This document shows, one piece after another, positions 1 through 64,000 of a stretch of 64,000 bases of DNA (positions are counted from its first letter, which is position 1; each line of letters opens with the position of its first letter). The notes beneath the pieces are model-generated. The model saw only the letters and a list, made by a program, of their open reading frames with translations, made no database searches and was not told where the DNA came from. The stretch spans positions 124,001-188,000 of the forward strand of contig NZ_PQVF01000008.1 in NCBI RefSeq assembly GCF_002920915.1, given 5' to 3'. This stretch comes from Solitalea longa. Lineage in GTDB: Bacteria; Bacteroidota; Bacteroidia; Sphingobacteriales; Sphingobacteriaceae. The position numbers and the translations under genes were made by a program.

Positions 1-536
1 CATTGGATCTGAAACCCAAAAGAACGATCAGAGTTGCTTTATGGTCATCGGAAGAGCAGGGCTTGTTTGGCTCGAAGGGTTACGTTAAACAACATTTTGG
101 AGATAAGACAACCATGACCTTAATGCCTGAGCATCAAAAGCTTTCTGCTTATTATAACCTGGATAATGGCACCGGAAAGATCCGTGGTATTTACACTCAA
201 GGAAACAAAGCCATTATGCCCATTTTCAGCAAATGGTTAGAGCCATTTGCCAATCTAGGCGCAAGCACTGTTACCTTAAGCAACACCGGCGGAACTGATC
301 ACCTTTCGTATGATGCCCTCGGACTACCCGGCTTTCAATTTATACAAGATGAGATGGATTACGGCACACGTACCCACCATACCAATATGGATACTTATGA
401 CCGCCTGTCCGCTGAAGACTTAAAGCAAGCTTCCATAATTATGGCCGCTTTTGTTTACAATACGGCTGTTCGCGAGGCTAAAATGCCAAGAAAAGAATTG
501 CCAAAAGCAACAGAAAAAGCTACCGGCAGCAAGTAA
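1..536 (+). CDS. M28-family zinc metallopeptidase, C-terminal part (5' end outside window)
   Basis: The reading frame is open from the window edge, so the N-terminus is missing. What remains is the end of an M28 (aminopeptidase-like) catalytic domain. The motif [10 protein letters not shown] carries the paired Glu typical of this family (catalytic base and metal ligand). [16 protein letters not shown] and a closing [10 protein letters not shown] segment carry the later metal-binding Asp/His region. The tail after about residue 155 is Lys/Ala-rich and probably disordered. Bacteroidota M28 enzymes are usually secreted or periplasmic, but the signal region cannot be seen here. A strong terminator follows directly and separates the gene from the convergent mutS. 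Confidence 0.85.
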
Positions 537-543
537 TAAACTA

Positions 544-580
544 AAAAACTCCCGCCATAATATGACGGGAGTTTTTGCTT
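544..580 (+). terminator. Intrinsic terminator, probably bidirectional
   Basis: An 11-bp stem (aaaaactcccg / cgggagttttt) with an 11-nt loop lies between the convergent M28 peptidase gene and mutS. The A-run on the left and T-run on the right let it serve both directions. Confidence 0.85.
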
Positions 581-596
581 TTGCTTATCTCTTCAA

Positions 597-3218
597 TTAC
601 TTTATCAGCTTCTGAATCTCATTCAACTTAATCAGCGCCTCCACCGGAGTCAACACGTTTACATCCAAATCAGCGAGTGAATCCCTGATCTTGATCAAAA
701 TCGGGTCGTCGAGCGAAAAGATATTCAATTGCATTTGGTCTGATTTCTTTATTTTTTTTACGCCGTTTCTGATACTTGCAGCTCCTTCACCCGAACTGCG
801 TTCGTCTTCCAACTTCTTCAACACTTCTTCGGCCTTGCGAACAACTTTTGGCGGCATCCCGGCCATACGGGCTACATGAATACCAAAACTATGTTCGCTA
901 CCTCCCGGAACTAGTTTGCGAAGAAATATCACTTTATTGTCGATCTCTTTAATGGAAACATTAAAGTTCTTGATCCGTTCAAATTCCCCTTCCATCTCAT
1001 TTAATTCATGATAATGGGTGGCAAATAAAGTTTTAGCCCTAGACTTAGGATCGTTATGAATATATTCGGCAATTGACCAGGCAATAGAAATACCGTCGTA
1101 GGTACTGGTACCGCGACCAATTTCATCTAGTAGTACTAAACTCCGGTTAGAAAGGTTATTCAAAATACTAGCCGTTTCATTCATCTCCACCATAAAGGTT
1201 GATTCGCCTGATGAAAGATTATCCGAAGCACCCACCCTTGTAAATATTTTATCGGTGATCCCTAACCTTGCTCCTTTGGCAGGAACAAAACTTCCTATTT
1301 GCGACATCAACACAATTAATGCTGTTTGACGAAGCAAAGCTGATTTACCCGCCATATTCGGACCGGTGATCATAATGATCTGTTGATTTTCATCATCCAG
1401 CAACACATCATTGGGAATATACTGCTCACCTATTGGCAAACTTTTTTCAATAACCGGATGGCGGCCAAGTTTTATGTCGATAACATTGTCATCCACCATT
1501 TCCGGACGACAATAGTTATTTTTTACTGCGGTAATTGCAAAGCTTAATAAAACATCCAATTGGGCAATTGCTAAAGCGTTTACCTGAATTGGTCGGATAT
1601 ATTCCGACATGCTCATCAATAAATCCGAATACAGCTTATTTTCAAGAGCAAAGATCTTTTCTTCAGCCCCTAGTATCTTTTCTTCGTACTCTTTTAATTC
1701 CGGAGTGATGTATCGCTCGGCATTAACCAAAGTTTGCTTGCGGATCCATTCAGTCGGAACCTTGTCCTTATGCGTATGTGTTACTTCTAAATAATAGCCA
1801 AAGACGTTATTAAAGGCGATTTTCAACGATGGAATGCCGGTAATTTCGCTTTCACGACGCTGCATATCCAGCAAATAATCTTTTCCGCTGAAAGCAATTT
1901 TACGCAACTGATCCAACTCCTCATGAACGCCCGGTGCGATAACACCTCCTTTTTGAATCAAAACCGGTGGTTCCTGATTCAGCTCCTGCTCAATTTTTTC
2001 TTTGATGAATTTGCAGGGGTTAAGCTGATCGGCAATCTTACAAAGACTATCCTGACCAGTACTTTCTGCAACAGTTTTAACCTCAGCAATTGCTGCCAAG
2101 GCCCTTCCCAACTGAACCAGTTCACGTGGATTGGCTTTCTGCAAGGCTACTTTCGAGATTAACCGTTCTAAATCGCCAATTGGTTTTAGCTTCGATTGAA
2201 GATCTGCTGATAATGTAGCATCACTTGTTAAATGCTGAACAACATTCAATCGTTCTTCAATCAATACTTTTTCCTTCAATGGCATCACCATCCATTTGCG
2301 AAGCAAACGGGCTCCCATTGGGGTATTGGTTTGATCAAGGATGGAAATTAATGGTGTTGCCCCTTCATTGGGCGAATAGATCAATTCGAGATTGCGAATG
2401 GTGAACCGATCCAGCCAAACGTAGCGATCTTCTTCTATTCTCGAAATTTGAGCAATGTGCTGCACGTTGCGATGTTCCGCTTCGAAAATATAATGCAAAC
2501 AGGCTCCAGCTGCGATAATGCCCTGAGGCAGATTCTCAATACCAAAACCTTTTAAAGAAACCGTTCCGAAATGTTTTAACAGGGTCTCATGTGCATAGTC
2601 AAAGCCAAAAACCCAATCATCAATGTTAAACGTGTAAAACTTATCGCCAAACTGACTTACAAAATCACGTGATTTTGACTTTGAAAAGATAACCTCCGAA
2701 GGTCGGAAGCTTTGCAGCAATTTATCGATATAATCGGCTTCGCCTTGCGCCGTTAAAAATTCTCCTGTAGAAATATCCAGCAAGGCAATTCCCAAAATCT
2801 CCTTATCAAAATGGACAGCCGCAAGGTAATTATTGGTCTTATTGTTAAGTATATTCTCGTTATAAGCCACACCCGGAGAAACCATTTCGGTCACTCCGCG
2901 CTTTACAATTGTTTTTACAGTTTTCGGGTCTTCAAGCTGATCACAAATAGCCACTCTTTGTCCTGCACGAACCAATTTTGGCAAATAAGTATCGAGCGAA
3001 TGATGGGGAAAGCCAGCTAATTCTATGTGTGAGGCTGAACCATTGGCACGTTTGGTAAGCGTAATACCTAATATTTCCGAAGCTTTTATTGCGTCTTCAC
3101 CGAAGGTTTCATAGAAATCACCTACGCGAAACAATAAAATTGCACCCGGATATTTACCTTTTATCTGGTTGTATTGCGCCATTAAAGGCGTTTCCTTACC
3201 GTCTTTTCCTTTTGCCAA
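597..3218 (-). CDS. mutS: DNA mismatch repair protein MutS
   Basis: MutS recognises mispaired or looped DNA and starts methyl-independent or methyl-directed mismatch repair with MutL. At 873 aa it is close to the usual MutS1 length. The mismatch-contacting F-x-E motif is present (F35, Y36, E37 in [11 protein letters not shown]). The ATPase domain has Walker A GPNMAGKS at about residues 618-625 and Walker [12 protein letters not shown] at about 695-705. A C-terminal HTH-type tail follows [12 protein letters not shown]. The start codon is TTG at 3216-3218. It gives the MAKGK N-terminus I expect for Bacteroidota MutS, while the next ATG is 12 codons later and would trim the region just before the mismatch domain. 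The gene stands alone, facing the M28 gene across a terminator. Confidence 0.97.
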
Positions 3219-3299
3219 GTGTTTTTAATTTAAGACAGCGAAAATAAGCAGGTTTAACTGCTTAGACAACATTGAGTTTTTCACAATTTGTTATAAACG

Positions 3300-3384
3300 G
3301 TTGCCAGTAGTCTGTGGACAGTCTGCAATCAACAGTACACAGTCGGCGATCGGCTGTAGACAGTCGGCAGTAGGCAGTTAGATG
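3300..3384 (+). repeat. Degenerate heptamer array, left arm (unit NNGGCAG / TNGNCAG)
   Basis: Twelve consecutive 7-nt units fit from 3301 to 3384, for example tcggcag, taggcag, tagacag, tacacag, with CAG recurring at the end of most units. The outer end reads GTTGCCAGT (3300-3308). A matching array in inverted orientation lies at 3821-3878, with a broken four-helix-bundle gene between them. Confidence 0.8.
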
Positions 3385-3402
3385 TAAGCACCTGATAATT
3401 CT

Positions 3403-3761
3403 TTAAGAGAATTTCTCAGGGTTTCTTATCATAAAGACTATCAACCTACCTGTTTCTAAGCATTTTGAATTTAATCTCATGAATTCATCATCGCCGATAT
3501 AACAACATGCCTTTGCAAACTCAAGCCATCCCTGAGTTTCACTATTTTCCTTATCGGCGTCAGTAAGTTTACTTACAAAATGATTGGTATATTTTCGTTT
3601 TCTATAAGCCTCAATAATATTAATATTGGTAGATCGTGAATTTCTTCTGATTTGATCTGTTAAACTATAAATCTCTTCTTTTGGAAAGTTCTTAAATAAA
3701 ATACATCCATTGCCAAATCAAATGACGTTTTATAAACTGCCAATTCTTTATATTTTCCCAT
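3403..3761 (-). pseudogene. Four-helix-bundle protein (23S rRNA intervening-sequence protein family), frameshifted
   Basis: Read from ATG at 3761, the frame gives MGKYKELAVYKTSFDLAM, which matches the start of the TIGR02436/S23 four-helix-bundle family. It then breaks near 3691-3700: the original frame stops soon after. The +1 frame continues with the family's conserved middle (FPKEEIYSLTDQIRRNSRS, NIIEAYRKRKY, FVSKLTDADKENSETQ, WLEFAKACCYI) and ends in IRNPEKFS with a stop at 3403-3405. Together the two frames recover a nearly full-length family member of about 119 codons. The break lies in a TTTAAGAAC stretch and fits loss of one or a few bases. Function in the family is unknown; relatives sit inside rRNA insertions or accompany diversity-generating retroelements (Avd). 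Confidence 0.85.
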
Positions 3762-3820
3762 AGGTAATAAGTAAGATGATATACTAGTTAATTTACTGAA
3801 TTCCGAAAACATTACAACGT

Positions 3821-3878
3821 ACTGCCAGTTGGTAGCCACTGACTGGAGACTGGAGACTGCAGACTGCAGACTGCCAAC
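3821..3878 (-). repeat. Degenerate heptamer array, right arm, inverted relative to the left arm
   Basis: Eight 7-nt units run from 3821 (actgcca, actggag twice, actgcag twice, actgcca). On the minus strand they read NNGCAGT, the same motif as the left array at 3300-3384. The outer end is ACTGCCAAC (3870-3878), the reverse complement of GTTGGCAGT, which matches the left arm's end in 8 of 9 positions. Confidence 0.8.
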
Positions 3879-3908
3879 TATTTGTCGGAAATTATTATTT
3901 TCGGCGCC

Positions 3909-4766
3909 ATGAAATTTTTTCACTTTGCGCTTATAATTATTTCTTTAGGTATGGCTGCTTGCTCTTCAAATCAAGAAGATAAGGATGCTTCCTTTAGAAA
4001 AACGTTGAATAACAATTGGATTGAAATTAAACGCTGTAATTTAAAAGGCGGTTTATTCAGTACCTACGGTGAACGTTACAAGGCCGACTGGTTGATGTTT
4101 ATTGACGAAAATGGTTATGCGACCGTTAAAACACCAAAAGATTATTACCGTAATATTTTCGTTCGCCCAGACTCAATTATGAAATGGGATAAGTACAAAT
4201 ACCGTATCATCAAAATTAAAACCGATACGCTTGTGCTTGAATATATTCCAAACAGAGGTGATTCGATCAATAAACCCCATCACCTAATGTTTGTTAGTGA
4301 AAAAACATTTAAGAAAACCGATAAAGAAACCTTAGCTGGTCTTCTAACGCTTACTAAAAATGATACCCTGTTTTTGAAAAAGTTAAGTGATTCCTGTAAA
4401 AGATCACCCAACTACTTTTTTTCAGCCGAAAAACAGCCAATAGCCAGATCACTGGATGGATTTACCAAAATTGATACCGCTGTTTCAGATGATGGACGTA
4501 TGGAATTTAAAATCACCGAATACAATGCCGATGTTAAAAATCAACATTTGTACTCAGGTAAGTTCATTGTAAGAGAAAATGGCCAGATCGGTTCTTTTGA
4601 TGTGGGTTTAATGGCTTGGGGAGGCGAAGAAATTTTACCAGCCACTTATAAGTATATTAAGCACTTTGTTGAAAACAAGATTAAGTTTGAACCCGGAACT
4701 ACCTTGGGTGCTCGGATAAACACTTATGTTTATTTTACGTTCACAAGAACACCTGATCTTCCGTAG
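3909..4766 (+). CDS. Putative lipoprotein of unknown function
   Basis: I do not recognise the family. The protein (285 aa from the ATG at 3909) starts with a Lys, a hydrophobic stretch (FHFALIIISLGMAA) and a Cys at about residue 18, followed by SSNQEDKD. This is a plausible lipoprotein signal with lipobox GMAAC, so the mature protein is probably anchored in the outer or inner membrane. The rest is mixed alpha/beta with many Lys and Asp and no transmembrane segment. An upstream in-frame ATG at 3882 would place charged residues ahead of the signal and lies next to the repeat array, so I chose 3909. The gene faces the dioxygenase gene with a 23-bp gap. Confidence 0.7.
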   Translation: MKFFHFALIIISLGMAACSSNQEDKDASFRKTLNNNWIEIKRCNLKGGLFSTYGERYKADWLMFIDENGYATVKTPKDYYRNIFVRPDSIMKWDKYKYRIIKIKTDTLVLEYIPNRGDSINKPHHLMFVSEKTFKKTDKETLAGLLTLTKNDTLFLKKLSDSCKRSPNYFFSAEKQPIARSLDGFTKIDTAVSDDGRMEFKITEYNADVKNQHLYSGKFIVRENGQIGSFDVGLMAWGGEEILPATYKYIKHFVENKIKFEPGTTLGARINTYVYFTFTRTPDLP

Positions 4767-4789
4767 TAGATAAATGAGACTAGTATTTT

Positions 4790-5608
4790 TTAGTTAAACA
4801 ATACTGATCGCATTGAAATAGAGCCAAGATCCAAGCCCTCAATTGGGAATGAAACCTGCTCATTTTCGTTCTTTAGTGCCATGGTATAGATCAATGGAAT
4901 GAAATGTTCGGTAGTTGGTATTGATAACAATGCTTCCTTTCCTAGCTTTTCGAATTGAATCAACTCCTGGTGATTGTTTTCCAGCAACAATTTTTTAGCA
5001 GTTTCATCAAAGTCTACGGCCCAATCATAACCTCCTTTTCCCTGGAAATCAACCATTCGAAGGTTATGGACAATATTTCCGCTTCCCATTATTAGAACAC
5101 CCTTTGAACGAAGAAAAGCCAATTCTTTTGCCAGTTCATAATGCCAGCTCAAGGGTTTTGAATAATCAATGCTTAACTGGAAAACAGGAATATCTGCCTT
5201 AGGAAACATCTTAACTAATACCGACCATGTTCCGTGATCCAATCCCCATTCATGATCGAGCTGAATTTGGGCCAGCTTAACATGCTGTTTGGTTTCTTCA
5301 GCCATTTCGGGACTACCGGGCGCCGGATACTGTACCTCAAACAATGGACGGGGAAAGCCACCGAAATCATGAATAGTCCGAGGCTTTTCCATTGCTGTAA
5401 CATGCGTGCCGTAGGTTAACCAATGCGCTGAAACAACCAGGATAGCTTTGGGTTTTTCCATTGATGAACCTATAGCACTCCAGGCCTGTGTGTATTCATT
5501 GTCGGTTATGGCATTCATCGGACTGCCGTGCCCTACAAATAAAGCCGGCATTATATCATTTGAACGTTGAGTCAAAAACGGTTTCGCCCAATTTTTTAAG
5601 CTTTCCAT
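4790..5608 (-). CDS. ygiD: LigB-family extradiol dioxygenase (4,5-DOPA dioxygenase type, YgiD-like)
   Basis: Enzymes of this class III extradiol family use a single metal held by His residues to open catechol rings; E. coli YgiD acts on DOPA in vitro. The signature segments are visible: GHGSP at residues 26-30, SAHW at 60-63, IHDFGG near 80, DHGTW near 124 and GSGNIVHNL. About 272 aa is normal for the family. I start at the ATG at 5608, because two in-frame upstream starts (5620, 5641) fall at or upstream of the transcription start expected from the TATCTTTG element at 5631-5638. The physiological substrate is not evident from the neighbours. Confidence 0.9.
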   Translation of the reverse strand: MESLKNWAKPFLTQRSNDIMPALFVGHGSPMNAITDNEYTQAWSAIGSSMEKPKAILVVSAHWLTYGTHVTAMEKPRTIHDFGGFPRPLFEVQYPAPGSPEMAEETKQHVKLAQIQLDHEWGLDHGTWSVLVKMFPKADIPVFQLSIDYSKPLSWHYELAKELAFLRSKGVLIMGSGNIVHNLRMVDFQGKGGYDWAVDFDETAKKLLLENNHQELIQFEKLGKEALLSIPTTEHFIPLIYTMALKNENEQVSFPIEGLDLGSISMRSVLFN

Positions 5609-5630
5609 ATTAGTTACCATTGTTGTTTCA

Positions 5631-5638
5631 CAAAGATA
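5631..5638 (-). promoter_or_regulatory. -7 promoter element TATCTTTG for the dioxygenase gene
   Basis: An exact match to the Bacteroidota TAnnTTTG box, about 23 nt upstream of the chosen ATG. No clear -33 box is seen. It is what decides the start of the downstream gene. Confidence 0.6.
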
Positions 5639-5675
5639 CAAATTATATGTTATAACATTTAATTTTGACCGCGGT

Positions 5676-5758
5676 AAATCTCAAATCTCAAATCTCAAAT
5701 CTCAAATCTCAAATCTCAAATCTCAAATCTCAAATCTCAAATCTCAAATCTCAAATCT
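5676..5758 (+). repeat. Perfect heptamer tandem array (AAATCTC), about 11.9 copies
   Basis: The 7-mer AAATCTC repeats without a mismatch over 83 nt, ending 3 nt before the TAnnTTTG promoter box of the TrmH-type gene. Perfect identity suggests recent expansion. A copy-number change here would alter only DNA upstream of the -7 box, including the -33 region. Confidence 0.97.
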
Positions 5759-5761
5759 TAT

Positions 5762-5769
5762 TACCTTTG
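5762..5769 (+). promoter_or_regulatory. -7 promoter element TACCTTTG for the TrmH-family gene
   Basis: Exact TAnnTTTG match, 20 nt upstream of the ATG at 5790. The place of the -33 box is occupied by the AAATCTC array, which contains no TTTG. Confidence 0.65.
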
Positions 5770-5789
5770 CCCAATCATAAAAATTTAAA

Positions 5790-6320
5790 ATGCGGAAACT
5801 TAAGCTTGATGAACTGAACCGTGTAAGCGTAGAAGAATTTAAGGAACAGGATAAATTGCCTATTGTCATCGTTTTAGACAATGTGCGAAGCATGAACAAC
5901 ATTGGTTCTATTTTCAGAACCTCTGATGCATTTGCTTTAGAGGGTATTTATTTATGCGGAATTACGGCGCAGCCACCCCATCGCGAAATTGAAAAAACAG
6001 CTCTTGGCGCTACCCAATCAGTGGATTGGTACTATTTTCAAAGCACCGAAGAAGCTGTTGCAGATCTACACACTGAGGGTTATGAAGTTCTAGCCATTGA
6101 GCAAGCCGAAAACAGCACCATGCTGCAAGAATTCAAACCTTCTAAAGAGAAAAAATATGCATTGATCTTTGGAAACGAAGTAAATGGAGTGGGTGATGAA
6201 GTAATGAAACTGGTTGATGGCTGTATTGAAATTCCTCAGTTTGGCACCAAACACTCTTTTAACATTGTAGTGAGCATGGGAATTGTTGGTTGGGATTTTA
6301 GTCTGAAACTTAAATATTAA
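5790..6320 (+). CDS. TrmH/SpoU-family RNA 2'-O-methyltransferase
   Basis: A SAM-dependent SPOUT enzyme that probably methylates a ribose in tRNA or rRNA. All three SpoU motifs are present: NNIGSIFRT at residues 36-44 (with the key Arg43), FGNEVNGV at 127-134, and IPQFGTKHSFNIVVS near 148-162. At 176 aa it is the compact form without an N-terminal substrate-binding domain, so the target nucleotide cannot be told from sequence. The ATG at 5790 follows a clear promoter box and the AAATCTC array. The next gene starts 4 nt after its stop, so the two are probably one operon. Confidence 0.9.
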   Translation: MRKLKLDELNRVSVEEFKEQDKLPIVIVLDNVRSMNNIGSIFRTSDAFALEGIYLCGITAQPPHREIEKTALGATQSVDWYYFQSTEEAVADLHTEGYEVLAIEQAENSTMLQEFKPSKEKKYALIFGNEVNGVGDEVMKLVDGCIEIPQFGTKHSFNIVVSMGIVGWDFSLKLKY

Positions 6321-6324
6321 TAGC

Positions 6325-6990
6325 ATGCCCGAACATCCGCTTCACAAAAAACTTCAGATAAAAGTCGGTAGCAACATTTTACTAGTTAATGCCCCTGCAA
6401 ATTATGCAGCCAGCATTGAACCTTTGCCCGAAAATACTGTTCTGAGTTTTGAAGTAAAAGGTACGTTTGACGTTGTTCAGCTTTTTATAAAGAACCGTTT
6501 GGAATTGGTTCAGGAATTAAAGGAGGTTTCAAAAACATTACGACCTGATACTGTTTTTTGGATCTGCTATCCGAAGAAAAGTTCAGGCATTGAATCGGAT
6601 TTGGGCATGATGGAAAGCTGGCAGGAACTCGAGCAATATGGTTTACAAGGTGTTGCTGCGGCGTCAATTGACGATACCTGGACCGCCTTACGTTTCAAAC
6701 CGGCATCGCAGGTTAAGCGTTCGGAAATTTCTAACGAAAAGATTGAACAGAATGATTATTCCGAATTTATCAATGTTCAAACCAAAACGATCACACTTCC
6801 ACCTGATCTAAAAACAGCCATGGAAGCTGAGGCCTCATCCATTAACAATTTCGAAAAGCTATCTTATACCAATAAAAAGGAATATGTTCTTTGGATTTTA
6901 ACGGCCAAGCAAGATAAAACCAGGGTTGCCCGTATAGAAAAAGCAGTGGAAAAGCTGGTGCTTGGAAAGAAAAACCCCACTGATAAATAG
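6325..6990 (+). CDS. YdeI/OmpD-associated (OmdA) domain protein
   Basis: Two parts can be seen. The N-terminal ~130 residues resemble a DUF3052-like fold. The C-terminal ~70 residues carry the OmdA/YdeI signature (LPPDLKTAMEAE, FEKLSYTNKKEYVLWI, then a basic helix TRVARIEKAVEKL). No catalytic motif is evident. OmdA-type proteins have been linked to envelope or bacteriocin resistance in other bacteria, but the biochemistry is unknown. The start lies 4 nt after the TrmH-type gene, which argues for co-transcription. Confidence 0.75.
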   Translation: MPEHPLHKKLQIKVGSNILLVNAPANYAASIEPLPENTVLSFEVKGTFDVVQLFIKNRLELVQELKEVSKTLRPDTVFWICYPKKSSGIESDLGMMESWQELEQYGLQGVAAASIDDTWTALRFKPASQVKRSEISNEKIEQNDYSEFINVQTKTITLPPDLKTAMEAEASSINNFEKLSYTNKKEYVLWILTAKQDKTRVARIEKAVEKLVLGKKNPTDK

Positions 6991-7026
6991 TCACTTAGCC
7001 GATAAAAAGGCTTTTTTTAAAATTTA

Positions 7027-7057
7027 TTAGCAGAATTAGTAAAAAAACGTACTTTTG
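7027..7057 (+). promoter_or_regulatory. Promoter of the SRP RNA
   Basis: The -7 box is TACTTTTG (7050-7057), an exact TAnnTTTG match. A TTAG box at 7027-7030, one base from TTTG, lies 19 nt upstream. The RNA's first paired bases begin about 4 nt downstream. Confidence 0.7.
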
Positions 7058-7059
7058 TG

Positions 7060-7162
7060 CCGGGTAAGTCTTGTACGACCAGCTCCCGTTGAACTCCCCC
7101 AGGTTCGGAAGGAAGCAAGGGTAGATGGTTGTAGCGGTGCGATATAAGGTGCTTACCCATTT
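7060..7162 (+). ncRNA. ffs: Signal recognition particle RNA, small bacterial (4.5S) type
   Basis: The universally conserved SRP helix-8 tip is present (CCAGGTTCGGAAGGAAGCAA, about 7099-7118). The ends pair through gggtaag (7062-7068) and cttaccc (7152-7158), giving an RNA of about 100 nt without an Alu domain. The terminal helix is followed by a T-run from 7160, so the RNA's own closing stem probably acts as its terminator. With Ffh and FtsY it targets membrane proteins to SecYEG. Confidence 0.95.
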
Positions 7163-7244
7163 TTTTATTTTAGGGCAAGTCAAAAATCCTCACCCCAACA
7201 ATTCTTAAAATTCTATTTGCAAAATCTCATATCTTAATTAAATA

Positions 7245-7910
7245 ATGAAGTTTTTCATCGATACAGCCAATTTGGCGCAAATTAAAGAAGCTCAAGATTT
7301 AGGAGTATTAGACGGTGTTACTACTAACCCTTCATTAATGGCTAAAGAAGGTATCACCGGCGACGATAATGTAATGGCTCACTACAAAGCTATTTGTGAT
7401 TTAGTTGATGATAATGTAAGTGCCGAAGTAATTGCTACTGATTTTGAAGGTATGATTGAAGAAGGCGAGCGTTTAGCTGCCATCGACAAAAAAATCGTTG
7501 TTAAAGTTCCAATGATTGCCGACGGTGTTAAAGCATTAAAATACTTCTCTAAAAAAGGTATCCGCACAAACTGTACTTTGGTTTTCTCTGCTGGTCAGGC
7601 ATTATTGGCTGCTAAAGCAGGCGCAACTTACGTATCACCTTTCTTAGGTCGTTTAGATGATATTTCAACTGACGGTTTACAGTTAATTGAAGATATCCGT
7701 TTGATTTACGATAACTATGGTTTCGAAACTCAAATTTTATCAGCTTCGGTTCGTCACCCAATGCATATTATTGAGTGTGCTAAAATTGGTTCTGATGTTA
7801 TGACCGGACCTCTTTCGGCTATCAAAGCTTTATTAAAACACCCTTTAACCGATATCGGTTTGCAGCAGTTTTTAGCTGATCACGCTAAAGCAGCAGCTAC
7901 AGTTAAATAA
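7245..7910 (+). CDS. Transaldolase / fructose-6-phosphate aldolase (small TalC/FSA type)
   Basis: A 221-aa class I aldolase of the short transaldolase family. The Schiff-base Lys is K87 in VVKVPM; D6 and the TTNPSL segment (26-31) complete the active site. Members either act as transaldolase in the non-oxidative pentose phosphate pathway or as fructose-6-phosphate aldolase, and sequence alone does not separate them; transaldolase is the likelier housekeeping role. The gene has its own terminator and stands between the SRP RNA and a convergent operon. Codon use is strongly biased (TTA, GCT, AAA), suggesting high expression. Confidence 0.92.
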
Positions 7911-7940
7911 GCCTGTTTTTATTATAAGTTTATATAATTA

Positions 7941-7976
7941 AAAAGGTCGATTCGTAATGAATCGACCTTTTCTTTT
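7941..7976 (+). terminator. Intrinsic terminator after transaldolase
   Basis: A 13-bp perfect stem (aaaaggtcgattc / gaatcgacctttt) with a 5-nt loop, followed by a T-rich tract. Confidence 0.9.
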
Positions 7977-8144
7977 TAAGTCATATGTGAAAATTTATTT
8001 TCATTGTTATAAATTATGGAAGACAAGGAATTTCACCGAGCACTACTCAGGTTGATCAGTTGAGAATTTATTAAAGTCTCTACTTTGTACTTCTATCTTT
8101 GTCCTTTGAAACCTATTATTTAGTCTTGTTCCCTAATCCGCTAG

Positions 8145-9242
8145 TTATTTATTTTGAGCCGTTCTCTTCTGATCGTAATACCCAACCAGTAAGTTTACAA
8201 ACTCGTTATAACTTCTAATCCCTTTAGGTTGATTATTGGATCTCAAGAACCAGTCGTAATACCACTCGAAATAAGGCTCAATAGCGCTTGAATGGCTCAA
8301 CCAAAACTTTTTATATTCTCTAATATCTTCTTTAACACCTTTATTTAAGCTTTTATAACATTGCCTTCGCGCTACAGAATCCATTCTGCCCAATTCACCG
8401 GCCGTATACATAAAGGCTTCGAGTTCTGCTGAATAGATAAAAAAAGTATTATTGGTCTTCAGTGCGGTTAAATAACCAACAAAATTAGCTTCCTCCTCGG
8501 CTGAAATACCGCTTTGATGAGCCATTTCATGACAAATGGTAAAAGGTAGGCAAAATTTGGGAGGGTCGGTATTTACCTGAGCCTCACCAGAAAACGGATT
8601 ATAATAACCACCTATACCCGAATAGTTCAACAACTTTTTATACAGGGAGGTTTTGGTAGAATAAAACTTAAAATTAAAGGATGGATATTCCTGATAACCT
8701 GTTTTAGCGATCTCGTACAAATCTTTAGTTGAGAGTGTGGATTTATATTGCTTTAACGAGTCATTGGTAAGCTTTAAATGTGTTTCGTTTACTCTTTGTG
8801 CCAAAAATAAAGCTAGTTGCTTAAGCTGTTCTTTTTCGACTTTATCTGTTGTAATATTCAATCGCTCACTAAGAGGCTCCCGGAAATAATTAAATCCCCA
8901 GCAAATTTGAAAAATCAGGTAAGCTCCGATGAAAATGCCTAGTCCTTTAGCTAAACCCGAGAATAAAAACACGCCTTTCTTTTCTTTCGTCCTTACAAGC
9001 TTCTGTATAAACTTAAAAATGCTTAGCAAAGCAATTAAGATCACTACCGTATAAAGAATATCACCAAAGCTGAAAGGCAACCAACCAGTAATTAAGCGTA
9101 AAGTAGCTGAAATTGCGGTATAGATGTATCTGAAATAAACATGCTCTACGAGGATAGTGTAACCCCCAATAAGCCGGAAAATAAACAGTAAAAGAAGTAA
9201 GGTAATTAACCAGTAAACATTTCTCTTAAGCTGTTTATCCAT
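8145..9242 (-). CDS. DUF3810 membrane protein with a zinc-protease-like HExxH motif
   Basis: The N-terminal third has about three hydrophobic segments (roughly residues 10-30, 55-78 and 95-117). The soluble remainder holds CHEMAHQSG at about residues 236-244, an HExxH-type metal site, with a downstream EEEANF segment that could supply the third ligand. This fits DUF3810, a Bacteroidota family annotated only by sequence. The catalytic face is probably periplasmic; the substrate is unknown. The gene begins 3 nt after the end of gmhB, so the two form an operon read leftwards. Confidence 0.85.
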   Translation of the reverse strand: MDKQLKRNVYWLITLLLLLFIFRLIGGYTILVEHVYFRYIYTAISATLRLITGWLPFSFGDILYTVVILIALLSIFKFIQKLVRTKEKKGVFLFSGLAKGLGIFIGAYLIFQICWGFNYFREPLSERLNITTDKVEKEQLKQLALFLAQRVNETHLKLTNDSLKQYKSTLSTKDLYEIAKTGYQEYPSFNFKFYSTKTSLYKKLLNYSGIGGYYNPFSGEAQVNTDPPKFCLPFTICHEMAHQSGISAEEEANFVGYLTALKTNNTFFIYSAELEAFMYTAGELGRMDSVARRQCYKSLNKGVKEDIREYKKFWLSHSSAIEPYFEWYYDWFLRSNNQPKGIRSYNEFVNLLVGYYDQKRTAQNK

Positions 9243-9245
9243 AAA

Positions 9246-9734
9246 CTAAGCGGTAATTAAATGAAGAATTTCTGAAATCGGTTGATCACTGTCAATAAGA
9301 ATGCCTGTTACGCCAGCCTTCTCTCCTGCTTCAACATCACGGTCGCGATCACCAATAAAATATGATTTAGATTTATCAATATCAAAACGGGCAATGGCCT
9401 TTTCTAAAAGCAAGGAACCCGGCTTGCGGCAAAAACAGTTACTGGTATACTCCGGATGATGATTACAGTAATAGATCTCTGTAAACTCCACTCCATGGGC
9501 TGCATATTGCCTCTGAAGTTCAGTATGCATGCTTTGAAGCGTTTTTTCAGTGTACCATCCTTTGGCCAAACCGCCTTGATTGGTAACCACTATCAATAAA
9601 AATCCCCTGTCCTGCAACTCTTTTAAAGGTTTAAAATTATGTTCAAGCACCTGGAATTCTTGCATGGTACATACATAATCACCTAACTCTTTATTTAAAA
9701 CGCCATCACGGTCGAGGAAAATTGCTTTATTCAT
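9246..9734 (-). CDS. gmhB: HAD-IIIA phosphatase, D,D-heptose 1,7-bisphosphate phosphatase type
   Basis: GmhB removes the C7 phosphate from heptose bisphosphate during ADP-heptose (LPS core) synthesis. The HAD nucleophile motif is FLDRDGVLN near residues 6-14, motif II is VVTNQGG, and motif IV is FIGDRDRDVEAG. The zinc loop typical of GmhB is present (CNHHPEYTSNCFC). At 162 aa it is slightly short but complete. A related histidinol-phosphate phosphatase (HisB-N) is the main alternative; no his genes are nearby. It is the first gene of a two-gene operon with the DUF3810 gene. Confidence 0.85.
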   Translation of the reverse strand: MNKAIFLDRDGVLNKELGDYVCTMQEFQVLEHNFKPLKELQDRGFLLIVVTNQGGLAKGWYTEKTLQSMHTELQRQYAAHGVEFTEIYYCNHHPEYTSNCFCRKPGSLLLEKAIARFDIDKSKSYFIGDRDRDVEAGEKAGVTGILIDSDQPISEILHLITA

Positions 9735-9860
9735 TTTGCTGATGTATCTACGGAAGCATTAGGAAGCGGAGAATTCCGCTCGCCTTGTACTTCTGTTTTG
9801 CAAATATGTAGAATTAAATATCTTTACTAAAACACAATTGTATAAACCTAAAACTATCTT

Positions 9861-10280
9861 ATGGAGTTAAATTTCTTTTCAGAAGTAAACTATCTGGCTG
9901 TGCTTCTGGCATCTATCATCTATTTTTTCACCGGCGCTGTTTGGTATTCTCCTTTATTATTTGGTAATAAATGGATGGCTGCATTGGGAAAAACAAAAGA
10001 TCAGCTGGTAAGACATGGCATGGGGGTAACCTATCTCCTAACTTTTATTGGAATATTCTTATCTGTGTTAACGCTTGCTTTGGTGCTTCAGGTGCTACAC
10101 ATCAATGATGGCATTGCCGGGTTAAAGACAGGCTTATTGTTAACGCTGGCATTTGCCGGAACTACCTCTTTAATAAACTCACTGTTTGCAGACCGTCCCC
10201 GAGCACTATTTTACATTGATTTGGGGTATCATGCATTCGGACTTTCTTTGGCCGGTTTTATTATCGGAATTTGGCAATAG
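9861..10280 (+). CDS. DUF1761 small integral membrane protein
   Basis: A 139-aa protein with four predicted membrane segments and the DUF1761 features: an aromatic GAVWYSPLLFGNKWM loop after the first helix and a C-terminal GYHAFGLSLAGFIIG helix. No function is established for the family. It is transcribed away from gmhB and is followed, 31 nt later, by the OPT transporter, which seems to have its own promoter box. Confidence 0.85.
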   Translation: MELNFFSEVNYLAVLLASIIYFFTGAVWYSPLLFGNKWMAALGKTKDQLVRHGMGVTYLLTFIGIFLSVLTLALVLQVLHINDGIAGLKTGLLLTLAFAGTTSLINSLFADRPRALFYIDLGYHAFGLSLAGFIIGIWQ

Positions 10281-10281
10281 T

Positions 10282-10289
10282 TACCTTTG
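10282..10289 (+). promoter_or_regulatory. -7 promoter element TACCTTTG for the OPT transporter
   Basis: Exact TAnnTTTG match immediately after the DUF1761 stop codon and 22 nt before the ATG at 10312. No convincing -33 box is visible. Confidence 0.5.
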
Positions 10290-10311
10290 AAAATATTTTA
10301 AGATTTAATGC

Positions 10312-12354
10312 ATGCAAGAATCTACTCATCAATTTAAACCTTATGTTTCGGCCAACACTAAAATGGCTGAGTTTACTGTTAAATCAGTTATTTTAGGTGG
10401 TATCTTCGGAATCATATTCGGAGCGGCTAACGTTTATCTGGCACTAAAAGCCGGGCTTACTGTTTCTGCTTCCATTCCTATCTCCGTGATGGCCATTTCT
10501 TTGGGCCGCAAACTTTTTAAAACCACCATTTTAGAAAATAATATCATTCAAACAACCGGTTCGGCAGGCGAATCAATTGCTTCTGGAGTTGCTTTTACAT
10601 TACCTGCATTCTTATTCCTGTCCATAACCGAAGGTGGTAAAAGTGTGGGAGCCGATTACTTTAATTACGTTACAATTTTCACATTAGCGGCTTTAGGCGG
10701 AATTTTAGGAACATTAATGATGATTCCGCTGAGAAGATCCCTGATTGTTAAAGAACATGGAAATCTCCCTTACCCCGAAGGAACGGCCTGTGCTTCGGTA
10801 TTAATTGCCGGTGAAAAAGGCGGTGACTTTTCTAAAACCGCTTATCAGGGTCTAGGATTTGCCATCATCTATGCCATTTTTCAAAAAATCTTCAACCTGA
10901 TTGCAGCTGTACCAGCATGGACAACTCAACAAACTAATAAGTTTTTTCCATCAGCTACCGTTAATGGTGAAATAACTCCCGAATACTTAGGTGTGGGTTA
11001 TATCATTGGCCCTCGTATAGCAGGTGTTTTAGTTGCCGGTGGTGTTTTGGCTTGGTTGGGTTTAATTCCGCTTTTAGCATTTTTAGTACCCGGAGAAACC
11101 GTAGCCACCCAGTTGATCAAGCTGGGATACATGAAAGATCTGATGACTGCAGGTGGTGATTTAGGATGGAATCCTACTGCTAAAACTTTTGAAGACACGG
11201 CATCTGCTATTTACTATGCATACGTTCGTCAAATTGGAGCCGGAGCAGTTGCGATTGGCGGTTTAATGACCTTGTTGAAAAGCATTCCTACCATTGTACG
11301 CTCGTTTAAAGAAAGTTTAGGATCTCTTAATGACCGTCAAACGGACGAAAACGTTTCCAGAACCGAACGCGATCTTTCTTTTAAGGTGGTAATTGTGGGT
11401 AGCATTGCTTTAGTACTTTTAATACTTTGTATGCCACAAATCCCAAGCAGCACCATTATTGGCAAATTGCTTATTGGAATTTTGGTAATTGTATTCGGAT
11501 TTTTCTTTGTTACGGTTTCCAGTCGTATTGTGGGTTTAATTGGTTCGAGTTCTAACCCTATTTCGGGTATGACCATTGCGACTTTAATGGGCACCTGTCT
11601 GATCTTTATTAGTGTTGGCTGGACAGGTAAATTATTTGAACCAATGGCATTGGTAGTGGGTGCTATTATTTGTATTGCTGCAGCAAACGCCGGAGCTACT
11701 TCTCAGGATTTGAAAACCGGCTACATTATTGGAGCGACCCCAAAATATCAGCAAATAGCTTTATTTGTTGGAGCAGTTGTTTCATCAATTGTTATTGGTG
11801 CCACTATAAAAATGCTGGACACTCCTACCGATGCTGCTCTTCATGAAGGTATTACACATATGATTGGTACTAAAGCATTCCCTTCCCCACAAGGAACATT
11901 AATGGCCACTTTAATCCGCGGATTGTTATCCTTTAACCTCGACTGGCAGTTTGTTTTGGTGGGTGCATTTCTTTCTATTACTATTGAACTTTGTGGAGTC
12001 AACGCACTTTCTTTTGCTGTTGGCGCTTATCTGCCGCTGTCAACTACTCTTCCAATTTTTGTGGGTGGAGCCATTAAAGGTTTGGTTGATTTTAAAATGA
12101 AAAAACAGGGCCGTCATGAGGATGAAGAGCTTGGTAAAGGAAGTTTGTTTGCCACCGGACTTGTTGCTGGAGGGGCAGTTGCGGGTGTTTTAATTGCTTT
12201 TGCCCAGGTTTTATTTGAAAAACCATTGCAAGCCATCAGCTGGCAATCCTCCCTTGAAAAAACAATGGGATCCGGAGGTTATATGCTTTTGGGAACCTTA
12301 ATTTTTGCTTTCATGGGATATGTACTCTACAGGGTAGCTATGAAAAAAGAATGA
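10312..12354 (+). CDS. OPT-family oligopeptide transporter
   Basis: A 680-aa polytopic membrane protein with about 14-16 hydrophobic segments. It matches the OPT superfamily: a conserved first helix region (VKSVILGGIFGIIFGAANVY), then NIIQTTGSAGESIASGVAFT, and NLPYPEGTACASVLIAGEKGG, which are hallmarks of the bacterial oligopeptide branch. It probably imports peptides or peptide-metal complexes across the inner membrane by proton coupling. The two long loops (about residues 330-350 and 600-615) are hydrophilic. The gene appears monocistronic and ends in a long inverted repeat. Confidence 0.92.
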   Translation: MQESTHQFKPYVSANTKMAEFTVKSVILGGIFGIIFGAANVYLALKAGLTVSASIPISVMAISLGRKLFKTTILENNIIQTTGSAGESIASGVAFTLPAFLFLSITEGGKSVGADYFNYVTIFTLAALGGILGTLMMIPLRRSLIVKEHGNLPYPEGTACASVLIAGEKGGDFSKTAYQGLGFAIIYAIFQKIFNLIAAVPAWTTQQTNKFFPSATVNGEITPEYLGVGYIIGPRIAGVLVAGGVLAWLGLIPLLAFLVPGETVATQLIKLGYMKDLMTAGGDLGWNPTAKTFEDTASAIYYAYVRQIGAGAVAIGGLMTLLKSIPTIVRSFKESLGSLNDRQTDENVSRTERDLSFKVVIVGSIALVLLILCMPQIPSSTIIGKLLIGILVIVFGFFFVTVSSRIVGLIGSSSNPISGMTIATLMGTCLIFISVGWTGKLFEPMALVVGAIICIAAANAGATSQDLKTGYIIGATPKYQQIALFVGAVVSSIVIGATIKMLDTPTDAALHEGITHMIGTKAFPSPQGTLMATLIRGLLSFNLDWQFVLVGAFLSITIELCGVNALSFAVGAYLPLSTTLPIFVGGAIKGLVDFKMKKQGRHEDEELGKGSLFATGLVAGGAVAGVLIAFAQVLFEKPLQAISWQSSLEKTMGSGGYMLLGTLIFAFMGYVLYRVAMKKE

Positions 12355-12363
12355 AATTAATTT

Positions 12364-12417
12364 AATAATTTGAGGATGTGGAAATTTGAAAATATTTTGC
12401 CACATCCTCAAATTATT
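12364..12417 (+). terminator. Long perfect inverted repeat after the OPT gene
   Basis: An 18-bp perfect stem (12364-12381 against 12400-12417, core tttgaggatgtgg) with an 18-nt AT-rich loop. There is no long T-run directly after it. It may end OPT transcription, but it also resembles the AAATCTC-like intergenic repeat DNA that follows, so the terminator call is tentative. Confidence 0.55.
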
Positions 12418-12433
12418 CATTTAGGAAACAGGG

Positions 12434-12478
12434 ACTTCCCAATTCTCAAATCATCAAATTTCCTAATTCTCAAATTAC
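12434..12478 (+). repeat. Degenerate AATTCTCAAAT-type repeat
   Basis: Imperfect units near 7 nt (aattctc, aaatcat, caaattt, cctaatt, ctcaaat) resemble a decayed form of the AAATCTC array at 5676-5758. It lies between the long inverted repeat and the SAM riboswitch. Confidence 0.55.
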
Positions 12479-12533
12479 TCTTGCTTTATATTTTCTAATT
12501 CCTTTTCTTTGCGGCAGTAAAAGTTCTTTAAAA

Positions 12534-12648
12534 TTCTTATCCAGAAAGACGGAGGGACAGGCCCGATGAAGTCTTAGCAACCTTAATGATCTTGCATTAA
12601 AAGGTGCTAATTCCTGTGACGCAACAGTTTGTGTCATGAAGATAAGCA
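12534..12648 (+). promoter_or_regulatory. SAM-I (S-box) riboswitch controlling homoserine dehydrogenase
   Basis: The S-box core is plain: cagaaagacggagggac, then ggcccgatgaagtcttagcaacc, then ggtgctaattcctg. P1 is closed by cttatc (12536-12541) and gataag (12641-12646). The P3 arm pairs ccttaatg with cattaaaagg and the P4 arm pairs gtgac with gtcat. Binding SAM should lower expression of the downstream hom. No classic GC-rich terminator is visible in the 158 nt between aptamer and ATG, so the switch mechanism is unclear. Confidence 0.95.
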
Positions 12649-12805
12649 AGTAGCAATTTTAACCTACGCTGATAAAATCCAATTTTATTTCTTCAACAAA
12701 CTGCCACCGTCATAGATAATAATTGACGATTCGTATTGCACTTCGAAAACTCGTTCTGATTTAGAATTAAACTATTACTCATAACTTATTCATCAACAAC
12801 TTTTT

Positions 12806-14047
12806 ATGAGCAAAAAAATTAAATTAGGTTTATTTGGATTTGGCTGCGTGGGTCAGGGTTTGTACAATGTATTAAATCAAACAGAAGGCATTAAAGCAGA
12901 GATACTTAAAATTTGTATTAAAAATGCAGATAAAAAACGTGCTCTTCCTGCCGAATACTTCACAGTTGAAAAAAACGAAATTCTGTTTAACGACGATATT
13001 AATGTTGTTGTTGAGATGATTGACGATGCGGAGGCTGCTTTTGAAATTGTTAAGACAGCGCTTCAAAATGGTAAAGCTGTGGTAACCGCCAATAAAAAGA
13101 TGATTGCCGATCATTTTGTTGAATTGTATGAGTTGCAACAACAATACAATGTTCCATTGTTGTATGAAGCTTCTGCTTGCGCCAGTATTCCAATTATCAG
13201 AAACCTTGAAGAATATTACGACAATGATCTATTAGGTGCTGTTGAAGGTATTTTCAATGGTTCTACCAATTATATTTTAACCAAAATCTTTAAAGATAAT
13301 ATTGATTTTGCTACCGCTTTAAAGCAAGCCCAGGATATAGGCTTTGCCGAAACTGATCCCACACTGGATGTTGAAGCTTATGATCCAAAGTATAAGCTAT
13401 GTATAATTTTAGCTCATACCTTCGGATTATTTGTAAAACCTGAAGAAGTATTTAACTACGGAATTCAGAACTTATCAACTTTCGACATTCAGTATGCAAA
13501 TGAAAAAGGTTACAAAATTAAACTGGTTGCATTCTGTCGTAAGGTAGATAACAAGATTGTTGCCGGAGTGTTGCCGCGTTTTATCAAACCGGAAAACAAA
13601 CTTTACAATATTGAAAATGAATACAACGGTATTTTAGTAGAAAGTGCTTTTACTGAATCACAGTTTTTTGCCGGTAAAGGAGCTGGAAGCAATCCTACTG
13701 GTTCTGCAGTTCTTTCAGACATATCAGCCCTTACCTACAACTACAAGTACGAATACAAAAAACATAACCGTGGTGCTAAAGTTGAGTTAACTGATAATTT
13801 TTCAGTCGATTTATATGTTCGCTATTCAACCGCTAACCCTATTGACACTAAGCTGTTCTCAAAAATCAAGGAATCATATGCCAACACTGATTCGGCTTAC
13901 GTAGTAGGAACCATTAATTTTTCCGACTTACGTAAATCAGATTTATTAAAACGTAAGGACATTAATTTGATCGTCGCCGCCGATTCGAAATTTGAAGCCA
14001 TTCAAAATAATGTTGCAAGTTCTAAAGAAGCAGTGGAGATCTGCTAA
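12806..14047 (+). CDS. hom: Homoserine dehydrogenase
   Basis: Reduces aspartate semialdehyde to homoserine with NAD(P)H, the branch point to methionine and threonine. The Rossmann motif GLFGFGCVGQGL is at residues 8-19. The substrate region is EGIFNGSTNYILT (about 147-159), and the catalytic stretch runs through ETDPTLDVEAYDPKYK with D193 and K197. At 413 aa it is a stand-alone enzyme, not fused to aspartokinase. The C-terminal ~60 residues are in ACT-domain position but lack a motif I can assign. A SAM-I riboswitch upstream ties it to methionine supply; no thr or lysC genes are adjacent. Confidence 0.95.
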   Translation: MSKKIKLGLFGFGCVGQGLYNVLNQTEGIKAEILKICIKNADKKRALPAEYFTVEKNEILFNDDINVVVEMIDDAEAAFEIVKTALQNGKAVVTANKKMIADHFVELYELQQQYNVPLLYEASACASIPIIRNLEEYYDNDLLGAVEGIFNGSTNYILTKIFKDNIDFATALKQAQDIGFAETDPTLDVEAYDPKYKLCIILAHTFGLFVKPEEVFNYGIQNLSTFDIQYANEKGYKIKLVAFCRKVDNKIVAGVLPRFIKPENKLYNIENEYNGILVESAFTESQFFAGKGAGSNPTGSAVLSDISALTYNYKYEYKKHNRGAKVELTDNFSVDLYVRYSTANPIDTKLFSKIKESYANTDSAYVVGTINFSDLRKSDLLKRKDINLIVAADSKFEAIQNNVASSKEAVEIC

Positions 14048-14070
14048 TTTAGAAACCTTTATAAATAAGA

Positions 14071-14109
14071 AAATGTCCGTGAAACAGTTTTGCTACGCGG
14101 GCATTTTTA
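14071..14109 (+). terminator. Intrinsic terminator after hom
   Basis: A nine-pair stem including G-T pairs (atgtccgtg / cgcgggcat), flanked by A- and T-runs. Confidence 0.75.
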
Positions 14110-14161
14110 TTTATATTCAACTCTCTAACAATGTTTTACGCTCACACTAACACAATAAACA

Positions 14162-14812
14162 ATGGAAGCGACCGCAGAATTAATTAAAGCCATTGAGACC
14201 AATCAAAAGAAAACTGTTGAACTTTTAATTTCATTAAGCCCTGAATTAGCCAGTTCAACCCTCTCCTCTGGCCTGTCAACTCTCTTGCTAGCTTCTTATT
14301 ATCGCCACCAGGAAATGGTTGACTTACTTTTAAAGAATCTTGTTCAAATTGATTTACATGAAGCCTCAGCCATAGGACAAACCGGTTTGGTGGATGAGTT
14401 ACTCGATTGTAATCCTTTTTCGGTTGATGCATTTTCGGCGGATGGATTTACACCGTTGGGTTATGCCTGTTATTTCAACCATTATGATACGGCTAAATTA
14501 TTGATTCATTGTGGGGCCGATGTCAACCTGGCATCTGATAACGATTTTAAAGTTGCTCCTATTCATTCGGCGGTTGCTTGTAACAGCGTTGAAATTACCA
14601 ACCTGCTTATTAGCAATAATGCGAATGTTAATGTAATGCAGGCTCTCGGTGCAACTCCATTGCATACTGCGGCCCATAACGGAAATCACCAATTGGTTTC
14701 AATCCTGTTAAAAGCCGGAGCCGATAAGCATGCAAGAATGAATGATGGAAGAACACCACTTGAAATGGCATTGGAGAAAAAATATAAAGAACTGGAAACC
14801 TTCCTGGTTTAA
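14162..14812 (+). CDS. Ankyrin-repeat protein
   Basis: A 216-aa protein made almost wholly of ankyrin repeats. The clearest copies contain DGFTPLGYACYFNHYDTAKLLI (two stretches, about residues 100-121), APIHSAVACNSVEITNLLI, and TPLHTAAHNGNHQLVSILLKAGA, each with the TPLH-like turn. It has no signal peptide or membrane helix, so it is probably cytoplasmic and works by protein-protein contact. The partner is unknown. It is monocistronic, after the hom terminator and convergent with the PspC gene, 4 nt apart. Confidence 0.88.
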   Translation: MEATAELIKAIETNQKKTVELLISLSPELASSTLSSGLSTLLLASYYRHQEMVDLLLKNLVQIDLHEASAIGQTGLVDELLDCNPFSVDAFSADGFTPLGYACYFNHYDTAKLLIHCGADVNLASDNDFKVAPIHSAVACNSVEITNLLISNNANVNVMQALGATPLHTAAHNGNHQLVSILLKAGADKHARMNDGRTPLEMALEKKYKELETFLV

Positions 14813-14816
14813 TAAA

Positions 14817-15041
14817 CTACATTTCCCAGATACTGCTTTTTCTTTTCTGTTTAAGGTATAATCGTAAATCTAGCACCAAAGCCGCGAATAGATAAAATAT
14901 TATAGGAAAACCCACTGCTATAAACGAAGCATAAATAAAAAACAATCTCAATTTTGATGTTGAAATATTAAATCGCTCGGCAATATAATTACAAACACCG
15001 AACGACTGACGTTCGAAAAAACAAATTATTCGTTGTAGCAT
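14817..15041 (-). CDS. PspC-domain small membrane protein
   Basis: About 74 aa from the ATG at 15041 (an earlier in-frame start at 15080 would overlap the upstream gene by 55 nt). The PspC signature is recognisable: GVCNYIAERFNISTSKLRL, followed by a single long hydrophobic helix (FFIYASFIAVGFPIIFYLFAA in two pieces) and a basic tail. PspC proteins act in phage-shock-type envelope stress responses, but no pspA is nearby. The start overlaps the end of the DUF2851 gene, so translation is probably coupled. Confidence 0.8.
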   Translation of the reverse strand: MLQRIICFFERQSFGVCNYIAERFNISTSKLRLFFIYASFIAVGFPIIFYLFAALVLDLRLYLKQKRKSSIWEM

Positions 15042-16312
15042 TTCTTCAATAGTTTTACTCCAATGGCGCAAGTTAAACATTTTTTCTTATCACAATACCT
15101 TGTTTTTAAATGAAGTAAGGCCTGTGAGTCGGCTGCATTCTTGCTTTTAATTCCAACCTCTGCAAATTGTTTAACAATCAAATTTTGCTCTGATTTAATA
15201 GTTTGTAGCAAATTTAAGGCCTTTGTTGCAAGTGTCTCATCTCCCATTTTTTTGCCATAGACAAACATAAACGGTATCACCACATTGATTAAAATAATAA
15301 AAATTGATTTTTTCCCTAATGTTTTTCTTTGACTTGATAATGTTGTTTTTCCGAACAAGTAATGAGCATTCCAGTAATCATTAGCTTCAACTGCAAATAA
15401 TTCCTCGAGTTCCTTAAGACTATTGCTCTCAATAATTCTCGAAAATAAATGGCTCGATTTATAAATTAAAGCCGCAAACTGTGAAATACGTATGGTTGGG
15501 AAATTTGAAGGCCGCAAGCGTAAGAATTTCCACAAGTAATTATCAATTGGACTTAATGAATATTTTTTCTGCAAAAAGGCATATTCCTTTTTCAGTGATA
15601 AAAAATAGGGATCATTAAAATGGTCACTTAAAAATCCCCCTTGCCCAAACAGTAAGGCCTCTAGTTGCAATAAATTAGTTTTATGTTTTGCATAAATAAT
15701 TGAAGAAATGGATCGTGCAAGCAATAAAAAAGTTTCGGCATTAACGTGAAATCCAAAACTCCGGGCCATTAAACGATAAAAAGTTTCTTCCCAGTTTTGT
15801 ATGGTTAAATCAAGCTCAGTTTCAATTATTACGGCTTTTTCTTCTAAACGCTCAACTATTAACCGATCTAACCAATTATCAAAAGTGAATGAATCTATAG
15901 AGCCGATTAAAGCATCACAAGCAAAATAATGATCATTCTCTGATAAGAGTTGATACCTGTTTAACAACTGCGGTTGAATGTATTGGGATATATCCAGTGT
16001 TGGTATCAAATAGCCGGCAGTATTTTTTACCTGGCAATCATTTTTGTACACAACATGAAGGATCACATTGTCATACAACTTATCATTAGTATGGTGATGC
16101 TTGTTCCAATCAGAAGCTTGTTGATGAATTTCAACGTTTCCGGCCCAAATTGTTTTTCCAATTTTTAGCCTTGCATTAAAAAAGTCAGGACCGGCATTTT
16201 TATTGTGAACACCCGTATGAATAATTTCAATAGGATCGCCATCCGTTGTTTGTAAATGAAGTACATCAAAAAGTTTATACTTCCATATAAAATGTAAAAG
16301 TTCTTCTTTCAT
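15026..16312 (-). CDS. DUF2851 family protein
   Basis: A 428-aa protein that fits the Bacteroidota family DUF2851, recognisable from the N-terminal block (LHFIWKYKLFD, HTGVHNKNAGPDFFNARL, WAGNVEIHQQASDW) and the C-terminal four-Cys pattern CDKKKCLTCAIG. The N-terminal block with conserved His, Asn, Asp and Glu looks enzyme-like and nuclease-like, but this is inference. No signal peptide or membrane segment is seen. The gene shares an operon with PspC downstream. Confidence 0.8.
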   Translation of the reverse strand: MKEELLHFIWKYKLFDVLHLQTTDGDPIEIIHTGVHNKNAGPDFFNARLKIGKTIWAGNVEIHQQASDWNKHHHTNDKLYDNVILHVVYKNDCQVKNTAGYLIPTLDISQYIQPQLLNRYQLLSENDHYFACDALIGSIDSFTFDNWLDRLIVERLEEKAVIIETELDLTIQNWEETFYRLMARSFGFHVNAETFLLLARSISSIIYAKHKTNLLQLEALLFGQGGFLSDHFNDPYFLSLKKEYAFLQKKYSLSPIDNYLWKFLRLRPSNFPTIRISQFAALIYKSSHLFSRIIESNSLKELEELFAVEANDYWNAHYLFGKTTLSSQRKTLGKKSIFIILINVVIPFMFVYGKKMGDETLATKALNLLQTIKSEQNLIVKQFAEVGIKSKNAADSQALLHLKTRYCDKKKCLTCAIGVKLLKKCYNE

Positions 16313-16364
16313 AGATAGGTAGGCTGTGTTTACTAAATATAATAATCCTGAATAGTATAAAACA

Positions 16365-16402
16365 AAAAAGGCTCAACGTATTTAAACATTGAGCCTTTTT
16401 CG
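16365..16402 (-). terminator. Intrinsic terminator after pyrF
   Basis: A 12-bp stem (aaaaaggctcaa / ttgagccttttt) with a 12-nt loop between pyrF and the DUF2851 gene, both read leftwards. It is symmetrical in its A- and T-runs. Confidence 0.85.
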
Positions 16403-16417
16403 AAATCTGATTTTAGA

Positions 16418-17248
16418 TTATCTTAAATATTTATCAAGCAGGATATCCATTTCATCACGAAGCTTTTTAGCCTCCACACGTGCCTTTTCCGCGAAATCTT
16501 CACCATTTGACGCATATATAATACCTCTGGATGAGTTAACCAGCAATCCACATTTATCATTCATTCCGTATTGGGCCACTTCTTGCAAACTGCCGCCCTG
16601 GGCTCCCACACCCGGCACCAATAAAAAATTATCAGGAGCAATATTGCGTATAACTTCCAGCTCACTAGCTCGTGTAGCCCCCACAACAAACATTAATCGA
16701 TCGGCATTGGCCCATGTATGAGCCTGTTTTATCACCTTTTCATACAGCCGTTCCTCAGCATTCACCAACGAAAACTGAAAATCCTTGCTGCCATTATTAG
16801 AGGTTAAAGCCAGCAAAATGACCCATTTATTTTCGAAATTTAAGAATGGACTTACACTATCAATACCCATGTAAGGAGCAACGGTGATTGAATCAAAATC
16901 AAAACCTGATTCTTTCTTGTTAAAAAATGCCCGGGCGTACATTTCTGAAGTATTTCCAATATCCCCTCTTTTTGCATCAGCTATGGTGAATATATCCGAC
17001 GGGATAAGATCCATAGTTTGCTGAAGATCTTGCCAGCCCTGTACTCCCCTGCTTTCATAAAAAGCTGTATTAGGCTTAAATGAAACACAATATTCTGCCG
17101 TTGCTTCAATAATCTGTTTATTGAATTCAACTACAGGATTTTCATATTTCAGTAAATGTTTAGGTATTTTGGTAAGATCCGTATCAAGTCCAACACACAA
17201 AAAAGATCTTTTTTTCAGAATGTTATCAAAAAGCTGTTGCCTGTTCAT
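16418..17248 (-). CDS. pyrF: Orotidine 5'-phosphate decarboxylase (type 2)
   Basis: Converts OMP to UMP, the last step of pyrimidine synthesis. The fold markers are [13 protein letters not shown] near residues 17-29, [11 protein letters not shown], and the catalytic [14 protein letters not shown] with the active-site Lys. At 276 aa it fits the longer type 2 branch rather than the ~230-aa E. coli type. The ATG at 17248 is preferred over a TTG at 17266, because the TTG lies inside the TAAATTTG promoter box. Confidence 0.95.
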
Positions 17249-17263
17249 TTTTAAAGATTTGGG

Positions 17264-17271
17264 CAAATTTA
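17264..17271 (-). promoter_or_regulatory. -7 promoter element TAAATTTG for pyrF
   Basis: Exact TAnnTTTG match 16 nt upstream of the pyrF ATG. It overlaps an alternative upstream TTG codon and so decides the start. Confidence 0.6.
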
Positions 17272-17566
17272 GGATATTTTTGGTATTGAAGAATTATATA
17301 ATACTTGTTAAGACCAAACTAAATATGGTAGTTAATGCCAAAAACCGCTATATTAAAAAGTTAAAACAAATCGAATAAAAAATTTGATTAATAAAATTTA
17401 ATAACTACTATTGCAATGTTATCTCTTTCTAAACTCTATTTGAGAGGAAAAATTCAATAACTTTTCTGAATAAAAAATCAATATTAAAATTCATACTACT
17501 TAACATTTAGTTAATATCCCTTTTAATAAACAATCTAAACTGATTCCTAATTTTTTTTTATAATTG
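17272..17566. other. AT-rich intergenic region, probable rho leader
   Basis: About 295 nt between pyrF and rho, very AT-rich, with no gene, no strong hairpin and no exact TAnnTTTG box in the rho direction. Long untranslated leaders are common for rho because Rho controls its own level; whether that holds here cannot be read from the sequence. Confidence 0.5.
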
Positions 17567-19186
17567 ATGTACGACATTATTGAACTGAACGATAAGCTCG
17601 TTTCGGAGCTTAGAGAAATTGCTAAGGGACTTGGGATTTCTGATTACGACGAATTAAGGAAACAGGAGTTAATTTACCGCATCCTTGATAATCAGGCTAT
17701 TTCGAGTATTAGCACCGAATCTCCGGCAGAAGAATATCCAATTGCGGATACTGAGATGGATGGAGATGAGCCAGTTTTTGATGATGATTCGCTGAAAGAA
17801 GTATCCAAACGCAAACGCATTACCCGTAAAGTTTCCAAAGAACCTGAAAAAGTAGTTTACGGAGGAAAACCAGCTCCTGAATCAGAAACTCCCCCTGCCC
17901 AAAGTACTCCAGCTGCCATTTCAACAGAGGAACCACAACAAGAAAACCGCGTTCAACGTCGTCGTACCGAACCAACCGCAGAAAGAGCTCCACGTCAGGA
18001 GCGTCAAAATCCTAATCAGCCACCCGTTCAAAGAACCAGCCTAGAATCATCGGCCCTTTCAACTGTTGATTTTGAGAATGTTATTGTAAATGAAGGTGTT
18101 TTAGAAATCATGCCTGATGGTTACGGTTTTCTTCGTTCTGCTGATTACAATTATTTAACTTCACCTGACGATATTTACGTATCTCAGTCACAAATAAAAC
18201 TTTTTGGCTTAAAAACCGGCGATACCGTTCGCGGTAGTATTCGCCCACCAAAAGAAGGTGAAAAATACTTCCCTTTGGTGCGAGTAGAATCAATTAACGG
18301 ACGAGTTCCAGCTGAGGTTCGCGATCGTGTTCCATTTGATTACTTAACCCCGCTTTTCCCTTACGAACGCTTGAACTTATTTACCAATACAGGTAATTTC
18401 TCTACCCGTATCATGGATATGTTCACTCCTATTGGTAAAGGACAACGTGGTATGATCGTGGCACAACCAAAAACCGGTAAAACTTCGTTATTGAAAGATG
18501 TGGCTAATGCCATTGCTGCCAATCACCCTGAGGTTTACCTGATCATTTTATTGATCGATGAACGTCCGGAAGAGGTTACAGATATGGCTCGTAACGTTAA
18601 GGCCGAAGTAATTTCATCAACCTTCGATGAACCAGCGGAGCGCCATGTTAAAATCGCCAACATCGTATTGGAAAAAGCAAAACGTATGGTTGAATGTGGT
18701 CATGACGTTGTGATTCTGTTAGACTCAATTACGCGTTTAGCCCGTGCTTATAACACTGTTCAACCTGCCTCAGGTAAAATTTTATCGGGTGGTGTTGATG
18801 CCAACGCTTTACATAAGCCCAAACGTTTCTTTGGTGCGGCCCGTAAAATTGAAAACGGTGGTTCATTAACCATTTTAGCTACCGCATTAATTGACACCGG
18901 ATCTAAAATGGATGAGGTGATCTTTGAAGAGTTTAAAGGAACCGGTAACATGGAACTTCAGTTAGATCGTAAACTATCTAATAAACGAGTTTACCCTGCT
19001 ATCGACCTTACTGCTTCGAGTACTCGTCGTGAAGATCTGCTGTTGGATAAAGACATGCTTCAACGTATCTGGATTTTACGTAACCACTTAGCTGATATGA
19101 CCTCACAAGAGGCTATGGAATTCATGCTCTCGCGCATGAAGGGAACGAAATCAAATGAAGAGTTCCTGGTTTCAATGAATGGATAA
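17567..19186 (+). CDS. rho: Transcription termination factor Rho
   Basis: The hexameric RNA helicase that ends transcription of untranslated RNA. The N-terminal Rho-N segment (residues 1-45, [18 protein letters not shown]) is followed by a long acidic, Pro/Gln/Arg-rich insertion (about 50-165), as in other Bacteroidota Rho proteins. The RNA-binding domain starts near [15 protein letters not shown]. The ATPase has Walker A QPKTGKTS at about 300-307, [13 protein letters not shown] and the [12 protein letters not shown] segment. The ATG at 17567 is preferred; a TTG lies directly before it. At 539 aa it is longer than E. coli Rho (419), the difference being the insertion. Confidence 0.97.
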
Positions 19187-19210
19187 GTAAACCGATTTAG
19201 AAATAAGATC

Positions 19211-19259
19211 AGAGACATAAGATAAGAATGAAAGCATTCAAAGTCTTATGTCTCTTTTC
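19211..19259 (+). terminator. Intrinsic terminator after rho
   Basis: A 12-bp perfect stem (agagacataaga / tcttatgtctct) whose loop holds a smaller hairpin (gaatg / cattc), followed by tttt. Confidence 0.8.
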
Positions 19260-19275
19260 TTAAATCTGTTTCCTA

Positions 19276-19980
19276 ATGAAAAAGCACATTCCAAATTTTA
19301 TTACTTGCTTAAATCTTTTTTGCGGATGCATAGCAGCGGTATATGCAATTGAAGCAAAGGAGATTTCTGACCTTAAAATAGTTACCTATTTAATGTTGCT
19401 GGCAGCATTTTTCGATTTTATTGATGGATTTGCCGCCCGCCTATTAAAAGCACCTTCAGCTATTGGTAAAGATCTTGATTCACTTGCCGATATGGTAAGC
19501 TTCGGGTTTGTTCCTGGAACGATCCTGTTCTCTATTTTAAAACATTCATTATTGCCTGATTATCAATATTGGGCCTATTCCGGATATATAGTTACTGTAT
19601 TTTCAGCACTCAGACTTGCAAAGTTTAATAATGACGACCGGCAAACTGATATGTTCATTGGTGTTCCAACGCCGATAAATGCGTTATTTATTGGTTCGCT
19701 CACTTTTATTTTTGACAGTTATCCAATTATAAAATGGGCACTGCAATACCCTCCTTATTTTATCTTTTTGCTGATCATTGTGCAAAGTTATTTACTGGTT
19801 TCGGAACTACCGTTAATAGCACTTAAGTTTAAGTCGTTCGATTGGCAATCAAATAAACTTAGGTATATTTTAATCATCTCTTCGGTGGTGTTCATCATTT
19901 TATTTAAATTTGCCGCCGTTCCGTTGATCTTATTTGTTTACATCTTATTATCACTGGTTCAATATAAACTTTCATTATAA
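19276..19980 (+). CDS. pssA: CDP-diacylglycerol--serine O-phosphatidyltransferase
   Basis: Makes phosphatidylserine, precursor of phosphatidylethanolamine, at the inner membrane. The CDP-alcohol phosphotransferase signature D-G-x2-A-R-x8-G-x3-D-x3-D is intact (DGFAARLLKAPSAIGKDLD then SLAD, about residues 50-75). The 234 residues hold seven or so hydrophobic segments. The conserved N-terminus PNFITCLNLFCGCIA also fits PssA type II. The gene lies between the rho terminator and purS, 50 nt upstream of the latter. Confidence 0.92.
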   Translation: MKKHIPNFITCLNLFCGCIAAVYAIEAKEISDLKIVTYLMLLAAFFDFIDGFAARLLKAPSAIGKDLDSLADMVSFGFVPGTILFSILKHSLLPDYQYWAYSGYIVTVFSALRLAKFNNDDRQTDMFIGVPTPINALFIGSLTFIFDSYPIIKWALQYPPYFIFLLIIVQSYLLVSELPLIALKFKSFDWQSNKLRYILIISSVVFIILFKFAAVPLILFVYILLSLVQYKLSL

Positions 19981-20030
19981 TGTTGTTGATTGATTTGATC
20001 AACACGCACAAATTAAATTAAATATAACTC

Positions 20031-20282
20031 ATGAAATTTATTGCTGAAATCGACGTAATGCCTCTAAAGGAAATCCTTGATCCTCAGGGAAAAGCTGTAA
20101 CCGGAAGTATGAAAAACTTAGGTTTAAGTGAAATTCATAATGTACGTATCGGAAAGCACATTACTTTAGAAATTGACGCTGAAACCGAAGCTGCAGCTAA
20201 AGAAAAAGTTGATTTAGCTTGCCAAAAATTGCTGGCAAACTTAATTATGGAGCAATATCATTTCACTTTGCACCAGGCCTAA
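20031..20282 (+). CDS. purS: Phosphoribosylformylglycinamidine synthase, PurS subunit
   Basis: An 83-aa protein with the PurS fold pattern: beta strand FIAEIDVMP, the DPQGKAV segment, LGLSEIHNVRIGKHI, and a C-terminal helix CQKLLANLIMEQYHF. PurS bridges PurQ and small PurL in formylglycinamidine synthase. Neither purQ nor purL is in this window, so the subunits are encoded apart. It is followed by a strong terminator shared with the convergent folK. Confidence 0.88.
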   Translation: MKFIAEIDVMPLKEILDPQGKAVTGSMKNLGLSEIHNVRIGKHITLEIDAETEAAAKEKVDLACQKLLANLIMEQYHFTLHQA

Positions 20283-20356
20283 TCTTTACCACAAAGATTA
20301 TTGACATAAAAGAACAGGACTTCTTGAAAAGGAATAATATTCCTATTTAAGAAATT

Positions 20357-20393
20357 AAACATGCCGATATAAGTAATATCGGCATGTTTCTTT
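20357..20393 (+). terminator. Intrinsic terminator between purS and folK
   Basis: A 14-bp perfect stem (aaacatgccgatat / atatcggcatgttt) with a 5-nt loop and T-rich end, serving purS and possibly the convergent folK. Confidence 0.88.
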
Positions 20394-20398
20394 TATAA

Positions 20399-20884
20399 CT
20401 ATTTAAATTTCCTTACCTCCAATGGATCAATGCATTCCTTCAACAAGTCTTGAATTGACTTCATGAAAACAGGATGGATAACATCAGAAGCAATGTCATT
20501 TAAAGGCGTTAAAGCAAATTTTCGAAACTGTAACTGTGGATGGGGAATTGTTAATCGTTGTGAATTAGTAATATAACTACCCAACAGTAAAATATCAATA
20601 TCTATAACTCGGGCTCCCCAATGCTCTATACGTTGCCGGCCTAAATCAAGCTCAATTTGTAAAATCTCCGTTAAAATCTTAGTCGGATCAACTTCGAAAG
20701 GTTGGATTTTCACTGCCTGATTTAAGAAATCAGGTTGATCAATCTTTCCCCAGGCACTAGTTTCATAAACCGACGATATTTTTTCAATCTCTCCCACTCT
20801 CTTTCCTAACAAATTAATTGCATTCGTCAGATTTTCCTCTCTATTGCCTAAATTCCCTCCCAGCAATACATATAAATCGCTCAT
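20399..20884 (-). CDS. folK: 2-amino-4-hydroxy-6-hydroxymethyldihydropteridine diphosphokinase (HPPK)
   Basis: Transfers pyrophosphate from ATP to the folate precursor. Family marks are YVLLGGNLGNREENL at the N-terminus, ISSVYETSAWG, the catalytic loop LGRQRIEHWGARVIDIDILL, and IPHPQLQFRKFALTPLNDI at the end. At 161 aa the length is normal. The ATG at 20884 is used; a TTG one codon earlier is possible. No folP or folB is adjacent. Confidence 0.95.
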   Translation of the reverse strand: MSDLYVLLGGNLGNREENLTNAINLLGKRVGEIEKISSVYETSAWGKIDQPDFLNQAVKIQPFEVDPTKILTEILQIELDLGRQRIEHWGARVIDIDILLLGSYITNSQRLTIPHPQLQFRKFALTPLNDIASDVIHPVFMKSIQDLLKECIDPLEVRKFK

Positions 20885-21023
20885 CAAGTCGTTATAAATA
20901 TAAAATGAAGAGCAATTTTAATAATAATTTATTTAGTATAATTGTATAGCAATTTGATTATTCAAACATCCACCTGCAAAAATTTAATATATAATATATA
21001 CGCTTTTATTTCAATAGTACGCT

Positions 21024-22796
21024 ATGGCTCAATTCTTTAAGTTTGTTTTTGCCTCAATGCTGGGTACGTTCCTTACCTTGGTTATTGCTTCCATATTATT
21101 TGTATCTATAATAGTTGGGATTGTTAATTCGGCAAGTAAGGAAAAAAATGTTCAGGTAAGCGATGATTCAATTCTTATGCTTGACTTTGACTATGATATT
21201 CCGGAACGTTCACCTATTGATCCATTTTCGGATTATAACTATAATGATTTCCAGAGTAAAAATACTGTAGGTCTTAATGATATTTTAAGTGGTATTAAAA
21301 AGGCTAAAGAAGATCCTAAGATTCTCGGAATTTATATTAATACCTCATCTGTAGGTGGAGGATTTGCTACAACTGAAGAGATCAGAAATGCATTATTGGA
21401 TTTTAAACTATCAAAGAAGTTCATTGTTGCCTACAGTGAGTTTTACACGCAAAAGGGTTATTACGTAGCTTCCGTTGCTGATAAAATTTACCTGAACCCT
21501 GCAGGTGATATTGAATTTAAAGGTTTCGGAACCCAAATTATGTTTTTAAAAGGTGCTTTAGATAAGTTAGAAATTGAGCCTCAGGTAATTAAAGTAGGAA
21601 CCTACAAAAGTGCCGTTGAACCATTTGTTTTAGATAAAATGAGTGATGCTAATCGCTTGCAAACTGCTTCGTTTTTAGGCTCGATGTATAACCATTTTCT
21701 ACTTAAAATCAGCAACGAAAGGGGTATAAATGCGGATTCATTGAGAGTGATCGCTAACAAGTTATTAATTCAGCGTGCAGAAGATGCTGTTAAATTTAAG
21801 CTGGCTGATGGTTTAAAGTATAAGGACGAAGTGATGGCTGATCTAAAATCACGGACCAATGTTAAACCTGAAGATGACTTAAAGGTAATAACCTTAAAAA
21901 AATACAAAAGCGCTGAAACAGAGATCAAGGATGACTTGCCAACCGATCGTATCGCGGTAGTTTATGCAACCGGTGAAATCATCAGCGGTGAAGGCGATGA
22001 TAATACGATTGGCTCAGAACGTATATCGAAAGCAATAAGGGATGTTAGAGAAGATAAAAAGGTTAAAGCGATTGTATTTAGGGTTAATTCGCCCGGAGGC
22101 AGCGCCCTTGCATCAGATGTTATTTGGAGAGAGGTGGAACTTGCCCGTAAAGTTAAACCGGTAGTAGTGTCGATGGGCGACTACGCAGCGTCGGGTGGCT
22201 ACTATATTTCGTGTGCCGCTACAAAAATTTATGCCGATCCTAATACCATTACAGGTTCCATTGGCGTATTTGGCATTATTCCAAATGCTCAAAAGTTTTT
22301 CAATAATAAGTTGGGCGTTACGTTTGATGGCGTTAAAACCGGTGAATATGCTGATATGGGAACCATCAGCCGTCCGTTAACAGAATCGGAACGGGCAATT
22401 TTACAACAACAAGTGAACAATACTTATGGAACTTTTACTAAAAAAGTAGCTGAAGGACGCAAAAAAACAGCCCTTGGTGTCGACAGTATTGGCCAAGGAA
22501 GAGTTTGGAGTGGTATTGAAGCTTTGGAAATCGGATTGGTTGATAAGCTGGGCGGTATTTCCGACGCTATTGCCGATGCAGCAAAACTTGCCAACATTAA
22601 ATCATATCGTACAGTAAGCTATCCTTCACAGAAATCCATTTTAGAAAGTTTCTTTGGCAATGTTTCCGACGATATTCAAACCTCAATTATGAAAAAAGAG
22701 CTGGGTGAAGAATATAAGATCTATAAACAGATCAGGAAAATATCTCAATTGAACGGTGTTCAGGCCCGTCTCCCATTTGAAATTTCTGTTAATTAA
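21024..22796 (+). CDS. sppA: Signal peptide peptidase SppA, 67K type
   Basis: An inner-membrane serine protease that degrades cleaved signal peptides. One N-terminal membrane helix (about residues 10-34) anchors tandem SppA/ClpP-fold domains. The predicted catalytic dyad is the Lys in VGTYKSAVEPF (K195) in the N-domain and the Ser in DYAASGGYYIS (S390) in the C-domain, which matches the two-domain 67K architecture. At 590 aa the length is typical. It is transcribed away from folK and followed 32 nt later by an OsmC-type gene. Confidence 0.95.
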   Translation: MAQFFKFVFASMLGTFLTLVIASILFVSIIVGIVNSASKEKNVQVSDDSILMLDFDYDIPERSPIDPFSDYNYNDFQSKNTVGLNDILSGIKKAKEDPKILGIYINTSSVGGGFATTEEIRNALLDFKLSKKFIVAYSEFYTQKGYYVASVADKIYLNPAGDIEFKGFGTQIMFLKGALDKLEIEPQVIKVGTYKSAVEPFVLDKMSDANRLQTASFLGSMYNHFLLKISNERGINADSLRVIANKLLIQRAEDAVKFKLADGLKYKDEVMADLKSRTNVKPEDDLKVITLKKYKSAETEIKDDLPTDRIAVVYATGEIISGEGDDNTIGSERISKAIRDVREDKKVKAIVFRVNSPGGSALASDVIWREVELARKVKPVVVSMGDYAASGGYYISCAATKIYADPNTITGSIGVFGIIPNAQKFFNNKLGVTFDGVKTGEYADMGTISRPLTESERAILQQQVNNTYGTFTKKVAEGRKKTALGVDSIGQGRVWSGIEALEIGLVDKLGGISDAIADAAKLANIKSYRTVSYPSQKSILESFFGNVSDDIQTSIMKKELGEEYKIYKQIRKISQLNGVQARLPFEISVN

Positions 22797-22828
22797 TTAA
22801 ATCTTAATTTATAATAAACAAATCGCTC

Positions 22829-23239
22829 ATGAAACGCACAGCAACCGCTATCTGGAAAGGTTCAGGCAAAGAAGGCCAAGGAACTCTTTCATCACAAAGT
22901 ACAGTTTTAAATAATACGCAGTATTCATTTAACAGCAGATTTGCCGAAGGAATTGGAACCAATCCCGAAGAACTGGTGGCTGCCGCACATGCAGGTTGTT
23001 TTAGTATGAAACTTAGTTTTTCGCTAAATGAAGCCGGCTTTACCGCTGATGAAATTCATACCGATTGCGCAATAAGCTTTGAGAATGGTGCGATTGTCGA
23101 AAGTCATTTAACCTTAAGGGCTAAGGTTCCGGGAATTGATGCCGATAAGTTTGCGGCCTGTGCTGAAGATGCAGAGAAGAACTGCCCTATTTCAAAATTA
23201 TTAAATACAAAAATTACGCTTGATGCTCAATTGGTTTAG
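22829..23239 (+). CDS. osmC: OsmC-family peroxiredoxin
   Basis: A 136-aa thiol peroxidase of the OsmC branch, which reduces organic hydroperoxides. The two redox Cys are in AAAHAGCFSM (near residue 56) and EKNCPISKLL (near 119), the spacing expected for the family. The FNSRFAEGIGTNPEELV segment is also typical of OsmC proper. It follows sppA closely and ends in a terminator. A second OsmC-like protein is encoded at 49.4 kb but belongs to a different subgroup. Confidence 0.9.
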   Translation: MKRTATAIWKGSGKEGQGTLSSQSTVLNNTQYSFNSRFAEGIGTNPEELVAAAHAGCFSMKLSFSLNEAGFTADEIHTDCAISFENGAIVESHLTLRAKVPGIDADKFAACAEDAEKNCPISKLLNTKITLDAQLV

Positions 23240-23265
23240 CTTCAAATATTTTTAAAAAACATTAA

Positions 23266-23290
23266 ATGGCCGTAATTAACGGCCTTTTTT
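23266..23290 (+). terminator. Intrinsic terminator after osmC
   Basis: A six-to-seven-pair GC-rich stem (ggccgt / acggcc) followed directly by a T-run. Confidence 0.8.
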
Positions 23291-23333
23291 ATTTAATTTC
23301 CGAGGAAAATGAAATCTAACTAGTCGCCATTCA

Positions 23334-23341
23334 TACTTTTG
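23334..23341 (+). promoter_or_regulatory. -7 promoter element TACTTTTG upstream of the PolX-like gene
   Basis: Exact TAnnTTTG match giving a leader of about 20 nt before the ATG at 23369. A second match, TATTTTTG at 23357-23364, is too close to that ATG unless translation starts at the internal ATG at 23381. Confidence 0.45.
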
Positions 23342-23368
23342 TTTTAGGAATTAATCTATTTTTGTGAC

Positions 23369-25048
23369 ATGGAGAACAAAATGATCGCTCGCACATTGCG
23401 ACTACTTTCGCAATTAATGGAATTACAGGAAGAAAATCCTTTTAAGATAAAATCTGTTGCAAATGCAGCTTTTAAAGTGGATAAATCTCCAGTAAAAATA
23501 AGCGATCTAAGCCTCGAACAACTTGAAAAGGTGGATGGTCTTGGCAAAAGTATCGCTCTAAAAGTTGATGAATTGAACCGGACCGGCACCATTGAGGAGT
23601 TAACGCAGCTTTTAGCCCTCACCCCTGCCGGTATTGTAGAAATGCTATCCATTAAAGGATTGGGACCCAAAAAAGTTCAGATCATTTGGAAACAGCTAAA
23701 TATTGAAAGCATTGGTGAGCTTTATTACGCTTGCAATGAGAATCGTTTAGTTGAAGCAAAAGGTTTCGGATTAAAAACCCAGGAAGAGATTAAAAAGGTC
23801 ATAGAGTTTACCATGTCGAATGTCGGTAAACTGCTTTATTCTCAAGCCGAAGTTTTAAATGATGCGATATTAATGGGGCTCAATACAATTCCTTCAGTTA
23901 ATAAAGTTAGTACTGCGGGTCAATTTGCCAGAAAATGCGATATCATTGACAATTTGATTTTTGTACTTGAAACGAGTAATGAGGCTGAAGTTGTTTCGAT
24001 TCTTCAAAATGATGAAAATTTTGCTGGCAGTCTAACTTCAGAAAATACCTGGCTTGGTACTTACCATAACTTTTCCATCGAACTTAAGTTTTGCAATGAG
24101 GCAGATTATGCCTGGAATATGTTCGTTTCTACCAGCAGCGAAACTCATCTAAATGAAATTGCCAATGTTAAACCACTGGAATCTCTTAAATCTTTAACAA
24201 CTGCAGAAGAAATATACAAATCGGTAAACTGGCCGTATATCCTGCCGGAACTTCGGGAAGACTGGAACCTGGAAAAATTACAATCAATAGATCAGCAAAA
24301 CTTAATTAGGTTAGAAGACCTTAAGGGTACGATTCATAATCATAGTACTTACAGCGATGGTATACATACCCTAAAAGAAATGGCTGTTTATTGTAAGGAA
24401 TTGGGCTATGAATATTTAGGTATCTGTGATCACTCTAAATCAGCTTTTTATGCAAATGGATTAACAGAAGACCGTCTTCTTCTCCAGCACCAGGAAATTG
24501 ATAAATTAAACCAGGAACTTGCACCATTCAGGATTTTTAAAGGTATTGAATCGGATATTCTGTACGACGGATCTTTGGATTATGCGGACGAAATTTTGGC
24601 AAGTTTTGATTTGGTTGTAGCTTCAGTTCACTCACTATTAAAAATGACAAAAGAAAAAGCGAACGAACGTTTAATTCAAGCTATTGAAAATCCATTTACC
24701 ACTGTTTTAGGCCACCCTACCGGTCGATTATTACTTGCACGTGAAGGATATCCTATTGATCATCAATTAATTATTGATGCCTGTTCCGCCAATAACGTAG
24801 TTATTGAATTGAATGCGAATCCGCTTAGACTTGATTTAGACTGGCGCTGGATAGATTATGCACTTAGCAAAAATGTAATGATCTCTATCAACCCTGATGC
24901 CCACCGAAAAGAAGGCTATCACGATATGAAATATGGAGTTAATGTGGCTAGAAAAGGTGGATTAACTAAAAACATGTGTTTTAATGCGTTATCAGCAGTA
25001 GAAATCGCTGAAAAATTTGTCTCAAAAAAATCGTTAATTAAATCCTAA
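23369..25048 (+). CDS. PolX-like protein: HhH region, degenerate family-X polymerase domain and intact PHP domain
   Basis: Bacterial PolX joins a family-X repair polymerase to a PHP-type 3'-5' exonuclease. Here the N-terminal 8-kDa/HhH parts are recognisable (VDGLGKSIALKV near 55-66, IKGLGPKKVQIIW near 95-107). The PHP domain is well kept (HNHSTYSDG 323-331, CDHSKS, GIESD, SVHS, GHPTGR, NPDAH). The palm is not: where active enzymes have G-S-x-R-R and a catalytic D-x-D, this protein has AGQFARKCDIIDNLIFV (183-199). The later strand reads IELKF in place of a catalytic VDL-type strand. I infer an exonuclease or phosphoesterase with little or no polymerase activity. At 559 aa the length is normal. 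Confidence 0.88.
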   Translation: MENKMIARTLRLLSQLMELQEENPFKIKSVANAAFKVDKSPVKISDLSLEQLEKVDGLGKSIALKVDELNRTGTIEELTQLLALTPAGIVEMLSIKGLGPKKVQIIWKQLNIESIGELYYACNENRLVEAKGFGLKTQEEIKKVIEFTMSNVGKLLYSQAEVLNDAILMGLNTIPSVNKVSTAGQFARKCDIIDNLIFVLETSNEAEVVSILQNDENFAGSLTSENTWLGTYHNFSIELKFCNEADYAWNMFVSTSSETHLNEIANVKPLESLKSLTTAEEIYKSVNWPYILPELREDWNLEKLQSIDQQNLIRLEDLKGTIHNHSTYSDGIHTLKEMAVYCKELGYEYLGICDHSKSAFYANGLTEDRLLLQHQEIDKLNQELAPFRIFKGIESDILYDGSLDYADEILASFDLVVASVHSLLKMTKEKANERLIQAIENPFTTVLGHPTGRLLLAREGYPIDHQLIIDACSANNVVIELNANPLRLDLDWRWIDYALSKNVMISINPDAHRKEGYHDMKYGVNVARKGGLTKNMCFNALSAVEIAEKFVSKKSLIKS

Positions 25049-25091
25049 TCAAACAGATTAATGCATGAATAAGTAACATTTAACTTTAGCG

Positions 25092-25583
25092 ATGAAGACA
25101 CTATACCTGATAAGACATGCAAAATCGGATAAGTCGGTTTATAATATGCCTGATTTTGATCGGCCTCTGAATGAACGAGGATTAAAAGATGCGCCGGCAA
25201 TGGGAGTAATCCTTGCCCGAAAAATTACAAAACCAGACCTGATCATTTCTAGCCCTGCCCTGAGAGCACATACCACGGCAAAATTATTTGCCGAAAAACT
25301 GGTATATCCTGTCGATAATATTCGTTTATGTGAAACTATTTATGAAGCAAGTGTTTCTTCATTACTGAAACTTGTGAACAACCTTGAAGATGAGCTCAAT
25401 ACGATTATAATGTTTGGCCATAATCCGGGGTTTACTGATTTTTTTAATTATTTAACCGATAATAACCTGATAAACCTGCCTACTTGCGGCATTGTTAAGA
25501 TAGATTTTGATTTAGAAAGCTGGGAAATGATCAGCCACGGAACCGGCGTTTCAACCTATATTGATTATCCGAAGAATAACTAA
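25092..25583 (+). CDS. sixA: SixA-type histidine phosphatase
   Basis: A 163-aa member of the histidine phosphatase superfamily. The catalytic motif is LIRHAKSD with His9; the second catalytic His lies in MFGHNPGFTDF. SixA in E. coli dephosphorylates the His of phosphotransfer (HPt) domains, but short SixA-like proteins in Bacteroidota are not characterised, so the substrate is open. It sits 43 nt downstream of the PolX-like gene and shares a long hairpin with the convergent amtB. Confidence 0.85.
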   Translation: MKTLYLIRHAKSDKSVYNMPDFDRPLNERGLKDAPAMGVILARKITKPDLIISSPALRAHTTAKLFAEKLVYPVDNIRLCETIYEASVSSLLKLVNNLEDELNTIIMFGHNPGFTDFFNYLTDNNLINLPTCGIVKIDFDLESWEMISHGTGVSTYIDYPKNN

Positions 25584-25588
25584 AAAAT

Positions 25589-25626
25589 AAGCCCTAATCC
25601 AACGGGCGTTGGTATTAGGGCTTCGA
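25589..25626 (+). terminator. Hairpin between convergent sixA and amtB
   Basis: A long stem, aagccctaat / attagggctt, extended inward by ccaac / gttgg with one bulged base. It may end transcription from both sides. Confidence 0.75.
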
Positions 25627-25644
25627 CCAATTTATCAATAAACC

Positions 25645-26994
25645 TTAGGGTTGAGGAACAAATACATTACGACGACTCGAATACGTTTCATCGTGTTGGC
25701 TAAGATCAAGTCCAATATTCTCATTCTCAGCATTTACGCGTAGCCCAATTAAGGCATTCGCTATTTTAAATATTACCCACGAAACTGAGAAGCTATACAG
25801 CACTACAATTAAAAGGGCAATCAAATGTTTGTTAAACAGATCAATACCACCGTAGAACAAGCCATCGGCGCCATTAGGGTTAATTGTTTTACTAGCAAAA
25901 ACACCTGTCAACAGCATACCTACAATACCTCCCAAGCCATGGCAAGGGAATACATCGAGTGTATCGTCAATAGAAGTTTTTGATTTCCAGTGAACCGCTA
26001 AATTTGAAATAATGCTGGTAACTGCACCGATGAATATACTGGGGCCGATGGCAACAAAGCCTGCTCCAGGTGTAATGGCCACCAATCCTACAACTGCACC
26101 GATGCAGGCTCCCAAGGCAGAAGGTTTTCTACCTCGGGCAGCATCGAAGAAAATCCAACTAAGCGCTGCTGCGGCAGAAGCAACAGCGGTGGTGGCAAAA
26201 GCATACACAGCCAGTGATGATGCCGATAAAGCGGAACCGGCGTTGAATCCAAACCATCCGAACCACAACATTCCGGTTCCAAGTATTACATAAGGTATAT
26301 TGGCAGGGAAAATACTGTTACCTTTTAACAGGTCCTGACGGGGTTTTAACACAAGTGCACCTGCTAAAGCCGCACAACCCGCCGAAATATGCACAACTGT
26401 TCCACCAGCAAAATCTAAAACGCCCATTTTAAAGAGAAAACCATCCGGATGCCAGGTCCAGTGCGCCAGTGGCGCATAAACAAACAGGCAGAATAAAATC
26501 ATTACTACCAGGTAACCGGCAAATTTTATGCGCTCTGCAACGGCTCCAACTACAATAGCCGGAGTAATAACTGCAAATTTTAATTGAAAAACTGCAAACA
26601 ATAACAAAGGTATGGTTGGAGCGAGTTTCCATGGGTCACCGCTAAAAACATTACTAAACATAAAAAAGGTCTTCGGATTTCCAATAAATCCTCCAATGTC
26701 ATCACCAAAGGCCAAACTGAAACCTACAACCACCCAAAGAACAGTTATCACTCCCAATGCAATAAAACTTGATAACATTGTTGAGATTATGTTCTTTTTA
26801 TTAACCATTCCACCATAAAAGAAGGCTAAACCAGGAGTCATAAAGAAAACAAAAGCAGAAGCTGTTAAAATCCAGGCTACATCGGCAGGAACAATAGAAG
26901 ATTTGTTTGGATTCTCACCAGAAATTGGAGCAAACAGGCCGGCTACTGAAATTAGTAGAAGAATTGTTAAAAAGAATGACCATTTTTTCGACAT
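25645..26994 (-). CDS. amtB: Ammonium transporter
   Basis: An Amt/Rh channel of 449 aa with an N-terminal signal-like helix and about eleven membrane segments. Typical features are DVAWILTASAFVFFMTPGLAFFYGG at the start of the core (two stretches), the twin pore His regions (FAGGTVVHISAG and the later DVFPCHGLGGIVG), and QLKFAVITPAIVVGA. It conducts ammonium or ammonia across the inner membrane. A glnK/PII gene usually follows amtB in many bacteria; none is next to it here. Confidence 0.95.
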   Translation of the reverse strand: MSKKWSFFLTILLLISVAGLFAPISGENPNKSSIVPADVAWILTASAFVFFMTPGLAFFYGGMVNKKNIISTMLSSFIALGVITVLWVVVGFSLAFGDDIGGFIGNPKTFFMFSNVFSGDPWKLAPTIPLLLFAVFQLKFAVITPAIVVGAVAERIKFAGYLVVMILFCLFVYAPLAHWTWHPDGFLFKMGVLDFAGGTVVHISAGCAALAGALVLKPRQDLLKGNSIFPANIPYVILGTGMLWFGWFGFNAGSALSASSLAVYAFATTAVASAAAALSWIFFDAARGRKPSALGACIGAVVGLVAITPGAGFVAIGPSIFIGAVTSIISNLAVHWKSKTSIDDTLDVFPCHGLGGIVGMLLTGVFASKTINPNGADGLFYGGIDLFNKHLIALLIVVLYSFSVSWVIFKIANALIGLRVNAENENIGLDLSQHDETYSSRRNVFVPQP

Positions 26995-27083
26995 AACCCT
27001 ATTTCTTTTTGTTTACATCGTAAAAATAAGACAAAATTTTAATTTTTAAGAAAAAACAAAATAAAAATTTAATTTTTTTTGAG

Positions 27084-28181
27084 TTAACAGTCAAAAATAG
27101 AATAAATTTTCCCTGGATACTGCTTTATTATTGCATTAACCTCCAGATTAAGAAGTATTTTAGAAATATTACCTGAAGAATATTGAGATTTAAGAAGCAA
27201 ATCATCAATAGAAATTAAGTTTTCAGATTTAATGATGTCGAAAATTACCTTTTCGTCAGTATTTAATTCATAAAACAACTCTTTCTGACTTATCTTCTTG
27301 ATTTTATTTTGCGCCCAACCCATAAAAAACTCAAAATCTTTGGCTCCTGTTATTAATTGTGCGCCGCTACTTTTGATCAATTGATTGCATCCGACAGAAA
27401 ATTCATCAAAAACTCTCCCCGGAAAAGCAAACACGTCTCTATTATAGCTATTGGCAATATCAGCAGTAATTAATGCTCCTCCCGATTCACCTGCTTCTAT
27501 AACAATGGTGGCATCACACATTCCAGCTACAATACGGTTACGTTTGGGAAAATTTTCACGATCTGGTTTTGAACGGGAAACAAATTCAGTAATTAACGCG
27601 CCTTGCTCGAGCATTTTTTGTGCGATGGGCCGGTGAATTGCAGGATAAATTTTATCCAAACCATGAGCTAAAACACCCACAGTGGACAAATTTTGCTTCA
27701 GTGCCTCTTTATGAGCGATTATATCAATACCATAAGCCAATCCGCTAACTATAATAGGCTGGTGATGTTGTATCCCTTCAATAAATTGCCTGGTAATTTC
27801 TTTTCCGTATTCGGTGGCCTTCCGGGTTCCAACAATATTTATAACTTTTTGCCTATTAAAGTCGCAATTACCTTTTGAATACAACAGTAAGGGTGCATCG
27901 GAACAGTTTTTTAATCGCTTGGGATAATTAGGGGAAGTAAAAAAAAGAGAATCTATCTTAAACTTATTAATGAATTCAAGCTCTTCTTCTGCCCTTTTAA
28001 AAAAGGATGGATCATGAATGGCAGATGCAACTTTAAGACCGATGCCTGGAATTTTAACTAATGCAGTGTTTTTTGTTTTAAAAACCTCCTCTTCCGATCC
28101 ACAATAACTTAATAGAGTACGACCGTTAACACTTCCAACACCAGGAATGAGAGTTAGGGCAATTTGATGTAATAACGACAA
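27084..28181 (-). CDS. dprA: DNA-processing protein DprA (Smf)
   Basis: Binds incoming single-stranded DNA during natural transformation and loads RecA. The N-terminal HhH region has LIPGVGSVNGRTLL and IPGIGLKVASAI. The Rossmann core has INIVGTRKATEYGKE, SGLAYGIDIIAHKEAL and DATIVIEAGESGGALITAD. A C-terminal winged-helix (DML1-like) domain follows from about residue 305. At 365 aa it is typical. The start codon is TTG at 28179-28181; no ATG lies nearby in frame. It is the last gene of the GT2 - sigma - rsmG - dprA operon, 12 nt after rsmG. Confidence 0.95.
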   Translation of the reverse strand: MSLLHQIALTLIPGVGSVNGRTLLSYCGSEEEVFKTKNTALVKIPGIGLKVASAIHDPSFFKRAEEELEFINKFKIDSLFFTSPNYPKRLKNCSDAPLLLYSKGNCDFNRQKVINIVGTRKATEYGKEITRQFIEGIQHHQPIIVSGLAYGIDIIAHKEALKQNLSTVGVLAHGLDKIYPAIHRPIAQKMLEQGALITEFVSRSKPDRENFPKRNRIVAGMCDATIVIEAGESGGALITADIANSYNRDVFAFPGRVFDEFSVGCNQLIKSSGAQLITGAKDFEFFMGWAQNKIKKISQKELFYELNTDEKVIFDIIKSENLISIDDLLLKSQYSSGNISKILLNLEVNAIIKQYPGKIYSIFDC

Positions 28182-28193
28182 GGTAGAATATGT

Positions 28194-28817
28194 TTAAGCA
28201 TATGGAATATGCAAAACATATTTGGTTTCAAAAAATTCTTCTTTAAAAAAATCGCTTATCCGATATTGCACTACCTGTCTTTCGATTTCAGCAATTTCTT
28301 CTTCCAAATCGCCGCCTTTTAAATACAAAATACCGTTGGCCAGCTTATTTTTTGATTCATTTAAAAATTTACCTTTTACCCATGGACAAAAATTAACCAA
28401 GCGGGTTACAGCTCTTGAAACAACAAAATCATACTTTTCGGTTATTGTTTCGGCGCGGGCATGTTCGGCTATAACATTTTTCAATCCCAACGCTTTGGCT
28501 ACTTCAGTAACCACCTTTATCTTCTTTCCAATCGAATCAACTAAATGAAATGAAACTTCAGGAAATAATATGGCAAGTGGAATACCTGGAAAGCCACCTC
28601 CGGTTCCAATATCCAACACTTTGGTACCCTGTTCAAAAGACATCACCTTTGCTATAGCCAACGAATGAAGCACATGACGTTCATAAAGTTCTTCGATATC
28701 TTTACGAGAAACCACATTGATCTTTTCATTCCATTCGGCATACAACTTAGAAAGCTGATCGAACTGTTTTTTTTGAGTTTCCGAGAGTGCTGGAAAATAG
28801 TTAAGGATGGTTTCCAC
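28194..28817 (-). CDS. rsmG: 16S rRNA (guanine527-N7)-methyltransferase
   Basis: RsmG (GidB) methylates G527 of 16S rRNA with SAM; its loss gives low-level streptomycin resistance. Motif I is VLDIGTGGGFPGIPLAI (about residues 67-83), preceded by the family-specific NVVSRKDIEELYERHVLHSL. The VVSRAVTRL segment is also diagnostic. At 207 aa it is normal. The start codon is GTG at 28815-28817 and shares one base with the stop of the sigma-factor gene, a strong sign of coupled translation. Confidence 0.95.
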   Translation of the reverse strand: METILNYFPALSETQKKQFDQLSKLYAEWNEKINVVSRKDIEELYERHVLHSLAIAKVMSFEQGTKVLDIGTGGGFPGIPLAILFPEVSFHLVDSIGKKIKVVTEVAKALGLKNVIAEHARAETITEKYDFVVSRAVTRLVNFCPWVKGKFLNESKNKLANGILYLKGGDLEEEIAEIERQVVQYRISDFFKEEFFETKYVLHIPYA

Positions 28818-29422
28818 TAGATATTGTTTTTCGTATTTCTAAGTGTATTATACAATAGATCGCGTGCTCGAAGCAACTGCGCTTTAACGGTTCCCAAAGG
28901 AAGGTCTAATTCACGGGCAATTTCTTCATAAGAATACTCTTCGAAATAACGGAGAATAACCAAGCGCTTGTATCGAACCGGTAGTCCTTCAACAACTGTT
29001 TTCAATAAAGCTGCCTTTTGCTTACGAATAATACTTTCTTCGGGAGTTGGGGTGTAACCGGCTACATCAAAGCTTTTACCGGAATCTTCATCTTCATCCA
29101 TCGGTTCATCAATAGATAAAGTGGCTATTCGCTTCTTTTTTAAGAAATCGATACAATTGTTGGTAGCGATCTTAAACAACCAGGTACTGAATGCGAAAGT
29201 AGGCTGGTATTTATCGAGATTACGAAATGCTTTGGCAAAGGTTTCAATAGTCAGATCGTTGGCATCTTCCTTATTGTTTACCATTTTGAGGAGCATAAAA
29301 TAAATCGAATCACGGTAACGCGACATTAAAGATCCATATGCCTTCTGATCGCCTACCATTGCCTGTTTTACTAAATTTAGATCGTTAACTGCATTACTGG
29401 AGAAATTCGGATTTACTTCCAT
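28817..29422 (-). CDS. RNA polymerase sigma factor, ECF subfamily
   Basis: A 201-aa sigma-70 family protein with only regions 2 and 4. Region 2 runs from about residue 25 (YRDSIYFMLLKMVNNKEDANDLT, in two stretches, then FSTWLFKIATNNCIDFLKKK). The acidic linker DEPMDEDEDSG (about 105-115) precedes region 4 with its HTH (YEEIARELDLPLGTVKAQLLRAR). No anti-sigma gene is adjacent, and the gene is embedded in a housekeeping operon, overlapping GT2 by 10 nt and rsmG by 1 nt. Its target promoters cannot be read from this window. Confidence 0.92.
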   Translation of the reverse strand: MEVNPNFSSNAVNDLNLVKQAMVGDQKAYGSLMSRYRDSIYFMLLKMVNNKEDANDLTIETFAKAFRNLDKYQPTFAFSTWLFKIATNNCIDFLKKKRIATLSIDEPMDEDEDSGKSFDVAGYTPTPEESIIRKQKAALLKTVVEGLPVRYKRLVILRYFEEYSYEEIARELDLPLGTVKAQLLRARDLLYNTLRNTKNNI

Positions 29423-30543
29423 CTTACTTTACTTGCTGAAGGTTTTACCAGGCTTATTAATGCCAGGTACAAATTATAAACAAAATCATACAAAAAAGAA
29501 AAGAACCATAAATCATAAACCTGTAATTTCTTCATGGCTTTTTTGTAAGTAACCGTTAAGCAAATTAAATATACCAACAACACACCCAGAATTACGTGTT
29601 GGTTTACTTGTATTATTAAACTTGCGATTACTACCCCATAAAAAATTAAAGTTGTTATGGTTCTGATGGAAAGCATTATTTTATGATAAGGCTTGTAAAG
29701 TTTACCTACACTCATATGACGGCGTTTTTGACGCCAAAAGTCAGCAAAGGTGCGCTTAGGTTCACTTAACATTGTAGCCTCTTCAGAAATTTCAATACGT
29801 GTATTGGTGGCATTTGCATGTGCATTAACAAACAGGTCATCGTCGCCTGATGGTAAGTGCATATGTGCGGCAAAGCCTTTATTTCTAAAAAATAGATCTT
29901 TTCGATAAGAAAGGTTGCGGCCTACGCCCATATATGGTTTGCCTGCAATAGCAAACGAAAAGTAGTTTAAAGCCGTCATGAAAGTTTCGAAACGGATAAA
30001 CTTATTTAAAAACCCTGATTGACGAACATAGGGTGAATAGCCCAATACGATCTCCGTTTGCCCGCTGTAGTTTTCCATCATTTTTGAAATCCACTGGTTA
30101 CTATTTGGCAAACAATCCGCATCGGTTAATAACAACAGATCGTATTTAGAAGCTTTTATCCCCAGGGTTAGGGCAAACTTTTTACCATGTTTATACTTAT
30201 CATCCTCTTCCAGATGAACAATTTTAAGGTTTTGGTATTTAGCCTGAAACCCTTCCAATATTTCTTTTGAATTGTCGTAAGAACAATCATTCACCACAAT
30301 AACCTCAAACGTATGATAGTCTTGTTCTAAGATCGCAGCTAAATTCTTTTGTAAATTTTCAGATTCGTTGCGTGCACAAATGACAATACTAACCGGCTCA
30401 GTAGAACCGCTCGCTTCGCTTTGCTGCTGCTCATTAAATGCAAACTTATTGTATAACAGGAATAAATAAGTACAATTAACAATAAAGCTAACGGCTAACA
30501 CCGACAATAATATGATCGATAAGGGCGTATAATCTATTGGCAT
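29413..30543 (-). CDS. Membrane-anchored family 2 glycosyltransferase
   Basis: A GT-A fold glycosyltransferase (376 aa) with an N-terminal membrane helix (about residues 8-31) and two or three C-terminal hydrophobic segments (about 290-345). The nucleotide-sugar site is marked by VSIVICARNESENL near 52-65 and the metal-binding LTDADCLP near 140. FWRQKRRHMS near 263 is a Q-x-x-R-W-like segment as in processive or polyprenyl-linked GT2 enzymes. The catalytic domain faces the cytoplasm. The acceptor is unknown. It heads the operon with sigma, rsmG and dprA. Confidence 0.9.
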   Translation of the reverse strand: MPIDYTPLSIILLSVLAVSFIVNCTYLFLLYNKFAFNEQQQSEASGSTEPVSIVICARNESENLQKNLAAILEQDYHTFEVIVVNDCSYDNSKEILEGFQAKYQNLKIVHLEEDDKYKHGKKFALTLGIKASKYDLLLLTDADCLPNSNQWISKMMENYSGQTEIVLGYSPYVRQSGFLNKFIRFETFMTALNYFSFAIAGKPYMGVGRNLSYRKDLFFRNKGFAAHMHLPSGDDDLFVNAHANATNTRIEISEEATMLSEPKRTFADFWRQKRRHMSVGKLYKPYHKIMLSIRTITTLIFYGVVIASLIIQVNQHVILGVLLVYLICLTVTYKKAMKKLQVYDLWFFSFLYDFVYNLYLALISLVKPSASKVRWK

Positions 30544-30637
30544 GGGTTAAAAAATTAAGGGCAAAGAAAACATTTTTAATCATCTAATTAAGCATTGTTG
30601 ATAAAATAATAATAACTAGCTGCTGAACATAACTTTA

Positions 30638-30645
30638 TATATTTG
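30638..30645 (+). promoter_or_regulatory. -7 promoter element TATATTTG for tgt
   Basis: Exact TAnnTTTG match, 21 nt before the tgt ATG at 30667. No clear -33 box. Confidence 0.55.
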
Positions 30646-30666
30646 CAGGTTCATAAAAAAGCATAA

Positions 30667-31797
30667 ATGAAGTTTGAATTAGTAGCAACCGACAACGGTT
30701 CAAGTGCACGAGCGGGTTTAATGCAAACCGATCACGGAACAATAGAAACCCCTATTTTTATGCCTGTAGGAACCGCAGGAACGGTTAAAGCAGTACATCA
30801 GCGCGAATTGAGAGATGATATTCAGGCGCAAATTATTTTAGGAAATACCTACCATTTATACCTTCGACCAGGATTAGACACCATTCAAAAAGCAGGTGGT
30901 TTACATAAATTCAATGGCTGGGAGCGACCCATTTTAACCGACAGTGGTGGTTATCAGGTTTACTCATTGTCTGACATTAGAAAGATCAAAGAAGATGGCG
31001 CTACTTTTCAATCACACATTGATGGATCTAAGCATCTGTTTACTCCCGAGAATGTAATGGATATACAGCGTATCATTGGTGCAGATATTATTATGGCCTT
31101 TGATGAGTGTACACCATACCCATGCGATTATACTTATGCACGTAAATCAATGGAGATGACACACCGCTGGTTAAAGCGTTGCTGCGATCGCTTTGACAGC
31201 ACTGAAGGTTTGTATGGATATAATCAAACTTTATTTCCAATTGTTCAGGGAAGCACCTATAAGGATTTGCGTATACGTTCAGCAGAAACCATTGCTTCTT
31301 TTGAAAGGGAAGGCAACGCCATTGGTGGACTATCAGTTGGAGAGCCTGCAGAGGAAATGTATGCAATGACAGAGGTGGTTACCAATATCCTACCTAAAAG
31401 TAAGCCTCGGTACTTAATGGGCGTTGGAACCCCTATGAATATTTTAGAATGTATAGCCTTAGGGATCGACATGTTTGATTGCGTAATGCCAACACGTAAT
31501 GCCCGTAATGGCATGTTGTTTACCAAAAATGGAATTATCAATATTAAGAATGAAAAGTGGAAAAACGATTTTTCGCCCATTGATGAAACCAGTGATCTGT
31601 ATGCCGACCAGGTTTATACTAAAGCTTATTTAAGGCATTTAATGCAGTCAAAAGAGATTTTAGCGGCTCAAATTGCCTCGCTGCATAATTTGAATTTTTA
31701 TTTATGGTTAGTTAAGGAAGCTCGTATGCATATTATTCAAGGAGATTTTATTCAATGGAAGAATAAAATGGTTGTTGATATGGCAAAAAGATTATAA
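30667..31797 (+). CDS. tgt: Queuine/preQ1 tRNA-guanine transglycosylase
   Basis: Exchanges G34 of GUN tRNAs for preQ1. The active site is plain: LTDSGGYQVYSLS (about residues 87-99, with the general base Asp), GGLSVGEP near 222-229, and the nucleophile region FDCVMPTRNARNG near 273-285. At 376 aa the length is normal. The zinc site near the C-terminus is unusual: where E. coli Tgt has a C-x-C-x2-C cluster, this protein reads SPIDETSDLYADQVYTKAY with no Cys, while the following YLRHL and HNLNFYLWLV are kept. It is followed 55 nt later by the double-HTH regulator. Confidence 0.95.
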   Translation: MKFELVATDNGSSARAGLMQTDHGTIETPIFMPVGTAGTVKAVHQRELRDDIQAQIILGNTYHLYLRPGLDTIQKAGGLHKFNGWERPILTDSGGYQVYSLSDIRKIKEDGATFQSHIDGSKHLFTPENVMDIQRIIGADIIMAFDECTPYPCDYTYARKSMEMTHRWLKRCCDRFDSTEGLYGYNQTLFPIVQGSTYKDLRIRSAETIASFEREGNAIGGLSVGEPAEEMYAMTEVVTNILPKSKPRYLMGVGTPMNILECIALGIDMFDCVMPTRNARNGMLFTKNGIINIKNEKWKNDFSPIDETSDLYADQVYTKAYLRHLMQSKEILAAQIASLHNLNFYLWLVKEARMHIIQGDFIQWKNKMVVDMAKRL

Positions 31798-31800
31798 ATT

Positions 31801-31849
31801 TGAATATTCATTTATTGAATCGAATAAGTTTCAATATTTGAATATTCAA
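31801..31849 (+). promoter_or_regulatory. Two TGAATATTCA palindromes ahead of the double-HTH regulator, candidate operators
   Basis: A perfect 10-bp palindrome TGAATATTCA at 31801-31810 and a perfect 12-bp palindrome TTGAATATTCAA at 31838-31849, only 4 nt before the regulator's ATG. More GAATATTC cores lie inside the gene (32035, 32059, 32415). They are candidate binding sites for the encoded protein. Confidence 0.5.
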
Positions 31850-31852
31850 TAT

Positions 31853-33133
31853 ATGAATACAGAATTTGATTTTAGCCATCTAAAGGTTGTTAGGGAACAA
31901 CTGGGATTAACACAAAAAGAGGCCGCTAATGCCTCAGGAATAAGCCAAAGGGACATTTCTCAGCTCGAATCGGGGCTTAAGAAGTTCTTTCCTTTGGCTT
32001 ATATTCTTTTTTTGAATGTTAATGGTGTAAATTTGAATATTCTGTTTTCGAATAATTTGAATATTCAAAATTTGATCTTAAACCGATTGGGCAGAATCCG
32101 TTCTATAAACCCCGATTCTATTCAGTTTGATTATTCAATATTCAAAATTACCCGTGAACGGGTTGGATTAACGCAAAAACAGGCTTCTGATAAGTCTGGG
32201 CTTTCACAGCGTGATATATCTCAATTAGAAGCAGGTCTAAAGAAATTTATCCCTTTTCAATTTATTCAATACCTGAGCCTTATAAAGGCTGATCTAAATG
32301 AAGTATTCAAATATGAGACTTCAGGAACCACTAGCACTTCCTCTACCCTGAATAATGCTAATCTACCGCTTAAAAAGCCCAATTTTACGGTTCAAAACAA
32401 AGCCCCTGAGAATCGAATATTCGACAATCAGCTGAGCATTGATACAGGATATTCTACGCATAAAGGCTCTGAAAATCTACCTGAATTAACACTTAAAGAA
32501 ACTCCCATAACTAGTAATTCTATCAATTTGTTAAGTGAAACAGTGAACAGTTTATCCACTGTAGAAAAAGCTCCTGAAAAGATAGAGGTTAAAACGAAGG
32601 AAGAGCTTCCCATCCCACCCCCTCCAATTCCTAAGCAGGTTTTAGCAAAAGGGGTGGCTTTGGTAAATGTTATTCATCAAAAAAATTATCTGGAAAGATT
32701 CACTCAAACGGCATTTATCAATTCTCTGCCGATTATTTCTATACCAGGAATAGAAGCCGAAACTTTAAGAGCTTTTGAAATAGCTGGTCGAGAAATGGAA
32801 CCATTATTTTTTGAGGGTGATCTGGCAATTGGTGTTAAAACCGAAGATTTTGAATCCATAAAAAATAATCGGCTATACATTCTGGTTACGGATAAAAGAA
32901 TAGCCATGCGTCGCATTATCAACTGTATTAAAGCTTCCGGTGAACTAATTCTTTTAACCGACAATGAATCAATTGCCAATGAAGTGATCAAAGCAAGTAG
33001 TTTAAAAGAAGTTTGGGAGTTTAGCGTAAAAATTACATCATCGGTTGATCAGCTAAAAAACAGTTTCAATGAGCTTTATTTCCAGCTTTTAAAAATTCAG
33101 AAAGACCTTGATCTCATCAAAAGTAAGCTATAA
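31853..33133 (+). CDS. XRE-type regulator with two tandem HTH domains and an S24/LexA-like domain lacking Ser and Lys
   Basis: A 426-aa protein (ATG at 31853). Residues 5-65 and 92-152 are near-duplicate HTH domains with almost the same recognition region (GISQRDISQLESGLKKF and GLSQRDISQLEAGLKKF). A low-complexity linker follows (about 155-262, ending in a Pro run). The C-terminal domain looks like the S24/LexA dimerisation-protease fold (AGREMEPLFFEGDLAIGV). The usual catalytic Ser is replaced by Glu314 and the Lys position near RIAMRR by Arg, so self-cleavage is unlikely. The tail is coiled-coil-like (VDQLKNSFNELYFQLLKIQK). The target is unknown; GAATATTC palindromes in and before the gene suggest self-control. 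Confidence 0.85.
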   Translation: MNTEFDFSHLKVVREQLGLTQKEAANASGISQRDISQLESGLKKFFPLAYILFLNVNGVNLNILFSNNLNIQNLILNRLGRIRSINPDSIQFDYSIFKITRERVGLTQKQASDKSGLSQRDISQLEAGLKKFIPFQFIQYLSLIKADLNEVFKYETSGTTSTSSTLNNANLPLKKPNFTVQNKAPENRIFDNQLSIDTGYSTHKGSENLPELTLKETPITSNSINLLSETVNSLSTVEKAPEKIEVKTKEELPIPPPPIPKQVLAKGVALVNVIHQKNYLERFTQTAFINSLPIISIPGIEAETLRAFEIAGREMEPLFFEGDLAIGVKTEDFESIKNNRLYILVTDKRIAMRRIINCIKASGELILLTDNESIANEVIKASSLKEVWEFSVKITSSVDQLKNSFNELYFQLLKIQKDLDLIKSKL

Positions 33134-33168
33134 AATACCCATGGTTTTTTTTAAGCCGCAAAACGTGA

Positions 33169-33198
33169 TTTGCAATTCGGTATTTACTGTTAAATTTG
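33169..33198 (+). promoter_or_regulatory. Promoter of the LptF/G-type permease gene
   Basis: TTTG at 33169-33172, 18-nt spacer, TAAATTTG at 33191-33198: a near-ideal Bacteroidota promoter. Transcription would begin about 20 nt before the TTG start codon at 33224. Confidence 0.75.
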
Positions 33199-33223
33199 CC
33201 ATTCGCCAAAAAATTGTTCGCTT

Positions 33224-34339
33224 TTGAAAAATTTAATCAAAAAACTTAAATTACTACTGAATATCACTCAGTTGGATGAGTTTATCATCAAGAAATTTTT
33301 AACCACTTTTTTCTTTGGGTTAACCATTTTCATCATTATCATCGTCATTTTTGATATTTCTGAAAAGCTCGACAACTTTTTAAAGGCTGATGCCACCCTG
33401 CAAGAGATCGTTGTAAACTACTATCTAAACTTCATTTTATTTTATGTTAGTGTTTTAAGCCCTTTGGTTATTTTCATTGCGGTCATCTTTTTTACGGCCA
33501 AAATGGCCAATAACACTGAGATTGTGCCCATTTTAAGCAGTGGCGTTAGTTACTTGCGCTTCCTCTACCCTTATTTTATTACGGGTGCATTTTTGGCTAT
33601 TGTAAGCTTTATCGCCAACGCTTACATCATTCCACCCTCCACACGTAACAAACTCGAATTTGAGCATAAGTATATCGACACTAAATATGAGTTCAAGGGC
33701 CAGAATAAGCACTTTAAACTCGATCATACAAGCTACGCTTACATTCAGAGTTATAACATTAAAGAAAACAGCGGATATAAATTCTCACTTGAAAAGTTTA
33801 AAGGAGATTCGCTTTATTATAAACTTATTGCCAACCGCATTGCCTGGGACACACTTAAACATGAATGGAAACTTGAGAACTATACTATCCGTTATACTAA
33901 TGGCCTCAAGGAACGAATGGAAGCCGGCAATGAACTTCATATGAAGTTAAATTTAAGTCCCCGCGATTTCGAGAAACAAGATGATGACCGCGGTTCTATG
34001 ACACTTACACAACTTAACAAGCAGATCAAACTCGAAGAACTGAGAGGCACGGGAAATGTTTCGAGATATGAAATGGATCGTTGGAGAATTATCACCACTC
34101 CTGTTTCTATTTTTATTCTGGTGGTTATTGCCGTAACCCTTTCCTCGAAAAAAGTACGAGGTGGAGTTGGATTACCATTGGGAATTGGGATCGGTTGTTC
34201 GTTCGCTTATATCATTCTAATGCAGTTTGCAGTAATCTTCTCTACCAAGGGAGGCTTGCCTACTTATATAGCTGCATGGGTACCGCATATCGTTTTTGGC
34301 TCATTAGCCTTGTATCTTTATAAAATTGCACCGAAATAA
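33224..34339 (+). CDS. LptF/LptG-family (YjgP/YjgQ) permease
   Basis: A 371-aa inner-membrane protein of the LPS export ABC complex family (LptB2FG). It has three membrane segments in the N-terminal third (about 24-50, 62-88, 100-125), a periplasmic beta-jellyroll-like domain in the middle and three segments at the end (about 288-365), the standard layout. The N-terminus LDEFIIKKFLTTFFFGLTIF is typical. LptF and LptG cannot be told apart with confidence. The start codon is TTG at 33224; I see no in-frame ATG ahead of the first helix. The stop overlaps the next gene. Confidence 0.9.
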   Translation: MKNLIKKLKLLLNITQLDEFIIKKFLTTFFFGLTIFIIIIVIFDISEKLDNFLKADATLQEIVVNYYLNFILFYVSVLSPLVIFIAVIFFTAKMANNTEIVPILSSGVSYLRFLYPYFITGAFLAIVSFIANAYIIPPSTRNKLEFEHKYIDTKYEFKGQNKHFKLDHTSYAYIQSYNIKENSGYKFSLEKFKGDSLYYKLIANRIAWDTLKHEWKLENYTIRYTNGLKERMEAGNELHMKLNLSPRDFEKQDDDRGSMTLTQLNKQIKLEELRGTGNVSRYEMDRWRIITTPVSIFILVVIAVTLSSKKVRGGVGLPLGIGIGCSFAYIILMQFAVIFSTKGGLPTYIAAWVPHIVFGSLALYLYKIAPK

Positions 34340-35219
34340 TAACTTATTCAAACTTCACATAACAGTACTTATCTGGGGTTTTACGGCCATCTTAGGCAAA
34401 CTTATTTCCGTATCAGCTCTTTCATTGGTTTGGTACAGGGTTATAATTGCTGCTACGGCCCTATTCATCTTTTTAAAGTTTAAGAAAAGTAGTTTTAAGG
34501 TAAGCAAACAAGACCTGCTTCAGTTAATTGGAATTGGTTTAATGGTTACCTTACATTGGGTGTGTTTCTTTCATTCCATTAAAATTTCAACTGTTTCCGT
34601 TGCGCTGGTTTGCTTGTCGTCTCAAACCCTGTTCACCGGCATTTTAGAGCCCTTATTTACTAAAACCCGAATATCTAAACTTGATATTTTAACCGGCATT
34701 CTAATTGTAATTGGTATTACCTGTATTTTTCATTTCGAGAGCCAATATACCTGGGGAATAATTACCGGCTTAACCGCCTCATTATTAGCTTGTTTATTCA
34801 ATATTTTTAATTCGAAGATAGTTAAACGTAAAGATCCTGTATTGATCAGTTTTTATGAATTAGGTGGAGGCTGGCTCGCTTTAACCTTGTTTCTGGCCCT
34901 TTCCGGGCATTTTAGCAATATTCAGAATTTAGCATTAACCAGTTCCGATATTATTTACTTACTGATTTTAGGCATTATTTGTACCGCTGTGGCCTATGTG
35001 GTTGGAGTTGCTGTGATGAAGGAGCTAACAGCCTATACCGTTGCGTTGGTTACTAATCTCGAGCCTGTATACGGTGTTATTTTAGCCTTGCTTATTTTTA
35101 AAGACAGTGAGAAAATGACAACCGGGTTTTATATTGGCGCCGCTATCGTTATTTTATCGGTAGCGCTTTACCCCCTGGCTAAACGTAAAAGCCAATCATA
35201 TAAGCAGGTTGCCAATTAA
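34326..35219 (+). CDS. EamA/DMT-superfamily transporter
   Basis: A 297-aa protein with ten predicted membrane helices in two EamA halves (about residues 8-135 and 145-285), as in drug/metabolite transporters such as RhaT or RarD relatives. The first half has the HITVLIWGFTAILGKL opening and the second ends in TGFYIGAAIVILSVALYP. The substrate cannot be told. The likely start is TTG at 34326, which overlaps the permease gene by 14 nt, so the two are co-transcribed. Confidence 0.85.
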   Translation: MHRNNNLFKLHITVLIWGFTAILGKLISVSALSLVWYRVIIAATALFIFLKFKKSSFKVSKQDLLQLIGIGLMVTLHWVCFFHSIKISTVSVALVCLSSQTLFTGILEPLFTKTRISKLDILTGILIVIGITCIFHFESQYTWGIITGLTASLLACLFNIFNSKIVKRKDPVLISFYELGGGWLALTLFLALSGHFSNIQNLALTSSDIIYLLILGIICTAVAYVVGVAVMKELTAYTVALVTNLEPVYGVILALLIFKDSEKMTTGFYIGAAIVILSVALYPLAKRKSQSYKQVAN

Positions 35220-35762
35220 TTCTGTATTTTGAGTTATTGCTCTATTGTTAAATTGTTTGAATGCTGATCAGAGTGGGTAAGTGTAATCCAAACCAAGCAG
35301 AAACACAATTTAACAATACTACTTAAGGGGCTAGCCTGCTTACTGTTTCTCTCTTTTTTCCCCTTCTCAGGTTCATCTGCACTCTTCTCTCCCTTTTCAA
35401 TTGGATCAATTAATCCTGCATACTTTGATGACCTTCATTGATTTCCTACTAAATGATTCAGATTGATAAATATGATTTCTTTCGATTTGGAGTCGAGCTT
35501 TTTAATTACTTGACGTTCTTCAGCCAGTTACATTTTTCTTTTAATTACCTACTCTTTCACAGTTAAAATTTTAACTCACAACCGTTGATTAATAAATCCT
35601 TCAATTCAATAAAATTGACTTATTTTAGAGCTTTACAGATGAATATTTTACTAAACTTTTATCAAACAATAACCATATAATCAATTTGTTATATAATTTA
35701 TTTTTATAAAAACTTTAAATAAAAATGACGTCAAAACAAATATTTTTAGCAAAAACCTTAAA
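35220..35762. other. 543-bp gene-free region with a 13-bp inverted repeat
   Basis: I find no ORF with plausible coding character on either strand. The only structure is a perfect 13-bp inverted repeat, attgttaaattgt (35244-35256) against acaatttaacaat (35305-35317), with a 48-nt spacer. The last 120 nt are extremely AT-rich, as expected upstream of the following gene. Confidence 0.5.
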
Positions 35763-38612
35763 ATGAGGCATTTACAAAAGAATAACATTCTATTTATCAG
35801 CTTTTTAACACTAGTTATTTCAACAATAAGTTCATATTCAATTTTTGCACAGGTTTTCAACTACGGACAAAACCCATCCAGTCTCAAATGGAAACAGATC
35901 AAGGCGGAAAACTTTCAGGTCATCTTCCCTGCCGGCTTTGAAAAGGAAGCGGAACGAACGGCTAACGTGTTGGAACATCTGTACAACTATGTGGGAAAGT
36001 CACTTCAAACAAAGCCCCGGAAAATTTCGATCATACTTCAAAATCAAGCGGTGGTATCAAACGGGTTCGTCACTTTAGCACCACGTCACTCGGAGTTTTA
36101 CACCACCCCTCCGCAAGACCTTGAGCCAAACGATTGGATCAACAGTTTGGCAGTGCATGAACTCAGGCATGTGGTGCAAATGGATAAGACGACTACCGGA
36201 ATAAATATTCCCTTAATTGAGGAAATTCAGTTTGCCGTTTTTGGCGGTGTGTTTCCCATTTGGTTTATTGAAGGCGATGCGGTAATTAATGAAACCGTGC
36301 TTAGTAATTCAGGAAGAGGACGTGTGCCCCACTGGGAAAAAGAATTAAGAGCGAATACCCTTGCCGATGCTAAATACAGTTATTCTAAATACTATTTTGG
36401 TTCGCTAAAAGATAACATTCCGGATTACTACCGACTTGGTTATTTTATGGCCGCTAAAATGCGTCGCGATTTGGGAGATTCGGTTTATAACCAACTATTT
36501 ACCCGCGCCAAAAATAAACTGTACATTCCCTGGCCGTTTTCAAACTCATTAAGGCATTTTTCAGGTTATTCAACCAGTCAATTTTATAACAAAACCATTG
36601 AGGAATTAAAGCAAAAATGGCAGCAGCAACAGCAAAGCCTGAATTTTACTAAATATGAGGTGATAAATAAAAGGGATGATAAGGTAACAACGGATTATTT
36701 TCTACCAAAAGCTTTAAATAAGGATGAAATCATTTGTTTAAAATCAGGTTTGGGAGATCTTTCGGCTTTTTACAAGATCAATAAAGAAGGAAAAGAAACA
36801 AAGCTCTTCACCATCGGTCCGCAATTAACTCCTCATTTTGATATTAAAAATGGTCTCATTGTTTGGGATGAGATCCGGTTCGATCCGCGTTTCCAGTATC
36901 GAACTTACTCGGTCATTTGTACTTACAATTTAAGTTCAAAAACCTTTAAACAGTTCAGCAATACTTCGAAGTATTTTTCCCCTTGCCTTTCGCCCGATGG
37001 TAAAACCATTGCTGCAGTAAAAATATCGAACAGCAATAGCTTCAATATTATTTTACTGGATGTGGCAAGCGGATTAGAAATAAAGCAGCTGCCCAACCCG
37101 GAGAATTTCTTTATGCAAACACCCTCGTTTGATGCCAGTGGGAACCAATTGGTTTACGTAGTTTCGGCTAATAAGGGGCGTAACCTGGCTTTAACAGACC
37201 TAAAGACAGGTGAAGAAAAATTATTGCTTCCATGGAGTTTTAAACAATCCCTTCGACCTGCTTTCTTGGGTAACCGAATTATTTACAATTCGATATACAA
37301 TGGCATCGATAATATTTATGCAGTAGATATTCAAACAAAAAACATTGAGCAGTTGACCAATACGGCACTTGGCGCTTATAATGCTTCCTTCGATCCATTT
37401 AATGAGCAATTGCTGTTTAATGATTTCGAGCAAAGAGGACAAAATATTACAGCAACTAAAATCACTTCTTTAAAAACAGTTGATCAAACAATCGATACAA
37501 GTAGCTTTATTCAATTTTACCAACCAATGGTAAGCAGAGAGCAAGGGAAATCAGTTTTGGACAGTTTTCCTACTACTTCTTACGAAATTACACCCTATAA
37601 AGAAGCCGCTCATTTAATTAACTTCCACAGTTTGAGTCCTTATACTCAAACTCCAGACAACGATAACTACATGGCTGGAATCAGCCTTAAATCAAACAAC
37701 CTGTTAAACACCATGGCATTAAGCATAAATTATGCTTATGATAACTCGGTAAAGGCAGGAGAATATGGCGTTTCTCTTGCCTACAAAAAGTTTTATCCGA
37801 TTTTCAGCTTAAATTATACAAACAGTAAAAAAGAAGCCGTTTATCAGACAATTGTTAACAATAAACCTGTTTACCACGAACTCTCATTCCGTCAAAACGA
37901 CCTGAGCTTTGAGGTAGCGGTACCTTTGAGTTTCTACAAGAATAATTACAATTATAATATTGGATTAAGTTCTGAAGTTAGTTATATATCAAGGTATGAC
38001 GTTGAAAATGAACCTAAGGATTTTATAAGTCATATCAACTTTCCGATTGATAATACCATTTATTTCTATCGTACATCAAGACGAACAGCCAGGGATATTA
38101 ATCCTAGGTGGGGACAACAAATCAGTATTCGATATAATTCATTGCCATTTGACGATCAGCTGGATGGTTCTATATTTGCTTTCGAGAGCAGTTTTATTTT
38201 CCCCGGTTTATTAAAACATCATTCATTCGTTACATCTTTCAACTATCAGAATAATACAGGCGTATATAAATATGCTAATGAAATTCCAGAAGCTAGTGGA
38301 TCCTCTTATACCGATCGAAGCGCCCCTCTTGAAAATTCATTGTTACTTAGATATAGATTTCCATTGTTTTATCCTGATTGGGAGCTGGGCCGATTTGCCT
38401 ATATTAAACGATTTAAAGGAGGTTTCTTTACCGATTTTGAGAATATATCAAGCCAGGGAAATTTAAAGTCGTACGGACTTGAATTACGAGCTGATTGTAA
38501 TCTGTTAAGGTTTTACCTGCCCAATTACGACATCGGAACTAAAATGATCTTTTTAACTGATAAAACAGTTAAATCTCCAGTTTTCGAATTAGTATTTAAC
38601 TTTAGCCTTTAA
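35763..38612 (+). CDS. Large secreted protein: zincin-like domain, WD40/TolB-type propeller and C-terminal outer-membrane barrel
   Basis: 949 aa with a signal peptide (hydrophobic 9-28, cleavage near FAQ30). Residues about 40-280 contain VHELRHVVQMD (H132, E133, H136), an HExxH site, and FPIWFIEGDAV with Glu170 at a gluzincin-like distance. A beta-propeller of PD40-like blades follows (about 320-570, for example SPCLSPDGKTIAAVKIS and TPSFDASGNQLVYVVS). The rest (about 620-949) is rich in alternating strands and ends in VFELVFNFSL, as in outer-membrane barrels. I infer a surface or outer-membrane metalloprotease; the substrate is unknown. It is monocistronic with an AT-rich upstream region. 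Confidence 0.8.
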   Translation: MRHLQKNNILFISFLTLVISTISSYSIFAQVFNYGQNPSSLKWKQIKAENFQVIFPAGFEKEAERTANVLEHLYNYVGKSLQTKPRKISIILQNQAVVSNGFVTLAPRHSEFYTTPPQDLEPNDWINSLAVHELRHVVQMDKTTTGINIPLIEEIQFAVFGGVFPIWFIEGDAVINETVLSNSGRGRVPHWEKELRANTLADAKYSYSKYYFGSLKDNIPDYYRLGYFMAAKMRRDLGDSVYNQLFTRAKNKLYIPWPFSNSLRHFSGYSTSQFYNKTIEELKQKWQQQQQSLNFTKYEVINKRDDKVTTDYFLPKALNKDEIICLKSGLGDLSAFYKINKEGKETKLFTIGPQLTPHFDIKNGLIVWDEIRFDPRFQYRTYSVICTYNLSSKTFKQFSNTSKYFSPCLSPDGKTIAAVKISNSNSFNIILLDVASGLEIKQLPNPENFFMQTPSFDASGNQLVYVVSANKGRNLALTDLKTGEEKLLLPWSFKQSLRPAFLGNRIIYNSIYNGIDNIYAVDIQTKNIEQLTNTALGAYNASFDPFNEQLLFNDFEQRGQNITATKITSLKTVDQTIDTSSFIQFYQPMVSREQGKSVLDSFPTTSYEITPYKEAAHLINFHSLSPYTQTPDNDNYMAGISLKSNNLLNTMALSINYAYDNSVKAGEYGVSLAYKKFYPIFSLNYTNSKKEAVYQTIVNNKPVYHELSFRQNDLSFEVAVPLSFYKNNYNYNIGLSSEVSYISRYDVENEPKDFISHINFPIDNTIYFYRTSRRTARDINPRWGQQISIRYNSLPFDDQLDGSIFAFESSFIFPGLLKHHSFVTSFNYQNNTGVYKYANEIPEASGSSYTDRSAPLENSLLLRYRFPLFYPDWELGRFAYIKRFKGGFFTDFENISSQGNLKSYGLELRADCNLLRFYLPNYDIGTKMIFLTDKTVKSPVFELVFNFSL

Positions 38613-38674
38613 ATGAGATATTGCTTATATTAAGATTTGAATTAAACAATACCTGTTCACCAAAACATAATAGC

Positions 38675-38941
38675 ATGAGCTTTAAAACTATATTTATTAT
38701 TACGGTTACCGTTTTGCTTACGATAATATTAATGCAAAATACCAGTGAAGTAAACGTTAGGATCTTGATGTGGGATGTAAGGGTTTCATTTATCCTTCTA
38801 ATGGCATCAATAGCTATTTTATGCTTTATAGCAGGATATTTAGCAGCCTTTAGGAAAAAAAGAACTTCAAATGTGACCATTCCAGGTACGCCAACAAACG
38901 ATAAAGATTTAAGTCAAGAAGACAAAAACTATCTTGAATAA
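38675..38941 (+). CDS. LapA-family (DUF1049) small membrane protein
   Basis: 88 aa from the ATG at 38675. Two membrane helices (about residues 4-21 and 33-57) flank the short LMQNTSEVNVRILMWDVRVS stretch, which matches the DUF1049/LapA pattern (QN, then a beta hairpin, then the second helix). A polar tail follows. LapA (YciS) in E. coli works with LapB in control of LPS synthesis, but short DUF1049 proteins elsewhere have no assigned role. It lies 62 nt after the large secreted protein gene and ends in a terminator. Confidence 0.8.
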   Translation: MSFKTIFIITVTVLLTIILMQNTSEVNVRILMWDVRVSFILLMASIAILCFIAGYLAAFRKKRTSNVTIPGTPTNDKDLSQEDKNYLE

Positions 38942-38947
38942 AACGAT

Positions 38948-38981
38948 GAAAGGCTTCAATCTAAAATTGAAGCCTTTCTAA
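38948..38981 (+). terminator. Bidirectional terminator between lapA-like gene and Rrf2 gene
   Basis: A 13-bp perfect stem (gaaaggcttcaat / attgaagcctttc) with a 5-nt loop between convergent genes. Confidence 0.85.
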
Positions 38982-38998
38982 TTTATTGAATCTAATAA

Positions 38999-39445
38999 TT
39001 AATTGACCTTAGAATGAATTTCCAGATCATTTTCTCTTTTAATTATATCAGCAATGCTGGTTTCTAATAGAATTTTTAGTGTTGCGTCGCGCACCTCTTT
39101 TGCCACATCTCTTATCCCGCAGGTTACCTCATCTTTACATTCTTCACAACGCTCGTAAAAGTTCAAACTAACACAGGGAAGCATGGCAATCGGCCCGTCA
39201 ACAATCCGGATAATTGCCGAAAGGCTAATTTCCTCAGCTGATTTAAGCATATAGTAACCACCCCCAGCTCCTTTTTTGCTGCTTACAAAGCCATTATGTT
39301 TAAGCTCTAAGAGAATAGCTTCTAAAAACTTCTTGGGAAGCTGTTCATTTTTAGCTATATCCGCAATCAACATTGGCTGATTTGAGTCATTTCTAGCTAG
39401 AGCTACGAGCGCTTTAATCGCGTATTTTGTTTTTTTGGATAACAA
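38999..39445 (-). CDS. Rrf2-family transcriptional regulator
   Basis: A 148-aa winged-helix protein. The N-terminus SKKTKYAIKALVALA and the wing GAGGGYYMLKSAEEISL are typical of Rrf2. It has a Cys cluster at about residues 91-109 (PCVSLNFYERCEECKDEVTC in four-Cys pattern), as in IscR- or NsrR-type proteins that hold an Fe-S cluster; the spacing is not identical to IscR. It sits at the downstream end of the sulfur-assimilation block on the same strand, so I infer control of sulfur or cysteine metabolism (a CymR-like role). It may autoregulate through the palindrome at 39464-39485. Confidence 0.88.
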   Translation of the reverse strand: MLSKKTKYAIKALVALARNDSNQPMLIADIAKNEQLPKKFLEAILLELKHNGFVSSKKGAGGGYYMLKSAEEISLSAIIRIVDGPIAMLPCVSLNFYERCEECKDEVTCGIRDVAKEVRDATLKILLETSIADIIKRENDLEIHSKVN

Positions 39446-39463
39446 GTTTTTACCGTTTTATAA

Positions 39464-39492
39464 GGTTAATTAATGCAAATTAACCAAATGTA
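39464..39492 (-). promoter_or_regulatory. Rrf2 gene promoter box with adjoining palindrome (candidate operator)
   Basis: The minus strand carries TACATTTG (39485-39492), an exact TAnnTTTG box. Directly downstream, where transcription would start, is an inverted repeat ggttaatt / aattaacc (39464-39485) with a 6-nt spacer. The position suits autorepression. Confidence 0.6.
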
Positions 39493-39547
39493 AACCAAGA
39501 AAAAAATACTTAATCCATTAATTTTATAGTTTAATAATAAAGAACTA

Positions 39548-41101
39548 CTAAATTAATTTCCCTACCATCATTAAAATAATACGTAATGAAACAAGAATAA
39601 CCACAATTCCAACCACTAGCATGATGGTTTTAACCGGTAATTTACTTGATAAACGAGCTGCAATAGGAGCTGCAATACATCCTCCTATTATTAATCCGGC
39701 AATAACCTGAAAATGGTCAAGACCCAACATTAAAATGAAGGTTACTGAACTAGCGAACGAAACGAAGAATTCAGTTAAGTTTACAGAACCAATTGTGTAA
39801 CGGGCGTTTCTACCACCTGCTATTAATGTTGAGGTTACAATTGGCCCCCATCCACCACCTCCAACAGAATCCATGAAGCCTCCAAAGCCTGCTAACCAGC
39901 CAATTTTCTTCATTTTTTTCTTGTTTTGGGTTTTGTTGATCACCTTTCTGATAATGATAATGCCTAAAACAAGCGTATAACAAGCCACTATTGGTTTCAT
40001 TACATAAGCATAATCTTGTAATGAAGAAAGAATATACGCGCCGGCAATGGCACCTAGAACTCCAGGTATTACCAATGTTTTAAAGAGCTTACTGTTTACG
40101 TTACCAAATTTAAGATGGCTGATGCCGGAAACCCCCGTAGTGAAAATCTCAGAAGCATGTACACTGGCACTTGCTGCCGCCGGAGTTATACCAAACGACA
40201 TCAAAAATGTTGTGGCACTGACTCCATAGGCCATACCCAAGGCTCCATCAATCATTTGCGCAATAAAACCACCAATTATGAAAATGAATATTTCTGAAGT
40301 AACATGACTTCCGAACCAGTCGCCAGCAGCTGTAAAATTATCAATTGTAGCGTATTTACCAGCTAAAAAACCTAATATCAACAAACCAACAGCTGAAAAA
40401 ACATAAGTTAAAATGTTTATGATCTTTCTTCTTTTAGGAGTTTCAGCCTGTGTTCTTACTGCTAATACAGCTGTTATATCATTTAGTTGTCGAACCTTAT
40501 CGGCAAAATCACCGTTTAGCTTTTTACGGATAACCTCCATGTCATTCAATACATCATCGATCTCATACGGAAAGGCATCATTTAGCACTTCTTTCACCCT
40601 TTTGGCCATCGTGGGTGATTTACCATTAGTTGAAATGGCAAGTTTTAAATTACCTTTTTGTACTACAGAGCTAAGATAGAAGTCGCAATATTCAGGAGTA
40701 TCAGCAGCATTAACTAATATATTTTTTTGTTGGCCTAGCTGATGAATTTCAGCACTCTTAACTTTATCATTAACGGCAACAATTACTAAATCTTTGCCGT
40801 CCAAATCCTTCTCTTCGAATTCTTTGGTTTTAAAAGGAATCTCATATTCTTCCAAAAACTCTTTAACCTCTTGATTAAACTCTTTTGAAATTACCTCAAT
40901 TTGCGCATCAGGACTGTTACTTACCACTGCCCGAAGTTTTTCAAGAGCTACATTACCACCGCCAAGAATTAAGGTATTTAAGTTCTCCAGTTTTAAAAAA
41001 ACAGGAAACAGATTATTTCTGGGACGTTCGTGGCCAATATATGGATGATGGGAAGTTGATTCCTGCAACTGTTCTGTTTTTTCGATTTCTGCTATTTCCA
41101 T
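39548..41101 (-). CDS. Fusion of a SirC-type precorrin-2 dehydrogenase and a TSUP (TauE/SafE) membrane permease
   Basis: 517 aa in two parts. Residues about 30-220 form a siroheme-synthase N-terminal domain: FPVFLKLENLNTLILGGG (NAD site), ADTPEYCDFYLSSVVQKG, and LAISTNGKSPTMAKRVKE, all CysG/Met8p-like marks. Residues about 225-517 hold 8-9 membrane helices with TSUP features (GGFIAQMIDGALGMAYG and GFMDSVGGGGWGPI). The soluble part would oxidise precorrin-2 to sirohydrochlorin, and the membrane part would export or import a sulfur anion such as sulfite. The start overlaps the end of cobA by 10 nt. Siroheme ferrochelatase activity is not obvious in this window; it could reside in the SirC domain, as in Met8p. 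Confidence 0.88.
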   Translation of the reverse strand: MEIAEIEKTEQLQESTSHHPYIGHERPRNNLFPVFLKLENLNTLILGGGNVALEKLRAVVSNSPDAQIEVISKEFNQEVKEFLEEYEIPFKTKEFEEKDLDGKDLVIVAVNDKVKSAEIHQLGQQKNILVNAADTPEYCDFYLSSVVQKGNLKLAISTNGKSPTMAKRVKEVLNDAFPYEIDDVLNDMEVIRKKLNGDFADKVRQLNDITAVLAVRTQAETPKRRKIINILTYVFSAVGLLILGFLAGKYATIDNFTAAGDWFGSHVTSEIFIFIIGGFIAQMIDGALGMAYGVSATTFLMSFGITPAAASASVHASEIFTTGVSGISHLKFGNVNSKLFKTLVIPGVLGAIAGAYILSSLQDYAYVMKPIVACYTLVLGIIIIRKVINKTQNKKKMKKIGWLAGFGGFMDSVGGGGWGPIVTSTLIAGGRNARYTIGSVNLTEFFVSFASSVTFILMLGLDHFQVIAGLIIGGCIAAPIAARLSSKLPVKTIMLVVGIVVILVSLRIILMMVGKLI

Positions 41102-41883
41102 CCTCGTTCTGTCTTAAGTGATGCTAATTGTTCAAACAAGTGAGAGTTGCGGCCCAAACGAACCACTTCTCCAATTACTATAATTGCAGGATTTGACAAC
41201 TGCTGTGCTTTTGCCATTTCAACCATTGATTCAACTGTTGTGTAGCCGGATTTCTCTTCAGGCAAAGAACCATTTTGTATAATGGCAACGGGTGTTTCTT
41301 TTCTTCCATTTTGGCTAAACAACTCTGCAATTTCATCCAGCTTATGCATTCCCATCAAAATAATTACTGTTGCTGATGATTGTGCGGCATGAACTATATC
41401 TTTTGAAAGTGCACCTGATGCGGTTGTTCCGGTTACTACCCAAAAGCTTTCATTGGTGCCCCGAGCAGTAACTGGTATCTTTTGAAGCTCAGGAACTGAA
41501 TAAAATGATGAAATTCCGGGTATAACTGTAGTGGTGATGCCAAAAGCTTCTGCATAGTCAATTTCTTCGTAACCTCTTCCAAAAATAAAAGGATCACCGC
41601 CTTTTAACCTTACTACATGCCCCCGTTGAAAAGCTTTATTCACAATCAATTGATTGATCTCATCTTGTTTCATCGAATGCTTGCCGGCACGCTTACCCAC
41701 CGAAATCAATTCTGCATTTTTCGAGGCATATTTTAAAAGCTCCTCATTCGCCAGAGCGTCGAATAAGATAACATCAGCATCCGCAAGAGCCTTTAAACCC
41801 TTAATTGTAAGCAAATCCGGATCTCCAGGACCTGCTCCAACTAATGTAAGTTTAGGTGTTATATTTTTGTTAATTAAGGCCAT
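41092..41883 (-). CDS. cobA: Uroporphyrinogen-III C-methyltransferase
   Basis: Adds two methyl groups to uroporphyrinogen III to make precorrin-2, on the route to siroheme. The SUMT marks are KLTLVGAGPGDPDLLTIKG (about residues 11-29), VVRLKGGDPFIFGRGYEE (about 90-107) and VIPGISSFYSVPELQKIP, then TGTTASG. At 263 aa it is the single-domain form. It lies 23 nt after the sulfite reductase gene and overlaps the SirC-TSUP gene, so the siroheme enzyme and its cofactor genes are one operon. Confidence 0.95.
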   Translation of the reverse strand: MALINKNITPKLTLVGAGPGDPDLLTIKGLKALADADVILFDALANEELLKYASKNAELISVGKRAGKHSMKQDEINQLIVNKAFQRGHVVRLKGGDPFIFGRGYEEIDYAEAFGITTTVIPGISSFYSVPELQKIPVTARGTNESFWVVTGTTASGALSKDIVHAAQSSATVIILMGMHKLDEIAELFSQNGRKETPVAIIQNGSLPEEKSGYTTVESMVEMAKAQQLSNPAIIVIGEVVRLGRNSHLFEQLASLKTERGWK

Positions 41884-41906
41884 TCTCTCTTTCTTTTAGC
41901 TTAAAC

Positions 41907-44009
41907 CTATTGAACCAAAACTGATTCGCGGTATTCTTTTATCAATGCTGTAAAACCTCTGGCCTGATCTAAATAATAAGCAGCGAAATCAGCTTCAGGC
42001 TCATTCTTATTGATCTGATAAACAAGCTCTTCGAATCCTACTGAGAGTTTTAATTTACCCTGATTAATAAAGTTCACATCAAAGTCTTTAACAATACAAC
42101 TTTGGGTATTGGTTTTGACACCTTCTGATGTTAATAAGGCTTTAGCAGTATTGATAAATGAAGTGTACGAATAATAAATACTATCCGAATAATCAGCTTT
42201 TTCAAACGCCTCCTGAGCTTTTGCAACCTTTTCATCCGAATCAAGCAGCAAAGTAGCCACTAAGTCGATCGCTACACCGGCACATTCCCCCACTCCAATA
42301 GCCTGAACGTAAGGAGCAGTTTGTCCCCAATCAATAAAATCATCCTCAGTAACTTTGCTCAAATCAGCAAGCGGATTTAAAAGATCATAGAAATAGATCT
42401 TTCCTTTACGCTGATAATAGCTTAAGAAATACTCTCCTTGCTCTCTGTTTTCCTGGTAATCATTTAAGAGATAACGCAATACATCAGGACCGCGTTTGCT
42501 AGGTACTTTAATAACCTTGTCGGCCACCGAACCTAAACCGTCACCCAAAACACCTCCTCCAATTAATACTTGAAGAGCAGGCAATACCAATTTATCTTTT
42601 TTCAAACTTGAACCATGAAAACCAATAGCCGCCATGGCATGTTGCCCGCATGAGTTAATGCATCCGGAAATTTTTATTGACACATCATTTGTATAAATAA
42701 ATTCGGGATACTCTTCATAAATAACTTTTTCGAGCTCTTTGGTGATATCTGTTGAGTTTGAAATACCCAGATTACAGGTATCGGTTCCTGGGCAGGAGGT
42801 AATATCTGCAGTGCTTTCGAAACCAATTTCGGCTAAACCTAGCAGATCAAGTTTATAGAACAGGTATGGCAAGTGCTGGGCAGGAACATATTTTAGGATC
42901 ATTCCCTGTGAAATAGTCAGCCTGATCTCATCAGTGGCCAGTTCCTTAATAATATCAATTAATTTGCGGGCTACCGGAGTTTTGATATCACCATTGGCGA
43001 TCTTCAAACCAACTGCAAAATAGCCTACTTGCTTTTGTTTATACACATTTGTTGTAAGCCATTTTTCATATTTAACCCAGTCAAGTATTTCAAAATCAGG
43101 TAAATTGATAACAGCAGGTGGAACAATTTCGTTAGCAACGGTGCCATCAATTTCATAAACTTTATTTTTAATGGAAATGCGTTCTTCTTCCACCAATTTC
43201 ATGAAACCTTCCAAACCAAGATCCTGAAGTAAATATTTCATTCTGGCTTTATGGCGTTTTGTACGTTCGCCATAACGATCGAACACACGTAAAACAGCTT
43301 CTGCAAACGGGATGACCTGGTTAACTGGTAAAAATTCGTAGGCTAACTCTGCCAGGTAAGGTTGTGAACCTAAACCGCCGGCAAGCATCACTCTAAAGCC
43401 TCTAACCTCTTTACCATCAATTAGTTTTATTTTAGGAATAAAGCCCAAATCGTGCATAAAAGTATAGGCAGTATCTGATTCAGAAGAAGAAAACGCGATT
43501 TTTACTTTGCGTCCCATTTCCTGACACACCGGATTACGTAAAAAGTATTCAAAAGCCGCCTGTGCATATGGCGAAACATCAAATGGCTCGGCAGGATCAA
43601 TACCGGCCATTGATGAAGCTGTTACGTTTCGTACGGTATTTCCACAAGCCTCGCGAAGGGTAATATCATCCTTTTCCAATTCGGCCCATAATTCAGGAGT
43701 ACGATCTAAGCTAACATAGTGAATTTGTATATCCTGACGGGTTGTAATATGCAGATTACCACGTGAATATTCATCAGAAACCTGACAGATACGCTCTAGC
43801 TGCTCGGTGCTTACTTTACCATAAGGCAATTTAATACGCACCATTTGAACTCCTTGCTGACGCTGGCCATAAATACCACGGGCTAAACGTAAACTACGGA
43901 ATTTCTCCTCATCTATTTTACCCTCACGAAACAATTGAATTTTTCGCTCTAATTCAATTATATCACGTTCAACAATTGGGTTTTCCAGTTCTGTCCTAAA
44001 GCTTTGCAT
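41907..44009 (-). CDS. Ferredoxin-type sulfite reductase (siroheme), with a C-terminal extension
   Basis: Reduces sulfite to sulfide with six electrons. The siroheme/4Fe-4S ligands are in TSCPGTDTC and SGCINSCGQH (Cys at about 405, 411, 449 and 453). The N-terminal half has IYGQRQQGVQMVRIKLP and HITTRQDIQIHYV, and the two-fold repeat typical of the family. At 700 aa it exceeds the ~570-aa catalytic core; the last ~130 residues are helical (EKVAKAQEAFEKADYSDSIY) and resemble a HEPN-type helical domain. Nitrite reductase is the alternative, but cysDNH and siroheme genes in the same block favour sulfite. No CysJ flavoprotein is adjacent, so ferredoxin is the probable donor. Confidence 0.9.
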   Translation of the reverse strand: MQSFRTELENPIVERDIIELERKIQLFREGKIDEEKFRSLRLARGIYGQRQQGVQMVRIKLPYGKVSTEQLERICQVSDEYSRGNLHITTRQDIQIHYVSLDRTPELWAELEKDDITLREACGNTVRNVTASSMAGIDPAEPFDVSPYAQAAFEYFLRNPVCQEMGRKVKIAFSSSESDTAYTFMHDLGFIPKIKLIDGKEVRGFRVMLAGGLGSQPYLAELAYEFLPVNQVIPFAEAVLRVFDRYGERTKRHKARMKYLLQDLGLEGFMKLVEEERISIKNKVYEIDGTVANEIVPPAVINLPDFEILDWVKYEKWLTTNVYKQKQVGYFAVGLKIANGDIKTPVARKLIDIIKELATDEIRLTISQGMILKYVPAQHLPYLFYKLDLLGLAEIGFESTADITSCPGTDTCNLGISNSTDITKELEKVIYEEYPEFIYTNDVSIKISGCINSCGQHAMAAIGFHGSSLKKDKLVLPALQVLIGGGVLGDGLGSVADKVIKVPSKRGPDVLRYLLNDYQENREQGEYFLSYYQRKGKIYFYDLLNPLADLSKVTEDDFIDWGQTAPYVQAIGVGECAGVAIDLVATLLLDSDEKVAKAQEAFEKADYSDSIYYSYTSFINTAKALLTSEGVKTNTQSCIVKDFDVNFINQGKLKLSVGFEELVYQINKNEPEADFAAYYLDQARGFTALIKEYRESVLVQ

Positions 44010-44289
44010 ATCCTATTTATATAGTCTATAGATTTAATGGGATTATAATACAATTATAAGTCCTTTTTTTGACTAATCAAAACTAAATGTAAAATAGTTC
44101 TAATAAACAGAACCTCTTTTTATCAAATAGTTAACAATATGATGAAATTATTGAAATTTTAACAATAAGAGCTAAAAGATGGAAAAATATTTTAAACCGG
44201 AAGGAATTCAGGAAAAATGAGATATCGTAGCAATTCAAATTCAACTATTCGTTAAATCTGAACACTTATAATTTTATTAGAAGAATTGT

Positions 44290-44433
44290 TTAGAAGATCA
44301 TGAGATTCAGAACCGTAACCGTTAAAATGCCCGCCAACAACAAAATATGACGTTCGTCAAATTCGAGCTTAATTTCAATGGTCACTTCTTCTCCTCTTTT
44401 TAAGGCCTGAACTATGTCTTTGAAGTTTCTCAT
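44290..44433 (-). CDS. Small ORF, 47 aa, with a C-terminal hydrophobic helix
   Basis: Not a family I recognise. From the ATG at 44433 the product starts MRNFKDIVQALKRGEEVTIE, continues through an acidic strand (KLEFDERH) and ends in a single hydrophobic segment (ILLLAGILTVTVLNLMIF). The codon choice and the amphipathic-then-membrane pattern look like a real small membrane protein. It stands alone in the 640-bp gap between the TonB receptor gene and sulfite reductase, after a terminator for the former. No clear promoter or ribosome-binding site is visible. Confidence 0.5.
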   Translation of the reverse strand: MRNFKDIVQALKRGEEVTIEIKLEFDERHILLLAGILTVTVLNLMIF

Positions 44434-44503
44434 GCTCTTTTTTACGAGCCTGAAAAAGAAAAGTTGTCACAAAAATGTAATTAACTATACTTCAACCAGT
44501 TAC

Positions 44504-44541
44504 AATAAAAAAGCATAGTTGATTATTAGTCAACCATGCTT
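44504..44541 (-). terminator. Intrinsic terminator after the TonB-dependent receptor gene
   Basis: Minus strand: aagcatggttga pairs with tcaactatgctt, one mismatch, followed by TTTTTTATTG. Confidence 0.8.
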
Positions 44542-44651
44542 CTGTTATCAACCAATCGTAATTAATTACGCCCTACGCAATTAAAAACATCTTTATTTAA
44601 GATGAGTTGCAGTTCCTTTGGAATGGATCAGCAGTCATCAAATTAAATCAT

Positions 44652-47582
44652 TTACTTATTTAATAAGCCATCAAACGAAATGGCAACATAATATAAACCG
44701 CCAATTGTTGGCCCTCCGGCGTATTGCAAGTAAGCTTTATTGAACAAATCTGTTCCGCCAACTTTAACACTAGCTTTAGCCTGTGGAATTGCCAATGAAA
44801 CTTGAGCATCAAAATTGTGAATAGCATTAATCTGACCGGTTACCAACGGACTTTCCCATAAGAAAGAAGTTTGCCATTTGTAGATAACGCTAAATCCAAC
44901 ATTTTTAATGATCTCTCTATTACCAAAGGAAACATTTCCCGACCATTCAGGCGTATTAAAACCTGTTACAAATATGTCGGAAGTGGAGTTGGCTTTCATT
45001 TTATTGTAGCTTACATTCCCTCCTACAGTGTATTTCTTATAAAAATTATAAGTTAAACCCAATGCCGATCCATAGTTATTATACTTGTTTTTAGCATTGG
45101 TATAAACACGGTAACGATCCTGACCTTTACTCGCTGCATTTCCTCCGCTTCCAGGGTTAGGATCACGGTTTCTATCGACCATTGCTAATACTGCTGCATC
45201 TGACCCAACAGTTTCTCCCTTGGGAACATATACCTGTACCTGACCTAAAAAGCCTGTATAAGTATTAGTATAAGCGTCAAAATCAACCACCAGCTTATTG
45301 TCGAATAAAATACTCTTATAACCCACTTCAAATGAATTAATCTGCTCAGGGCTGGCATCAGGAAGGTTAGCCACTTTCAATAAGCCTCTGTTGGCTAATG
45401 CAGCTGCATCAGTATTTCCCCCAGCTTTAACAGCAGCATTGAAGTTTACAACCGATGATTGTGTGTAGCTATTATCCAAATAACCTAAGCCTTCATTGAT
45501 ATATGGCAAGCTGCCCACGCGTTTTACCCTACCGTTATTTACATATGATAGTGCTTCAAATAATGCTGGGAAACGATATCCTTTTTGATAAGTTACCCTG
45601 AAGTTATGTTTGTTAGCAACGGTGTAAACAGCGGCTATACGTGGTGTAAATTTAGGGTCGAATTCAGGATTGTAATCTCCGCGTAGAGAGGCAAAAAGTT
45701 TAAGTTTTTCCTGGAAAAATGTTTTGGTAATCTGCGCGAAACCGCCAAATTTCTTATAGGATACATCCTCGCCAAAACTTCCATCTGGCAATGGTTTGTT
45801 TCGCTCTTCAATCGGGCGTGAAAAGTCTACGAAGTTATTTCCGTCAGGAATAATCTGATAGAAACGGGCATCGCCACCGATCAACAGATCGAAAAACTTC
45901 ACTTCTTTTGACAGATCCCACTGACCTTCAAGGTTGTACATACGGCTATTTTGCACCAATGCTGCACCTCCTGTCTCCGGTGCATCAGGAATGGTAGAAG
46001 ACTTAATATCCCAGTTATTAATACCGATAATGGTGTTTTTTAAATCCTGAAATGCTTGTGTACCGGGTTGAACACGACTTGCATCGGCCGCTTGGCGTGC
46101 AAATTGAGTAGCTGCCGCTAAATTTTCAGAAGTTAAAGCCCCACCATGTTCGGCAGAATAATTATTAAGTGCGGTTTTAAACTTAGCTCCCCAAACGGAA
46201 GCACTTCCTCCACTGGATAAGTCAAGGTTATCAGCCAATGGCTTTACGTTAAATGAATCGCCGGTATTTTCCAAGGAAAGATAACCTCTTAACAAGAAAT
46301 TAGCCCCTTTTACCTCTACCTTGTGATTTTGAACAACTACATTATCCAGCTGAATCTTATTACCGCGTTGAAAAACTCCATCCATTCGTCCTATACGGTA
46401 AGAATAAGAAGCTTCTACTTTGTCATTAATTCGATAATGAAAAGAAGCGTCCACCTTAAGGTTATCCACTTTAGGACTTACCAGATCCTTTTCCCAATAA
46501 CCGGTACGACCAACTGTTAACGTTTGATTTGCTTTTCCATCGATGGTTAAGCCGGTAACAGAAACCGTATTACTGCCTGCAAGCGCATCATCTCCATATT
46601 TATTCCATCCATCGAAAACTATATTATTAGGCCCATCTAAGGCAGGATATCCCGGATTAGCCGATTTTAAATTGTTTGGATTTTGGTCAAGACGAGTATC
46701 CGACAGCCAATCGGTGCCCTGCATAAAGCTTGCGTTTACCTTGAAGGCGAATTTATTATTAAACGCCTTGGCATATCTAACTGCTGTTTCCGTTAAATTA
46801 CTGATATCTCTTCCTGTTCCTTCACCCACATGGTTAAAACCTGTACGTGTATAAATGCTTAATCCCTGGTATACAAATGGGCTTTTGGTCAATAAATTCG
46901 ACATACCGTTAATAGCATTCATACCATAAAGAGCTGAGGCTGCACCAGGAGTTATTTCTATGCTTTGAATATCCAGTTCTGTGGGGCCAATGGCATTACC
47001 CAAAGGTACACCAAGCGTTGCCGCCTGCATGTCAACACCATCTACTAATTGCATGAACCTAAAATTGTTAGGAATATTAAAACCACGGGTGTTAGGAACT
47101 TTAAAGGTTAGGCTGGATGTTGTCATTTGTACCCCCTTCACATTTTCCAAAGCATCATAAAAACTTGGAGCCGGAGACTGTTTAATTGCTCTTATATCCA
47201 GTTTTTCTATGGCAACAGGCGACTTCAATATATTTTCTTCCACCCTAGAAGCCGTTACTACCACCTCATTTGCCTGAATATTGATACTCGAAAGATTTAG
47301 GGCAATAGACTGATTTATGTCTTTCACTTCAAATTCCTGGGTTTGAAAGCCAACCAAAGCCACTTGTAAAATAAAAGGAAGTTTTCTTCGGGTTTTTAAC
47401 TCAAACTTTCCATCGTTGTTAGTTGCAGTACCAGCATTGGTACCTTTAATGTGAACTGATACTCCGCTCAGGGGATCATTAGAATCTTTATCTCTGATTG
47501 TGCCGCTGATCACAATTGCATCCTGAGCAAAAACACTCAGCGAAAGGGTCAAAAGAATAGCCAGTAGTAATGATTTCTTCAT
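44652..47582 (-). CDS. TonB-dependent outer-membrane receptor
   Basis: 976 aa with a signal peptide (residues 1-19, ending FAQ). A carboxypeptidase-like regulatory domain follows (ISGTIRDKDSNDPLSGVSVHI, DGKFELK, about 24-105). The plug domain carries VVVTASRVEENILKSPVAIEKL and GAASALYGMNAINGMSNL. A 22-strand barrel occupies the rest, with NFRVTYQKGYRFPALFEAL and a terminal strand ending near YVAISFDGLLNK. Such receptors import bulky or scarce solutes with TonB-ExbBD energy. The position amid sulfur genes suggests a sulfur-containing ligand, but no SusD partner or ligand motif confirms it. Confidence 0.92.
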   Translation of the reverse strand: MKKSLLLAILLTLSLSVFAQDAIVISGTIRDKDSNDPLSGVSVHIKGTNAGTATNNDGKFELKTRRKLPFILQVALVGFQTQEFEVKDINQSIALNLSSINIQANEVVVTASRVEENILKSPVAIEKLDIRAIKQSPAPSFYDALENVKGVQMTTSSLTFKVPNTRGFNIPNNFRFMQLVDGVDMQAATLGVPLGNAIGPTELDIQSIEITPGAASALYGMNAINGMSNLLTKSPFVYQGLSIYTRTGFNHVGEGTGRDISNLTETAVRYAKAFNNKFAFKVNASFMQGTDWLSDTRLDQNPNNLKSANPGYPALDGPNNIVFDGWNKYGDDALAGSNTVSVTGLTIDGKANQTLTVGRTGYWEKDLVSPKVDNLKVDASFHYRINDKVEASYSYRIGRMDGVFQRGNKIQLDNVVVQNHKVEVKGANFLLRGYLSLENTGDSFNVKPLADNLDLSSGGSASVWGAKFKTALNNYSAEHGGALTSENLAAATQFARQAADASRVQPGTQAFQDLKNTIIGINNWDIKSSTIPDAPETGGAALVQNSRMYNLEGQWDLSKEVKFFDLLIGGDARFYQIIPDGNNFVDFSRPIEERNKPLPDGSFGEDVSYKKFGGFAQITKTFFQEKLKLFASLRGDYNPEFDPKFTPRIAAVYTVANKHNFRVTYQKGYRFPALFEALSYVNNGRVKRVGSLPYINEGLGYLDNSYTQSSVVNFNAAVKAGGNTDAAALANRGLLKVANLPDASPEQINSFEVGYKSILFDNKLVVDFDAYTNTYTGFLGQVQVYVPKGETVGSDAAVLAMVDRNRDPNPGSGGNAASKGQDRYRVYTNAKNKYNNYGSALGLTYNFYKKYTVGGNVSYNKMKANSTSDIFVTGFNTPEWSGNVSFGNREIIKNVGFSVIYKWQTSFLWESPLVTGQINAIHNFDAQVSLAIPQAKASVKVGGTDLFNKAYLQYAGGPTIGGLYYVAISFDGLLNK

Positions 47583-47733
47583 TCTATTAATAATAAGTTG
47601 ATATTTAATAAGTTGATTTACAGAAAGCTGCTAACCATTGCTAGAAGTGGTTGAATCCTTTTAGCAACAACAACAACACATAGGTTGCTTATTTATAAGT
47701 TGATTGTTTTTCATTATAATAATCTTTCGAAAA

Positions 47734-47741
47734 CAAATATA
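47734..47741 (-). promoter_or_regulatory. -7 promoter element TATATTTG for the TonB-dependent receptor gene
   Basis: Exact TAnnTTTG match on the minus strand, giving a leader of about 145 nt before the receptor ATG. No good -33 box is seen. Confidence 0.5.
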
Positions 47742-47771
47742 TATAAATCCTACAGAACTAGTAGACTATTT

Positions 47772-47808
47772 TAAAAAAAATTTAGGACATTTTATAAAAT
47801 GCCCTAAA
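47772..47808 (-). terminator. Intrinsic terminator after metZ
   Basis: Minus strand: TTTAGGGCATTTTATAAAATGTCCTAAA (in two arms of 12 with one G-T pair) followed by eight or nine T. Confidence 0.85.
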
Positions 47809-47818
47809 AACACCGTTT

Positions 47819-49000
47819 TTACGCTATTTGAAGCTTTGAAACTTCAAGTGCTTGCTTAATATCTTGTAAAATATCGTCGATATGTTCTAAACCAATGGAG
47901 ACGCGAACTGCTCCCTGACTAATACCAACCTGTAAACGTTCAGCTTCTGTAAGCTTAGAATGTGTACTTGAAGCCGGGTGTGTTGCAATTGAGCGGGTAT
48001 CACCCAAATTAGCTGAAATAGAGAACATTTTTAATGAATCCATAAACTTGCTGGCGCGTTCGTATCCACCCTTAACTACAAAAGTAACAATGCCCCCTCC
48101 TGCTCTCATTTGTTTTTTAGCAATTTCGTATTGAGGATGAGATTTCAAAAACGGGTATTTTACTAGTTCGATTTCTTCATTTTGCTCTAAGAACTCAGCC
48201 ACTTTTAAAGCACTTTCACAATGACGATCCATACGAACAGCCAGTGTTTCAAGGCTTTTAGATAATATCCAGGCATTAAATGGTGACATTGCGGGACCTG
48301 AATGACGGGCGAATGCTTCAATGTCTGCTATCAGTTTATTGCTTCCCAAAATCAGTCCTCCTAACGTACGGCCCTGACCATCAATAAATTTAGTTGCTGA
48401 GTGAATAGATAAATCAGCACCTAATTTAATCGGTTGTTGCAAATACGGGGTAGCAAAGCAATTGTCGACCACCAGCAATGCATTATGATTTTTAGACAAT
48501 TTAGCCAACCATTCCAGATCGATAATATCTATTCCTGGGTTAGACGGAGTTTCAACAAATATCAGCTTAGTATTTGGCTGAATTAATGACTCCCATTCTT
48601 CCGGCTTGTCCAAATCAGCATAAGATGAAGTTACACCCCATTTTGGAAAAACATTTACCAACAGTTGATGAGTGGAACCGAAAATAGACCGGCTCGAAAG
48701 CACATGGTCACCTGATTTTAAAAAAGCAGCGAAAGTGGTAAAAATTGCTGCCATACCCGACGATGTAGCCCAACCCGTTTCAGTGCCTTCCAAAATGGCC
48801 ATTTTCTCAATTAATTCAGAAGTATTAGGGTTTGAATAACGACTATAGATATTTCCTTCGCGCTCATTGGCAAACAGGGCACGCATATCTTCAGCATCAT
48901 CAAATTTATAGCTAGATGTAAGATAAATGGGAGCCGAATGCTCTTTCGCTCCTGAACGCTCTGCTTGAATTCTTATGGCGTTAGTTTCAAAATTTGACAT
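47819..49000 (-). CDS. metZ: Cys/Met metabolism PLP enzyme, O-succinylhomoserine sulfhydrylase type
   Basis: A 393-aa gamma-family PLP enzyme. The PLP Lys is in LSIHSATKFIDGQGR (near residue 205). Other marks are YSRYSNPNTSELIEKMA, SSGMAAIF and FVETPSNPGIDI. In the MetB/MetC/MetZ group, the HSATKFIDGQGRTLGG segment and the overall N-terminus favour direct sulfhydrylation of an activated homoserine with sulfide. That suits its place within a sulfide-producing gene block. Cystathionine gamma-synthase remains possible. Expression is under a SAM-I riboswitch 125 nt upstream. Confidence 0.88.
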   Translation of the reverse strand: MSNFETNAIRIQAERSGAKEHSAPIYLTSSYKFDDAEDMRALFANEREGNIYSRYSNPNTSELIEKMAILEGTETGWATSSGMAAIFTTFAAFLKSGDHVLSSRSIFGSTHQLLVNVFPKWGVTSSYADLDKPEEWESLIQPNTKLIFVETPSNPGIDIIDLEWLAKLSKNHNALLVVDNCFATPYLQQPIKLGADLSIHSATKFIDGQGRTLGGLILGSNKLIADIEAFARHSGPAMSPFNAWILSKSLETLAVRMDRHCESALKVAEFLEQNEEIELVKYPFLKSHPQYEIAKKQMRAGGGIVTFVVKGGYERASKFMDSLKMFSISANLGDTRSIATHPASSTHSKLTEAERLQVGISQGAVRVSIGLEHIDDILQDIKQALEVSKLQIA

Positions 49001-49118
49001 ATGTTCTTAAAATAAATGAGTGATTAAATGAAGAAAACGATGAAAATGAAAACAAGGCTTTGGTGCCATCAGGCAAAAGCGTACAAGTATCCGAAAATGA
49101 AATTTTTGCTGTAATCAT
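48987..49118 (-). CDS. Possible leader ORF between the SAM-I riboswitch and metZ
   Basis: A 43-codon frame starts at ATG 49118 (an in-frame ATG also lies at 49124, the first bases after the riboswitch P1 helix). It ends at a TGA 14 nt inside metZ, in a different frame. The predicted peptide begins MITAKISFSDTCTLLPDGTK and is then rich in Phe and Ser. Overlap with the metZ start would allow coupled translation. Its coding nature is not proven; part of it is the hairpin at 49057-49080. Confidence 0.35.
   Translation of the reverse strand: MITAKISFSDTCTLLPDGTKALFSFSSFSSFNHSFILRTYVKF
49057..49080 (-). promoter_or_regulatory. Hairpin downstream of the metZ SAM-I aptamer, candidate expression platform
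   Basis: On the minus strand GCTTT-TGCC pairs with GGCA-AAAGC around a TGAT loop with a 2-nt bulge, and is followed by the T-rich stretch CTTGTTTTCATTTTC. It could be a weak terminator controlled by the aptamer. Confidence 0.4.
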
Positions 49119-49124
49119 TATCAT

Positions 49125-49240
49125 GTAATTTTTATAGTTCCCAAATCTTTCGATTCAGGCAGGAATTGGCACCTTTCCATTTTGGCGGTTGCCAGAGGGT
49201 CTCAGAGCCTGTTCTCTCGCCTCTTCTGTATAAGAATTAC
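49125..49240 (-). promoter_or_regulatory. SAM-I (S-box) riboswitch controlling metZ
   Basis: On the minus strand the S-box core reads cagaagaggcgagagaac, then aggctctgagaccctctggcaacc, then ggtgccaattcctgcc. P1 is formed by gtaattcttata and tataaaaattac (49229-49240 against 49125-49136), with one mismatch. SAM binding should reduce metZ expression. Confidence 0.95.
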
Positions 49241-49280
49241 AATTACTTAGAACAAGTAAAGGAGTAATTCAAAGTGTTTG

Positions 49281-49311
49281 CAAAGATATAAGCCTAATTT
49301 TAAACTGCAAA
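49281..49311 (-). promoter_or_regulatory. Promoter of the metZ transcript
   Basis: On the minus strand TTTG (49308-49311), a 19-nt spacer, then TATCTTTG (49281-49288): an ideal Bacteroidota promoter. Transcription would begin about 30 nt ahead of the riboswitch. Confidence 0.8.
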
Positions 49312-49323
49312 CAATATTTTAAA

Positions 49324-49356
49324 TCGGCCTGCGGAAATTTAATTCCGACAGGCCTT
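49324..49356 (-). terminator. Hairpin after the OsmC-like gene
   Basis: ggcctgtcggaa pairs with ttccgcaggcc (one bulge) between the OsmC-like gene and the metZ promoter; probable terminator with a weak T-run. Confidence 0.6.
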
Positions 49357-49376
49357 ATGATTTTGAATTGAATAAT

Positions 49377-49790
49377 TTAATTCAGTTTATAGGTATAGCT
49401 TAACTTAGCCGATTTGCCTAAAATTTGAGCAACAGAGCAATATTTATCAAAAGTTAAAGCTAAAGCCCGTTCAATTTTATCGGTGTTTAATTCACCAAAA
49501 AAGTGATATTCAACATTAATAATTTCAAATAGTGAAGGAACTTCACCTTCTATCCTTTTAGCATCAATGCTAATTTTCAGGTCTGCAATAGGCTCTTTTT
49601 GTTTAGTAAGGATAGAGATCACATCAATAGCGCTGCATCCACCTAAACCTGCTAACAGCGTCTCCATTGGACGAAAACCTTTGTTTTCGCCACCAATTGC
49701 CGGATTTGCATCCATTGCCAACACATTCCCCTGCTCATTTACAGCTTCAAAATGATAGGCATTATTTTTACGTTCGAGTTTAATATTCAT
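49377..49790 (-). CDS. OsmC/YhfA-like protein
   Basis: 137 aa from the ATG at 49790 (a GTG two codons earlier is possible). It has the OsmC-fold marks GFRPMETLLAGLGGCSAIDVI (two stretches) with one Cys near residue 53, and FDKYCSVAQILGKSA with the second near 117. This is closer to the YhfA subgroup than to OsmC proper. A thiol-dependent peroxide or sulfur-related redox role is likely but not shown. It stands between metZ and cysN on the same strand. Confidence 0.85.
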   Translation of the reverse strand: MNIKLERKNNAYHFEAVNEQGNVLAMDANPAIGGENKGFRPMETLLAGLGGCSAIDVISILTKQKEPIADLKISIDAKRIEGEVPSLFEIINVEYHFFGELNTDKIERALALTFDKYCSVAQILGKSAKLSYTYKLN

Positions 49791-49880
49791 AATCACAATT
49801 TAGAACAAAGATATTGGAGCAAAGATGGAATCCAAACAATGATTATCTTCTGTGCTTGCTATCTTGTCCTTAAGTTTTAT

Positions 49881-51128
49881 CTATAAAATTACTCCGGCAG
49901 CAACGGTATTTTTTGTGCCTTCATCAATAATAATAAAAGAACCGTTCGCTTTGTTTTGCTCGTATGAGTCAAAAAATAAAGGCTGGGCGGTTTTAATTTG
50001 AACCTGTGCAATATCATTAAGCTTCAGTTGCTTACGATCCGTATCCTTTTCCAGGGTACTGGTATTTACAATGTAATCCACCTCTTTCAACATGGCTTTT
50101 ACACGGTTGTTGCTATGCTGAATGATGTATTTTCCTCCAGGAACAGAAGCGGTTGTATCCATCCAGCACAATTGAGCTGCAAATTCTTTTTCAACCCGAG
50201 GTTCATTACCGGCTCTGGCAATTAAATTTCCACGTGTAATATCGATCTCATCTTCGAGCAATAAAGTAACCGACTGTTTTGCTTCAGCTGATTGCAAATT
50301 GCCATCAAAAGTGGTTATTTGTTTAATTTTTGAGCTTAAACCAGAAGGGAAAGCTACCACCTCGTCTCCAACGCTGAATTTACCGCTGGCCACATTTCCG
50401 GCATAACCACGGTAATCATGAAACTCTTCCGACTGTGGGCGAATTACATATTGAACAGGAAAACGTGCATCCCTGCTGTTTACATCCTGGTTTACTTGTA
50501 CAGTCTCAAGATATTCTAATAAGGTTGGACCGTTATACCAATTCATGCTTTCACCTTTATTCACAATATTGTCGCCTTTTAACGACGAAGCCGGAATAAA
50601 AGTTAAATTTTGATGCAGGCGGTCAAAACCTCGAACAAACTCTTCAAACTCAATACGGATATTATTAAAAGTATCTTCAGAGTAATCAACAAGATCCATC
50701 TTATTTACACACACAATTACCTCTGGTATTTGCAGCATATTGGCAATAAAAAAGTGGCGGTGTGTTTGTTCGATTACTCCCTTACGGGCATCAATCAAAA
50801 TAATCGACAGTTGAGAGTTCGACGAGCCAGTAACCATATTACGGGTATACTCAACGTGACCAGGAGTATCGGCAATGATGAATTTACGTTTGTCGGTATT
50901 AAAATAAATATGAGCAACATCGATTGTAATGCCCTGCTCTCGTTCTGCACTTAATCCGTCAGTTAGTAATGAAAGGTCCAAATAATCAAAACCCTTGCGT
51001 TTACTTGCTGCCTCAACCGCTTGAATTTGGTCGGTTGTAAGTGAATTTGTATCGTATAATAAACGACCGATCAATGTACTTTTACCATCATCTACACTTC
51101 CAGCGGTCGAAAATTTAAGTAGTTCCAT
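49881..51128 (-). CDS. cysN: Sulfate adenylyltransferase subunit 1 (GTPase)
   Basis: Couples GTP hydrolysis to APS formation by CysD. The G motifs are FSTAGSVDDGKSTLIGRLL (about residues 6-24), DTPGHVEYTRNM, and VNKMDLVDYS. The EF-Tu-like domains 2 and 3 follow. At 415 aa it lacks the CysC (APS kinase) fusion found in some relatives. Together with the APS-type CysH this implies the pathway reduces APS directly. It lies about 93 nt after cysD. Confidence 0.95.
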   Translation of the reverse strand: MELLKFSTAGSVDDGKSTLIGRLLYDTNSLTTDQIQAVEAASKRKGFDYLDLSLLTDGLSAEREQGITIDVAHIYFNTDKRKFIIADTPGHVEYTRNMVTGSSNSQLSIILIDARKGVIEQTHRHFFIANMLQIPEVIVCVNKMDLVDYSEDTFNNIRIEFEEFVRGFDRLHQNLTFIPASSLKGDNIVNKGESMNWYNGPTLLEYLETVQVNQDVNSRDARFPVQYVIRPQSEEFHDYRGYAGNVASGKFSVGDEVVAFPSGLSSKIKQITTFDGNLQSAEAKQSVTLLLEDEIDITRGNLIARAGNEPRVEKEFAAQLCWMDTTASVPGGKYIIQHSNNRVKAMLKEVDYIVNTSTLEKDTDRKQLKLNDIAQVQIKTAQPLFFDSYEQNKANGSFIIIDEGTKNTVAAGVIL

Positions 51129-51194
51129 GTTTTATATGTTTTTGCAGCTCCATTAAACGCCGCATCTGTCATCAAATTGTTTTTGCTTTCTTTT

Positions 51195-51224
51195 CTATGA
51201 TCTATCGTTAATAGACTATGGCTA
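51195..51224. repeat. Short degenerate heptamer run upstream of cysN
   Basis: ctatgat, ctatcgt, taataga, ctatggc fit a 7-nt period in the cysD-cysN gap. A similar run precedes cysD at 52125-52166. Confidence 0.4.
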
Positions 51225-52112
51225 AAAGTACCCAGCCAATTTACGTTTTTCCATAGCTGCCTCCGAACGTTTATCATCAAAACGGGCACCTCTTTCAGAA
51301 ATGGTAGAGGCTTTGATCTCGCTGATGATATCATCCACATTATCGGCAGTTGACAATACTGCTGCCGTACAGCTCATATCGCCTACGGTTCTGAAACGAA
51401 CATCGGTTTCAAAGATCTCTTCTCCATCCATATTGATATAAGGTGAAGCTGGGAAGATCAATCCATCGCGCTCAAAAACATTACGTTTATGCGTGAAATA
51501 GATACTAGGAAGATCCATGTTCTCTTGTTTGATATAGCTCCAAACATCTAATTCTGTCCAGTTGCTGATAGGGAAAATACGCACGTTTTCACCAAAATTG
51601 ATCATACCGTTAAGGTGATGCCAAATTTCAGGGCGCTGGCGTTTTGGATCCCACTGGCCAAAATCATCGCGAACAGAGAAAATACGTTCTTTAGCACGAG
51701 CTTTTTCCTCATCGCGACGAGCACCGCCTATACAAGCATCAAACTTGTTTCTTTCTATTGTATCAAGTAAAGTAACCGTTTGCAATGCATTTCTGCTGGC
51801 GTATTTACCGGTTTCTTCAGCTACTTTTTTCTGATCAATACTATCTTGGACAGAACCCACAATTAACTGGGCTCCGACTTTGTTTACCAGCCAGTCTCTG
51901 AAAACAATAGTTTCTTCGAAATTGTGACCGGTATCAATATGAACTAAAGGAAAAGGGAATTTAGCCGGAAAAAAAGCTTTCCGAGCCAAATGGACCAAGG
52001 TAATGGAATCTTTTCCACCCGAAAACAATAAAGCCGGGCGCTCAAATTGAGCCGCCACCTCACGCAAAATGTATATCGACTCTTCTTCTAATGTTTTTAA
52101 ATGGTTGTTCAT
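51222..52112 (-). CDS. cysD: Sulfate adenylyltransferase subunit 2
   Basis: The catalytic subunit making APS from sulfate and ATP. The PP-loop motif is LLFSGGKDSITLVHLA (about residues 28-43). LVHIDTGHNFEETI, CIGGARRDEEKARAKER and the C-terminal RFRTVGDMSCTAAV segment are CysD-specific. At 296 aa it is normal. It works as a complex with CysN, encoded just downstream. Confidence 0.96.
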   Translation of the reverse strand: MNNHLKTLEEESIYILREVAAQFERPALLFSGGKDSITLVHLARKAFFPAKFPFPLVHIDTGHNFEETIVFRDWLVNKVGAQLIVGSVQDSIDQKKVAEETGKYASRNALQTVTLLDTIERNKFDACIGGARRDEEKARAKERIFSVRDDFGQWDPKRQRPEIWHHLNGMINFGENVRIFPISNWTELDVWSYIKQENMDLPSIYFTHKRNVFERDGLIFPASPYINMDGEEIFETDVRFRTVGDMSCTAAVLSTADNVDDIISEIKASTISERGARFDDKRSEAAMEKRKLAGYF

Positions 52113-52124
52113 ATTTATAATTTT

Positions 52125-52166
52125 TAGTCCTTAGACTATAGACCTATGCCATAGCTAATATCTATT
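52125..52166. repeat. Degenerate heptamer run upstream of cysD
   Basis: tagtcct, tagacta, tagacct, atgccat, agctaat, atctatt: six units of 7 nt sharing a TAGNCTA-like pattern, located directly before the cysD start. Confidence 0.5.
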
Positions 52167-52207
52167 CCTTTGTTAAGCTCCATGGGGCAATATGCCATGG
52201 TTAATTA

Positions 52208-52915
52208 TCAATTCTGATGACTGTGTAGGCCACATTCTTTTTTCGAGTCTTCCCACCACCAACGTCCTGCGCGGAAATCTTCTCCCGGTTCAATGGCTCT
52301 GGTACAAGGAGCACAGCCAATACTAACAAAACCTTTATCATGCAGTGGATTATAAGGAACTGAATTAGCTTTTACATAATCAGTTACTTCCTGTTCTGTC
52401 CACAATAGCAAAGGGTTGAATTTTATTAACTTAAAACTTTCATCGTATTCAAACAAATGAAAATCCTTCCTATTTTCGGATTGTTCAGCCCTGATACCGG
52501 TAATCCAGATTTCTGCTCCGGCCAATGCCTTTTTTAAAGGCTCAATCTTTCGTATACGGCAACATTCTTTCCTGTTTTCAACTGATTCGTAAAACGAATT
52601 AATGCCTTTTTTAACCACAAATTCTTGGATTTCATCCTGATTTGGGTAATACGGTACAATAGCTAATTTATAACGAGAAACTGTTCTGGAATAAACTTCA
52701 TAGGTTTCTTCAAATAAACGGCCAGTGTCAAGAGTAAATAGTTTTACATCTGCTTTCGACCTGAAAATCGCATCAGTAATCACTTGGTCTTCTATTCCAA
52801 ATGAAGTAGAAAACACAGTTTTACCTTTAAATTTTTCAGCAACGAATACCAGTGCTTCAGCCAAACCTAAATTCTGTGTTTCTTCCTGAAGTTTGTCAAT
52901 CAGCTCGTTGTACAT
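52208..52915 (-). CDS. cysH: Adenylylsulfate (APS) reductase, CysH family
   Basis: Reduces activated sulfate to sulfite with thioredoxin. The PP-loop-like N-terminus includes VFSTSFGIEDQVITD and FTLDTGRLFEETY. It has the paired Cys ENRKECCRIRK and CAPCTRAIEPGEDFRAGR, giving the CC...CxxC set that binds a 4Fe-4S cluster in APS-using enzymes; PAPS-type CysH lacks these. The catalytic Cys is in the C-terminal ECGLH. At 235 aa it is normal. No APS kinase is fused or adjacent, in line with direct use of APS. Confidence 0.93.
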   Translation of the reverse strand: MYNELIDKLQEETQNLGLAEALVFVAEKFKGKTVFSTSFGIEDQVITDAIFRSKADVKLFTLDTGRLFEETYEVYSRTVSRYKLAIVPYYPNQDEIQEFVVKKGINSFYESVENRKECCRIRKIEPLKKALAGAEIWITGIRAEQSENRKDFHLFEYDESFKLIKFNPLLLWTEQEVTDYVKANSVPYNPLHDKGFVSIGCAPCTRAIEPGEDFRAGRWWWEDSKKECGLHSHQN

Positions 52916-52943
52916 AAATCCTATTGGCTTAGTAGTTTATTTG

Positions 52944-52974
52944 CAAAAATATTAAAAAAATCGTTCCAAACAAG
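52944..52974 (-). promoter_or_regulatory. Promoter of cysH, first gene of the sulfate activation set
   Basis: On the minus strand CTTG (52971-52974), 19-nt spacer, TATTTTTG (52944-52951). It gives a leader of about 20 nt before the cysH ATG. Confidence 0.7.
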
Positions 52975-53143
52975 AGTTACTTCTAATATAAAGAACAAAA
53001 AATGAAAAAATTATTAAAAAACACGTGTTTGTATAAAAATTTAACACCAAACAATTTATCTCATTTAAAAAATCAAAATTTGGGTAAAAAGTAGAAATGT
53101 ATCTTTTATGAACAAAAATTTTAAAGACTGGTCATTAAAAACT

Positions 53144-53168
53144 AAAAAAGCGCCGATAATATCGACGC
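53144..53168 (-). terminator. Intrinsic terminator after tonB
   Basis: On the minus strand GCGTCGAT / ATCGGCGC (one mismatch, 3-nt loop) is followed by TTTTTTAG. Confidence 0.8.
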
Positions 53169-53210
53169 CAACACACTAACACATTAAAAGGCAGATGGTT
53201 TGAAATTCAT

Positions 53211-54029
53211 TTAATTTAGCGTAAAACGGATAGGCAAGCTAAAGCGAACCTTTACCGGTTGCCCGTTTTGCCTTCCGGGTTTAAATTTCAGCAACTTCAC
53301 TACGCGAATAGCTTCTTCGTCGCAACCACCTCCTATTCCTTTTAAAACTGTCGCATTATAAACACTTCCATCCTTATCAACTATAAACTGAACGGTCACA
53401 TTTCCTTCAATCTGATTCTCAACCGCCATGCCTGGATAATTCATATTCCTTCCAATAAACTTGAACATTTTTTGAAAACCACCTTCATATTCAGGCATTT
53501 CTTCGGCATGATTAAATGGTGTTTCTGTTGCAGGCTCAGCAGTATTTCCAACACCCTCTCCTCCATTTGAGGATCCATCGGGCATTACATTGGCCACCTG
53601 GCTACCTCCTGGAACATCGGTAGTAGTGGTTGCGGCTACCTTTCCCTCTCGTTCCTCAGCTGTTGGAACCGTACCGGTTGCCTGATTATCAGGTACCACT
53701 TCCGGAATTACATCCTTTATGGTTGAGGCCATTGGTTTTACATCCGATTTATGCGGCAATTCCACTTCCTTAGGCTCATCAGGCACTATTACATATTTAT
53801 TATTATCAATAAAATACGGAATAGAAAGAACCACCGGACCTTCATCGGCTTTTGAGCGAAACATGAGTGAAGTGATACCTAAAATGGCTAAAGCACCTAC
53901 GGAAGTAAATAATGAACGACGCATGGTTCTGTCGTAACGAGTGCGTAGCTGGTAAGCGCCATATTCTTTATGACGGTTTTCGAAAACAATTTCTGTTAAA
54001 TCGTTGGAGTTAGTGAACAGGTTCTTCAT
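53211..54029 (-). CDS. tonB: TonB-type energy transducer
   Basis: A 272-aa inner-membrane protein that passes proton-motive energy to outer-membrane receptors. It has one membrane helix (about residues 32-50), a periplasmic linker rich in Pro, Val, Glu and Gly (about 55-170), and a TonB C-terminal domain (from EGGFQKMFKFIGRNMNYPG through GNVTVQFIVDKDGSV to PGRQNGQPVKVRFSLPIRF). The N-terminal FTNSNDLTEIVFENRHKEYGAYQLR is typical of Bacteroidota TonB proteins. I use the ATG at 54029; an earlier in-frame ATG at 54062 adds a hydrophobic 11-residue extension that looks spurious. ExbB/ExbD are not in this window. Confidence 0.9.
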   Translation of the reverse strand: MKNLFTNSNDLTEIVFENRHKEYGAYQLRTRYDRTMRRSLFTSVGALAILGITSLMFRSKADEGPVVLSIPYFIDNNKYVIVPDEPKEVELPHKSDVKPMASTIKDVIPEVVPDNQATGTVPTAEEREGKVAATTTTDVPGGSQVANVMPDGSSNGGEGVGNTAEPATETPFNHAEEMPEYEGGFQKMFKFIGRNMNYPGMAVENQIEGNVTVQFIVDKDGSVYNATVLKGIGGGCDEEAIRVVKLLKFKPGRQNGQPVKVRFSLPIRFTLN

Positions 54030-54149
54030 GGCTATAAGAATTAAGTTTCTTATTAGATGCACACAGGAAACTTATTCCATAAAACACTCACAATATTTTT
54101 AATTATTAGTTAAAAAATTGAGAATAGATTTTATGGTGTCCAGAAAGAA

Positions 54150-54953
54150 TTAAACTCCGTAGAAAACCTTATGTATTTTTCCCAATTCAGGTAATTGAAC
54201 AGGACTATGAAAAATTCCAAAAACAGATGATCCGCTTCCACTCATTGAGGCATATAAGGCTCCATTATTATATAAGTGCTCTTTAATAGCTCTTATTTCA
54301 GGATATTTTGGAAAAACAGTGGATTCAAAATCGTTCATTACTAGTGCTTTCCACTCAGCAACGGGTAAATGTAAAAGCATTTGCAATGAAGTTTGGGGCT
54401 TCGAAGGCAGGCATCCCCCATAAGCGTCGGCCGTGGAAACATGAATTGCTGGTTTAACCAACACCAAATAGTAGGTATCAAGATTTACTTCCTGTTCAAC
54501 AAATTCATCACCCTTACCAAAAGCAAAAACAGGTTTATTTTCGATAAAAAAAGCACAATCGCTACCCAATTGGCGGGCATAATTTTGCAATTGTTGGACA
54601 GTTAAGCCGAGTTCAAACTTTTGATTAAGCAGCTTCAGCATAAAAGAGCCATCAGCAGAACCGCCACCCAAACCTGCTCCTACCGGAATGTTCTTTAGCA
54701 GATGAACTTCAATTGCAGGAAGATCAAAATCATGTTTCAAAAGCTCATACGCTTTTAAACAAATATTGTCTTTAACATTCCCGGGAATATCAACACCATG
54801 AACATTAAACTTGGTTTCAGTAGCTTCAATAACCTCCAATGAATCATTGATCTTAATAGGATAAAAAACGGTTTCGATATTATGAAAGCCGTCAGCACGT
54901 TTTTCAACGATATTAAGACCGAGATTAATTTTAGCGTTAGGGAATAGTATCAT
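54150..54953 (-). CDS. ispE: 4-diphosphocytidyl-2-C-methyl-D-erythritol kinase
   Basis: A GHMP-family kinase in the MEP isoprenoid pathway. It starts ILFPNAKINLGLNIVEKRADGFHN. The ATP-binding motif is NIPVGAGLGGGSADGSF (about residues 85-101). The C-terminal region has NDFESTVFPKYPEI and MSGSGSSVFGIF. The ATG at 54953 gives 267 aa; an in-frame start at 54986 would lie in repeat-like DNA (acgaattacacgaatt) and adds 11 residues absent from the family, so I rejected it. Confidence 0.94.
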   Translation of the reverse strand: MILFPNAKINLGLNIVEKRADGFHNIETVFYPIKINDSLEVIEATETKFNVHGVDIPGNVKDNICLKAYELLKHDFDLPAIEVHLLKNIPVGAGLGGGSADGSFMLKLLNQKFELGLTVQQLQNYARQLGSDCAFFIENKPVFAFGKGDEFVEQEVNLDTYYLVLVKPAIHVSTADAYGGCLPSKPQTSLQMLLHLPVAEWKALVMNDFESTVFPKYPEIRAIKEHLYNNGALYASMSGSGSSVFGIFHSPVQLPELGKIHKVFYGV

Positions 54954-54962
54954 AAGAAGAAT

Positions 54963-55029
54963 ACGAATTACACGAATTATTCCCAATTTTTAAACAGGAA
55001 TTAAAATGTTTTAACAAATTACACGAATT
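54963..55029. repeat. Degenerate ACACGAATT repeats between ispE and thyA
   Basis: acgaattacacgaatt at 54963-54978 and aattacacgaatt at 55017-55029, direct copies in the divergent ispE-thyA gap. Similar ACACGAATT runs are something I recall from other Bacteroidota intergenic regions (recollection, not checked). Confidence 0.55.
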
Positions 55030-55135
55030 GTTTAAAAGTATTTTGGCAGAACTTGAAAGCTTCGTTACTTTGCAAGACGATTTGCCAGAGTTAATTTATC
55101 TGAATACACAAATCTCCATACTCAGATCTAAGTCA

Positions 55136-55930
55136 ATGAAACAATACCACGATTTAATGCAGCATGTGCTCGATAACGGAGTTGAAAAGCATGACCGTAC
55201 CGGAACAGGAACTATTAGTGTTTTTGGTTACCAAATGCGATTTGATTTAAGTGAGGGCTTTCCGTTGGTTACCACTAAAAAGGTGCATTTAAAGTCGATC
55301 ATTCATGAATTGATTTGGTTTTTAAAGGGTGAAACTAATATTGCCTACCTGAAAGAAAACGGCGTGAGTATATGGGATGAATGGGCAGATGAAAACGGCG
55401 AATTAGGCCCTGTGTATGGATCACAATGGCGTTCATGGCCTACTCCTGATGGAGGAAAGATCGATCAAATCGAAAAAGTAGTGAATCAAATTAAAAACAA
55501 TCCTGATTCACGCAGAATTATAGTAAGTGCCTGGAACGTGGCAGAAGTAGATAATATGGCTTTACCACCATGCCATAGCTTCTTTCAGTTTTATGTGGCC
55601 GACGGAAAATTATCTTGCCAATTATATCAGCGTAGTGCCGACATTTTTTTAGGAGTTCCGTTTAATATTGCTTCGTATGCCTTATTAACCATGATGATGG
55701 CCCAGGTTTGCGGATTAAAACCAGGAGATTTTGTTCACACCTTTGGCGACGCCCATTTATATCTGAATCATCTTGAACAGACCAAACTGCAATTGAGCCG
55801 TGATTTCAAACCTTTGCCCAAAATGGAGTTAAATCCGGAAGTGAAAGATATTTTCGACTTCAAGTTTGAAGATTTTACACTAACCGGTTATGACCCACAT
55901 CCACATATAAAAGCCGCTGTAGCTGTTTAA
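55136..55930 (+). CDS. thyA: Thymidylate synthase
   Basis: Methylates dUMP to dTMP using methylene-tetrahydrofolate. The ATG at 55136 gives 264 aa, exactly the E. coli length, with the catalytic Cys at residue 146 ([12 protein letters not shown]). Other marks are [27 protein letters not shown], and [21 protein letters not shown] in two parts. An open frame extends upstream to 55028 but its extra 36 residues are not part of the family. It is followed by folA, which regenerates the folate it consumes. Confidence 0.97.
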
Positions 55931-55959
55931 TTGAATGGTAGTTAATACATAGTCCATAT

Positions 55960-56445
55960 ATGACCTTAAGCATTATTGTAGCTAAAGCTAAGAATAACGT
56001 TATCGGAAATAATAACACTCTTATCTGGCATTTACCGGCTGATTTAAAGTACTTCAAAAAACTGACGACAGGCAATACTATAATTATGGGTCGCAAAACC
56101 TATGATTCGATTGGCAAGCCATTACCCAACCGCAGAAATATAGTTATAAGTAGAAATAAAGATCTAAAGCTGGAAGGTTGCGAAGTAACCGATTCTTTGG
56201 ATGCAGCTATTTCGATTAGCGAAAGTGACAATGAGGTCTTTATTATTGGGGGCGCTGAGATCTATAAACAAGCAATTGATCGCAGTGACACTTTGTATGT
56301 TACCGAAGTAAAGTCTTCTTTTGATGGAGACGCTTTTTTCCCGGAAATTTCAAACAACGAATGGACAGAAGTGCAAAGGGAAGACCATGTTGCCGATGAA
56401 AAAAACAAGATCGATTATTCCTTTGTAACTTATAAAAAAGCTTAA
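55960..56445 (+). CDS. folA: Dihydrofolate reductase
   Basis: Reduces dihydrofolate with NADPH. The 161-aa protein has SIIVAKAKNNVIGNNNTLIWHLP (the IGxxNxLPW-like motif, in two parts), NTIIMGRKTYDSIGKPLPNR and IIGGAEIYKQAI. Its start lies 29 nt after thyA, the usual pairing. It faces the chagasin-type gene across only 3 nt. Confidence 0.96.
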   Translation: MTLSIIVAKAKNNVIGNNNTLIWHLPADLKYFKKLTTGNTIIMGRKTYDSIGKPLPNRRNIVISRNKDLKLEGCEVTDSLDAAISISESDNEVFIIGGAEIYKQAIDRSDTLYVTEVKSSFDGDAFFPEISNNEWTEVQREDHVADEKNKIDYSFVTYKKA

Positions 56446-56448
56446 ATC

Positions 56449-56757
56449 CTATTCTTCAACAGTAATTTCATAATCGCCTGTATCAATTGGAGTGGATGAT
56501 GGTTCCCACGGGCGTCTTTGTTCAAAATGGATTTTAGCATTCCCTTTCTTTTTCCCTATTACTTTAAAAACTTCCGGAATAGATGATCCTACAGGAATGT
56601 TTTTGTCAATTTCATGAACATCATCCTCATAATCCACTTTTGAAACTTCAATTATTCCTTCATTATCAACTTTAAATTGCCAAACCAAGCCCGAGGTACC
56701 TTTTCCTGGCAAGGCAATAAAAATGCTGTCATTCAGTCTGAGAATTTTAGTTTCCAT
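56449..56757 (-). CDS. Chagasin-family (I42) cysteine protease inhibitor-like protein
   Basis: 102 aa from the ATG at 56757 (an in-frame TTG at 56802 would add 15 residues). It follows the chagasin pattern of three loops: a Gly-rich first loop (PGKGTSGLVW at residues 17-26, in the place of NPTTGY), a second loop near VGSSIPEVF, and RRPWEP (81-86), the conserved RPW loop. Chagasins block papain-like proteases. There is no signal peptide. It is encoded just downstream of a papain-like peptidase on the same strand, so the two are probably a protease-inhibitor pair; a terminator-like hairpin lies between them. Confidence 0.8.
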   Translation of the reverse strand: METKILRLNDSIFIALPGKGTSGLVWQFKVDNEGIIEVSKVDYEDDVHEIDKNIPVGSSIPEVFKVIGKKKGNAKIHFEQRRPWEPSSTPIDTGDYEITVEE

Positions 56758-56820
56758 AATTTTTGGGTTGAAGGGTACTTCATCCGATTTATTAGGATAC
56801 AATAAATATGCCTAGGATAT

Positions 56821-56866
56821 AAAAGAGATCCGGGAAGGAAAATGAATTTTTCTCATCCCGGATCTT
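56821..56866 (-). terminator. Intrinsic terminator between the C1 peptidase and the inhibitor gene
   Basis: A 10-bp perfect stem (agatccggga / tcccggatct) with a 20-nt loop and a short T-run on the minus strand. It may leave the inhibitor under separate or read-through transcription. Confidence 0.75.
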
Positions 56867-56927
56867 AAAGTCATCTATTTTAAAAATTACTCAAACAGTA
56901 AGATATCTCATAAAACAAGCAGCGCTT

Positions 56928-57833
56928 TTAAGCCTTGAAATTGCCGGTATTGATCCAGTCATTTTTAAGCAAGACCCACCAGTCGACAGCAATCCCATTT
57001 AAAACATATTCATAAGGTAACCAGCCGTAACCGTTTTCTCCCCATGACTTACCCCAGGAGTTGCGAATCAGCAAAGCTCCTTTGGTTTTCTTATCGCCCG
57101 CGGCAGTAGGAATTTCCAATTTATCATCATAGCCCACTGTAAGGACGGCATGACCTCCAACCAGAGGATCACTTGCTGATGGATATGGAATGCGGCCGTT
57201 TTCGGCAGAATAAATAGAATTGTACACCGAAAAACCGAACATACTTGGTATACCCGAGTTTAAATGAGATTTGATAGCTGTAAGAAGTTCCGTTGCTTTT
57301 GTGCCGGGAGGATCGAGCCGGTAATAGGTAATTGCTTTATAATTTTGCCCAAATGCATAGCAAAAAGCCGATGGTTCGATATCATAATCACTGATTTGAT
57401 AGGGCCAAAACTCTTCAGGGGGAACCCCAAACAAGGTCATTGCACCTATGGTTGAACGCAAATACGCTCCTGTGTCACCTGTCCATTTAAGTAAATTACG
57501 TGTAACCTTGTATAAAAAAAGCCGTGAAGCATCAATGTGTTTTCCAAAGGCACGACGCTCATAATATTCAATTATGCCAACGCCTGCATTGGCGGTACAT
57601 GAACCAATGCTCTGTTGATCTTCAATCGGAGAACACCATTTTCGTAAATCTTTAGAAGCAGGTAAAGCAGGTTTAGATGCGGTAACCCCTGCAGTTTTCA
57701 ACATCGTTTTAATTGAATCTGATTCACCTAAAACTTTTAAGCTATTGGGCACGTCTTTGGTGTCGGGAGTATAATCTTTAAAACTAGGAAGGTCTCTTAA
57801 CCATCCTAATGCATAATTTTTAGAGTTTTCCAT
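56928..57833 (-). CDS. Papain-like C1A cysteine peptidase without a signal peptide
   Basis: 301 aa. The papain active site is complete: oxyanion Gln73 and nucleophile Cys79 (EDQQSIGSCTANAG), His228 (VGGHAVLTVGYD) and Asn258 (IRNSWGKSWGENGYGW). The N-terminal ~55 residues (LGWLRDLPSFKDYTPDTKDV) resemble the YGWxPDxPDxRD-type leader seen in bacterial C1 peptidases rather than a classic inhibitory pro-domain. No signal peptide or membrane helix is visible, so the enzyme should be cytoplasmic unless exported by another route. The chagasin-like inhibitor gene lies downstream. Confidence 0.9.
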   Translation of the reverse strand: MENSKNYALGWLRDLPSFKDYTPDTKDVPNSLKVLGESDSIKTMLKTAGVTASKPALPASKDLRKWCSPIEDQQSIGSCTANAGVGIIEYYERRAFGKHIDASRLFLYKVTRNLLKWTGDTGAYLRSTIGAMTLFGVPPEEFWPYQISDYDIEPSAFCYAFGQNYKAITYYRLDPPGTKATELLTAIKSHLNSGIPSMFGFSVYNSIYSAENGRIPYPSASDPLVGGHAVLTVGYDDKLEIPTAAGDKKTKGALLIRNSWGKSWGENGYGWLPYEYVLNGIAVDWWVLLKNDWINTGNFKA

Positions 57834-58033
57834 TGTATGTAAATGTTAGATCGGTTGGTATGATTAAAATTAAAAATATATTTTTCAATATAAAATATAA
57901 AATATTGAATTACTGATACTTACAAAAGTATATTATAGATTAATGTATTAAGAAAGCACAACAAATAAATAATCATTAAGTAGAATATATGCCTAATAAT
58001 ATTTTATACGATTGGCTGAATGTTTAACATAAA

Positions 58034-58064
58034 CTTGCGTAGAATCAAAATTTATTTAGATTTG
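58034..58064 (+). promoter_or_regulatory. Promoter of secDF
   Basis: CTTG (58034-58037), 19-nt spacer, TAGATTTG (58057-58064). The leader before the ATG at 58126 would be about 55 nt. Confidence 0.7.
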
Positions 58065-58125
58065 CGACTTCGTAAAAAAACCAAGAAAACTTTATAAACA
58101 ACGCTTTATTTAAATTAACCGCATT

Positions 58126-61098
58126 ATGCAAGGAAAAGGTGTCATCAGGTTTGTGGCAATTGCTCTAGCGCTTGCTTGTATTTACCACATTTCGTTTACA
58201 GTGGTAACGAGCCGAGTGGAGAAAAAGGCAAAAGAATATGCCAACGGCAACGCAGCCAAAGAGAGTTATTATTTGGATTCGATTGCTACCGAACCAGTGT
58301 ATGATTTAGGTGTAGCAAAGTTTACCTACAGAGAGTGTAAAGAGAAACAGTTAAACCTGGGTCTTGACCTTAAAGGCGGAATGAACGTTACTATGGAAGT
58401 TTCCATGGTTGATTTGATCCGTTCAATGTCAGGTAACAGTACTGATGCTGCGTTCAACAAAGCACTCGATTTAGCTAAGCAACGTTCTACACAAGGATCT
58501 TCAAAAGATTTTGTTGAATTATTCGCTACTGCTTATAACGAAGTTGCTCCAGCCGGAAAATTAGCTTCAATTTTTGCAACTGCAGAAAATAAAGGCCGTA
58601 TTGATTATAGCACTTCGAATGCTGATGTAATTAAAATATTAAAAACAGAATCGGAAAACGCTTTTAATCGTTCTTTTGAAATTCTTCGTACTCGTATCGA
58701 TAAATTCGGTGTAACCCAGCCAAATATTCAGAAAATTGGCGGTAACCGCATTTTAATTGAATTACCGGGTGTTGACGACAAAGAGCGTGTTCGTAAGCTT
58801 TTACAAGGTTCGGCTAAATTGGAATTCTGGGAAACTTATGATAACGGTGAGATTTATGGAGGTTTAGTAGCTGCTAATACAGCTATAGCTTCACAACTAG
58901 CTTTAACAGACAAAGGTGCTGCTAAAGTTGATTCAACCGGTAAAGCAGATACTACTCAGAAAAAAGGCGATTTAGCGCTTTTAAATAAAATGAAACCTGA
59001 AGCTGGCAAAAAAGATTCAGCTGCTGCTCAGGCGTTAATGGCTAAACAAAATCCATTATTTTCAGTATTAATTCCAAGTACTTACCAGGCTCAAAATGGC
59101 CAACAGTCATTGGCTCCAGGTGCTGTAATTGGTTATGCTGCATTAAAAGATACCGCTAAGATCAATCAATACTTAGCAATTCCTGCCGTTAAAGCTAATT
59201 TCCCATCAAACATCAGATTTGCATGGTCAGTTAAATCTGTTAACGAAAAGAATATTTTCCAATTGTTTGCATTGAAATCTAGCGGTCGCGAAGGAAAAGC
59301 GGCTTTAGGTGGCAATGTAATATCAAATGCACGTAATGACTTCAACCAGGACGGTTCTCCGGAAGTAACCATGTACATGAATGCTGATGGAGCTAAAGAA
59401 TGGAGAAGGATTACTGCAGAAGCTGCTGCTGCTAACAAACGTCCAATTGCTATTGTATTGGATGATGCGGTTTATTCAGCTCCTAACGTTCAAAATGAAA
59501 TTTCAGGCGGTGTTTCATCAATCTCTGGTAAATTCACTCCAAAAGAAACTGAAGACTTAGCCAACATCTTAAAAGCGGGTAAATTACCTGCTCCTGCAAA
59601 AATCGTTGAAGAAGCAACTGTAGGCCCAACTTTAGGTCAGGAAGCTATTAACAACGGTTTAATCTCATGTTTAGCTGGTTTAATCGTTGTGTTCATCTTC
59701 ATGGCGGTTTACTATAACAAAGCCGGTGTTTCTGCTGATATCGCTTTAATTGTGAACTTATTCTTCATGATTGGTGTATTGGCCTCATTTGGTGCTGTGT
59801 TAACTTTACCGGGTATTGCTGGTATCGTGCTTAACATTGGTATGGCGGTTGATGCCAACGTATTGATCTACGAACGTATCAAAGAAGAGCTTGACCATGG
59901 TAAGAGCCTACGTATGGCCATTACCGATGGTTTTAAACATGCTTACTCAGCCATTATCGATGCTAACGTAACCATTTTATTATTGGGTATCATCCTGTAT
60001 GTATTCTCTTCAGGTTTGATCCAAGGTTTCGCAACCACATTGATCATCGGTATTTTCACTTCATTGTTCTCAGCTATCTTCATCACCCGCTTAATTTTTG
60101 AAGCGCAGTTAGCTAAAAACAAAGTGATTAAATTCACCAATGAGTTCTCTAAAAACTGGTTCAAAGACACTGATTTCGATTTCGTATCGAAACGTAAAGT
60201 TTTCTATATCATCTCTGTTGTTATCATTTTAGCAGGTGCTGTTTCATTGGCAACAAGAGGTTTAAGCTTAGGAGTTGATTTCCAAGGCGGCAGAACTTAT
60301 ACTGTTCGTTTCGACAAAGATGTTAAAGTTGGTGAAATCCGTGAAGCGTTAACTCCTGCATTTGGCGGAGATGCTCCGGAGGTTAAAACCTTTGGTGGTT
60401 CAGGAATTGGTGATAACAGACAAGTTCGTATTACCACTTCCTATCAAATTGATAATCAATCGGATCATGTTGACCAAGAGGTTGAATCTAAATTAAAAGA
60501 TGGTTTAGCTAAAATTGGTGGCAAATCGGAAATCATGGATTCACGTAAGGTAGGTCCTACCATTGCGAATGATATTAAAGTTTCAGCGTTCTGGTCAATT
60601 GGCTTAGCGTTGGTAATTATCTATATCTATATTTTAATCCGTTTCCGCAAATGGCAGTTTGGTATTGGTGCTACAGTTGCCCTTTTCCACGACGTGTTAA
60701 TTATCATTGCTATCTACTCGATCTTTAACGGTTTATTACCATTCTCGTTAGATGTTGATCAAACATTCATTGCGGCCATCTTAACCATTATGGGTTATTC
60801 AATGAATGATACCGTAGTAGTATTTGACCGTGTACGTGAGTATATGGGCTTACACCATAGTAAAAACGAAACGATGGGTCAGGTTATAAACAGTGCCTTA
60901 AACAGCACCTTAAACCGTACCGTTGTAACAGGTTTATGTACCATGTTAGTGTTGATCGTATTGTTCATCTTCGGTGGTGCAATTCTTCGTGGTTTCTCTT
61001 TCGCATTACTGGTAGGTATTGTGGTAGGAACTTACTCATCACTGTTTGTGGCAACTCCAATTGTTGTTGACTTTATCCGTAAGGACGATAAAAAATAA
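58126..61098 (+). CDS. secDF: Fused protein translocase subunit SecDF
   Basis: 990 aa joining SecD and SecF, which use the proton gradient to pull exported proteins from SecYEG. After one N-terminal helix, the P1 domain has LNLGLDLKGGMNVTMEV (about residues 75-91) and FEILRTRIDKFGVTQPNIQ. The SecD membrane part has NIGMAVDANVLIYERIKEEL, and the SecF part has SLGVDFQGGRTYTVRF and MGYSMNDTVVVFDRVRE. A stretch of about 80 residues rich in Ala, Lys and Asp (about 265-310) is an insertion in the periplasmic domain. Codon bias is strong, so expression is likely high. Confidence 0.97.
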   Translation: MQGKGVIRFVAIALALACIYHISFTVVTSRVEKKAKEYANGNAAKESYYLDSIATEPVYDLGVAKFTYRECKEKQLNLGLDLKGGMNVTMEVSMVDLIRSMSGNSTDAAFNKALDLAKQRSTQGSSKDFVELFATAYNEVAPAGKLASIFATAENKGRIDYSTSNADVIKILKTESENAFNRSFEILRTRIDKFGVTQPNIQKIGGNRILIELPGVDDKERVRKLLQGSAKLEFWETYDNGEIYGGLVAANTAIASQLALTDKGAAKVDSTGKADTTQKKGDLALLNKMKPEAGKKDSAAAQALMAKQNPLFSVLIPSTYQAQNGQQSLAPGAVIGYAALKDTAKINQYLAIPAVKANFPSNIRFAWSVKSVNEKNIFQLFALKSSGREGKAALGGNVISNARNDFNQDGSPEVTMYMNADGAKEWRRITAEAAAANKRPIAIVLDDAVYSAPNVQNEISGGVSSISGKFTPKETEDLANILKAGKLPAPAKIVEEATVGPTLGQEAINNGLISCLAGLIVVFIFMAVYYNKAGVSADIALIVNLFFMIGVLASFGAVLTLPGIAGIVLNIGMAVDANVLIYERIKEELDHGKSLRMAITDGFKHAYSAIIDANVTILLLGIILYVFSSGLIQGFATTLIIGIFTSLFSAIFITRLIFEAQLAKNKVIKFTNEFSKNWFKDTDFDFVSKRKVFYIISVVIILAGAVSLATRGLSLGVDFQGGRTYTVRFDKDVKVGEIREALTPAFGGDAPEVKTFGGSGIGDNRQVRITTSYQIDNQSDHVDQEVESKLKDGLAKIGGKSEIMDSRKVGPTIANDIKVSAFWSIGLALVIIYIYILIRFRKWQFGIGATVALFHDVLIIIAIYSIFNGLLPFSLDVDQTFIAAILTIMGYSMNDTVVVFDRVREYMGLHHSKNETMGQVINSALNSTLNRTVVTGLCTMLVLIVLFIFGGAILRGFSFALLVGIVVGTYSSLFVATPIVVDFIRKDDKK

Positions 61099-61119
61099 TA
61101 GTGCTACTTAATGTAGTTT

Positions 61120-61154
61120 AAAGGCGCAAATCGTAAGGTTTGCGCCTTTTTTTG
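61120..61154 (+). terminator. Intrinsic terminator after secDF
   Basis: An 11-bp stem (aaaggcgcaaa / tttgcgccttt) with a 7-8-nt loop and a long T-run. Confidence 0.9.
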
Positions 61155-61250
61155 TTAACTGACCTGAGCTATATTTTAATTTTTATTGAAAACTTAATAG
61201 CTGGTTCGGTGGTTTTTATTTAATATTGAATAACTCTACTAAACAAGCTT

Positions 61251-62579
61251 ATGTCAATTGATATCCCAGAAACTAATTTCCCAAGAGTTGTAATTATTGG
61301 TGGCGGATTTGGCGGTATTCAGGCTGCTAAAAAACTAAACAACAAAGAAGTACAGGTAATTATGATCGACCGGCACAATTACCATACTTTTCAACCCCTA
61401 CTCTATCAGGTGGCTACCGGTGGTTTAGAACCCGACTCCATTGCTCACCCACTACGTAAGATCTTCAAAAATCAAAAGAACTTTATATTCCGAGTGGCGG
61501 AAGCGCAGGAAGTTATTCCAGATAGAAAGGTACTGAAAACCAATATTGGCGAAATCCATTATGATTACCTGGTAATCGCTACAGGTTCAAGTTCTAATTA
61601 CTTTGGAATGAAAGACCTGGAAGATAACACCATGCCAATGAAAACGATTCCGGAAGCTTTGGATATGCGCAGTTTGGTTTTACAAAACCTCGAAAGTGCA
61701 TTACTAACCGACAGTATAAATGAGCAGGAAGCCTACATGAACTTTGTGGTGGTTGGTGGCGGACCAACAGGGGTTGAAACTGCAGGAGCACTAGCAGAAC
61801 TTAAAAACCATGTATTGCCGCATGACTATCCTGAGTTAGACATACGACGCATGCAAATTAACTTGATTGAAGGTGGAGATCGTTTACTTGGAGCGATGTC
61901 GGTTCAGGCTTCAGAAAAATCAGCTGATTTCTTGAAAAGCATGGGTGTAAACGTTCGTTTGAATGAACGTGTATTAAGTTTTGATGGTGAAAGAGTGCAA
62001 TTAGGCAGCGGAAAAGCACTTGAAACAAAAGTGGTCATCTGGTCGGCTGGAGTTAAAGGCGTTACCTTACCCGGAATAAACAAAGAGGTGATTGTTGGTG
62101 GCAATCGATTTAAAGTAAATGTATTTAACCAGATTGAAGGCTACGATGACATTTTTGCGCTTGGCGATGTGGCGGCAATGATCACCGATGAGTTTCCTAA
62201 AGGTCACCCGGGAGTTGCCCCTGCAGCGATACAACAAGGTCGACTATTTGCCAAAAACATTATTAAAAAGATAAACGATATTCCCATGGAGCCCTTTAAA
62301 TACTTTGACAAAGGCTCAATGGCTACCGTTGGCAGAAACCGCGCAGTGGTTGATATGGGATTTATTCGTTTCCAGGGAACATTTGCCTGGTTTGTATGGA
62401 TGTTTGTTCATTTGATGACTTTAGTTGGTTTCCGTAACCGGGTGGTGGTTTTTGTGAATTGGGTTTGGAGTTATTTCAGTTACGACCGGGGCACGCGATT
62501 GATCATCAGAAGGTTTGAAAAAGAAGCAGCTCCATCCGCAGTAGACAGTCGGCATTACGCAGTAGATAGTCAGCATTAG
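61251..62579 (+). CDS. ndh: Type II NADH:quinone oxidoreductase (NDH-2)
   Basis: A peripheral-membrane flavoenzyme passing electrons from NADH to menaquinone without proton pumping. The FAD motif is VIIGGGFGGIQAAKKL (about residues 14-29), the NADH motif is VVVGGGPTGVETAGALAEL (about 166-184), and the second FAD motif is DIFALGDVAAM. The C-terminal membrane-binding region (FAWFVWMFVHLMTLVGF, then NWVWSYF) is intact. The last ~14 residues (SAVDSRHYAVDSQH) are encoded by heptamer repeat DNA and so are probably an acquired tail. 442 aa in total. Confidence 0.93.
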   Translation: MSIDIPETNFPRVVIIGGGFGGIQAAKKLNNKEVQVIMIDRHNYHTFQPLLYQVATGGLEPDSIAHPLRKIFKNQKNFIFRVAEAQEVIPDRKVLKTNIGEIHYDYLVIATGSSSNYFGMKDLEDNTMPMKTIPEALDMRSLVLQNLESALLTDSINEQEAYMNFVVVGGGPTGVETAGALAELKNHVLPHDYPELDIRRMQINLIEGGDRLLGAMSVQASEKSADFLKSMGVNVRLNERVLSFDGERVQLGSGKALETKVVIWSAGVKGVTLPGINKEVIVGGNRFKVNVFNQIEGYDDIFALGDVAAMITDEFPKGHPGVAPAAIQQGRLFAKNIIKKINDIPMEPFKYFDKGSMATVGRNRAVVDMGFIRFQGTFAWFVWMFVHLMTLVGFRNRVVVFVNWVWSYFSYDRGTRLIIRRFEKEAAPSAVDSRHYAVDSQH

Positions 62580-62632
62580 GCAGACTGAGTATTGGAGACT
62601 GGAGAATGGAGACTGGGAACTAAAGACGATTG
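62539..62632 (+). repeat. Degenerate heptamer array overlapping the 3' end of ndh
   Basis: About thirteen units of 7 nt (gcagtag, acagtcg, gcattac, gcagtag, atagtca, gcattag, gcagact, ggagact and so on). The first six form two 21-nt copies. The motif resembles the CAG-rich heptamers flanking the broken four-helix-bundle gene at 3.3-3.9 kb. Confidence 0.8.
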
Positions 62633-62641
62633 ACTACAAAC

Positions 62642-63502
62642 ATGAGCAACACTCCTTTAAAATTAATAGAATGCCCTCGTGATGCGATGCAGGGAATTGA
62701 GGAATTTATTCCTACTAAATTAAAAGCTGAATATATTAACAAACTGTTGAAGGTTGGATTCGATACCATTGACTTCGGCAGTTTTGTTTCACCTAAAGCG
62801 ATTCCTCAGATGAAAGATACTCGTGAGGTGCTGAAATTGCTCGATCTAAGTTCTACCCGATCAAAACTATTGGCGATAATTGCCAATTTAAGAGGCGCTG
62901 AAGAAGCCGTTCTCCATCCGGAGATCACTTACCTCGGATTTCCATTTTCGATCTCAGAAACATTCCAACAACGAAATACAAACAGTTCTATAGCTGAAGC
63001 CTTTGATACCGTTCAGCAAATTCAATCGCTTTGTATAAAAAATAGTAAAGAACTTGTCATTTACATCTCCATGGGCTTTGGTAATCCATATGGCGATGAA
63101 TGGGACGCCGACATTCTTTCTAAATGGGTGAAAGAAATGAGCCGTATTGGGGTGAAAATTATAGCCTTATCGGATACTATCGGTGTTTCCAATCCCCAAA
63201 ACATTGACTATCTGTTTAAAAACGTAACGAATGACCACCCTAAAATAGAATTAGGCGTTCACCTCCACTCTACCCCGACTACACGATTGGAAAAAATCGA
63301 TGCAGCCTGGCAAGCCGGTTGCCGAAGATTTGATTCAGCATTAAAGGGATATGGAGGCTGCCCGATGGCCAAAGACGAGCTCACAGGAAATATCTCCACT
63401 GAAAGCATACTTTCCTACTTGAATGACCAACAAATCAATACCGGGCTTAATATGGATTATTGGACAGAGGCTATGGAGTTCTCCAATCATATCTTTCATT
63501 AA
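62642..63502 (+). CDS. HMG-CoA lyase-like enzyme (HMGL family)
   Basis: A 286-aa TIM-barrel enzyme from the ATG at 62642. The N-terminal motif ECPRDAMQG corresponds to the E-x-x-x-R-D-G-x-Q motif of HMG-CoA lyase, with Arg-Asp kept. The metal His pair is GVHLHST, and the catalytic loop is ALKGYGGCPMAKDELTGN with the GGCP Cys. HMG-CoA lyase, used in leucine breakdown, is the likeliest role; related hydroxyacyl lyases are possible. No other leucine catabolism genes are adjacent. The upstream repeat array directly precedes the start. Confidence 0.85.
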   Translation: MSNTPLKLIECPRDAMQGIEEFIPTKLKAEYINKLLKVGFDTIDFGSFVSPKAIPQMKDTREVLKLLDLSSTRSKLLAIIANLRGAEEAVLHPEITYLGFPFSISETFQQRNTNSSIAEAFDTVQQIQSLCIKNSKELVIYISMGFGNPYGDEWDADILSKWVKEMSRIGVKIIALSDTIGVSNPQNIDYLFKNVTNDHPKIELGVHLHSTPTTRLEKIDAAWQAGCRRFDSALKGYGGCPMAKDELTGNISTESILSYLNDQQINTGLNMDYWTEAMEFSNHIFH

Positions 63503-63520
63503 ACCACCCGCAAGCCGGCA

Positions 63521-64000
63521 TTACAAGTTTTCGTACCAATTTAAAATATGATCGGCTACCTTTTCCCAGCCCGGTTCTCCGCATATAAAATGACTTTTAT
63601 CGTCAAAAATCTTCAGATCTACCTTGCTAGCCTTATCTGAATATTTGTTAGCCAGTGTTTTGGTAAGCGAAGCAGGGAATATATGATCATTACCACCTCC
63701 TATAAATAATAAAGGTGCATGAGGTCGATTAAAATTTATGTTTGAGAATGAGTTTAATACCAGTTCGCGACTTACCTTATAGCTTTCGGGTACAGCAACT
63801 CGATCAAACGCCTTGGGTCTTTCGCTTTCGGGCAAAGTATTAAAAAACCGTGTGTTGTACCATTCTCCACTACCCATAAAGTAATCAGTACTTGAAAAGA
63901 AACCGAAAGCAGAAATAACTGACTTTAACGTTGTAAACGGTGGAAATACATTTTTTGGTGGAGCGCCATCTATACTAACACCGGCTGCAGCTTTACCCAT
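63521..64000 (-). CDS. Alpha/beta-hydrolase, C-terminal part (5' end probably outside window)
   Basis: The visible 159 residues carry the late part of an alpha/beta-hydrolase fold: an Asp in LLFIGGGNDHIFPASL and the catalytic His in FDDKSHFICGEPGW. The nucleophile G-x-S-x-G lies upstream and is not in the window, so the Met at 64000 is taken as internal. The order PLLFIGG...GNDH resembles lysophospholipase or chloroperoxidase-like hydrolases. It is convergent with the HMG-CoA lyase-like gene. Confidence 0.8.
   Translation of the reverse strand: MGKAAAGVSIDGAPPKNVFPPFTTLKSVISAFGFFSSTDYFMGSGEWYNTRFFNTLPESERPKAFDRVAVPESYKVSRELVLNSFSNINFNRPHAPLLFIGGGNDHIFPASLTKTLANKYSDKASKVDLKIFDDKSHFICGEPGWEKVADHILNWYENL

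Follow-up and report, generated by a model that had tools for sequence, protein, structure and literature searches.

A frameshifted IVP gene between inverted heptad arms upstream of mutS: a likely copy of a transposase-free mobile element

Upstream of mutS (597-3218, minus strand) in the window, the stretch of 64,000 nucleotides of Solitalea longa DNA analysed here, a broken gene sits between two short arrays of 7-nt units in opposite orientation. What is this unit, and does it spread as one? The names of the host genes that adjoin this and similar units (mutS, argC, argD, murE, mraY and dxr) are readings of the sequence rather than results of a family search. The array at 3300-3384, with CAGT-containing units on the plus strand, lies on the 3' side of the minus-strand gene and matches itself at a lag of 7 nt in 46 of 78 positions (shuffle mean 19.3, p≤5e-5). 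The array at 3821-3878, with GACTGCA units on the plus strand, lies on the 5' side and does so in 34 of 51 positions (shuffle mean 12.5, p≤5e-5). The two arrays pair with a score of 50 in inverted and 32 in direct orientation, and the inverted pairing has a shuffle p of 0.0003 under soft and 0.002 under strict scoring. The opposed 7-nt arrays described in an earlier, sequence-only reading of this DNA are thus real, and their outer ends, GTTGCCAGT and GTTGGCAGT, are indeed alike in 8 of 9 positions.

The enclosed gene (3403-3761, minus strand) encodes a four-helix-bundle protein of the 23S_rRNA_IVP family (hereafter IVP), relatives of which have solved structures (2gsc and 2rld). Its frame at 3421-3699 matches PF05635 with an E-value of 1.6e-20 (73.7 bits against a cut-off of 33.8), and the gene matches TIGR02436 with 73.4 bits against a cut-off of 24; matches of the fragment to bAvd (PF22296) stay below cut-off. 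The N-terminal piece sits in a different frame, which places a frameshift near 3699, and the translations suggest a start at about 3761 and a stop at 3403-3405. The S23/Avd-like gene split over two frames had thus been recognized correctly. That the copy is dead, as also claimed, holds for the protein in view of the frameshift, but not for the arms, on which factors supplied in trans could still act. No match was found among phages for the L001 protein. An Rfam scan of 3000-4200 gave no match at E≤1, so the window copy lies outside an rRNA gene; it has two of the features by which 23S rRNA intervening sequences are recognized, namely complementary inverted ends and an S23p/IVP open reading frame, here frameshifted. 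In the 300-nt test of matched against mismatched flanks, the window pair scores 23 and ranks 14th of 99 in its own row. By itself it is a moderate case, and the claim of generality is carried by other loci.

TIGR02436 gave 129 matches in 26 of the 31 genomes searched, with seven places in the genome of the window (G000), 10, 5 and 0 matches in the congeners G001, G002 and G003, respectively, and none in G008. For 99 of these matches, in which one G014 gene is counted twice as two pieces, the 300-nt upstream flank was aligned to the reverse complement of the downstream flank, with mismatched pairs as background. The median score is 31 for matched and 18 for mismatched pairs. Sixty of the 99 loci reach the 99th percentile of the mismatched pairs (30) and 78 the 95th (25), compared to 12 that reach the 99th percentile in direct orientation. 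The same score of 30 is reached by 5 of 132 neighbouring genes of the same loci, including one of the PDDEXK_3 family, and in the window by 1 of 54 genes. Inverted 7-nt arrays are therefore far commoner at TIGR02436 genes than at others (60/99 against 5/132), in a comparison that the sequence-only reading had proposed. The remaining 39 of the 99 loci score below the 99th percentile, likely through decay of the arms. A further set of 80 loci was taken from named GTDB genomes, of which 79 were scored, one flank being short. Among these, the Bacteroidota loci at or above their own 99th percentile (30) number 21 of 42. For the loci of other phyla that percentile is 35.7, which 15 of 37 reach, while 23 of the 37 reach 30. 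Groups with armed loci include Chloroflexota, Poribacteria, Planctomycetota, Acidobacteria, Verrucomicrobia, Elusimicrobia and Proteobacteria. Rfam gave no match at the gathering score in 20 of the 37 scored non-Bacteroidota loci, and these 20 therefore have no rRNA context. An IVP gene between inverted 7-nt arms is a general pattern, not one peculiar to the window. Separately, some IVP loci in G019 and G026 show strong flank matches in direct orientation, with scores up to 195, as do control genes in L085 and L115 (103 and 100).

Further analysis of the arms revealed a common grammar. Of 78 armed IVP loci, 58 have their best lag at 7, 14 or 21, compared to 3 of 22 PDDEXK_3 and 3 of 15 Y1_Tnp loci among the matches listed; the 7-nt period is special to IVP genes. 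For 64 upstream arms, whose unit leans to AGT, the gain of a model with period 7 is 347 log units, compared to about 100 when the sequences are shuffled, while on the same arms periods of 6 and 9 gain nothing and a period of 8 gains little above shuffles. The median aligned arm is 32.5 nt long. Arms beat shuffles of their unit order in 46 of 78 loci, and the two arms of a locus are therefore, for the most part, colinear inverted copies of each other rather than mere arrays of like units. They differ from locus to locus, and the scored IVP loci have no fixed terminal repeat sequence running through the family. At ten shared sites, arms within a locus pair with a score of at least 25 in 27 of 38 cases, compared to 31 of 144 for arms from different genomes at the same sites; both arms of a locus therefore change together. 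The PDDEXK_3 (GxxExxY) genes, e.g. L142 (G000:C12:232998) and L135 (G001:C39:131666) among the loci L127-L156, also have inverted flanks. From 30 matches listed, 29 were left after one short flank, and among these 20 score at least 30 and 11 lie over their own 99th percentile. Their flank units, CACAGAG and CGCAAAG by eye, are without a 7-nt period.

Comparison of sites and lineages shows that the arms travel to new sites with the gene lineage. At different sites, 20 of 105 pairs of loci with a protein identity of at least 0.5 reach an arm cross score of 22, compared to 4 of 105 in the wrong orientation, and at identities below 0.3 the numbers are 29 and 13 of 2672. Likeness of the arms at different sites rises with protein identity (Wilcoxon p 8e-9, a guide value since the pairs are not independent). 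Armed units can also be inherited in place: an IVP gene occupies the argC|argD site in nine genomes of eight genera, and several same-site copies group together in the tree. The most conserved residues of the protein are polar, with E71 in 100%, Q33 in 98%, and S40 and E47 in 95% of the alignment rows, followed by R36 (89%) and N44 (88%).

At individual host sites, gene and arms are present or absent together. The sequence-only reading had proposed to look for an empty mutS site in relatives. The site is empty in G002 and G003, which have neither arms nor gene, and in G001 the arms still enclose a remnant of about 75 nt from around the 3' end of the gene. This remnant is inverted relative to G000 (inverted score 76, direct score 20, ≤33 in 500 shuffles), by which the G001 unit has been both flipped and deleted. 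In G003, the lipoprotein-like gene adjoining mutS is duplicated, by eye (L039). At another site common to G000 and G001, with the flanks as reference, the IVP gene of one genome is reversed relative to that of the other; the segment between the arms can thus flip. The murE|mraY site carries an IVP gene in G000, in G014 (in two pieces) and in G016; in 26 of the 30 loci taken, the upstream open reading frame ends at most 47 nt from mraY, and in G002 133 nt from it. No obvious replaced hairpin was seen by eye at this site in the empty congeners. The upstream arm there resembles, by eye, the murE end of the empty G003, as if the arm had been seeded from its target; we do not claim such seeding, because G016 has a different unit at the same site. 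At a further site, X|dxr, the occupant changes from genome to genome: an IVP gene in G000, a PDDEXK_3 gene between different arms in G001, a short remnant of a PDDEXK_3 gene in G002, and neither of the two in G003. Unrelated small genes, here IVP and PDDEXK_3, hence alternate at some sites.

An exact view of an insertion comes from a plasmid. IVP matches occur in 23 plasmid records, and in the eight of them analysed here the inverted flank scores are 62, 57, 56, 47, 29, 21, 19 and 16, three of the eight thus scoring at most 21. One of these records, AZO_p2 of Azospirillum lipoferum 4B, holds an IVP copy (L441) inside a 23S rRNA gene (RF02541, 2529 bits), with heptad arms identical in 31 of 36 positions and a lag-7 match in 19 of 29 (p 2e-4). 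Another 23S copy on AZO_p1 of the same strain is empty. Between flanks of 300 nt that are identical at 300 and 289 positions, 469 nt stand in place of the 16 nt GTGATCTTATGATCAC, a perfect 6-bp hairpin of the empty copy, and the insert begins and finishes with the outer ends of the arms. By this alignment the unit has replaced exactly one host hairpin. It is the one exact occupied/empty pair found, distinct from the window copy, and it has no target duplication. The sequence-only reading had found no convincing target-site duplication at the window locus either, for which the replacement of a host hairpin is the likely reason. Because an armed copy replaced a 23S hairpin in this strain, we read rRNA intervening sequences and intergenic IVP genes as probable members of one element family.

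Arrays and hairpins without a gene are spread through the same genomes, some with the arms of resident elements. In samples of 0.4 Mb, we counted 4 period-7 arrays in G000, 13 in G002, 1 in G003 and 0 in G008, compared to 0 or 1 array at lags that are not a multiple of 7; the contrast of array density with IVP count covers these four genomes. Of the 17 arrays in G000 and G002, 12 are accompanied by an inverted partner at a distance of about 1 to 291 nt, and none of the 17 has an IVP or PDDEXK_3 gene within 900 nt. In G002, the match of 8 of 13 gene-less arrays to resident IVP arms exceeds that to 94% or more of random foreign sets. In G000 this holds for one of six, and the other five have no specific match to resident arms. 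The one in G000 is the gene-less copy of both arms at 62531-62650 of the window (plus strand), with a score of 47 to an arm of the 3300-3878 element that none of 100 random foreign-locus sets equals. When it was searched against four genomes, its best matches in G000, besides itself, were the two arms of that element, at 3349-3390 (84% identity, E 4.6e-4) and 3844-3866 (91%, E 0.039). The next match (E 0.07), which by eye falls in a coding region, follows the weaker arm closely. Its own halves pair weakly (score 16, with 3.5% of shuffles as high). This copy is probably an internal-deletion, MITE-like derivative of the 3300-3878 element. The same site in G001 and G002 holds another related hairpin pair, with scores of 31 and 38 that none of the shuffles reached; in G003 the site shows nothing clear. 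Altogether, the existence of gene-less arm copies and of related genes that share arms at different sites supports the earlier suggestion that gene and arms spread as a unit.

Hairpins of this kind differ among the congeners. A G002 hairpin of the TCCATGG family yields 66 aligned pieces in G002, 30 in G001, 9 in G000 and 2 in G003, counts of pieces and not of elements, because the unit is partly self-complementary and one arm can give two pieces. By eye, one G002 hairpin has no counterpart at the corresponding site in G000, G001 and G003, and a terminator-like hairpin absent from G002 stands at that site in G000 and G001. Another hairpin is common to all four congeners, again by eye, and G003, which has no IVP gene, keeps old hairpins, by eye, and one array. 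The window also holds a perfect direct array, AAATCTC x12 (5676-5758), with neither an inverted partner nor an IVP gene nearby.

These results provide insights into the nature of the locus. We consider it likely that the finding in the window is one broken-gene copy of a mobile element without a transposase, made of a single IVP gene and two inverted heptad arms, and we hold with good confidence that such IVP elements form a mobile family. The units of IVP gene and arms carry no recognisable transposase gene. As to the mechanism, we tentatively put forward, as a possibility that falls somewhat short of even chances, a replacement of hairpins in which the IVP protein itself acts. The unit would spread as a DNA hairpin, either by replacing a hairpin or palindrome already present or by being copied into one, without target duplication, and a pentameric IVP protein would bind the heptad arms and promote this replacement; the Xanthomonas relative is described as a homopentamer (PMC4990558). 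Flipping and copying between the arms would keep them alike, slippage would make the 7-nt arrays, and the rRNA intervening sequence would be the rRNA-inserted form of the same element. The IVP protein could also be a passenger rather than the actor.

A bolder version, which we regard as unlikely, takes the IVP rings to be a novel type of mobility protein, without cleavage chemistry of a known sort, that reads the 7-nt step and anneals heptad hairpins to, or swaps them into, other hairpins at replication forks. Five subunits at 7 nt each would span 35 nt, close to the median aligned arm, and the ring would hold the heptad hairpins as single strands. If true, this would account at once for transposase-free spread, flipping, the likeness of the arms and genome-wide hairpin families, and also for why host hairpins are replaced and how 23S rRNA intervening sequences arose. 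We know of no explanation for how these sequences move.

Could the arms act as RNA instead? In such a case, a stem in the transcript would isolate or process a passenger gene within an operon, and selection on RNA pairing would keep the arms complementary. Consistent with this, 78 of 96 IVP genes lie between open reading frames of the same direction, compared to 76 of 131 control frames, one copy (L441) lies inside a 23S rRNA gene, and RNase III is reported to cut the stem of the Coxiella intervening sequence in vitro (PMC4990558). However, contrary to what selection on RNA pairing predicts, the arm mismatches of 77 loci show no excess of G.U over A.C (118 and 131, p 0.45), so nothing in them points to RNA-level selection, and the gene-less arrays that share resident arms would require a spreading process as well. 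We therefore regard the RNA account as quite improbable.

It is distinctly improbable, too, that an unrelated transposase moves the unit in trans as a conventional inverted-repeat transposon or MITE, with the IVP gene as cargo. Gene-less and gene-bearing copies do share arms, and genes of Y1_Tnp, the transposase family searched, occur in 20 of the 31 genomes. However, the arms vary by locus and retain mainly the 7-nt period, the 23S pair shows an exact 16-nt replacement without target duplication, and G001, with 10 IVP matches, has no Y1_Tnp match. Y1_Tnp was sampled like PDDEXK_3, with 29 of 30 listed matches left after one short flank. As a candidate mover it was rejected since its arm grammar differs, the flanking repeats having a 7-nt period in 3 of 15 loci among the matches listed. 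Four Y1_Tnp genes (L157, L163, L173 and L186) have long inverted flanks that are REP-like in look.

An account without any mobility, in which slippage in intergenic DNA lengthens the heptad arrays and palindrome correction makes them pair while IVP genes persist by vertical descent, is very improbable and already largely contradicted. Arrays without an inverted partner, such as the one at 5676-5758, and the hairpin site common to the four congeners would suit it, but presence and absence at mutS and murE|mraY, the match of the gene-less 62531-62650 to both arms of the 3300-3878 element, the arms shared by related genes at unrelated sites and the same-strain 23S replacement all speak against it. 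A reverse transcriptase as the source of mobility, on the model of Avd in diversity-generating retroelements, is barely conceivable: IVP and bAvd have related folds (PF22296 below cut-off; homology in PMC10053308), yet RVT_1 has no match in G000, G001 and G002, with their 7, 10 and 5 IVP matches, and 16 in G003, which has none, so this route is refuted for these hosts unless a reverse transcriptase outside RVT_1 acts. Reverse transcription thus seems not to be needed for the spread. Some of the 16 RVT_1 matches of G003 have near-identical scores.

The mobile element proposed here, a single IVP gene with two inverted heptad arms, resembles several known systems but differs from each. The protein family and the rRNA intervening sequences are already known. 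In REPIN/RAYT systems, a Y1 transposase parent gene is accompanied by many gene-less palindromic copies of related sequence per genome. The present family likewise has a gene-bearing copy and dispersed gene-less ones, but lacks a Y1 transposase, its parent gene being PF05635, and its arms are 7-nt-periodic and variable by locus. MITEs and insertion sequences with terminal inverted repeats have inverted ends and gene-less copies, as has the IVP element, which differs in having neither a transposase gene nor a fixed end sequence and, in the exact 23S pair, no target duplication. The 23S rRNA intervening sequences of Coxiella and Leptospira carry a gene of the same family, S23p/IVP, inside complementary ends, and there the tip of a native rRNA hairpin is described as replaced by the element (PMC4990558), as is seen here in L441. 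By contrast, the window copy lies between protein genes, and the 7-nt arm grammar, the gene-less derivatives and the operon sites are not described in the parts of that source at hand. The same 2016 paper states that S23/IVP proteins have no known function, and that rRNA intervening sequences have been called selfish or parasitic and are thought to spread by horizontal transfer (PMC4990558). Bordetella Avd of the diversity-generating retroelements is a distant homologue in fold (PMC10053308; PF22296 below cut-off); unlike that system, the G000 host has no RVT_1 reverse transcriptase. Complementary 7-nt repeats form a stem, as IVP arms may, in P6b of the Nostoc trnL intron (PMC4476775), and cyanobacterial TAACTGA repeats share the 7-nt unit (PMC4679880). 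The portions of these two papers at hand hold no link to IVP genes, and the main text of the second (PMC4679880) makes no mention of S23 or four helix.

Among open-licence PMC papers, judged by their listings, we found none that links IVP genes to 7-nt inverted arrays, nor any that describes the 7-nt grammar, the copies in operons, those without a gene or the unity with the rRNA form. One armed element that unites IVP genes with rRNA intervening sequences would give the IVP protein a likely role, and the gene-less derivatives together with the same-strain occupied/empty pair make the question of mobility directly testable. The element would also be one source of the unexplained 7-nt repeats in bacterial intergenic DNA. 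Moreover, it may explain IVP genes in CRISPR operons without invoking any CRISPR function. In cyanobacteria, such genes stand as cas6|IVP|cas4 twice and as cas10|IVP|cmr3 once (L437, L440 and L443), with inverted arms scoring 62, 57 and a weaker 29, and are probably passengers there. A row of units was seen in L121 (G027:C2:45163-50602), where three IVP genes and one PDDEXK_3 gene follow one another about 1.7 kb apart, with inverted flank scores of 63, 27 and 30 for the IVP genes and 49 for the PDDEXK_3 gene.
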